This document shows, piece after piece, positions 1 through 32,540 of a stretch of 32,540 bases of DNA. The position numbers and the translations under genes were made by a program. Position 1 is the stretch's first letter. Each line of letters opens with the position of its first letter. Under the pieces are notes generated by a model. That model was not told the DNA's origin. It did no database searches and saw nothing but the letters and a program-made list of their open reading frames with translations. Location: IMG/VR virus record IMGVR_UViG_3300033153_007539, positions 1-32,540 of that record, one strand, 5' to 3'. This DNA is from a virus.

Positions 1-1
1 A

Positions 2-1393
2 AGTGGAGATCTTTATGTTCAAGATGATATAGTATTTTCAGACGTAAGTGCTGGAACTTTAGGAGTTACTGGTGGAATTGACATGCAAAGTACAACAAGT
101 GCAATTGGTATTGACTTAGGTGGTACATTTTCTACTGCCGCAATTAATATTGATGGAACTTGTTCATCTATAGGTATTAACTTAGAACAAACATTAGGAG
201 CAAATGGTATTGGTGTTAATTTAGATATAGATGTGCCTTTAGCAACAGTCACCCATGATTGGACTGCGGCATTAAAAATAGCGATTGACCAAACAAGTAT
301 TGTGGGGGGTTCCCCTGCGTGGAATGCAAGAGGTAGAATCCTTGGTATAAAATCAGACGTGACTGTTAATGATACAATAACAAATGTTTTTGGTGTCTTT
401 TCCAAGATTACAATGGCATCCTCCTTGTATGGTGCAGGGAATGAAATAAACGATGTTCAGGCTGTTTATGCTTGTGTGGATATTTTAAGCACTGCCGGGA
501 ACACTGTTGAACAGCAGACTACAAGCCAGGTGTGTGCTTTGAAAGGAGCAATCACAAATACCTCAACTTCTTGTACTTTAGACGGAGGATTAGCATGTTT
601 GGTCTTAGAATGGGGACCAAATACAAATGCCACACAAGGAAAGTATTTGATGCACGCATATAATCATGGCAGCACAACAGTAGATGCAGGAATATTATTA
701 CATCCTCATGGGACATTAACTACAGGAATCGACCTTACGGCAGAAAGTGGAGGAGCAATTACTACTGGGATTAATATTGGAAGCTGCACAACAGCTCTTA
801 ATGTGGCTGGTGGTGTAGTTAATATCGGTGTGACGGGGACTCGTAGAACGTTATCTGCTTCAGCTCCATTGTTTAATATGTGGGCTACAAGCACAGCAAC
901 TTCCGGTAGTTTAAGAACTGCCCAAATTAATACGTATTACACAGGAACAACTGGAACAGAGAATATAGAAGCATTTACTTCGATTGTATCTTCTGCCGTA
1001 TCAATGGGACAATGGGTTAATGCTCTTTTTGGTAAGATTGATATGACTACAAGCGGGCAAGTCGCAGGTACTGCAGGAGCAGTATGTGCTGAAATATCCA
1101 TGCCAGACAACAATCCGGGAGGTGGACGTTATTCATGTTTCCAAGCAGAAATAGACCAAACTTGCACAGGTGTAGGTATTGGTTCGTGTTTCTTGAGCGG
1201 TAATGCATGGGGGACTAATGTTGCTTCATGGAGAACAAGTGGAGATATATTTATCTTTACTGGATTGGGTACTGCAACAGCAGGCAAAGTATTTGATACA
1301 TGTGTTGCTCCAGCAGCTTCACACGCATTACGTATTGATATTGATGGTACTAAGTACTATATCTTACTTCAAAGTAATGTGGACGCATCTTAA
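2..1393 (+). CDS. Capsid-associated repetitive structural protein (5' partial)
   Basis: The frame is open from the left edge, so the gene starts outside the window; the first in-window ATG at 83 is probably internal. About 463 residues are visible. They are rich in Gly, Thr, Ala, Ser and Ile with recurring G-I-D/N-L/I steps, as in beta-helical or fibre-like proteins, and become more globular toward the C-terminus (methionine, tryptophan and Gly-Gly-Gly-Arg-Tyr around 1110-1130). No membrane segment or catalytic motif is seen. I recognise the general type: long repetitive proteins downstream of capsid genes in tailed-virus contigs, thought to be head fibres or decorations. Its place before the connector genes fits a head role, but that is inference. 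A T-rich terminator follows the stop. Confidence 0.6.
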   Translation, partial: SGDLYVQDDIVFSDVSAGTLGVTGGIDMQSTTSAIGIDLGGTFSTAAINIDGTCSSIGINLEQTLGANGIGVNLDIDVPLATVTHDWTAALKIAIDQTSIVGGSPAWNARGRILGIKSDVTVNDTITNVFGVFSKITMASSLYGAGNEINDVQAVYACVDILSTAGNTVEQQTTSQVCALKGAITNTSTSCTLDGGLACLVLEWGPNTNATQGKYLMHAYNHGSTTVDAGILLHPHGTLTTGIDLTAESGGAITTGINIGSCTTALNVAGGVVNIGVTGTRRTLSASAPLFNMWATSTATSGSLRTAQINTYYTGTTGTENIEAFTSIVSSAVSMGQWVNALFGKIDMTTSGQVAGTAGAVCAEISMPDNNPGGGRYSCFQAEIDQTCTGVGIGSCFLSGNAWGTNVASWRTSGDIFIFTGLGTATAGKVFDTCVAPAASHALRIDIDGTKYYILLQSNVDAS

Positions 1394-1407
1394 ATAGCCA
1401 AAAATAA

Positions 1408-1431
1408 TTTATTTTTTTTCTTTTATTTTTT
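1408..1431 (+). terminator. T-rich terminator after the structural gene
   Basis: Just after the stop at 1393 the plus strand carries runs of T (eight, four and six T interrupted by C or A). There is no hairpin. Archaeal RNA polymerase stops at such T-runs, so this probably ends or attenuates the head transcript. Confidence 0.45.
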
Positions 1432-1438
1432 GAAAAGG

Positions 1439-1447
1439 TTTAAAAAG
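1439..1447 (+). promoter_or_regulatory. Possible TATA-box promoter
   Basis: TTTAAAAAG, preceded by the purine-rich stretch GAAAAGG that could act as a BRE. It lies between a T-rich terminator and the broken HNH gene, about 70 bases before its ATG, which is far for a leaderless start. Weak call because the region is AT-rich. Confidence 0.25.
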
Positions 1448-1517
1448 TTTAAAGTCTTGAAAAAGACAGAATAGAAAGGAGAAATCCAAGAAGAGTTGAA
1501 AGGAGGTAAAACCCTAA

Positions 1518-1967
1518 ATGATAAAAGTCCGGGATGAATTAATAAATTGTTCTACTTGCGGAAAGAAGACGAAGAGAAAAAGCAATTCCCAAAAATATTG
1601 CAGCAAAGAATGTTTTAACTTTTCCTATGATTGCTGAAGAAAGAAATATAGAAAGGAGTACTTAAAAAATCCAAATAATAGATTACATAAATATATAGCA
1701 AATGCAAAACGAAGAGCGCAGAGAAAGAATATTATTGAAGAGTTCACAGAAACAGAATGGGTAAATAAACTGAAAAGTACTAATGGGGTTTGTCCGCGTT
1801 GTAAAAAAGACGTCGGGATATTGAAACTCACATTGGACCACATCTATCCAGTAAGTAAGGCAAACGAAAAGTATTTAAAAACAGGAATCCAAATAATATA
1901 TGGGATAAAAGATGTACAACCATTGTGCAAGAAGTGTAATTCATCCGAAGGAAATAAAATCAAATAG
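1518..1967 (+). pseudogene. HNH endonuclease gene interrupted by an in-frame TGA
   Basis: A good ribosome site (AAAGGAGG at 1499-1506) precedes ATG 1518. One reading frame runs to TAG 1965-1967 with a single in-frame TGA at 1635-1637 (codon 40). Before it lie two Cys pairs (C-x2-C near residue 11, C-x3-C near 28). After it comes a basic helix and then an HNH/McrA-like core: C-x2-C, the motif L-T-L-D-H-I-Y-P-V-S, and a final C-x2-C-N. Without the stop the product would be about 149 residues, a normal size for a free-standing viral HNH nuclease. Either the gene is dead by one nonsense mutation or the stop is read through. Neighbouring genes use TGA as a normal stop, so recoding is unlikely. Inserted between structural genes, as mobile HNH genes often are. 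Confidence 0.75.
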
Positions 1968-1978
1968 GGGAAATCAAA

Positions 1979-2341
1979 TTGAGAAAAATAAAATTAGAAA
2001 AGTGGAAATCGAATGCACCAGTTTATGATAAATTAGGTAATATGATTCCTGGAAAAACTGAAGAAAAAGAGGAAGATTTACTTGTAGCACTCAATGTTTT
2101 AATTCTTAACAAGAAGCCAGAAGATATACCAAAAGGATTAGATCACTTTAGAACATACGGAAGATTAAGTAAGGCATTCGATAAAGCAAACAAATCAAGA
2201 GTTCTTGAATTAGAAGAAACAGATTATACATTCCTTAAAGATATGATTGAAAAAGACACTCCAGGAGCTTGGGGAATGAATCAAGATATCTTAAAAGCTG
2301 TTGAGGCATTCATGGAAACTAAATCAGAAGGACAGGAATAA
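1979..2341 (+). CDS. Conserved-type viral protein of unknown function
   Basis: 120 residues. The likely start is TTG at 1979, preceded by GGGG at 1967-1970; no ATG gives a comparable length. The protein is charged and helical with no membrane segment. The C-terminal half has a D/E-rich helix and the pattern P-G-A-W-G-M-N followed by an amphipathic helix. It begins 11 bases after the broken HNH gene and is followed after 9 bases by the 2351 gene with its own AGGAGG site, so the two are probably co-expressed. I do not recognise the function; the position suggests a head- or assembly-related role. Confidence 0.7.
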   Translation: MRKIKLEKWKSNAPVYDKLGNMIPGKTEEKEEDLLVALNVLILNKKPEDIPKGLDHFRTYGRLSKAFDKANKSRVLELEETDYTFLKDMIEKDTPGAWGMNQDILKAVEAFMETKSEGQE

Positions 2342-2350
2342 GGAGGTAAC

Positions 2351-2764
2351 ATGGGAACACAACTCGAACAAGACCAATTTTTCGCGATGAAGGAAGGAGA
2401 ACCGCATAAAGTTCATATGAACGGACAAAAGTTAGCTTTTAGTAACTTACCTAAAGAAATGCAAGATACTATTAGAAAGAGACTTGCTGAAAAGGATGAT
2501 GTAATGGCAAGAGGACTTAAAGGAATTTTACCCGGTATTAAGATAGACGGTAAAGAAGTTACTAAAGATAATATCAAAGACTTTGAAATAGACAAGATGT
2601 CAGAACCAAAAAAGCAAGAACCAAAAGTAGCTAAAGTTACGAAGTATACGAAGGCAGACTTAAACAAATTAACCTTTACACAACTAAAAAAAATTGGTGC
2701 TAAATTTGATGTTACTGATAGATCCAAAGTAAGAATAATCAGGGAGATATTAGAAGCACAATAA
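2351..2764 (+). CDS. Protein with C-terminal HeH/LEM- or SAP-like helical domain
   Basis: 137 residues, ATG preceded by AAGGAGG. The N-terminal half is charged and has the segment R-G-L-K-G-I-L-P-G. A Lys/Pro/Glu-rich linker (about 88-97) leads to a roughly 38-residue domain with the pattern Y-T-K-A-D-L-N-K-L-T-F-T-Q-L-K-K-I-G and then R-S-K-V-R-I-I-R-E-I-L. This is the helix-extended-helix signature of HeH/LEM, SAP and Rho-N domains. Such domains are common at the ends of viral capsid-associated and DNA-binding proteins. A role in binding DNA or other virion proteins is inference. The stop is followed by a T-run. Confidence 0.65.
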   Translation: MGTQLEQDQFFAMKEGEPHKVHMNGQKLAFSNLPKEMQDTIRKRLAEKDDVMARGLKGILPGIKIDGKEVTKDNIKDFEIDKMSEPKKQEPKVAKVTKYTKADLNKLTFTQLKKIGAKFDVTDRSKVRIIREILEAQ

Positions 2765-2765
2765 A

Positions 2766-2777
2766 TTTTTTTATTTT
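2766..2777 (+). terminator. T-rich terminator
   Basis: TTTTTTTATTTT directly after the stop of the 2351 gene and just before a TATA-like promoter, which together suggest a transcript boundary. Confidence 0.4.
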
Positions 2778-2784
2778 AATTAAA

Positions 2785-2793
2785 TTTATATAG
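2785..2793 (+). promoter_or_regulatory. Archaeal-type TATA box for the 2825 gene
   Basis: TTTATATAG lies 31 bases before ATG 2825, directly after a T-rich terminator. An archaeal start site would fall about 25 bases downstream, just before or at the GAAAGGAGG ribosome site (2812-2820). Confidence 0.5.
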
Positions 2794-2824
2794 TTTAAAA
2801 ACTATTAAAATGAAAGGAGGAAGA

Positions 2825-2986
2825 ATGGCAGGACAAAATTTTCAAAAACCAGCAAAGGCAAAGATAGTGAATACGTTACCAGCATTAGGTAATGCAGAAA
2901 TAGGAGAGTTATACTACGATTTAGCTAACGGTAGACTCTATATTAGACGAGTTGATGGTTGGAAGTATGTAACCATGAATACATAA
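2825..2986 (+). CDS. Small structural-type protein (53 aa)
   Basis: 53 residues starting at ATG 2825 behind a perfect GAAAGGAGG site. The protein contains the pattern G-E-L-Y-Y-D-L-A-N-G-R-L-Y-I-R followed by D-G-W-K-Y-V. This is typical of the short beta domains in phage tail-fibre and head-decoration proteins, where G-E-L/I-Y-Y/F-D/N...N-x-L-Y-V...G-W is repeated. Here it stands alone. Its stop overlaps the start of the next gene (TAATG). Small decoration protein is an inference. Confidence 0.6.
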   Translation: MAGQNFQKPAKAKIVNTLPALGNAEIGELYYDLANGRLYIRRVDGWKYVTMNT

Positions 2987-3120
2987 TGACATACTATTCT
3001 GTTTCAGATACAGTTTTAGCAGATATGTTGACAAGTCTAAATGCTGAAGGAGTACCAGGACATCACATTGTTGGAGTACTACACGACGGGACTAATTATA
3101 TTGTAATCTATTGGAAGTAA
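2986..3120 (+). CDS. Small protein (44 aa), paralogue of the 3165 product
   Basis: 44 residues. The ATG at 2986 uses the last base of the previous stop (TAATG), a sign of translational coupling. The pattern is L-x3-L-x2-L-N-x4-P-G-H-H-I-V-G-V-L-x-D-G...Y-I-V-I-Y. It matches the C-terminal two thirds of the next gene product, so the two are tandem paralogues. No known domain recognised. Confidence 0.55.
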   Translation: MTYYSVSDTVLADMLTSLNAEGVPGHHIVGVLHDGTNYIVIYWK

Positions 3121-3125
3121 GATAA

Positions 3126-3135
3126 TTTTAAATAG
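3126..3135 (+). promoter_or_regulatory. Archaeal-type TATA box for the 3165 gene
   Basis: TTTTAAATAG sits 29 bases before ATG 3165, the typical archaeal spacing for a short leader. A GAGGT ribosome site (3155-3159) lies between. Confidence 0.45.
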
Positions 3136-3164
3136 TTTGAAAAATTATATTCTTTGAGGTAAAT

Positions 3165-3368
3165 ATGCCAAGTGTAATCACAATTCCATCAGGACAATTG
3201 AATGTTCCAGGACAAGAAGTTTCAGGTAATTATGGTGCTATAGTTTATGCAAGTACAGTAACCAATTTACTTGAATTGTTAAATGAATATAAAATCTCAC
3301 CACATAAAATTAAAAAAATAGAATACGATACAAAGGAGAAACAGTATTTCGCTGTTTATCATATATAA
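3165..3368 (+). CDS. Small protein (67 aa), paralogue of the 2986 product
   Basis: 67 residues. An N-terminal beta-like segment (I-T-I-P-S-G-Q-L-N-V-P-G-Q-E) is followed by V-T-N-L-L-E-L-L-N-E-Y-K-I-S-P-H-K-I-K-K-I-E-Y-D, written here with its key positions L-L-x2-L-N-x4-S-P-H-K-I and Y-F-A-V-Y at the end. The same spacing is seen in the 2986 product. The stop overlaps the next start (TAATG at 3366-3370). Function unknown; co-located with virion genes. Confidence 0.6.
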   Translation: MPSVITIPSGQLNVPGQEVSGNYGAIVYASTVTNLLELLNEYKISPHKIKKIEYDTKEKQYFAVYHI

Positions 3369-3917
3369 TGGCAAATAAGCGTCGTTGGTTTCGACTAGGA
3401 AGCGGGGTGGCAGTTGGAGTTACAACACTTTTAGGATTATTCTGGTTTCTAACAATACAGTATGGTTTTATTATAACAGAAATGTGCAGGAACTTATGAA
3501 GACCCTTGTATATCTGAATTTGAAGTAAAAAATCCAAGAGGAATTTATGTGGATATTTATAGTGCTGACCAAGTTAAACTTGATTTCTTTCCAGAGATTT
3601 ATGATTATGCTTTGTTTGTTCCAGATAAGAGATGTTCTGCTACTGGGAGTTGTGCTTGTATTTTGAAGGACGGTAGAAAATTAGGATTCGAGGATTGGAG
3701 ATGTGTGGATTTTACTAATAAAACAAAACCACGAGAAGATAAAGTTTATAATTTTAGATTTCCAGCATACTCAACTATTAAATTTAGATTAGCAGGAATT
3801 AAGTTAGATACTAAAGATACTATTAAATGGTCTTTTGCTACAGGGGATGGAGAATTAGACCCTTATTGGGTTAGTAATGCTTATGGGAGGAATCAGTTTA
3901 TAATTCATTATGAATAA
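3368..3917 (+). pseudogene. Membrane-anchored surface protein, frameshifted
   Basis: Reading starts at ATG 3368 with basic residues and a hydrophobic helix (about residues 12-36), then stops at TGA 3497-3499. The +1 frame takes over from about 3477 and stays open to 3917. The joined product (about 182 residues) aligns by eye with the N-terminal region of the 1417-residue protein at 20751: a basic start, one membrane helix, C-x-G-T-x3-P-C-I, a beta-rich part, and D-T-I-K-W-S-F. One extra base near GAAATG (3479-3484) explains the break. GTG 3549 could start a shorter piece, but that would cut into the conserved domain. The end overlaps the start of the 3910 gene by 8 bases. It may be a dead gene, a programmed shift or an assembly error. 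Confidence 0.7.
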
Positions 3918-6900
3918 AAAATTTAATATGAAACCCAAAAAAGCCCAATTAAAAAGATTAATGACATTAGGATTATTTATTATGATTGGTTGTTTAGTTT
4001 TAGTAATGGCGACTTGGTATTCAGTAGGGGATGTAACAAATTCTTTTCAATTAGAATATCCTCTTAACGATTCGACAGTTCCTAATCATTATACTAATTT
4101 AAATGTAAGTGTAAATGAAACTGGTAATTTAAAAGTTCTTATTTTTGCAAACGAGAACAAATCAAGGTTAGATTTAAGGGATAGTTTAGTTTATATAAAT
4201 TTAAATGCAACAGAAAATATCTTTTATAATTTTACAACAATTCCAATTCAACATGATGATGAAGGACTTGTTGCTCTCTACCATTTTGATAATTTATCTG
4301 AATACGGAGAGAACTCTACTCATGTTTATGATTTTGCTAATAGTGGTGGTGTTAATAATGGGACTGTTGTTGGTGCTATTTGGAATGAGAGTGGGAAGAT
4401 TGGTGGTGCTTATACAGGGTTCTTAAATACAACAGCAAATCAAAAAGTAATAAAACGAACTGAGGTTGTTCAACCAACAGATAATTTTACCGTTAGTGTT
4501 TGGATATATCCTAAAGGTTATGGGGTTACAACTACCCAATATTCTCATATAATAAATTTTATTCCTGAGTATAGTGGGTGGATTAGCTGGGGTAAAGAAA
4601 GTGCAGGAAGTACTTTTTGTTATATGGCAGGACACACGGCAGAAGGAGATTTTGATACCAGTTGGAATAATAATTTATTAGAATTTACATCAACTTCATA
4701 TAATGGACTTACAAATTGTCCTATTGGAAAATGGGCTAATATAATAGTTACTGGGGAATATAACGGTAGTTCAACAGAAATTACTTTTTATATTAATGGT
4801 AATGAGGCTATGAATGCAAAGACTATAGGACCTATGATAAGTACAGGAAATACGATGCAAATTGGTTCTCATGATGGTTATCCCCAATTTAATTATAAGT
4901 CTTTTAATGGAACAATAGATGAAGTAGCAATTTATAATAAAACTTTAAATGAATCTGAAGTTTTAAATATTTATAGACTTGGAGCAAATAAAAAATATTA
5001 TTGGAAAGTAAATGCCACAGACACCTCTGGAAATTCTAATGAAAGTGAGATTTTAGAGTTTACAACAACTAATCCAATAATTACTATTAATTTTTCGGAT
5101 TCAATTGGAAATATAAGAAGTAATTTTTATGGGGTTAATACTCATGGGAAATGGGGAACAGATACAAGTTTAATTGATGTAGATGCAGATGGAACAAGAG
5201 ATACAGATTCAAATTATACTTGGCATAGAAAAGCATTTTTAAATTCAGGAATGACTATAATGAGGGCTGATATGTATTTAAGTAGTCTGGCTAATGAAGA
5301 TGGAACTTTTAAAACAACTTCAGGAAATAATGATAATAGAGCTATGAGATATGATTTAGTCAAATGGGCTTATGAGAATAATATTAAAATTCTATTTATT
5401 GCAAGTTCAATGCCTTCTTGGTTAAGAAATACAACAGAAGGATGGTGCACTACTTCTCCTTGGACATGCCCTCCAAAAAATTACACAAGATGGGGAGAGT
5501 TAGTCGTTGATTTTATAGATAATGTTACAGTTAATGGGTTATATAATTCTACAATTATGATAGAAGTTAAAAATGAACCAGATTTAATAAGTTTTTGGAT
5601 GAGTGATGTTGCTGTTACAAATATCAATAGAAGTATAGAATATAACAAATTCTATAATGCAACATGGAATGAAGTTAAAGAGAAATATCCAAATATGGCA
5701 GTTGGTGGTCCCGCTGTCGCAAGAGTAGAAACTGTTGGAGGCAAATTAATTTATCAAAATTGGTTAGGAAATTTCACAACAAATATGGATTTCTTTTCTT
5801 TTCATAGATATAGAACTATGTCTTTAGAAAATTATGATGATGTATTAAAATCAGACTATAATGACATAATCACAAATTGCAATACTTATGGGGCAAATTG
5901 TTCAAGAATTTTATTAGACGAATTTAATGAGTGGGATTCAAATAATAAATTAAATAATCAAGATTTTTGGGGAATGCAATTAGCTTTATCTTTTTCTGGA
6001 ACTATAAATAATTATCCAGAAAATGTGAGTATGGTTTCATATCAATGGGCAGAATTTTTAAATTATACAGAAGGAAGTGCAAATTATCCAGAATATCCAC
6101 AAAAGTGGGCAATGGTATCAGAACCACAATTAGAAAATGAATATTACAGAAGTTACAACGTAACAAAATCCTTCGCAACCTACCATCGCACAGGTTCAAC
6201 AGTATATACAAGCACTTCAGATAATAATGATGTTAAAGTTGTATTAAGTAAATATGGCTTAATGGATGCAATCACAATAATAAATACAGATTCAGAACAG
6301 GTTAATGTTACTTTAAATTTAGTAGGAAAAGTTCTTAATACTTTATATGATGTAGATGGAAATATTTATACAATAACAGATAATTCAACAGAAATCGGAC
6401 TTTTGGATGGTTATGAAATAAAATATTTATTTACAAGAATTTATGATAGAAAAGCAAATCTTGATTATTATACATATTCTCCAAATGTAAATCATGATAA
6501 TTTCAATTGGTCTTCTGGCTCTTATGATACAACATATTTAAAATTACAAAATTCAGAGGGGACAAACAAAGTAGATATTTATAATTTAACAAATGCTTTA
6601 GTTTATTATTCAAACGGAAGTATTGCAGGAGATAACAATCTGCAAAATAATGATGGAAATATAAATATTACTTTAACTCCAAATAATTATTCTTATGTTT
6701 TTGACCAAGCAAATATAACAGAAAATGCAGATAGAACAAACTTCCCAATTACTTTTGAATATCAAACAGATACTGAAAAATTACTAAAAAACACAATAAA
6801 CATGGTTAATTTAACTACTGTATTAAATGTCTCAAATTGCTCAATCAGTAATATTGAATATTATTCTACTACTGGAACTTATAGAAAAAACCTAAGCAGT

Positions 6901-7335
6901 TCAGATTGGAGTTGTTCAGGTAATACATTAATTTTTAATGACCCAATAGAATATGAACCAGATACCTATGCAGTAAACTTTTCAGTTACATTACCTACTT
7001 CAATTACCAGTTTTAGAGTGGCTTCTAATTCATCTACTCAATATAACATGACGCCAATAGGACAAAATGACACGGTTCCTATCTTTAACATAACAAGTTA
7101 TTCTCTATTTGATAGTTCTATCTGGTTAAGTGCTAATTTAAGTAATTCCTGTGTTAGTCTTTTCGCTGCGAATAATTCAGATAGAGATACTAAAAAGAAC
7201 ATCAACTCAACTTATTCAGACATGTTAGATTTAGGTGCTAATAGTGAAGAAGGTATTTGGATGTGGGTTGATTATAACTCTTGTAGTGTTTCAGGTAATA
7301 GTTTTGGATTCAAAATAGAAGGGAGGTATCCATAA
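3910..7335 (+). CDS. Membrane-anchored surface protein with LamG-like and GH-A-like glycosidase domains
   Basis: 1141 residues. Basic N-terminus, then a membrane helix (about 15-36). Residues about 116-355 form a LamG/concanavalin-like lectin domain (L-V-A-L-Y-H-F-D near the start, I-D-E-V-A-I-Y-N-K-T-L at the end), followed by a short fibronectin-like strand set (Y-Y-W-K-V-N-A-T-D). About 395-720 looks like a clan GH-A TIM barrel such as GH39 or GH5 relatives: K-N-E-P-D with likely acid/base Glu556, and L-L-D-E-F-N-E-W with likely nucleophile Glu671. Beta-rich domains follow. The last ~105 residues match the C-terminus of the 20751 product. Many N-x-S/T sequons imply an extracellular glycoprotein. 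Substrate unknown; it would cut or bind surface glycan. Whether it sits on the virion or on the infected cell is open. Confidence 0.75.
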   Translation: MNKKFNMKPKKAQLKRLMTLGLFIMIGCLVLVMATWYSVGDVTNSFQLEYPLNDSTVPNHYTNLNVSVNETGNLKVLIFANENKSRLDLRDSLVYINLNATENIFYNFTTIPIQHDDEGLVALYHFDNLSEYGENSTHVYDFANSGGVNNGTVVGAIWNESGKIGGAYTGFLNTTANQKVIKRTEVVQPTDNFTVSVWIYPKGYGVTTTQYSHIINFIPEYSGWISWGKESAGSTFCYMAGHTAEGDFDTSWNNNLLEFTSTSYNGLTNCPIGKWANIIVTGEYNGSSTEITFYINGNEAMNAKTIGPMISTGNTMQIGSHDGYPQFNYKSFNGTIDEVAIYNKTLNESEVLNIYRLGANKKYYWKVNATDTSGNSNESEILEFTTTNPIITINFSDSIGNIRSNFYGVNTHGKWGTDTSLIDVDADGTRDTDSNYTWHRKAFLNSGMTIMRADMYLSSLANEDGTFKTTSGNNDNRAMRYDLVKWAYENNIKILFIASSMPSWLRNTTEGWCTTSPWTCPPKNYTRWGELVVDFIDNVTVNGLYNSTIMIEVKNEPDLISFWMSDVAVTNINRSIEYNKFYNATWNEVKEKYPNMAVGGPAVARVETVGGKLIYQNWLGNFTTNMDFFSFHRYRTMSLENYDDVLKSDYNDIITNCNTYGANCSRILLDEFNEWDSNNKLNNQDFWGMQLALSFSGTINNYPENVSMVSYQWAEFLNYTEGSANYPEYPQKWAMVSEPQLENEYYRSYNVTKSFATYHRTGSTVYTSTSDNNDVKVVLSKYGLMDAITIINTDSEQVNVTLNLVGKVLNTLYDVDGNIYTITDNSTEIGLLDGYEIKYLFTRIYDRKANLDYYTYSPNVNHDNFNWSSGSYDTTYLKLQNSEGTNKVDIYNLTNALVYYSNGSIAGDNNLQNNDGNINITLTPNNYSYVFDQANITENADRTNFPITFEYQTDTEKLLKNTINMVNLTTVLNVSNCSISNIEYYSTTGTYRKNLSSSDWSCSGNTLIFNDPIEYEPDTYAVNFSVTLPTSITSFRVASNSSTQYNMTPIGQNDTVPIFNITSYSLFDSSIWLSANLSNSCVSLFAANNSDRDTKKNINSTYSDMLDLGANSEEGIWMWVDYNSCSVSGNSFGFKIEGRYP

Positions 7336-7366
7336 AGTTTAATAACTTGATTGGATTAAGTAAATT

Positions 7367-8017
7367 ATGGCATATTGTGTATACGGAGACATTAATCTGA
7401 TGAGCAATATTACTTCGAGTGATGTTGCAAATGAAGATATTACGAACTTAATAGCTGAAGCCACAAAACAAATTAATTCTGATATTAATGTTGAAGTTAT
7501 TAGAGAACCAATAAGTCCAATAGATAATACGAGAGAAAACAAAATAAATAGTTCAAATAAGACTTATTATGTCAGGAATTGGAACGGTAAGTTTTTAGCA
7601 GACCATAATAGTGACGGAGAGATAACTAAAGATGATGTTATAGTTTATCAAGTAACAAGTGATGGTACTGAAACTACTCCTACTATTACTTCAGTAGATG
7701 ATGATGATTGTAGTATTACATTAGAATCTGCACCATCCTCTGGAGTCCGACTTTATGTCACTTATTCATATTCTACAGTTAGACAATTAGTAGATAATGT
7801 CGACGAGAAACTTAAATTAGCTTGTGTTTTTTTGGCTACTGCATATTGTTATGCAAAGATAAATATAGGTAGAGCACCAAACGTTCAGTTTGGCACTACA
7901 AGAATAGCAAGACACATGGATTCATATAATCATTATTACGAAAGATATTTAGACTTAATTAGACAAATTAATAGTACGGAGGAAGTTCATTCTAAAGTGA
8001 GTGATACGACAATCTAA
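7367..8017 (+). CDS. Head-tail connector (gp6-like adaptor)
   Basis: 216 residues. The N-terminus reads Y-C-x-Y-G-D-I-N-L-M-S-N-I then D-I-T-N-L-I-A-E-A-T-K-Q-I-N, the layout of HK97 gp6-like connectors in which an early helix bundle forms the ring under the portal. The C-terminal part is again helical (L-K-L-A-C-V-F-L-A-T-A-Y-C). Between them is a beta-rich insert (about 65-135) holding D-H-N-S-D-G-E-I-T-K-D-D, an EF-hand-like loop. Order with the next neck genes supports the call. The stop overlaps the ATG of the glycosyltransferase gene (TAATG). Confidence 0.7.
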   Translation: MAYCVYGDINLMSNITSSDVANEDITNLIAEATKQINSDINVEVIREPISPIDNTRENKINSSNKTYYVRNWNGKFLADHNSDGEITKDDVIVYQVTSDGTETTPTITSVDDDDCSITLESAPSSGVRLYVTYSYSTVRQLVDNVDEKLKLACVFLATAYCYAKINIGRAPNVQFGTTRIARHMDSYNHYYERYLDLIRQINSTEEVHSKVSDTTI

Positions 8018-8655
8018 TGAGAGTTTTCGTAGGATTACCTATTTTTAACTTGCAGGATCCAAAGGTAGCAGAGTCACAGCAAATTTTATTTAATTCTACA
8101 AAGCATCAATTGTTTATTAATAGGGTAATTGGAGCAAATGTAGAACATGCAAGACAAATCTTAATGAAAAGATTTCTAAATTCAGACTGTGAATATTTCT
8201 TTTGTATAGATGCAGATAACTTTGTCTTAGAAAATCCTTATCCAGATTTAATAGATCATTTAATCTCTTTAGATAAAGATGTAGTAGGTGGAGTTTATGT
8301 TTTCAAACGAAGTCCGTTTTTACCAGTATTTAGACCATTAGATTTACAAAAGGAGTATGAAGAAAAAAGGAGTTTTCCAAAAGATTATAAATTTAAGATA
8401 CCAAATGAATTGTTTGAAGTTTGCTGGATTGGAGGCGGCTTTAAGATGGTAAAAAGAAATGTTTGTGAGAAGTTGCAAGAAGTTTATAAGTTCCCTAATC
8501 TACCTATGGAGTATAAAGGAGAGTATGTAAGTGAGGATTGGAGTTTCGATATCAGGGCGAGAGAACAAGGATTTACTATTTGGGCAGATCCTACTTTTAA
8601 ATTAGCTCATTTGGGTTCGTGTAATTATACTATAGAAAATTACGGAGGTAATTAA
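8017..8655 (+). CDS. GT-A-fold glycosyltransferase inside the neck gene cluster
   Basis: 212 residues. Starts R-V-F-V-G-L-P-I-F, has the metal-binding motif I-D-A-D-N-F (Asp65, Asp67), then V-V-G-G-V-Y, W-I-G-G-G-F (about 138-143) and E-D-W-S-F near 173. These are marks of a GT-A glycosyltransferase related to GT2. It should transfer a sugar from a nucleotide sugar in the cytoplasm; donor and acceptor are unknown. It is coupled to the connector gene upstream (TAATG) and touches the adaptor gene downstream, so it was inserted between two genes that normally sit together. GGAGG near its end serves the next gene. Confidence 0.8.
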   Translation: MRVFVGLPIFNLQDPKVAESQQILFNSTKHQLFINRVIGANVEHARQILMKRFLNSDCEYFFCIDADNFVLENPYPDLIDHLISLDKDVVGGVYVFKRSPFLPVFRPLDLQKEYEEKRSFPKDYKFKIPNELFEVCWIGGGFKMVKRNVCEKLQEVYKFPNLPMEYKGEYVSEDWSFDIRAREQGFTIWADPTFKLAHLGSCNYTIENYGGN

Positions 8656-8656
8656 A

Positions 8657-9013
8657 ATTACAAATTTAGATGTTCAAAACATTAGAAATGAAATAAATTA
8701 CTATGGAGATACAGTTACCGTTAGAGTAATTACTGACGATTCTTACTCAAAATGGGGTGATGCTACTGAATCTGCTGCAGACACTGAAGGTGTGAAGTGT
8801 ATAGTTAATGATTTTACTGCTGATGAATTAAAAGAAATGGAATCTATTTATCAAGAAGCAGAAAAGAGATTTTACTTTTTGTCTGATAGAACAGATATAG
8901 CAAATGGAAGTCGTATAATATTTGATAATATAACTTATGAAATAATTAGAGTAATCAAACAAACTATGGCTGGTAATACTTATACTATCGAAGCATGGGG
9001 CAAACCGGTTTAG
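8657..9013 (+). CDS. Head-tail adaptor/stopper-like protein, probable ATT start
   Basis: The frame is open from before 8657. The segment encoded ahead of GTG 8792 (D-V-Q-N-I-R-N-E-I then G-D-T-V-T-V-R-V-I) belongs to the domain, so GTG is too late. No ATG, GTG or TTG lies in frame upstream after the glycosyltransferase stop. ATT 8657 sits eight bases after GGAGG (8644-8648), with ATT 8651 as alternative. The product would be about 118 residues, ending G-N-T-Y-T-I-E-A-W-G-K. Small beta-barrel neck proteins of the SPP1 gp16 type have this look (G-D-x-V-T-V-R...G-V-K-C...Y-E-I-I-R-V). It would close the connector. Confidence 0.65.
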   Translation: MTNLDVQNIRNEINYYGDTVTVRVITDDSYSKWGDATESAADTEGVKCIVNDFTADELKEMESIYQEAEKRFYFLSDRTDIANGSRIIFDNITYEIIRVIKQTMAGNTYTIEAWGKPV

Positions 9014-9096
9014 AAACATTTATTAAGTTCTATGTTTTAGATAAAATGTTGGGGAATGTTCAATTCCCTTATACCTCCCTCAATGGAGACCATTAA
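8995..9096 (+). CDS. Possible small protein (33 aa)
   Basis: ATG 8995 overlaps the end of the adaptor gene by 19 bases and reads to TAA 9094-9096. The sequence (G-L-E-T-F-I-K-F-Y-V-L-D-K-M-L-G) is a plausible amphipathic helix. It fills the gap before the next neck gene. No clear ribosome site; low confidence. Confidence 0.3.
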   Translation: MGQTGLETFIKFYVLDKMLGNVQFPYTSLNGDH

Positions 9097-9116
9097 GGGA
9101 ATTCACAGAGTGAAGA

Positions 9117-9578
9117 ATGGCAATAAGTAAAGAAAAAATTGGGACAGATGTATGGGAAATTATTTATGATAGATTAACTGGAGTTACTTCAGTAACACTT
9201 GCAGATGATTCTACTCAAACTGTTCAAACTCATACAAGTACTTACCCAGACAAAGTAGCAAGTTCTAAATCAAGTTATCCTATTTTAGTTTTAGAACCAA
9301 TTAATTTAGCTTGGGAAAGACACACCTTAACAAAAAAGAAGGTAAATGGAACTTTTACTGTAGATATCTATACAACTAAAGGAGAAAGTGCAGAATTGTT
9401 TTTAGATGCCATAATTAACTCCATAGAAACGTACAGAGACACATTATCTGGTTTGGGTATGGTATTTGTTAACCTTGATTCAACAAGTTTTGATAATGTA
9501 GAAAGAGGAGGCTTTGGAGTGCATTTGGCTTCATGCATATTCAGTTTCAAATATTACTTTACGGAGACAAACATATAA
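9117..9578 (+). CDS. Neck/tail terminator-like protein
   Basis: 153 residues. ATG 9117 follows GAG-rich sequence; the stop overlaps the next ATG (TAATG). The N-terminus is helical and precedes T-Y-P-D-K-V-A-S-S-K-S-S-Y-P-I-L-V-L-E, then beta strands with V-D-I-Y-T-T-K and the helix A-E-L-F-L-D-A-I-I-N-S-I-E-T-Y. This order of strands and a long helix is that of tail-completion proteins of the lambda gpU / SPP1 gp17 group, which cap the tail tube at the head end. Identification leans on position between the adaptor and the tube gene. Confidence 0.55.
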   Translation: MAISKEKIGTDVWEIIYDRLTGVTSVTLADDSTQTVQTHTSTYPDKVASSKSSYPILVLEPINLAWERHTLTKKKVNGTFTVDIYTTKGESAELFLDAIINSIETYRDTLSGLGMVFVNLDSTSFDNVERGGFGVHLASCIFSFKYYFTETNI

Positions 9579-10069
9579 TGGAAATCGTAATGAAAACAAA
9601 TCTTATTAAGAAGGACATTAAAAGAGTAGTAAGAACTGCTCTTAGTTTGACTGAAGAAGAGATGAAAGAAGTTATGTTAGCAAGTGATATATTTATGTCA
9701 GCAGTTCAAAAATCTGCTAAATTAAGGGCTCCAAGATGGACTGGTGCTTTAGCAAAAAGTATAAGAAAGCATGCTCCAACAAGAGGAACGGAATCTGGAA
9801 ATATTGTAATTACAGTAGACTCACCATATGGCGCTGTTCAAGAGTATGGATTTAGAAAGCATGGTGTCGGAGGTGCTTGGGCTACAAGAAAAGGAAGGGT
9901 ATTCGCAGAATGGTTGCATATGAAAGGATTACCAATTGGAGGAGCTAAAGTACAAAAAGCTTATAATCCTTCAGGATATTTTGTTGGTCCGGCTGTAGAG
10001 ATAAATTTAAGTAATCTACCAAACTTATTAAATCAACACTTAGCTAAAGCAATAAAAGGAGGTAAATAA
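9578..10069 (+). CDS. HK97 gp10-like neck/tail protein
   Basis: 163 residues from ATG 9578, which overlaps the previous stop; the frame extends upstream to 9533, but that part lies within the preceding gene and is not conserved-looking. Signature: a long N-terminal helix, then K-L-R-A-P-R-W-T-G-A-L-A-K-S-I, V-D-S-P-Y-G-A-V-Q-E-Y-G and late G-Y-F-V-G-P-A-V. That is the classic gp10-like pattern (A-P-x2-T-G-x-L-x2-S-I ... Y-A-x2-V-E-x-G). These proteins act in joining head and tail. Confidence 0.8.
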   Translation: MEIVMKTNLIKKDIKRVVRTALSLTEEEMKEVMLASDIFMSAVQKSAKLRAPRWTGALAKSIRKHAPTRGTESGNIVITVDSPYGAVQEYGFRKHGVGGAWATRKGRVFAEWLHMKGLPIGGAKVQKAYNPSGYFVGPAVEINLSNLPNLLNQHLAKAIKGGK

Positions 10070-10071
10070 AA

Positions 10072-10365
10072 ATGCCAGAACGTTTTGAAAAAATCCGAAG
10101 AAAAATATGGGCTGGATTAAAGGGAAAAATCAATCCAAGAACTAAGAAACCCTATACTGAAAGTGAATCTTATGCAATTGCTACAACACAATATAAGAAA
10201 AAATATGGTAAAGCACCAAGCAGATCAATGAGTGTAGTAAACAAATTCATTATAGAACTGAGAAAAGGAGGTAAGAAGCCCTGTCCCGGAAGTAAAATCC
10301 GATCCAAAGGCAAAGGTCAAGGAAAAGGTTACGGAAAGGGAAAGGGACCAATAGGAAGAAAATGA
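10072..10365 (+). CDS. Small very basic protein (97 aa)
   Basis: 97 residues starting two bases after the previous stop, with an AGGAGGT site inside that gene. N-terminal half: F-E-K-I-R-R-K-I-W-A-G-L-K-G-K and S-Y-A-I-A-T-T-Q-Y-K-K-K-Y-G-K-A-P. The C-terminal third is a low-complexity Lys/Gly tail (repeats of G-K-G). The tail could bind nucleic acid or an acidic partner. Function unknown; genes like it occur beside neck genes in related contigs only as far as I recall, so I assign no role. Confidence 0.65.
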   Translation: MPERFEKIRRKIWAGLKGKINPRTKKPYTESESYAIATTQYKKKYGKAPSRSMSVVNKFIIELRKGGKKPCPGSKIRSKGKGQGKGYGKGKGPIGRK

Positions 10366-10532
10366 AATATAGAGTAACTAATAAAAAAGGACGCCATATT
10401 AAGTTTGCTGGAGTTGTTTTTGGACCATATGAAACAAAGATAGTAAACGAAATTCCTCCAACTGACTCATTCACATTCGAAAAGATAGAAGAGAAAGAAG
10501 AGCCAAAGAAAACTGAAAGGAGGACTAAATAA
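10362..10532 (+). CDS. Small protein (56 aa) before the tail tube gene
   Basis: 56 residues, ATG 10362 overlapping the previous stop (ATGA) and stop directly abutting the tail tube ATG. A beta-like first half (F-A-G-V-V-F-G-P-Y-E-T-K-I-V) and a charged Glu/Lys tail. The GAAAGGAGG inside its end is the ribosome site of the tube gene. Unknown function, but tight coupling on both sides supports a real gene. Confidence 0.6.
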   Translation: MKYRVTNKKGRHIKFAGVVFGPYETKIVNEIPPTDSFTFEKIEEKEEPKKTERRTK

Positions 10533-11135
10533 ATGACATCACAATTTGACGGAGCATGGAGTGAGACAGCATTAATCGGGATTACAGGACATGACGATGA
10601 TAATGATATGAACTTTCATGCAATTACCGAAACAGTAGATATAGATATCGGAGATAAAGATTTTGATACAATTGCAACATTATCAGGCGGGAGACTTATT
10701 AAATTTACACCTCAAGAACCTACTACAATAACTCTTGAAGCATATCCAGTAGAAGCTGGAACAGACTCAGGAACTACAGGTAAAGGATTCTTTGACTTAA
10801 TGCATACACAAGATGCCTCTGAACCACAAGATATTGACGTAGACAGAGTAAGAACTCAATATAGAATTGCAATTTTATGGACAAATAATACAAGTATAAC
10901 AGCAGCAAACCAATTAGTTGGTACAGCATATGCAGGATTAAGAGTTGTAGCAGCAGACGGATACTTTACAAGTGTAAAACCAAGTTATACTGATGGAATC
11001 TTGAAGTTTACAGTTGTATATAAAGTACCTCCATTTGATTCAAGTGGATCAGCAAATGTAGTAATTCAATCTACAGATATTGGCGGCGCTTCGATCACTG
11101 CTTTGGTTTCATATACGAGTACTAATAAGTGGTAA
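10533..11135 (+). CDS. Major tail tube protein
   Basis: 200 residues, strong GAAAGGAGG site. Beta-rich with T-V-D-I-D-I-G-D-K-D-F-D, a G-G-R-L-I-K-F-T-P-Q-E-P-T-T-I-T-L-E-A-Y-P segment, F-F-D-L-M-H, and a late F-T-V-V-Y-K-V-P-P-F-D. Size, fold pattern and place after the neck genes fit tail tube proteins that stack as hexameric rings. Archaeal tailed-virus tube proteins have a similar arrangement of antigen-like strands. No sheath gene follows, which points to a non-contractile tail. Pyrimidine-rich sequence after the stop (11139-11151) may weaken transcription into the cassette that follows. Confidence 0.7.
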   Translation: MTSQFDGAWSETALIGITGHDDDNDMNFHAITETVDIDIGDKDFDTIATLSGGRLIKFTPQEPTTITLEAYPVEAGTDSGTTGKGFFDLMHTQDASEPQDIDVDRVRTQYRIAILWTNNTSITAANQLVGTAYAGLRVVAADGYFTSVKPSYTDGILKFTVVYKVPPFDSSGSANVVIQSTDIGGASITALVSYTSTNKW

Positions 11136-11164
11136 CACTTTCTTTCTTTTCGAGAGGAAAATAA

Positions 11165-13141
11165 ATGAAAGGAATACCGAAAGTATTAGTGAGTTGCCCG
11201 ACGAGTGATCGTCACTCCCATTTACTTGAGAGATGGATTGATCATCTAAATAGTCTAACTTATCCAAACTTTGAAGTTTTATTAGTGGATACTTCATTAG
11301 ATAAAGGAGAGTATTATAAATATCTAAAGAAATTAAAGGTTCATAAGAAAATTAATGTAATTAGACTAAAGTGGAATCCAGAAAAAAGGCATATACTTCA
11401 GCACTTAGCAGATGCCAGAGAGAATATTAGACAGTACGCTTTAAGGAACAACTTTGACTTTCTTTTCTTCTGTTTTCAAGGAGATACACAAATAGAAACG
11501 ATTAATGGGGCAAAAAAGATAAAGAATATAGAAATTGGAGAATTAGTTAAAACACATGATGGAGAATATAGAAGAGTAACTAAAATTTATAAAAGAAAAT
11601 ACCATCAAAAAAATGGAATCATTTGGGTTCGAGCAGGTAGGCAATTAATAAAAAATACTCCAGAGCATCCTTATTATGTTCTTAGGGATAATTGTTTTCA
11701 ATGGATTCATGCAAAAAATCTTTTAAGTACTGATAAATTAGCATACCCTATAAAAATCAAAGAAGACTTTATTAATTTTGATTGCCATGGGCGAGGTAGA
11801 AAATCTAAGATTCGTACTCCAGGAAAGATTTACAAAAAAAATTCAAGAAATAAGAATTTTAAGGTGGATTACTATGGTGATTATTTAGTTGATAAAGATT
11901 TAGCAAGGTTTTTTGGTTTATATTTAGCAGAAGGATGTCGTTCTTCAGATGGGATAAGATTTACTTTTAATAACAATGAATTAGAGTACATAGATTTTAT
12001 TAAGGAAGTTTGTGAAAAAAAATTTAATAGAACACCAACCATAGATAAAAGATGGGCAACAACAGTAAAATTAAATATAAAAGAATTTTCAAAAAGATTT
12101 TCTGAATGGTTTGGGATAAATGCAAGAGTTAAGAAGATTCCAGATTTTGTTTACGATTGGAATGACATTAATAAGGCTTCTTTTTTAAGAGGATATTTAG
12201 AAGGGGATGGCCATTTTAATAATTCTGGGAGTTGTTCTTATATAACTGCCAGTAAAGATTTAGATGAAGGTATTAAATTATTATCGAATAGTCTTGGATT
12301 AGCAAGAATTAAGACACAAATTGTTAAACCATTGAAAGTCATTCTAAAATCATCAAAAAGGGAAATAAAATCACAAGGAGGTTATCAGAGTTATATAAAT
12401 CAATATTCTACTTTTAAAATATTAGACCTTTGCGATGGCGAAATTTTTGGTAATTATCTTCTTGTTAATGCTAACATAGAACATAAAAAAAATAGAAACG
12501 AGTGTGATGTTTATAACTTGGAAGTTGAAGATAAACACACATACACCGCTAATGGTATTGCAGTCCACAATTGCGATGATGATATCTTTGTTCCTAAGAA
12601 TTCTATTCAAAAGTTAATTTCCAGAAATAAGGAATTGGTAGGCTTTTATGTTCATATTTATAATCCTTCTGCGAGAGTGCCTTGTGTCCAAAAAGAAGGA
12701 GGATTTGAGGTAGGAAAGGGCTGTTATTGGTTTAATTTCGCTGAGATTAATGAATACAAGAAATTTATTAGAAAGTATAAAAAGAATGAATTGACTTTAC
12801 AAGAGAAACATCTTATTCCATTTATTATTAAAGATAGATGGAGGCCAGATATAGTTCCTGTTTGGGCAGTAGGAATTGGTTGTTTAATGATTAGAAAAGA
12901 AGTTTTAGAGAAAGTTCCATTTACTACACACGATACTTTCATTTGGGGAGAAGATAATTGGTTCTTTCAGGCTTGCGAAGATAAAAAATTCCAATTTTGG
13001 TTGGATACCAGCGTTAGGGCAATACATAAAAATACTAATTGGAATATGATTAGTGCAAAATGCAGGCAAAATACTCGTATGGTATTAGCGATTGGTCCAA
13101 CTAACGCCAAGGGAAATGTTTTATTGAGGGGTAAAAAATGA
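11165..13141 (+). CDS. GT2-type glycosyltransferase containing an intein
   Basis: 658-residue precursor. The N-extein (1-102) starts K-V-L-V-S-C-P-T-S-D-R, a GT-A nucleotide-sugar-binding start, and ends F-L-F-F. The intein occupies 103-469; the C-extein resumes C-D-D-D-I-F-V-P, so splicing rebuilds a GT-A DxD metal site. Downstream V-G-I-G-C-L-M-I and W-G-E-D-N-W-F-F are the usual acceptor-side and catalytic-loop motifs. The mature enzyme would be 291 residues. It opens the cassette behind the tail tube gene and overlaps the next GT2 gene by four bases (ATGA). Without splicing the enzyme would be inactive. Donor and acceptor unknown. Confidence 0.85.
   Translation: MKGIPKVLVSCPTSDRHSHLLERWIDHLNSLTYPNFEVLLVDTSLDKGEYYKYLKKLKVHKKINVIRLKWNPEKRHILQHLADARENIRQYALRNNFDFLFFCFQGDTQIETINGAKKIKNIEIGELVKTHDGEYRRVTKIYKRKYHQKNGIIWVRAGRQLIKNTPEHPYYVLRDNCFQWIHAKNLLSTDKLAYPIKIKEDFINFDCHGRGRKSKIRTPGKIYKKNSRNKNFKVDYYGDYLVDKDLARFFGLYLAEGCRSSDGIRFTFNNNELEYIDFIKEVCEKKFNRTPTIDKRWATTVKLNIKEFSKRFSEWFGINARVKKIPDFVYDWNDINKASFLRGYLEGDGHFNNSGSCSYITASKDLDEGIKLLSNSLGLARIKTQIVKPLKVILKSSKREIKSQGGYQSYINQYSTFKILDLCDGEIFGNYLLVNANIEHKKNRNECDVYNLEVEDKHTYTANGIAVHNCDDDIFVPKNSIQKLISRNKELVGFYVHIYNPSARVPCVQKEGGFEVGKGCYWFNFAEINEYKKFIRKYKKNELTLQEKHLIPFIIKDRWRPDIVPVWAVGIGCLMIRKEVLEKVPFTTHDTFIWGEDNWFFQACEDKKFQFWLDTSVRAIHKNTNWNMISAKCRQNTRMVLAIGPTNAKGNVLLRGKK
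11471..12571 (+). mobile_element. Intein with LAGLIDADG homing endonuclease
   Basis: 367 residues in frame in the glycosyltransferase. Block A: Cys103 then F-Q-G-D-T-Q-I-E-T. Block B: N-T-P-E-H-P-Y-Y-V (the T-x2-H motif). Two dodecapeptide motifs: F-F-G-L-Y-L-A-E-G (about residues 255-263) and L-R-G-Y-L-E-G-D-G (about 340-350) with catalytic acids Glu and Asp. Block F: D-V-Y-N-L-E-V-E. Block G: G-I-A-V-H-N followed by Cys +1 of the host protein. All splice residues (Cys1, block B His, penultimate His, final Asn, Cys+1) are present, so it should splice and could home. Confidence 0.93.
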
Positions 13142-13881
13142 AAGATCTAATTACAGTAGGAATACCTACTTACAAGATAATACCTCAGATTTATGGAGCC
13201 ATAGATAGTGTCCTCGAACAAAATATTGATTTTGAAATATTGATTGTAAATGATAGTGGAAATTCAGAACATCCAAACATTAAAAGATTAGCAAAGGATT
13301 TTGAGCATCTTAATAACTTTAGGATAGTTCATCATAAAGAAAACTTAGGAATTGGTGCAGCAAGAAATACTATTATAAACAATGCAAATGGGAAGTATAT
13401 CTTTTTTTTGAGTGATGACGATGCACTTTTACCAGATTCTTTAAAGAAATTTCTTAAAGTAGCAAAAGAAAATCCAAATTCTATTATTTATTCAAGTTAT
13501 TTAGTAATAGATTCAAATGGGAAGATAATTCAAAGAGTTAATGTCCAAAGGGCTCCAAGTAAAGAATCGCTTAAACAAAAGGTAATTGAGTTTGCAGTAC
13601 ATGATAGTATGTTCATTTGTTATAATTTCCTTGCACCAACTAAACTAATGAAAGAATATAAATTTAAATCAGAATTAAGATTTGGTGAGGATTTAGAACA
13701 TTTGCTTAGATGCTTGCTTATTGAAGATGTAAACTTTATAGGAATATCCGAATTTTTATTTAAGTATAGTGTTCATATGAATTCTACTTCTACTTTAAAG
13801 AGAAAAGAAATACATGAAAATGATAATAAAATAAGAAAACAAATTAATAAATTAGCTAAGAGGCAAATATTCGATGGATAA
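13138..13881 (+). CDS. GT2 family glycosyltransferase
   Basis: 247 residues, ATGA overlap with the previous gene. Standard GT2 motifs: I-T-V-G-I-P-T-Y at the start, I-L-I-V-N-D-S (about 34-40), N-L-G-I-G-A-A-R-N (69-77), and F-F-L-S-D-D-D-A (metal-binding Asp93-95). The C-terminal part is helical with G-E-D-L-E-H. Expected to add one sugar in the cytoplasm. It overlaps the radical SAM gene by 8 bases, so the cassette is one operon. Confidence 0.88.
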   Translation: MKDLITVGIPTYKIIPQIYGAIDSVLEQNIDFEILIVNDSGNSEHPNIKRLAKDFEHLNNFRIVHHKENLGIGAARNTIINNANGKYIFFLSDDDALLPDSLKKFLKVAKENPNSIIYSSYLVIDSNGKIIQRVNVQRAPSKESLKQKVIEFAVHDSMFICYNFLAPTKLMKEYKFKSELRFGEDLEHLLRCLLIEDVNFIGISEFLFKYSVHMNSTSTLKRKEIHENDNKIRKQINKLAKRQIFDG

Positions 13882-14818
13882 CAAAATAGAATCCTATAGT
13901 GCAGCGAGCATAATACCCACAAAATTATTTCATATTAATTCTATAAAAAAAGGAAAAATAAAGCCCCTTCATATACAATTAATTCCAACTAATAAATGTA
14001 ATTTAAATTGTCCTTTTTGTAGTTGTGGAGATAGAGATAGGCAAAAAGAGTTGACATTTGAAGAAATCATAAAGATTTTAGATATCTGTGCGAAATACGG
14101 AACCAAAGCAATCACAGTCACAGGAGGGGGAGAACCACTATTCCATCCAAAGATTAATCAAATTTTTAGATATGCGCATAAGAAAGGAATGCAGATAGGT
14201 TTAGTTACTAATGGAACAACACTTAATAGATTACAGGAACATAAAAATTTAACTTGGTGTAGGATTAGTAGTGCTGATAATCGAATACCTGCATATAAAA
14301 TAATCTCTGCTGCTTTAAAAGTTAATCCTCATACAGACTGGGCATTTAGTCATGTGATTACAAATAAACCAAATTATTCAATTATGAGGCATCTAATCAA
14401 GTTTGCTAATAATTATAATTTTACTCATATTAGATTGGTTTCTGACCTATGCGATTTAGATAATGTTCCTTCTATGGATGAAATTAAACTTAATTTATCA
14501 TTGGTGAATGATTCTAAAGTTATTTATCAGGGAAGGAAAGAGAGTACACGCGGAACAAAAAAGTGCTATATTTCTCTTCTTAAACCAGTCATTGCTCCAG
14601 AAGGAATATTTGGATGTTGCGGCGCTCAATACGCAATTCACGGTCAGAAAAAGGATTTCATAGATAAAATGAAAATGGGAGAACTTTCGGATTTAAAGAA
14701 TATTTTTGAACAACAGAAATATTTTGATGGGAGTATATGTGATATATGTTATTACAAATCCTATAACGAAATATTATCTAAATTATTATCTAAACCAGAT
14801 CATTTAGAGTTTGTATGA
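13874..14818 (+). CDS. Radical SAM enzyme with C-terminal cysteine cluster
   Basis: 314 residues. Cys42, Cys46 and Cys49 form C-x3-C-x2-C, which binds the [4Fe-4S] cluster; V-T-G-G-G-E-P (about 77-83) is the SAM-binding loop. A C-terminal set of cysteines (K-C-Y-I, G-C-C-G-A-Q-Y, I-C-D-I-C-Y-Y) suggests a SPASM/twitch-like auxiliary Fe-S site. Such enzymes modify peptides, sugars or cofactors; nothing here fixes the substrate. Placed between a GT2 gene and a methyltransferase gene with overlaps on both sides, so a sugar modification or a modification of the same acceptor is the natural guess. The MoaA-like fold is certain, the reaction is not. Confidence 0.85.
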   Translation: MDNKIESYSAASIIPTKLFHINSIKKGKIKPLHIQLIPTNKCNLNCPFCSCGDRDRQKELTFEEIIKILDICAKYGTKAITVTGGGEPLFHPKINQIFRYAHKKGMQIGLVTNGTTLNRLQEHKNLTWCRISSADNRIPAYKIISAALKVNPHTDWAFSHVITNKPNYSIMRHLIKFANNYNFTHIRLVSDLCDLDNVPSMDEIKLNLSLVNDSKVIYQGRKESTRGTKKCYISLLKPVIAPEGIFGCCGAQYAIHGQKKDFIDKMKMGELSDLKNIFEQQKYFDGSICDICYYKSYNEILSKLLSKPDHLEFV

Positions 14819-15324
14819 GAGTCCAAAATAATCCATATTATAGAATAATGATGAGACTTATTCCAGCAGATGCTACAGTCCTTGATTTAGGATGTGGCAG
14901 AGGAGATCCTTTTATTGATACCAATTTTAAGAAGTTAATTGGTATTGACTTATTTAGCAAGAAATTTGATATGCCAGAATATACTAAAATAATGTACAGA
15001 GACATTAAGAAAATAGATAAAATGTTTCTTCCTAAATCTTTTGATGTGATTACTGCGATAGATGTAATAGAACATTTAACAAAAAGAGAAGGAGGAACCT
15101 TGCTCAAAAATGCTGAAATAATTGCTAAAGATATGATTCTTATTTTTACACCATTAGTTTGGTCAGATAATAAAGAGCATGTAGAGGATGAATCACTTTG
15201 GTGCTATGGAAATAAGTATAATTATCATAAATCACTCTGGACAATAAAAGATTTTATTAAACGAGGATATAATGTAGTACCTTGTCAAGAAGGATATGTG
15301 CTCGCTGTTAAGGTATTAAAATGA
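14815..15324 (+). CDS. Class I SAM-dependent methyltransferase
   Basis: 169 residues, ATGA overlap with the radical SAM gene. Motif I V-L-D-L-G-C-G-R-G (22-30), I-G-I-D-L after it, and F-D-V-I-T-A-I-D-V-I-E-H-L (76-88) are as in Methyltransf_11-type small-molecule or sugar methyltransferases. The short length leaves little room for a nucleic-acid-binding part. Ends with another ATGA overlap onto the kinase-like gene. Confidence 0.85.
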   Translation: MRVQNNPYYRIMMRLIPADATVLDLGCGRGDPFIDTNFKKLIGIDLFSKKFDMPEYTKIMYRDIKKIDKMFLPKSFDVITAIDVIEHLTKREGGTLLKNAEIIAKDMILIFTPLVWSDNKEHVEDESLWCYGNKYNYHKSLWTIKDFIKRGYNVVPCQEGYVLAVKVLK

Positions 15325-16384
15325 AGAAAGAAATTATAATCCTAATTGGAAGCGGATGTGCTGGAAAAACAACTTACGCTAAGAAGATTGAGAAAGAACA
15401 ACTTACGCTAAGAAGATTGAGAAAGAAGGATATGAATACATTGGAATTGATCAAAATTATTATTATACTGGAAAACCAGAGTATTTTGATTTTCTTGATT
15501 TTGTAGTAGAAAAATTAAATAGTAGTCCTAACAAAAAGTTTGTTCTCGATGGATATATATATTTCGATAAGCAGTTTAATTATTTAAGAGCAAGGTTAAA
15601 ATATCATAAAATTAAACCGATTATTGTTTTTGCTAAACCAACAATAATCCAACAAAGACTCAAACAAAAAGGGGCTAAGCAAGACATTTGGACATTATAT
15701 ACAAAAGGAATTCCCAATTATTGGGATATGAATGAATGTGAATTTGTAGATTGCTCTAAACAGCCCAGAAAATCAAGTTATGCTAAGATGATATTTATGT
15801 TCGGAACAAAAGAAGAAGTTATTGACTTTCTTGAGAAATTAAAAACAAAAAGTTATGATAAATATTATCAAACAATAGAATTACCATTTGGAATGAAAAT
15901 TAAAGGATATAATTCTAACTATGAACATAAAAGTTGGGAAATAATTTCTAAAATTTATGATTTCAAGAATAAGAAAATTGCTGACTTTGGTTGTTTTAAT
16001 GGTTACTTTTGTTTTGAAGCAATAGATTTAGGGGCGGAAGTCGTTGGTTATGATAAGTGTATTCCTGCAATTGAAACAGCAAAAGAAATAGCGAGATTAA
16101 AGGGAGCAAAAGTTAAATTCAAAGTTTTTGATATAGAAAAAGAGAATATCCCAGAAAATTATGATTTGATTTTATTTTTAAATACTTCTCACCATTTAAC
16201 TAATCCTTCTATAGCTCTTGATAAAATATTTAAAAAAACAAAGGCAGTCATAGTAGAAATGCAATTTTCTAATATAAATAAGAAAGAAGTGATTGAAATT
16301 GCAAAAGAAAATAATCATAAATTAAAAAAGGAAATTGAATCAGCAAGGTTTAGAACTATAATGCTTTTTGAGAGGGAAGAATGA
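15321..16384 (+). pseudogene. P-loop kinase-methyltransferase fusion gene broken by a 29-bp duplication
   Basis: Reading begins at ATG 15321 (ATGA overlap) with I-I-L-I-G-S-G-C-A-G-K-T-T, a Walker A loop. A tandem duplication puts it out of frame and it stops at 15506. Without one 29-bp copy, one frame runs to TGA 16384: 344 residues, a P-loop nucleotide/sugar-kinase-like part (1 to about 135, with V-L-D-G-Y and a lid-like R-L-K-Q-K-G) followed by a class I methyltransferase (I-A-D-F-G-C-F-N-G-Y-F, then V-V-G-Y-D-K, D-L-I-L-F-L-N-T-S-H-H-L). Methyltransferase translation alone could restart at ATG 15728. The break looks recent since the downstream frame has no further lesions. Overlaps the GT4-type gene by four bases (ATGA). 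Confidence 0.85.
15368..15425 (+). repeat. Perfect 29-bp tandem duplication
   Basis: Copy one is 15368-15396 and copy two 15397-15425, identical; the match continues two bases (AA) beyond, so the exact breakpoint is ambiguous. 29 is not a multiple of three, so it shifts the kinase-methyltransferase frame. Confidence 0.95.
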
Positions 16385-17379
16385 AAAGAATAATTTTATC
16401 GAATTGGACAGTACGCGAAGATTGCGCAGGAGGTTGCGAAACAGTTTATGGATACTTAAAAAGAGTATTTCCCCAAGCTGAATTACTTTCCGGAAGAAGA
16501 TTTGCTAAAGGATCAAAAGATATTATCGAAATGATAGCAAAAACAGATCAATATTTATTATCTGAATATAAAAAAGACAAGAATATTTTAATCATTAGAG
16601 ATGCAGAATTTGGCGGGGTTTTAGATATTTCAATGATTCCTCAAATAGTTTTGTTTCAGAATCCTTATAAGACAATAAATGAAAAATTAGTAAATATAAA
16701 TCATCCTTGGATAGTAAAGGGTTACATAAATAAAGTCAAGAAATATCCAAAAATAGCGACGACAAACTTCATAGCCAATGAAATGAAGTCTAACAATTTA
16801 AAACCAGATTATATAGTTCCTAATTGTGTAGATTTAAACTTATTTAAACCTAAAAATAAAAAAGAACTTAGGAAGAAATATCATATCCCCCAAAACAAGC
16901 GTATTGGTATTTGGATAGGTATGAGTAATATAATAAAAAATTTTCAAATGCTTTTAAATCTTATAGAACACCAAGAAGATATATTTTGGATTTTAATAGC
17001 AAAAGACAAATTTCCAACACTTGCAAGTAATACTAAGACCTTCCATAATCAAACACATGAACAAGTAAGTGAATTATTAAACTGTGCAGATTTCTTTATG
17101 TTAACTTCTCCAATTGAAGGGTGCGGACTTGCAGCATTTGAAGCAATGGCGACGAATCTCCCTTGTATATTAATGAGGACAGGATACTTTTGGGATTTCT
17201 GGGATGATAAAATTGGCATTTCAGTAGACTGGCGTGATTTTAAAGCTCATGTTAAAGCAATTCAACAAATAAATAAAATAAAAACTAATAGTAGAAAGGT
17301 TTTAATAAATCAAAAACTTGATTATATTACATGGAGAAACGCTTGGAAGAGCATAGTAGAAGAGGTAAAATATGGATAG
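16381..17379 (+). CDS. GT4-type glycosyltransferase
   Basis: 332 residues. GT-B layout: an N-terminal domain with C-A-G-G-C-E-T-V-Y-G-Y-L near residue 12-23, then V-P-N-C-V-D-L-N-L-F (about 141-150), the usual GT4 hinge, then I-G-I-W-I-G and the E-x7-E motif S-P-I-E-G-C-G-L-A-A-F-E (Glu246 and Glu254), which binds the donor sugar nucleotide. A retaining glycosyltransferase acting in the cytoplasm. Last gene of the cassette; its TAG overlaps the next start by eight bases, so it is read through into the tail genes. Confidence 0.87.
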   Translation: MKRIILSNWTVREDCAGGCETVYGYLKRVFPQAELLSGRRFAKGSKDIIEMIAKTDQYLLSEYKKDKNILIIRDAEFGGVLDISMIPQIVLFQNPYKTINEKLVNINHPWIVKGYINKVKKYPKIATTNFIANEMKSNNLKPDYIVPNCVDLNLFKPKNKKELRKKYHIPQNKRIGIWIGMSNIIKNFQMLLNLIEHQEDIFWILIAKDKFPTLASNTKTFHNQTHEQVSELLNCADFFMLTSPIEGCGLAAFEAMATNLPCILMRTGYFWDFWDDKIGISVDWRDFKAHVKAIQQINKIKTNSRKVLINQKLDYITWRNAWKSIVEEVKYG

Positions 17380-17710
17380 TCGAAAAGAATTTGAAGAGAA
17401 GGTACTCAATCCGATAAAAACGAAAGGATTAGTCATTAGTCGTATTCCTAAGTCTACAAGAGATGAATTTATTAAATTTGCTGAAGAATATTATGCAGAT
17501 GATTATGGGATGTTACTTTTAGAATTATGGAATCGTTATAAAGAATATCAAAATATTTTACAGGGAATGGACATTAAACTCAATTATTTAATTGAATTGG
17601 TTGGAGCCAAACAGACTCGACCAGAAGAAGAGAAGTCAACTAAACGGATGCTTTCGGGCAGAGAAATCGTTGTTGATAAGAAGAGTAGAAAGGAGGTGGA
17701 AAATGGATAA
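17372..17710 (+). CDS. Small protein with possible ribbon-helix-helix-like segment
   Basis: 112 residues. G-L-V-I-S-R-I-P-K-S-T-R-D-E-F-I-K-F-A is written as a strand followed by a helix, and Y-G-M-L-L-L-E-L-W-N-R-Y as a second helix, the arrangement of RHH-like proteins. A coiled-coil-like stretch (Y-Q-N-I-L-Q-G-M-D-I-K-L) and a basic C-terminus follow. It starts inside the glycosyltransferase gene and ends overlapping the first chaperone gene by eight bases. It might be a regulator or a structural helper; no firm function. Confidence 0.6.
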   Translation: MDSRKEFEEKVLNPIKTKGLVISRIPKSTRDEFIKFAEEYYADDYGMLLLELWNRYKEYQNILQGMDIKLNYLIELVGAKQTRPEEEKSTKRMLSGREIVVDKKSRKEVENG

Positions 17711-18125
17711 TGTAGAAAAAATTAAAAGACATTTAGCAAAACCTGTTTCAATTGTTTTAAAAAGTGCATCTGGAGAAGAAGATACATTTGATTTCAAACC
17801 TTTAAATGTAGAACAGCAGGCAATTTTGATGGAATTGAGCAAGAGGATAAAAAGTAGAGAAAAGATTAAAATAAAAGGTGTTGAAGTTCCTGATGTAAAC
17901 AAAGAAGATATGACTGGAATGTTTGATCTTATCTTAGATATTGCACGTGGTTCCTTAGGCGAAATTGAAGAATCAACTTTAAGAGACTTTGTCAATACTA
18001 ACTTTGATCAGTTGTCTGATAAACTTGAAGCCTTGATTCCAGTCAAATCAGAATCAGATGCTTTAGCGAAAATAAAGAAAAAGCAGGAGGAACTGAAGAA
18101 TGCAAGAAAATCAAACACTGACTGA
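17703..18125 (+). CDS. Tail assembly chaperone-like protein, first gene
   Basis: 140 residues from ATG 17703 behind AAAGGAGGTGG; the frame is open from 17592 but the earlier part overlaps the preceding gene and lacks a ribosome site. Beta-like start (S-I-V-L-K-S-A-S-G-E-E-D-T-F-D-F-K-P-L) then a helical body (Q-Q-A-I-L-M-E-L) and a charged C-terminus. Position directly before a second small overlapping gene and the tape measure gene is the hallmark of gpG/gpGT-type chaperones, which hold the tape measure protein until tube assembly. Confidence 0.7.
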   Translation: MDNVEKIKRHLAKPVSIVLKSASGEEDTFDFKPLNVEQQAILMELSKRIKSREKIKIKGVEVPDVNKEDMTGMFDLILDIARGSLGEIEESTLRDFVNTNFDQLSDKLEALIPVKSESDALAKIKKKQEELKNARKSNTD

Positions 18126-18321
18126 TATTAAGAGGAAAATATTTGGTGGTGCCAAGGAACCAGATATACTTGACATCTATCATTATTTAATGATACATTA
18201 CGGTTACATCCCTTTTGAAGATTTTAAGAAAATGGATGCTCACTTAGTTGACGAACTAATTATTAAATTAAATAAAATGAATGAAAAGGCAAATAAGAAA
18301 TTGCCTAAAGGGAGGAGATAA
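18100..18321 (+). CDS. Tail assembly chaperone-like protein, second gene
   Basis: 73 residues, overlapping the first chaperone gene by 26 bases in another frame. An AGGAGG (18087-18092) seven bases before ATG 18100 supports independent start, but fusion by frameshifting (+1 or -2 needed) is the alternative seen in many phages. Helical with I-L-D-I-Y-H-Y-L-M-I-H-Y-G-Y-I-P, a typical short GT-extension. The stop overlaps the tape measure start by one base. Confidence 0.68.
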   Translation: MQENQTLTDIKRKIFGGAKEPDILDIYHYLMIHYGYIPFEDFKKMDAHLVDELIIKLNKMNEKANKKLPKGRR

Positions 18322-20264
18322 TGGTTGGAGAAACTGCACAACACAGAATACAAGTAATCATTGAGAATATAATTAAGGGACAAGAAAAAGTAAATGCGAT
18401 GACTACAGATTATCGCAGAATGGGCAATCAATTTACAAATGTTTCTAAATCTATGGTCTCTCAAGCCCTTAAACAACAACAAGCGGTGACTGTCTTAGCT
18501 AAGAAAAACCGATTTTTAGCTGAATGGTCCCAAAAGTTAGGTATTAATACCTCAAGAGTCAGAGATACGATGAGTGCTGCTGGTTTAAAAATCAATGATT
18601 CTGGTGTGGCTGTGGATTTAGCGGGTAGAAAAGTGAAGAATTTGTATAGAGTTATGAAAACAGCAGAACTTCAGACAAGGCGATTTAATATGTCTTTACT
18701 TTCTGTTATGTTCGCTGGTATGGCTTTACAAAGGTCTATGGGTAGATTAATAAGACCTGCTGCTGAAGCTGCTGGTATTTTTGATATATTTGGAGGTGTT
18801 TTAGAAGACGTTTTTTCTCCGATTATGGAAGCATTAGAACCTGCCATTTCAGCCATTGGAGATGTTTTAAGTAATATGAGTGATAATGCGAAATTAGTTG
18901 TGGGTGCTTTTGTTTTGTTTTTGTTTGTTGGAGGTGTTGCATTAGCACTTATTGGTCAAATGGGATTAGCTATTGGGGGATTGAGTATATTATTTGGAAA
19001 AACAGTCCTTACTGCAACTGCAGCATCTGGAGCTGTATTTAAATTAGGAGTAGCTTCTGCTGTTTCTGGAACCACCGCACAAGTTGCCTTTCTTCCATTT
19101 TTACCAATACTTTATGCGATTGTAGCAGTAGTAGGTTTAGCAATCGCAATCTTTTATTATTGGGATGATATAATGTCTTTTTTAGGTGATGATTTTAAAA
19201 GATTTGGGAAGATTGCTCTTGCTATCTTCTTTCCAATGATTTTCGTTTTATTTAAATTAGGAGATATACTTAAATGGTTAGGATCTACAGTAAGAATGTT
19301 TGTAACATCAACTGCACTATTTTTTGGTTGGTTAGGTGATAAAATATCTACTTTTGGTGAGACAGTTTCTGGTACATTTACAAGTATATGGGATTGGATT
19401 ATTGAAATATGGGAATCTCTTGGAGATTGGCTTTCAGAGAAGTGGGACGCAATTAAAGAGTATTTCATAGAAAAATGGACTGCAGTAAAAGAATGGTTTA
19501 AAAAATTGTGGAAAAGTCTTTCTGATTGGTTCTGGAATATTTTATCAAAGATAGGCAATTTCTTTAAAAATGTCTGGAATTGGATATCTACTACATTCTG
19601 GAATGTATTAACTAAAATTGGAACGTTTTTGAAAAATACATGGAATTCCCTTTCTATTTGGTTCTTAAACATTTTAACTAAGATTGGAACATTCTTTAGA
19701 GAAAAGTGGGAAAGTTTGAAAGAGTGGTTCGGTGAAAAATTAAACAGTATTTACGAATTCTTTAAAAATATTTGGAACACATTAAGTAATTGGTTTTCAG
19801 ATAAATTGAATAAAATAGCTACATTCTTTTCTGATACTTGGAATTCAATAAAAGAAACAGCAAGAAGTGTGTGGGAAGGAATAAAGGATGTTATTAAAGG
19901 AGCAATTAATGGGATAATAGAGTTAATTAATAAATTAATTAGGGCATGGAATAAACTCTCTTTTAAAGTACCTACAATTAATATTCCTTTTTTGGGAACT
20001 TTCGGTGGGCAAAGTATTAATGTTCCTACTATATCTGAGATATCTCCTTTAGCAAAAGGGGGCATAGTAAGAAAACCAACTTTGGCTATGATTGGAGAAA
20101 GAGGACCAGAAGCAGTAGTTCCACTCGATAAGCATAAAGGTTCCACTATTAATTTTTCCCCGACTTTTAATGTAACTGTCGCAGATAAATCAGAATTTGA
20201 AAGAATGATAAAGTTTAATAATACTAAAATGGTAGAAGATCTAAGAAGGATGGTGAAAGACTAA
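18321..20264 (+). CDS. Tape measure protein
   Basis: 647 residues with a GGAGG site (18312-18316) and TAATG overlap. N-terminal helices; hydrophobic segments at about 190-228, 257-281 and 295-317; a Trp-rich repeat region at about 355-515; then a C-terminal part with G-G-I-V-R-K-P-T-L-A-M-I-G-E-R-G-P-E-A-V-V-P-L (about 580-603), a motif widely shared by tape measure proteins. By the usual rule of about 1.5 angstrom per residue the tail would be near 97 nm. It sets tail length and leaves through the tube at infection. No lysozyme or peptidase domain is seen. Stop overlaps the next ATG. Confidence 0.92.
   Translation: MVGETAQHRIQVIIENIIKGQEKVNAMTTDYRRMGNQFTNVSKSMVSQALKQQQAVTVLAKKNRFLAEWSQKLGINTSRVRDTMSAAGLKINDSGVAVDLAGRKVKNLYRVMKTAELQTRRFNMSLLSVMFAGMALQRSMGRLIRPAAEAAGIFDIFGGVLEDVFSPIMEALEPAISAIGDVLSNMSDNAKLVVGAFVLFLFVGGVALALIGQMGLAIGGLSILFGKTVLTATAASGAVFKLGVASAVSGTTAQVAFLPFLPILYAIVAVVGLAIAIFYYWDDIMSFLGDDFKRFGKIALAIFFPMIFVLFKLGDILKWLGSTVRMFVTSTALFFGWLGDKISTFGETVSGTFTSIWDWIIEIWESLGDWLSEKWDAIKEYFIEKWTAVKEWFKKLWKSLSDWFWNILSKIGNFFKNVWNWISTTFWNVLTKIGTFLKNTWNSLSIWFLNILTKIGTFFREKWESLKEWFGEKLNSIYEFFKNIWNTLSNWFSDKLNKIATFFSDTWNSIKETARSVWEGIKDVIKGAINGIIELINKLIRAWNKLSFKVPTINIPFLGTFGGQSINVPTISEISPLAKGGIVRKPTLAMIGERGPEAVVPLDKHKGSTINFSPTFNVTVADKSEFERMIKFNNTKMVEDLRRMVKD
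19383..19863 (+). repeat. Trp-rich 11/22-residue coding repeats in the tape measure gene
   Basis: About five consecutive 22-residue units of the form N-I-L-x-K-I-G-x-F-F-x3-W-x4-x2-W-F, preceded by several 11-residue half units (E-K-W-x-A-I/V-K-E-W/Y-F). Steps of 11 and 22 residues suit a continuous hendecad helix. The DNA has drifted, so it is a protein-level repeat. Confidence 0.8.
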
Positions 20265-20749
20265 TGGCAATCAAAGATTATCTGGACAAAATGATTTATT
20301 TTGGGAATCAGACTTATAATATATTTATTCCAATACATACAATAAAAGTGAGTAATACGAGATCAAAAAAATTAAGAAAAAGAAATCCCGGTAAAAGTTC
20401 TCAAAAATCAGATACTAATCCAGTAGACACTAAAATCTCAGACAGATTAAAAGTTGAAAATGTTTATGAAGTAGATGGATATATTGAGCCTATTGGAGCA
20501 AATGATACTGATGATTTTTATTTTCCAACCGAAAAAACAGCTAAAGAAGTTAAAGATGATTTTATAAAATATGTTTTTAATGAAAATACTAAGTTACAAA
20601 AGATGTATATGGGTTATGAAAACAGAATATTCTTTGGAGCTGTAGAAAAAGTTGATATAACCGAAGAAGCTATGGATAAAACAACACAAACACCAACTAA
20701 ATATTCAATTAAATTTATCTTTATCGCTACAAATAATAGAATAATTTAA
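20264..20749 (+). CDS. Tail protein next to the tape measure (unassigned)
   Basis: 161 residues, ATG overlapping the tape measure stop. The N-terminal half includes a basic linker (S-K-K-L-R-K-R-N-P-G-K-S-S) and the C-terminal half is mixed (V-E-N-V-Y-E-V-D-G-Y-I, F-F-G-A-V-E-K-V-D-I-T-E-E). Proteins in this slot are distal tail or baseplate parts that dock to the hub. I do not recognise a domain; position is the main support. Confidence 0.55.
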   Translation: MAIKDYLDKMIYFGNQTYNIFIPIHTIKVSNTRSKKLRKRNPGKSSQKSDTNPVDTKISDRLKVENVYEVDGYIEPIGANDTDDFYFPTEKTAKEVKDDFIKYVFNENTKLQKMYMGYENRIFFGAVEKVDITEEAMDKTTQTPTKYSIKFIFIATNNRII

Positions 20750-20750
20750 A

Positions 20751-23700
20751 ATGGCAAAAAGAGTTTATTCAAATTCAGTAAAGAAATGGGCTTTAGGAGC
20801 AGGAATACCAAGTGGAATAGTAGGATTTGCATTGATTTTCATTTATTTATCTGCAATTGGAGTAATAGAAGTAACGGGTTATTCAGACAGTTATGTCTGT
20901 GAAGGTACATTAAATAATCCTTGTATTGCTTTAATCAATTTTACAGCAAAGGAAGATATTTTTTTATATCCTTTGAATTATGATCCTTGGGATAGGACTA
21001 CGCCATTTCAAACAGATAAAGACATAGAATCTTGGAAAATGTATAGATCTTGGGGAAGTAGTTGGAGAGAAATAGATTTATATAAAAGATGTACAAGTAC
21101 ATGGTGTGGTGCTCCTCCTAATTCTCCAAATAATTTATATTCTTTTGCTTTCAGAAAAGATAGAGATTATCAAATTAAGATAGAAGCAGTTAAGAAAAGT
21201 CCTTATGACACAATTAAATGGTCTTTTACTAAATACGTAGACCCTTTTTTCTATGGAATTGACTCTCCAGATATAGAAGCAACTAAAATTACTATGGAGT
21301 TAGGAAGTCAAATTAATATTACTACAAATTTAACAGATTATTCTGGAGGAGTTTGTGTTGATATAGATCATCCAGATTATGGAAATAATTATGCTTGTGG
21401 AACACCAAGTGCTAATTTTTTATTTAATATTTCTTATTTTAGGAAAGATGAATTAAATGATTCTTCTACTCAAAAAGATTTAACATATAGTGGATCTAAT
21501 GATATCGGAATTGAAAGAGAGGGTTGGAACTCATCAGTTTGTGCGGTGGATTGTGGACGTGGATTTGATGAAGATTTTACTACCTATGCAAAAACAAAAG
21601 ATGCTTCTCCATATTATACATATATCTATGAAAATTTCACAATTCCTTCTTGGTTTGATATTTCAGAAGGAGATACTGCTACATGGTATTTTAGGTCTGG
21701 ATGGGAAACTGGCGAAAGTCCAACATATATCGGATGTGATACTTCTGGTGCTAGCACATATTCTAATTTCTATTCTACTGGTTGTCAAGGTTGCGCTACA
21801 ACACGAGCTATTCCCTCTACTTGTTTAGATAATGGAAATACACTTACAATGAGAACGAGGATAGTTAAAAGTGGTGGTGGTACAACACCTTGGAGCTGGT
21901 ATTATGATGGAAACGTAACTTTTCAAGATTTCGGAAATCAGACAGTTTATATAAAGGGTCATCAATATGATGAGGTCGAGGGGCTTGTTATTAATTTAAC
22001 TGGGCATTCAAACTTGGGATCCTATCCAACCAATGTTAAAATTTATGTAAACAATACTTTATCAAATGATGTTGGACTTTTATTTGATGGGCAAATAACA
22101 GAGACTTTATTAAATGATAATTCAGCAACTAAAAATCGAACCTATACTACTTCACAAACTTTAACTGAATATTTAAGAATTCCTAAAACTGCTGAGGTTT
22201 CTTCGGCTCTTTTAAGTTTAAGTGGTTATAAAGCAAAAGATTCTTCTCTTATTATAGAAGATGATACTGAAGATGCATCTTGCGATATTCAATGTACTTA
22301 TATTAATGTTTGTAATGGTACAGATTATACTGGATGTTATTATTCTGGAGGTAATGGATGTAGTTTGAGTGATACTTCAAAATGTATAGATGAAGACTTA
22401 GATACATATTGTTATATACAGGCATCCCAAACAGTTAGTTGTATAGTAAACGCATGGCATTATGAAAATTTTACAGTTCCAACTCCTGTTGAAAATATCG
22501 AAGAAGCAACTGTTACTGTTAAATATGATTTGAAAGGATTTGATGATAGACATATTTCTGGAATAGATATAGAATGTAATGAAGGTTCAGGTTTTAGTGA
22601 AGGAGGTTATAATATTTTTGTTCATCGTGCAGTTGATTCTGGGATTACTACAGTCACACGAGATGTACCTTCTGCTTGCATTACTAATGCAAAATCCACA
22701 GGAGTATTAGAATTTGAGTATAGATTATTAAAAGCAACAGGTAGCACAGATGTTTGGACGTATGTAAGATTTTATGATGCCAGTGTAACATGGATAAACA
22801 ATTCTTATCCTGATAATCTTAGTTTAGAGGTTGGTATATCTGATGGAATACATGAGTGGAATTTCACAGGCGAATTTAATTCTACACATTCTCCAAATAG
22901 AACGACTAATTTTAGTTCATCATTAAATAGTTTTTTAAGTGTATGTGTTTCAGATGATGACGGTTATTGTGCAATTCCATTGTATTTTGTTAGCCAAACT
23001 GCTGGGAAAATTGAGATTTCAGATATAGAAATAAATTATACAAATGATCCAAATCCAATAACACTTTCAGCAGATTTAGTTTCTTCTTTTCTTGGAAATT
23101 CTACAAATTTCGCAGATATTCCTATCAAGTTTGAATCAAGTCAAGCGGGAATTATTAATATTTCAGATATTAGATTTGATTATGTTGGTGGTAATGATAC
23201 TACTGATGTTTTAGTTTATTCCCATTTAAATGATGTTTTTAAAACATCATTCAATAATTCTCTTCTTAAAGAAAATTTAACCTTTACTCAGAAAGAAGAT
23301 TTTGTGAGAATACTTAATTTTTCTAAATATTCCACAATAAATTCTGCAGTTTTAAACTTGACAGGTTATTCAATTGATATTTTTCCAGGTTGGGATAAAA
23401 AGCAAGAAATTAAAGTCCAAGAGAATTCGGGAAATTCCTTTGCAAATTACACAACAAAAATTGATGTCCCTTATGATAGTGATATGCAAGCAGATTTTGA
23501 TGATTTGAGATTTATGAATAGTTTTCAATCAGCAAGTCTGCCCTATTGGATTGAAAATTATACTTCTGGGACATCTGCTTGTGTTTGGGTGATGGTTCCT
23601 GATTTAGTTTCTAATGAAAATACAACAATTTATATGTATTACGGAAATAGCAGTGTTGAGACTACTTCGAGCAAAAATGGGACATTTCTCTTTGTAGACG

Positions 23701-25004
23701 AATTTAATAATAGTTTGGAATCAAGTAAGTGGCAAACAAATATTCAATGTAGTGGTGGATCTATTTATTCATCAGAAGGAAGGGTTTATTTACAAAATAA
23801 TGAGATTACTGGCTGTAATGTTGTTATGGCAACAGTTATGAACTTTACTTCTCCAGTAGTGGCGACATTTAATTTTAAGTTTGTTGCATTAGGATCTCCT
23901 TCATCAAGAAGTTTATTTGGATTAACAAATTCTATAGATGACACGGATTATACTTTGTATGGGAAAAGGGCTATAACTCATTATTGGGGTGATTGGAGTA
24001 ATATTTTATCAGAAGGAGGGATAGAACCAATCGACAATCCGATAACGATTACTCCAAAATTAGAACATACCTTAGATTTAGATTATTCTGAAAAAATCAT
24101 TTTCAAAGCAGTAAATAATAGGACATTTATCAGAAATGACACATTCCGTATGGTATCAACACATTCTAATTCAACAATTTATAAGTTTTTTATGGGAATA
24201 CAGTCTGGATCGTCAACATTGATAAATATTTCCATAGATGACTTTAGAGTAAGGGCTTATGCAGATACTGAGCCCACGATTTCCTTTGGTGATGAAGAAA
24301 CTGGAACACAATTTCCCTCCAATGTGAGTATGAGTTCGGATGTTCAAATATTTTATCAAGAAGGATATTTAACAACAACTAATCAAACAGAAGATTTTGC
24401 CTCTATTTTGAATACCAATATTAATTCAGGGTTATGCGATTGTGTTGGATGTAATCTTGTTGGGGCAATGTGTTTTATCAATATAACATTTCATTCAGAT
24501 ACTATAGGAATTTTAAAATATTCGGATATTAATATTAGTTATGATATTGAAGACAAATCAAATAATGAAACACTTAGTATAATTAACTATTTTTCCAAAT
24601 GGGCTTATAATCTTCCGAGATATGTAAACTATCTTGAATTTATACCAAAGAATCCGACTGCTAAGAACGTAACTCCTTATGGACAAATAAGTTTAATACC
24701 TATTTTTAATATTACTACAATGAATTATGGTGGAAAGAATATGAATTTAAGTATCTATCTTAATGAAAGTATGCCTTGTGTTAATCTAACTTATTCAACA
24801 GATAGTGCCAAATCAAATGGAACATTATTAACTAATCAAACTTGGCAATATTTTAATACAAATTTAGAATATAATAATGTTAGTTCATTATATCTCTGGG
24901 CGGATTACGAATGTAGTTATACTAATTGGTATTTGTTTTATCCTGAAATCTATATATCGGGGTGCGCTTCTGATGTTGATGTTTGTGATAGGAGGTTCGA
25001 CTGA
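20751..25004 (+). CDS. Giant membrane-anchored surface protein with DUF2341 and lectin-like domains
   Basis: 1417 residues. A basic start, a membrane helix (about 19-43), and an N-terminal domain (to about 170, ending D-T-I-K-W-S-F) shared with the 3368 gene. Then beta-rich repeats: two Cys-rich units with D-E-D-x2-T-Y and Y-E-N-F-T-x-P, and units of the L-R-I...V-S-S-A-L-L-S-L-S-G-Y type. A DUF2341 domain begins near Trp881 (K-Q-E-I-K-V-Q, ending M-Y-Y-G-N-S-S-V-E), followed by a concanavalin-like part (V-D-E-F-N-N-S-L-E-S-S-K-W). The last 130 residues hold the T-P-Y-G-Q...P-I-F-N-I-T module shared with the 3910 product. Dozens of N-x-S/T sequons. Set between tail and hub genes, so probably a receptor-binding tail protein; its membrane helix is odd for that. 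Confidence 0.78.
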   Translation: MAKRVYSNSVKKWALGAGIPSGIVGFALIFIYLSAIGVIEVTGYSDSYVCEGTLNNPCIALINFTAKEDIFLYPLNYDPWDRTTPFQTDKDIESWKMYRSWGSSWREIDLYKRCTSTWCGAPPNSPNNLYSFAFRKDRDYQIKIEAVKKSPYDTIKWSFTKYVDPFFYGIDSPDIEATKITMELGSQINITTNLTDYSGGVCVDIDHPDYGNNYACGTPSANFLFNISYFRKDELNDSSTQKDLTYSGSNDIGIEREGWNSSVCAVDCGRGFDEDFTTYAKTKDASPYYTYIYENFTIPSWFDISEGDTATWYFRSGWETGESPTYIGCDTSGASTYSNFYSTGCQGCATTRAIPSTCLDNGNTLTMRTRIVKSGGGTTPWSWYYDGNVTFQDFGNQTVYIKGHQYDEVEGLVINLTGHSNLGSYPTNVKIYVNNTLSNDVGLLFDGQITETLLNDNSATKNRTYTTSQTLTEYLRIPKTAEVSSALLSLSGYKAKDSSLIIEDDTEDASCDIQCTYINVCNGTDYTGCYYSGGNGCSLSDTSKCIDEDLDTYCYIQASQTVSCIVNAWHYENFTVPTPVENIEEATVTVKYDLKGFDDRHISGIDIECNEGSGFSEGGYNIFVHRAVDSGITTVTRDVPSACITNAKSTGVLEFEYRLLKATGSTDVWTYVRFYDASVTWINNSYPDNLSLEVGISDGIHEWNFTGEFNSTHSPNRTTNFSSSLNSFLSVCVSDDDGYCAIPLYFVSQTAGKIEISDIEINYTNDPNPITLSADLVSSFLGNSTNFADIPIKFESSQAGIINISDIRFDYVGGNDTTDVLVYSHLNDVFKTSFNNSLLKENLTFTQKEDFVRILNFSKYSTINSAVLNLTGYSIDIFPGWDKKQEIKVQENSGNSFANYTTKIDVPYDSDMQADFDDLRFMNSFQSASLPYWIENYTSGTSACVWVMVPDLVSNENTTIYMYYGNSSVETTSSKNGTFLFVDEFNNSLESSKWQTNIQCSGGSIYSSEGRVYLQNNEITGCNVVMATVMNFTSPVVATFNFKFVALGSPSSRSLFGLTNSIDDTDYTLYGKRAITHYWGDWSNILSEGGIEPIDNPITITPKLEHTLDLDYSEKIIFKAVNNRTFIRNDTFRMVSTHSNSTIYKFFMGIQSGSSTLINISIDDFRVRAYADTEPTISFGDEETGTQFPSNVSMSSDVQIFYQEGYLTTTNQTEDFASILNTNINSGLCDCVGCNLVGAMCFINITFHSDTIGILKYSDINISYDIEDKSNNETLSIINYFSKWAYNLPRYVNYLEFIPKNPTAKNVTPYGQISLIPIFNITTMNYGGKNMNLSIYLNESMPCVNLTYSTDSAKSNGTLLTNQTWQYFNTNLEYNNVSSLYLWADYECSYTNWYLFYPEIYISGCASDVDVCDRRFD

Positions 25005-26473
25005 TGGCAACAAAAATAGTAAGTGGAAGAAAGATTAGACCTTTTGTGTGGGTTCCACCAACGAATGAAATAGAATATAAAATTGAGATAGTTACTAATT
25101 CAGAAACTTACGACGTAACTGAAAATATAGTAGAAGGAGAATATACAGACGGAATTACTGAAACAATAGGTAATTTTACGTTTACTATAGATAATACTGG
25201 TCAAGACTACACAAATAAATTTAATCTTTATGACAGAATAAGAATTTATATGGACTATGCTACTTCTGCAACAACTAAAGTATTTGAAGGAAGAATTGAA
25301 AAGGTTAATACTAAAGAAGGAGATATTGTAATTTCTGGCAGGTCTGTTGCATCAAGAGTTATGGGAATTACAGTTACATACCGCGCTGCAGATTATACCC
25401 ACGAAATTCTTTCTACTATTTTAACTAAGTACGCAGGGTATATTACTAAAACTAATATAGATACCACTGAGTCCACAGATGCTCCAATTAGTGTAAATTG
25501 GTACCATAAACCTTTTTGGGAATGTGTACAAGAATTATGTAACAGATCTGGATACGATGCTTATATTGATGCAAATTCAGATTTTAACTATTTTGTTTCT
25601 GAATCAAAAGAAAATACTACAGAAGCAGTAGTACACACCCATAATTTAGAAGAAGTTGGAGATTTTACTCCAGATCTCTCTGTTGTTTATAATAGAATCA
25701 TTGTTTACGGAGCCAAAGTAGAAGAGATGCAAATAATTTGGATGGAGCAAGATACGGATTCAATCGCTTCTTATGATGTTAGAGAATTGACAATAAATGA
25801 TTCAAATATTATTACTGTAGCTCAGGCAAGGGCAAGAGCATTATATGAGTTAAGTTTACATAAAGATCCTCCAATAATTGGGGAAGTAACAAGTTTAGGT
25901 TTACCTACTATTTTACCTGGCGAAAGGATAAGAATTTCTGACCCAGATTCTGAACTTGATCCGAAATATTACAATATACAAAAATTTACGCACAGATTTA
26001 GTTCAGATGATGTACCTCTTACAGTCCTAACAATCCAAAAAGAAATGAGCACAATTCCTAAAATATTAAAGAAAAGAATATCTTTTGAAATAGAAAGTAC
26101 TGAAAAAGAGAACCCAAATGAGATGAGATTTTCTATAATAGAAACTTTTGATTCTGATATTGGTACACATAGTACTACAGAAATTACTGAAGGAAGATTA
26201 AAAACCACAACAGGAAATTCAACAGGAACTTGGATTAGTAATCTGATTACTACTTCAAACAATGTCACTTCATACGAACTCAGAGTTAAAGGTGAAGCAT
26301 TACCGGGAACCATTTATTCTATTAGTACAGATGGAGGTAGTACATATCAATCCATCAATGCTTTAAATATGGCATATTCTGCATCCCCACCCGGAACTAA
26401 TATTAAAATAAAAATAGTATTTGCGTCAGCATCAACCCAAATTGATGCTTATTCGTTGCTATACAAGACATAA
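25004..26473 (+). CDS. Baseplate hub / tail tip protein
   Basis: 489 residues, ATG overlapping the previous stop base (GATGG). Begins with R-P-F-V-W-V-P and a strand-rich domain (T-E-T-I-G-N-F-T-F-T-I-D-N, L-Y-D-R-I-R-I-Y, F-E-G-R-I-E-K-V-N), then the helix I-L-S-T-I-L-T-K-Y and F-W-E-C-V-Q-E-L-C-N-R-S-G-Y-D-A-Y-I-D, then G-E-V-T...L-P-G-E-R-I-R-I-S-D. This is the pattern of the gp27/gpD-like hub (I-x-G-R...W-x2-L-x2-L-C...P-G). An extra C-terminal beta domain (about 395-489) may bind a partner or sugar. It would form the ring at the tail tip. Confidence 0.8.
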   Translation: MATKIVSGRKIRPFVWVPPTNEIEYKIEIVTNSETYDVTENIVEGEYTDGITETIGNFTFTIDNTGQDYTNKFNLYDRIRIYMDYATSATTKVFEGRIEKVNTKEGDIVISGRSVASRVMGITVTYRAADYTHEILSTILTKYAGYITKTNIDTTESTDAPISVNWYHKPFWECVQELCNRSGYDAYIDANSDFNYFVSESKENTTEAVVHTHNLEEVGDFTPDLSVVYNRIIVYGAKVEEMQIIWMEQDTDSIASYDVRELTINDSNIITVAQARARALYELSLHKDPPIIGEVTSLGLPTILPGERIRISDPDSELDPKYYNIQKFTHRFSSDDVPLTVLTIQKEMSTIPKILKKRISFEIESTEKENPNEMRFSIIETFDSDIGTHSTTEITEGRLKTTTGNSTGTWISNLITTSNNVTSYELRVKGEALPGTIYSISTDGGSTYQSINALNMAYSASPPGTNIKIKIVFASASTQIDAYSLLYKT

Positions 26474-26474
26474 A

Positions 26475-26735
26475 ATGACAAACGAATCTAAAACTACAAT
26501 GATATTGAATCACGTGATTAAAATAAAAGAAGATATAGCAGGAATTAAACAGCATTGTAAGAATACTGATAAACATCTCAAAACTTTAAATGGGTCTTTA
26601 GAAAAACATGAAGTTAAAATAGAAAATAATGAAAATAGAATAGGAAACATAAGGATTACAATGGCTAAATGGGGTGGAGCAATTGCTGCTATTTTAATTA
26701 TTTTACAATTCGGAGGAAGGTATATCTGGAGTTAA
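26475..26735 (+). CDS. Coiled-coil membrane protein, holin-accessory (XhlA-like)
   Basis: 86 residues from ATG 26475, one base after the hub stop; an upstream extension in the same frame lies within the hub gene. Residues about 8-58 are heptad-like (I-K-E-D-I-A-G-I-K, L-K-T-L-N-G-S-L-E-K-H-E-V-K-I-E-N-N-E), and residues 66-85 form one C-terminal membrane helix. This is the layout of haemolysin XhlA-like proteins found in phage lysis modules. The next gene is a second small membrane protein, which fits a lysis pair. Confidence 0.65.
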   Translation: MTNESKTTMILNHVIKIKEDIAGIKQHCKNTDKHLKTLNGSLEKHEVKIENNENRIGNIRITMAKWGGAIAAILIILQFGGRYIWS

Positions 26736-26796
26736 TTACTTATATGGGTTCTCTAACCCTATATCTACAATCTCATATGTCGTCAATAAACAAACA

Positions 26797-26804
26797 TTTA
26801 AATA
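26797..26804 (+). promoter_or_regulatory. Archaeal-type TATA box for the 26836 gene
   Basis: TTTAAATA with the A-rich stretch AATAAACAAACA before it (possible BRE), 39 bases upstream of ATG 26836. It is in a 100-base gap that holds no gene. It may give extra late transcripts of the membrane-protein genes. Confidence 0.5.
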
Positions 26805-26835
26805 GCAATTATTCGTCAAATGAAAGGAGGTTAAA

Positions 26836-27087
26836 ATGTATAACGTTATAATTGAAGGCGCTATTGGTGGCCTCGTTTATTCTCTTTCTGGTTGGGCAAA
26901 TGGTCCAGAGAAAGAAAGATTTGATTGGAAGAAAATGGTTCCCACTTTGATAGTTGCAGGAGTTATTGGAGCTATGGCAGCATTTACTGGACAAGACTAT
27001 GGCTTTGTAGCTAATGGTGCAATGGCTGCTGGTCTTACTGCTGTAGTTCAAAAGTTCTGGCAAGCTTTCATAAAAAAGGTGAAATAA
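26836..27087 (+). CDS. Small holin-like membrane protein
   Basis: 83 residues with a GAAAGGAGG site. Hydrophobic segments at about 4-21 (I-I-E-G-A-I-G-G-L-V-Y-S-L), 34-52 (V-P-T-L-I-V-A-G-V-I-G-A-M-A-A-F) and 57-72, split by a charged loop (G-P-E-K-E-R-F-D-W-K-K), and a basic C-terminus. Size and place beside an XhlA-like gene fit a holin, but it could also be a virion membrane protein. No enzyme for wall lysis is seen nearby. Confidence 0.6.
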   Translation: MYNVIIEGAIGGLVYSLSGWANGPEKERFDWKKMVPTLIVAGVIGAMAAFTGQDYGFVANGAMAAGLTAVVQKFWQAFIKKVK

Positions 27088-27119
27088 ATGCTCAATAAGT
27101 TGAAAGGAGGTATTTTAAA

Positions 27120-27734
27120 ATGGAAAACGATAGTTGGTTAAAACTACTTACAGTTTTGATGGTTATTGGACTTGTCCTTGGTATTTGGGGTCTTTTTGCG
27201 ATCTCTAATATTCAGGTAACAGTTCCAGATGCATCTATTTCTGCTAAGGATAAATCAGACATTGCAACAGAATCCGCACAACTTGTACTCGCTAACTTAC
27301 CAGCTTCAGAACCTTCTGAAACCGAAGTGTTAGATAATGATAAACTTGATATATTAATATCAGAGTTGACTATTAACGCTGAAGAAGCTAAAGCTGAGGA
27401 ATTGGCTCTTGCGGAAATTGAGACAAGAAACTTCAAGAGAGCACTCCAAAATCATTTAAATGATAACGGATCAAGCATTGACAGTTACAAAGATATTGAA
27501 GTAATCCTTGTTAAGGATATTGAGATTGATATATCTGGAGACGATGCTGAAGTCGAATTAGAACTCAAAGTTTCTTACTTTGAAGATGGAGATGATGATG
27601 CAGATGATATTGTTAAAGCTAAAACAAAAGTCATATTAGAAATCAAAGACCTCGATGAAGATGAAGATTTTGAAGACGCAGAAATTGTGGATTATGATAA
27701 GACTGCTTTTAGTCTAATCAAGTTCTACGATTAA
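27120..27734 (+). CDS. Membrane-anchored acidic protein
   Basis: 204 residues, GAAAGGAGG site, ATG 27120. One membrane helix near the N-terminus (about 6-29), then Ala/Glu/Asp-rich sequence with helices, and a C-terminal beta-like part with runs of acidic residues (D-G-D-D-D-A-D-D, D-L-D-E-D-E-D-F-E-D). An acidic outside domain is common for proteins exposed at the surface of archaea or binding cations. Function unknown; last gene of the rightward operon and followed by a T-rich terminator. Confidence 0.65.
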   Translation: MENDSWLKLLTVLMVIGLVLGIWGLFAISNIQVTVPDASISAKDKSDIATESAQLVLANLPASEPSETEVLDNDKLDILISELTINAEEAKAEELALAEIETRNFKRALQNHLNDNGSSIDSYKDIEVILVKDIEIDISGDDAEVELELKVSYFEDGDDDADDIVKAKTKVILEIKDLDEDEDFEDAEIVDYDKTAFSLIKFYD

Positions 27735-27743
27735 ATCGTGAAT

Positions 27744-27766
27744 CTTTTACTTTTTTTCTTTTTTTT
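27744..27766 (+). terminator. T-rich terminator of the rightward operon
   Basis: Runs of four, seven and eight T interrupted only by AC and C, ten bases after the last rightward stop. Sufficient for archaeal termination. Confidence 0.6.
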
Positions 27767-27782
27767 AATATTAATTAGTACC

Positions 27783-27824
27783 GGAGGGCTACCGTTGCCA
27801 GAAGCAAATTAATTGGTAGCCTCC
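27783..27824. other. Two-storey inverted repeat between the converging operons
   Basis: Left arm 27783-27793 (GGAGGGCTACC) pairs with right arm 27815-27824 (GGTAGCCTCC): ten pairs with one bulged G. Inside, TTGC 27795-27798 pairs with GCAA 27804-27807 around a five-base CAGAA loop. It is GC-rich in a very AT-rich gap. The T-run lies before, not after it on the plus strand, so it is not a classical hairpin terminator. It could be a small RNA, a transcript end protector or a protein-binding site. Confidence 0.5.
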
Positions 27825-27840
27825 ATATCTATATTTTCTA

Positions 27841-27859
27841 TATAAATAGGTTTATAAAT
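27841..27859. promoter_or_regulatory. TATA-like boxes in the convergent gap
   Basis: TATAAATAGG (27841-27850) and TTTATAAAT (27851-27859). The second contains the palindrome TTTATAAA and could work either way. On the minus strand it would start a transcript near the two-storey hairpin; on the plus strand it would run antisense into the resolvase-like gene. The remaining bases of the 27735-27888 gap hold no gene. Confidence 0.35.
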
Positions 27860-27888
27860 GTTTGTATTAATCTATAGAAATATATATT

Positions 27889-28449
27889 TTACTTTAGAAT
27901 TTCAGTATAAACTATTTCCCCACGCTTATTTCCACGAGAAGCCACTAAAATTTTGCTAAATATATTATTCTTCAAAAGCCATGCGCATTTCTCTTTTTCT
28001 TCTTTATCAAGATATTTCCCAGTCTTACATTCTATTCCTATAACTTCATAAGTAAAAAACTCTGGCACTTTCTCCATTTTTTTATTCCAAAATTCTTTAT
28101 GTAAGGGTTTAAACGCAAAATAGTCTGGGAATCCACAAGCTCTCATATTAAATCTGTTTGACTTTGCATTGATTAGTTTTGCTTTTCCAATTTGTGCTTC
28201 TATTCCTGCAATTACATCGTATTCTGGAAGTTCAACATTTTTAGTCCATCTTGCACAAATCCAATTTTTATTTTCCAAATCTGCTTGCACATGTCTCTCG
28301 AACTCAGCACCTTTTCTACGATTACGTTTACCTTGTTTTACTTTATCTACTATCACTGGAGAATTATTCAATGTTGAATTTTTTATATTAACTTTGCTCA
28401 TTTTTCTTCTTATCATATAATCTTCTTGATCCCATATTGTTTCGCTCAT
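27889..28449 (-). CDS. PD-(D/E)XK nuclease, Holliday-junction-resolvase-like
   Basis: 186 residues. After a basic start (K-R-N-R-R-K-G-A-E-F-E-R) come the catalytic pieces: Glu49 in the first helix, C-G-F-P-D-Y (Asp109) and G-I-E-C-K (Glu140 and Lys142). This E...D...E-x-K order is that of archaeal Hjc-type resolvases and related phage nucleases. It may resolve branched replication DNA before packaging, or be another repair nuclease. Last gene of the leftward operon; the ATG at 28449 follows a 34-base gap after the zinc-ribbon gene. Confidence 0.72.
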   Translation of the reverse strand: MSETIWDQEDYMIRRKMSKVNIKNSTLNNSPVIVDKVKQGKRNRRKGAEFERHVQADLENKNWICARWTKNVELPEYDVIAGIEAQIGKAKLINAKSNRFNMRACGFPDYFAFKPLHKEFWNKKMEKVPEFFTYEVIGIECKTGKYLDKEEKEKCAWLLKNNIFSKILVASRGNKRGEIVYTEILK

Positions 28450-28483
28450 ACTGTATTATCACACTCTACCTTAATAAACTTTT

Positions 28484-28645
28484 TCAATTTGATGTTGCTT
28501 TTCTTACAATATTTTTTATACACTTATACCTCTTTCCGCAATTAAGACATTCTTCTACTTTATATAATTTCTCCTTAGTAAAGATTTGTTGTCTATGCCC
28601 ACATTTTGGACACTTTACTATAGTTATTGAATATCTAAATCCCAT
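28484..28645 (-). CDS. Small zinc-ribbon protein (53 aa)
   Basis: 53 residues. Two Cys pairs, Cys12-x2-Cys15 (V-K-C-P-K-C-G-H) and Cys33-x2-Cys36 (E-C-L-N-C-G-K), 18 apart, make a zinc ribbon; a basic tail follows. Starts 22 bases inside the end of the HNH gene. It probably binds nucleic acid or a polymerase; role unknown. Confidence 0.65.
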   Translation of the reverse strand: MGFRYSITIVKCPKCGHRQQIFTKEKLYKVEECLNCGKRYKCIKNIVRKATSN

Positions 28646-28932
28646 CTTTTTTTTATCTCCGTTTGCATTGGCTGAGTATGATATCCATATCTCTTTAGCT
28701 TATTATGCCAACTTGCGTGTTTTTTATGGTTTTTGAATATCATAAGATTTTCTATTTTATTATTTTTTTTATTTAAATCGATATGGTGTACACACTCATT
28801 ACGTTTTAAACTTCTTTTTAGGAAGTCCTCGCAGATTTTCCTATGTTCCAAAATCCATCCTTTCTTTGTTTTTGAGTATTTATGTTCGGGACAATAAATC
28901 TCGATATATCCATTCTTAATTCTTATTTTCAT
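28624..28932 (-). CDS. HNH endonuclease (HNH_3 type)
   Basis: 102 residues. N-terminal strands with Y-I-E-I-Y-C-P-E-H, then W-I-L-E-H-R, and the core E-C-V-H-H-I-D-L-N (His49, His50, Asp52), K-I-E-N-L (Asn62) and H-x2-H (His69, His72). This His-His...Asn...His set is the ββα-metal nuclease site of small phage HNH proteins, often selfish homing enzymes. Its start overlaps the upstream gene end by four bases. Unlike the HNH gene at 1518 it is intact and of another subfamily. Confidence 0.85.
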   Translation of the reverse strand: MKIRIKNGYIEIYCPEHKYSKTKKGWILEHRKICEDFLKRSLKRNECVHHIDLNKKNNKIENLMIFKNHKKHASWHNKLKRYGYHTQPMQTEIKKRWDLDIQ

Positions 28933-29225
28933 TTTAATATTTTTTTATATCCTTGTAAAACTTGCTTAGACATTGGATGTCTGCCTAAAGAGGTATATTT
29001 ATACCCCTTTTTCTCTAATAACTCAGTCAGGGGCTCGCTAAGGGCTATAGGCACCCATATTTCAGTAAGGTTAAGTCTTTTTGCTAATAGTTCAATTTTA
29101 GACAAGCAACCAAGGAAATTCTTAGTATTACCAATATCTACAGAGATTATTGAGGCGATTCCTGTTAATTTACCTATTAAGACGTTTGCTTTTGCATCTC
29201 CGAATTTAATTTTCCTTTCTTTCAT
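28929..29225 (-). CDS. Unknown protein, GNAT-like C-terminal half
   Basis: 98 residues. The pattern A-N-V-L-I-G-K-L-T-G-I-A-S-I-I, then L-L-A-K-R-L-N-L-T-E-I-W-V-P-I-A, then L-E-K-K-G-Y-K-Y resembles the end of acetyltransferase-fold proteins, but there is no clear acetyl-CoA loop and it is too short for a full GNAT domain. Overlaps with both neighbours (ATGA) show it is co-translated. I leave the function open. Confidence 0.55.
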   Translation of the reverse strand: MKERKIKFGDAKANVLIGKLTGIASIISVDIGNTKNFLGCLSKIELLAKRLNLTEIWVPIALSEPLTELLEKKGYKYTSLGRHPMSKQVLQGYKKILK

Positions 29226-29365
29226 TCTTTTGTACCCAAAAGACCATAAAGATATTGTATTACATCATCTATGCTAATACATCCATTATGGCCTCTTAGG
29301 TCTGAAATCTTTTTCCAAGTATCTTCACTAACTTGCATTGATTTCTTCTGTTCGTTCTGTTCCAT
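29222..29365 (-). CDS. Small RHH-like protein (47 aa)
   Basis: 47 residues: a polar N-terminus, then M-Q-V-S-E-D-T-W-K-K-I-S-D-L-R and S-I-D-D-V-I-Q-Y-L, the strand-helix-helix shape of small ribbon-helix-helix regulators. It starts within the SWIM gene and ends in an ATGA overlap with the next gene. Possible regulator of this operon. Confidence 0.5.
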   Translation of the reverse strand: MEQNEQKKSMQVSEDTWKKISDLRGHNGCISIDDVIQYLYGLLGTKE

Positions 29366-29642
29366 TTTCTATTCTATTTTTCCAATTAGGATCGAGCCAA
29401 CCTTCTCTTTCTAAGAAGTTTAGACATTCTATCATGTGTTTACACACCTTATTTTCTGCCCGGTTCTTTTTACTGTGCCCAAACCAGCTTCCGTGAATAC
29501 AAGCACATCCCTCAACTTCATATTCTGGAATGCCTAATTTAATTGGAATCCTTACGCTATATATTCCACTTGTACCTAACACTTTAAATGTAGCTGTTTG
29601 GGCTATTCCTCCCGGTGGAGAAATATCAAATGTAATTATCAT
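29328..29642 (-). CDS. SWIM-type zinc-finger protein
   Basis: 104 residues. After a strand region (Y-S-V-R-I-P-I-K) comes G-C-A-C-I-H-G-S-W, then K-V-C-K-H-M-I-E-C-L-N-F-L. Cys46-x-Cys48 and Cys67-x-His69 form the C-x-C...C-x-H SWIM motif. SWIM domains bind DNA or proteins and occur with recombination proteins in archaea. The start overlaps the OB-fold gene end by four bases (ATGA), so the two may work together. Confidence 0.72.
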   Translation of the reverse strand: MIITFDISPPGGIAQTATFKVLGTSGIYSVRIPIKLGIPEYEVEGCACIHGSWFGHSKKNRAENKVCKHMIECLNFLEREGWLDPNWKNRIENGTERTEEINAS

Positions 29643-30121
29643 CTAAACACCTTTGATTCAAAGTGATTAGCGAATACATCAATAACATTTAGTATTCCAC
29701 CCTCATTAGCTTCTAAAAGCTCCTTTGCAGACTTTGGGTTCATTCTAAACAGTAAATCTAATGCCTCAATGGCTCTCTGATTGCTATTTTGCCTAACAAT
29801 ATACGTTTGAGTGTCTATGTTCTTTTCAGCACCGCTTCCGGACTGTATATTCTCTTTTAGTTTAGTCTGTGCTACATCACTTTCACTTGGTTCTTCAAAT
29901 CCTATTAAGTTAGTATATGTCTTTTCTCCAACTTGCTTAGTTTCATATATTGCCTTTACGGTATCTCCAATATTGTAGGTGTCTATAATATCTTGATTGA
30001 ATGTACTCATCTTCATCTGTATATTCCCATTATCTATTGTATAGAGCGCTCTCTTCCAAGGGTTGTCATTTTTGATTCCTTCTTTTATATCTTTTGTGGT
30101 TATTGTTCCTATTATTTCCAT
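29639..30121 (-). CDS. OB-fold ssDNA-binding-like protein
   Basis: 160 residues, with a GAAAGGAGG site. The N-terminal 75 residues fit an OB fold: I-I-G-T-I-T-T-K-D-I-K-E-G, N-P-W-K-R-A-L-Y-T-I-D, then M-S-T-F-N and Y-N-I-G-D-T-V-K-A-I-Y, and T-Y-T-N-L-I-G-F. This matches phage and archaeal single-strand-binding proteins. A polar linker and a helical C-terminal part follow (A-I-E-A-L-D-L-L-F-R-M-N). It would coat ssDNA in replication or recombination. Not acidic at the very end as bacterial SSB is. Confidence 0.65.
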   Translation of the reverse strand: MEIIGTITTKDIKEGIKNDNPWKRALYTIDNGNIQMKMSTFNQDIIDTYNIGDTVKAIYETKQVGEKTYTNLIGFEEPSESDVAQTKLKENIQSGSGAEKNIDTQTYIVRQNSNQRAIEALDLLFRMNPKSAKELLEANEGGILNVIDVFANHFESKVFR

Positions 30122-30151
30122 TTTAACCTCCTTTCATCTGGCTTTTTTGGT

Positions 30152-30391
30152 TTAAGCCTTTCCTGTCTTTACTTGTTTCTTTAAGACTATTAAATTCTGT
30201 TCTATTTGTTTTAGTTGTGGTCTAATTTGCAGTATCTTTAACTTTAATTCTTTTATTGGGTTCTGTAATGCAATATCATTTTCTAATGCCTTTACAGTAC
30301 TGTTTAACAATTCTTTCTGCAATTCCAAAGTGTCAACTTGTTCTTGCTTTATTTTAATCTCTTCTTCAGTTAATTTTGTTTTATCTATCAT
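30152..30391 (-). CDS. Coiled-coil protein (79 aa)
   Basis: 79 residues, nearly all helix with heptad spacing of Leu and Ile (V-D-T-L-E-L-Q-K-E-L-L, I-K-E-L-K-L-K-I-L-Q-I). GGAGG lies before the ATG at 30391. No catalytic motif. A scaffolding or dimer partner role is possible; unknown. Confidence 0.55.
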   Translation of the reverse strand: MIDKTKLTEEEIKIKQEQVDTLELQKELLNSTVKALENDIALQNPIKELKLKILQIRPQLKQIEQNLIVLKKQVKTGKA

Positions 30392-30406
30392 TTTTCCTCC
30401 TTTTTA

Positions 30407-30613
30407 TTATAAATCCTCTTCACTTTTAGCTTTTTTAGTTGCTATTCCTTGTTCAATCCCTTTATAGCAATCTAAACACATTAAACTTATTCTTCTTACT
30501 ACTCCATCTCCAGATGGTACTAATTCAATTAGTTTCTTTAGTTTATCATTTGTCCAATATTTCTTACAATTTACGCAGCGACCAATTACTATTTCTCTTT
30601 CTTCATCTGTCAT
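30407..30613 (-). CDS. Small zinc-finger-like protein (68 aa)
   Basis: 68 residues with two Cys pairs: Cys13-x2-Cys16 (R-C-V-N-C-K-K) and Cys46-x2-Cys49 (M-C-L-D-C-Y), separated by 29 residues, likely binding one zinc. Overlaps the upstream gene by four bases. Unknown function. Confidence 0.6.
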   Translation of the reverse strand: MTDEEREIVIGRCVNCKKYWTNDKLKKLIELVPSGDGVVRRISLMCLDCYKGIEQGIATKKAKSEEDL

Positions 30614-30903
30614 TTCTTCTCCGCCTCCTGTATCTTTAATGTGTCCATGACTCCTGAAAGGTATGCTTTATTGAGAATTAAACCAAGAAGATGTAAAAAC
30701 TTTCCCCGTTTATGAACTCCACCCATTTTTATATTATTCATCGGAACAAAAATCTTAAAGTCTTTTCTCAACATGGTATTAATTATCCATTTATCTCTTG
30801 CACGTTTTGGAACTTTATATTCCTTCCTAAAAACTTTAATACCTTTATTTATAGGTTTAAATGCTTCAATCGCTTCTTCTATTGTTTTAATATATTTTTT
30901 CAT
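30610..30903 (-). CDS. Unknown basic protein (97 aa)
   Basis: 97 residues, Lys-rich, with helix T-I-E-E-A-I-E-A-F-K and the stretch V-P-K-R-A-R-D-K-W-I-I-N. No known motif. ATGA overlaps with both neighbours argue for a real gene. Function unknown. Confidence 0.55.
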   Translation of the reverse strand: MKKYIKTIEEAIEAFKPINKGIKVFRKEYKVPKRARDKWIINTMLRKDFKIFVPMNNIKMGGVHKRGKFLHLLGLILNKAYLSGVMDTLKIQEAEKK

Positions 30904-31118
30904 GTGGCTACCTCAATTTGTTTTTTCTTTCGTTTTTTAATTCTTCTTACCAACTCTCTTACTTTATCATCATCAAGCAATTCTATGGATTCATCACAAG
31001 TCTTACCAGTATATTTTTCTAAAGCATTATCTAATTTCCATCTTAGTGTTTGCTCTAATTCAAGTCTTAATTCTTTTAACCGCTCTTTTACTTTAGTGCT
31101 AATTTTTCCCTCCTTCAT
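30900..31118 (-). CDS. Unknown helical protein (72 aa)
   Basis: 72 residues, highly charged and helical (V-K-E-R-L-K-E-L-R-L-E-L-E-Q-T-L), with a basic C-terminus (R-R-I-K-K-R-K-K-K). Overlaps its upstream neighbour by 20 bases. Function unknown; the tail could bind nucleic acid. Confidence 0.5.
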   Translation of the reverse strand: MKEGKISTKVKERLKELRLELEQTLRWKLDNALEKYTGKTCDESIELLDDDKVRELVRRIKKRKKKQIEVAT

Positions 31119-31260
31119 ATTCCCATTTTAAACCTTTAAATACTGGTCTAAATTGATACTTTAAATTTAAAAACATTTCAATAGATTTAGGATTATTAAA
31201 ATACATGACCTTATCAAATTGATAGCATTTAGATAACTCAAAGTATTTTAGTATATTCAT
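31099..31260 (-). CDS. Small protein (53 aa)
   Basis: 53 residues from ATG 31260 to TAG 31099-31101, rich in Phe, Tyr and Lys (K-C-Y-Q-F-D-K-V-M-Y-F). It starts one base after the previous stop and its end overlaps the next gene. Domain not recognised. Confidence 0.45.
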   Translation of the reverse strand: MNILKYFELSKCYQFDKVMYFNNPKSIEMFLNLKYQFRPVFKGLKWEYEGGKN

Positions 31261-31261
31261 T

Positions 31262-31387
31262 TTAAAATCCCCTAAAACAACTTTTAATTTCTTCCAATAA
31301 ACTAATATTTTCTAAGATTATCATACTACTTACTGGTTTATCTGGGATTTCCATATTAACTTCATTTTCTTGGGGTTTATCTGTCAT
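31262..31387 (-). CDS. Small protein (41 aa)
   Basis: 41 residues from ATG 31387. Acidic start and a C-terminal helix (I-I-L-E-N-I-S-L-L-E-E-I-K). Overlaps the end of the HTH gene by 11 bases and leads straight into the next small gene. Only packing supports it. Confidence 0.4.
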   Translation of the reverse strand: MTDKPQENEVNMEIPDKPVSSMIILENISLLEEIKSCFRGF

Positions 31388-31952
31388 CTTCCATTTCCTC
31401 CAAGTATTTAGCTTTTTCTGGATTTATCTTAATATATCCCTGATCTTCAAGTTCCTTAAGTGTTTGTATAGTTAATCTAACATTCTGCACAGCACTCATC
31501 TTAATCTCTTTTTGTTGAGACTCTAATCTTTCAAGATTTTTGTCTATAGTCCTTAGTGTGTCGTTTAAAGTCCTAATCAAATTACTAATCTCTCTGGCAA
31601 ATATCATCATTTGAGCACTTGGTATTTCTTTCTTTATAGCTTCTAATCTGTTCATAATAGTCTGTCTTAATTCAGTAACTATCTTTATGTTTGATCTGCC
31701 TTCATTAATTAGTTCCAATAATGTTTCTCTGTATATCTTAGCATAATCTGCATCTTTGTCTAAGAATTCTTTATGTTTAATTATACAACTCTTAATAATG
31801 TTTCTTACTATTTTGTGGCTAACCTTATTTTTCAAGTCTAATTCTTCATTTACTACCTTTGCTATCTCGATAGGAGTTAGACCTCTTGCATTTAGTTCTG
31901 CTACCTTTCTAATTACTTTCTTTTCTCTGAACTCATTTTTTATTTTGCTCAT
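31377..31952 (-). CDS. HTH protein, terminase-small-subunit-like
   Basis: 191 residues. An N-terminal helix-turn-helix (about 12-50: V-A-E-L-N-A-R-G-L-T-P-I-E-I-A-K-V-V-N, then a recognition-like helix H-K-I-V-R-N-I-I) followed by long charged helices (about 65-150) and a short C-terminal tail. DNA-binding head plus helical oligomerisation region is the layout of phage small terminase subunits, which would fit a packaging role. A transcription regulator is the alternative; no large terminase gene is next to it here. Overlaps the methyltransferase gene by four bases. Confidence 0.5.
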   Translation of the reverse strand: MSKIKNEFREKKVIRKVAELNARGLTPIEIAKVVNEELDLKNKVSHKIVRNIIKSCIIKHKEFLDKDADYAKIYRETLLELINEGRSNIKIVTELRQTIMNRLEAIKKEIPSAQMMIFAREISNLIRTLNDTLRTIDKNLERLESQQKEIKMSAVQNVRLTIQTLKELEDQGYIKINPEKAKYLEEMEDDR

Positions 31953-32530
31953 TCTCTGCCCACCTTCTTATGAATCACGGCACGTTTTTTTGGTTTTGCG
32001 AACAAATCATCCTGAACTTTCTTTTCAACAACAACTATTGTGTCATTGTGTCCGCCACCATGATATACCAATAATATCTCAACCATTTCAAATCCTAACT
32101 TTTTACCAAACCCTCCGCTCTGCCAACCAAAACTAATTGCATAACCACCAACCACAATCTTATTGTAAATTGCTTTCTTTACGCTTGAATAGAGTAATCC
32201 ATTTTGAGTATCTTTCTGCGTTACTTTCAATCCAATCCCTTTATAACATTCTGATATTTGTCTTGGGGAGTAAGGGGGGTCAAATAAAACACCCTCAAAC
32301 CCACCCTGAAGTTTCTTTGCAAACTCTTCTGCTTGTAGATTGTATGTTGCCTTGATATTAGGATTTAAGTCGTTTGTGAACTCTGCTGGGCTATTATTTC
32401 CTGCGAAGGGGTCTACCCACCCAGTGCCTTCTCCAACATATTTTTTAAGAAGCTCTGCTATTGGTTTTATCTTAAATGTTTCTTTATTTGGATAACCATA
32501 TTCTCTACACATTATTAGTTTAGTTCCCAT
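31949..32530 (-). CDS. DNA (adenine-N6 or cytosine-N4) methyltransferase
   Basis: 193 residues. W-V-D-P-F-A-G-N-N-S (residues 38-47, SAM-binding motif-I-like) and V-L-F-D-P-P-Y-S (Asp84-Pro-Pro-Tyr87, catalytic motif IV of amino-methyltransferases). Short, without a clear target recognition domain, as in orphan phage DNA methylases. It probably protects viral DNA from host restriction or marks it for packaging. The GGAGGCAC ahead of the ATG is at the window edge, so the operon continues outside. Confidence 0.75.
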   Translation of the reverse strand: MGTKLIMCREYGYPNKETFKIKPIAELLKKYVGEGTGWVDPFAGNNSPAEFTNDLNPNIKATYNLQAEEFAKKLQGGFEGVLFDPPYSPRQISECYKGIGLKVTQKDTQNGLLYSSVKKAIYNKIVVGGYAISFGWQSGGFGKKLGFEMVEILLVYHGGGHNDTIVVVEKKVQDDLFAKPKKRAVIHKKVGRE

Positions 32531-32540
32531 CTGTGCCTCC

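Follow-up and report, generated by a model that had tools for sequence, protein, structure and literature searches.

A class 1 intein predicted to split a virus-encoded GT-A glycosyltransferase just before its DxD metal site

The window analysed here is the whole of a linear IMG/VR record (IMGVR_UViG_3300033153_007539; 32,540 bases) of a tailed virus for which metagenomes are the sole source, and in which tape-measure, tail-completion and baseplate-type genes are present. One of its genes, the first of a cassette that continues with a GT2 enzyme, a radical SAM enzyme, two methyltransferases and a GT4 enzyme, carries an insert in frame. The features of this gene and its cassette are as follows.

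11165–13141 (+): precursor open reading frame (N-extein, intein and C-extein), 658 aa, frame without a stop
11165–11470 (+): N-extein, 102 aa, ending F-L-F-F; predicted GT-A nucleotide-binding half (PT..R, first Asp D42), with PF00535, TIGR04440 and HpsN matches
11471–12571 (+): predicted class 1 intein with LAGLIDADG homing endonuclease, 367 aa, precursor residues 103–469, TGT...AAT
12572–13141 (+): C-extein, 189 aa, GED motif at 12947–12955; phrog_1574 match, E229 and F233 invariant
12572–12574 (+): +1 Cys codon, extein residue 103, read from the sequence; Ile or Thr in relatives
12575–12583 (+): DDD codons of the predicted DxD metal site, extein D104–D106; invariant, and profile-aligned with the DxD of solved GT-A enzymes
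13138–13881 (+): next gene, GT2 glycosyltransferase (PF00535, 3.5e-25)
13874–14818 (+): radical SAM enzyme (PF04055, 5e-18)
14815–16384 (+): two methyltransferases (14815–15324 and 15728–16384), by profile matches
16381–17379 (+): GT4-type glycosyltransferase (PF00534, 4.5e-10)

Translation gives exactly the intein boundaries, 11471–12571, and the joined extein of 291 aa that an earlier sequence-only reading of this DNA had proposed. Within the insert, motifs follow the canonical order CFQGDT, TPEH, LYLAEG, KKIPDFV, LRGYLEGDG, VYNLEVEDKHTY and AVHN|C, at these positions.

11471–11488 (+): splice block A, CFQGDT, nucleophile Cys1; the Hint_2 match begins at intein residue 1
11657–11668 (+): splice block B, TPEH (TxxH), intein residues 63–66, by motif
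11918–11935 (+): first LAGLIDADG motif, LYLAEG, acid Glu154; also in the L014 intein described below
12131–12151 (+): endonuclease block D, KKIPDFV; K221, K222 and P224 kept in the L014 intein
12185–12211 (+): second LAGLIDADG motif, LRGYLEGDG, acid Asp246; LAGLIDADG_3 match
12509–12571 (+): splice blocks F and G, VYNLEVEDKHTYTANGIAVHN, penultimate His and terminal Asn, by motif and by TIGR01443 intein_Cterm (32.6 bits)

The insert thus reads as a complete class 1 intein with an intact-looking LAGLIDADG endonuclease, and the claim that all splice blocks and two LAGLIDADG motifs are present holds, with Pfam, NCBIfam and structure comparison concurring. Assignment to class 1 follows from Cys1 at the start of the Hint match, the TxxH motif, HN followed by Cys, and homologues of the host that run through the junction; assignment as a homing endonuclease follows from two motifs with their acids (E154 and D246) together with the fold. 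Among Pfam models, Intein_splicing scored 44.1 bits (curated cut-off 35.8), and the Hint and LAGLIDADG_3 kinship suggested earlier is borne out by scores above both cut-offs (Hint_2, 34.5 bits against 28.4, starting at residue 1; LAGLIDADG_3, 36.8 against 22.5). The NCBIfam model intein_Cterm (TIGR01443) gave 32.6 bits (cut-off 15.6), and intein_Nterm was weak at 13.9 bits, under its cut-off of 24.5. Block F of inteins commonly has Asp; here it carries Asn, as does the related L014 intein. The intein is poorer in GC than its flanks (28.4% versus about 33%; at third codon positions 0.17 versus 0.28–0.30), but other genes of the window are equally low at third positions, so the difference cannot count as strong evidence that the intein arrived recently.

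An AlphaFold model of the intein built from two sequences has a low mean pLDDT of 55, with about 70–84 in the endonuclease part. It resembles the TliVMA intein (Z 18.2, 3.5 Å over 175 residues) and I-DmoI (Z 14.5), and its top Foldseek match is PI-SceI (E 5e-12), although Foldseek and VIA matches scarcely reach the Hint half, which is poorly modelled. A model of the precursor from a single sequence was useless (pLDDT 35). With the class 1 LAGLIDADG inteins PI-SceI, TliVMA and PI-PkoII the viral intein shares block order, Cys1, TxxH, HN|C and a two-motif endonuclease, and its model is structurally like TliVMA and PI-SceI; it differs in low sequence identity and in its glycosyltransferase host, where that group sits in ATPase, polymerase or nucleotide enzymes. 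Full-length phage relatives, 20–27% identical, lie in methyltransferase, thymidylate synthase, polymerase, ribonucleotide reductase and other genes. The closest full-length phage intein among the matches listed is 27% identical, and none of the matches listed for the intein query in phages has a glycosyltransferase-annotated host gene. The query also aligns over its full length inside the phage P1 dmt gene and with Dam-family genes of many E. coli plasmids, which suggests intein-like elements in those genes.

Once joined, the 291-aa extein is predicted to be a GT-A (GT2-like) glycosyltransferase. The precursor reaches only 17.7 bits with PF00535, over residues 18–71 and below the cut-off of 23.3, whereas the joined extein reaches 27.2 bits over residues 18–120, above the cut-off and across the junction at 102/103. 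The HpsN and TIGR04440 models also cross the junction, under their own cut-offs, and a phrog_1574 match spans extein residues 88–257. The sequence-only reading had expected uninterrupted homologues to align through the junction, and a search with the joined extein found them, mainly in the cyanobacterial HpsN family. Of 386 genomes from one phylum, that of G008 (a genome whose locus bears the title of a cyanobacterium), 23 contain a relative at E <= 1e-4, and most of these matches run through the junction. Twenty of the 23 were inspected as loci and are uninterrupted frames of about 330–360 aa, reading (I/T)DDD(V) where the virus has C-DDD-I. A wider alignment-based survey gave strong matches in 43 of 194 genomes, almost all of them open frames of normal length. 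The cyanobacterial HpsN-type GT2 enzymes share with the viral extein the GT-A core, PT..R, Asp42 and DDD; they differ in having no intein and in carrying Ile or Thr in place of the +1 Cys. Identity over the whole protein is about 27–28%, and P12, T13, R16, D42, D104–D106, E229 and F233 are invariant between the joined extein and four of these relatives.

Support across the junction, counted in bits, is modest. Against a profile of the 20 uninterrupted relatives, the joined extein scores 38.7 bits and the precursor 30.3. When the C-extein was shuffled before joining, 200 such controls had a mean of 32.0 bits and a maximum of 36.0; the C-extein by itself gives no score. A profile of the extein with its relatives matches solved GT-A enzymes, SpsA, chondroitin synthase and GalT1 among them, and in the alignments printed its DDD column falls on their DxD. 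The nucleotide-binding half has a GT-A profile match that includes the DxD, and an acidic motif of the (E/D)D catalytic-base type, GED, follows at extein 228–230.

Alignment with the uninterrupted relatives places the intein as had been claimed, immediately before the DxD aspartates: the insert sits one residue before the invariant DDD and parts it from the nucleotide-binding half. The further claim that this is an unusual target stands for the host class and not for the position. Inteins favour conserved functional sites (PMC2814812), phage inteins likewise (PMC5050341), and 62–67% of bacterial and archaeal inteins lie in replication, recombination and repair proteins (reviewed in PMC5874633); insertion at an active site is therefore ordinary and the host is unusual. 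Mycobacteriophage inteins at active centres (TerL, TOPRIM, nucleotidyltransferase and methyltransferase; PMC5050341) have in common with the present case a viral gene and insertion at a catalytic or metal motif, but their host proteins work on DNA or nucleotides or serve in packaging, and the word 'glycosyl' is absent from that report. We found no report of a glycosyltransferase intein in the literature covered, a scope outside which most subscription papers lay. As for the idea that the enzyme itself donates Cys+1, the residue is needed by the intein and adjoins the aspartates, but it is not conserved, being Ile in nearly all aligned relatives and Thr in one. The viral Cys may either have been in the viral lineage already or have arrived with the insertion.

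We consider it very likely that the locus holds a class 1 intein, probably still mobile, in a virus-encoded GT-A (GT2-like) enzyme that needs splicing for activity. The 658-aa precursor would be translated with its nucleotide-sugar half apart from the DxD aspartates, and that separation should leave it without activity. The Hint domain (Cys1, TxxH, His366-Asn367 and Cys+1) would excise itself and ligate F102 to C103, and the ligated 291-aa enzyme would regain FF-C-DDD-IF. This accords with the earlier view that the enzyme depends on splicing, the spliced protein being, we infer, the active form. The freed 367-aa, two-motif LAGLIDADG endonuclease would cleave copies of the gene that lack the intein, at the sequence coding for the conserved FLFF|CDDD stretch, and repair of a cut copy would insert the intein. 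Selfish persistence would explain the site, since the DNA target is conserved and imprecise loss destroys the enzyme.

The expected dependence of activity on splicing also invites the reading that the intein now serves as a co-opted switch, with a cue such as redox state, temperature or metal activating the glycosyltransferase during infection. Conditional inteins and splicing-based regulation have precedents in RadA (PMC5790916) and mycobacterial DnaB (PMC6195587), and Cys1 and Cys+1 are potentially redox-sensitive. However, the apparently intact endonuclease argues for a selfish element, and insertion at an active site with a Cys nucleophile is ordinary among inteins; we regard co-option as quite improbable. 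That splicing is conditional and acts to postpone or gate glycan synthesis by the virus, whose large surface proteins would be N-glycosylated, is very unlikely, and splicing as a regulator of glycan synthesis, which had been raised from the letters, is not supported.

The Asn in block F and the intein_Nterm score under its cut-off could instead indicate a Hint element that fails to splice or only cleaves, leaving the protein unspliced or as separate N and C fragments, and the gene a decaying passenger whose loss at least two further glycosyltransferases of the virus might compensate. Yet every catalytic splice residue is present, intein_Cterm scores well above its cut-off, and the extein retains its glycosyltransferase motifs and an open frame, which makes decay hardly likely, the least probable of the readings weighed here. 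The host might also be another GT-A-fold protein, for instance a nucleotidyltransferase, with DDD there by chance: it shares little sequence overall with known GT2 enzymes (27–28% identity to the cyanobacterial relatives), and phage records have no match to the extein. Against this stand the PF00535 score above cut-off, the HpsN and TIGR04440 matches, the GED motif and the place of the gene within a glycosyltransferase cassette, so that this reading, too, is very improbable. A GT-A glycosyltransferase, as originally named and as the PF00535 score and the aligned uninterrupted relatives indicate, is the reading that we retain.

Close relatives were sought in several collections. Peptide patterns of the extein or intein found none in the viral contigs, an extein alignment search of those contigs found none, the extein had no match in the phage records up to E 1, and extein peptide patterns found none in the genome contigs. 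Four loci (L002–L005) with relatives of the window's methyltransferase-like gene have no match to the extein. Because no close orthologue or empty-site virus turned up in the viral contigs, phage records and genome contigs searched, homing and the ancestral +1 residue remain unseen. For other inteins at a DxD site, the pattern VHN-C-D-D-x4-P yielded nothing beyond apparent chance matches in 84,980 species genomes and the viral contigs, and its version with an open +1 position gave none in the viral contigs, an absence that is weak evidence since exact patterns miss variants.

Elsewhere in the window are two large surface-like proteins, one of 1141 aa (3910–7335, +) with LamG and GH39 matches and one of 1417 aa (20751–25004, +) with DUF2341. 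They carry 51 and 52 N-x-S/T sequons where about 26 and 22 are expected (z 5.9 and 7.2); control motifs, whether reversed, shifted or D-x-S/T, stay near expectation. The enrichment suggests that virion or surface proteins are N-glycosylated and, tentatively, that the host is an archaeon; a link between these proteins and the intein-bearing glycosyltransferase is speculation. Matches of the cassette genes in phage records are mixed and distant. Among the structural genes lies a small GT-A-like protein (8017–8655, +; phrog_1574) that distantly resembles a protein of Sulfolobus filamentous virus 1, Caulobacter phage Cr30 and cyanophages. A free-standing HNH_3 endonuclease frame (28624–28932, −) is a second possible mobile element.

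A junction scan of the viral contigs with GxVHN-C-D-x-D returned 13 stretches, whose matches include inteins in apparent topoisomerase, QueE-like and terminase genes. In one IMG/VR contig (L013:4759-6915, −) an intein splits a DegT/DnrJ/EryC1 sugar aminotransferase. In another (L014:4702-6654, −; IMGVR_UViG_3300023256_000674), and also in L006 and L008, an intein precedes CDPD in a possible glycosyltransferase within a viral glycan cassette. The L014 intein and ours share 31% identity over the alignment, the motifs, the VYN block F and the VHN|C end. Genes neighbouring the L014 case encode a GDP-mannose dehydratase, a sugar nucleotidyltransferase and a GT4 enzyme; the L014 host, though, has no match to GT-A models, and the glycosyltransferase assignment there is weak (phrog_7162, E 0.037). 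A Mu F-like head protein of the same record (L035:1444-3258, −) contains a second Hint element, in which a DUF559-type nuclease domain replaces LAGLIDADG. A related association is that reported for free-standing LAGLIDADG endonucleases in haloarchaeal glycosylation clusters (PMC5867893).

The present case would widen the host range of inteins to the active site of a glycosyltransferase, and the sequon enrichment of the two large surface-like proteins may matter as much as the intein. Split glycosyltransferases may be mislabelled by annotation pipelines, because the precursor scores under the Pfam glycosyltransferase cut-off. The locus also offers a small system, in which splicing of a precursor predicted to be inactive would restore a DxD site, with mass or enzyme activity as readout. 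Together with L013 and L014, it suggests that inteins reside in viral glycan cassettes more than has been noticed.
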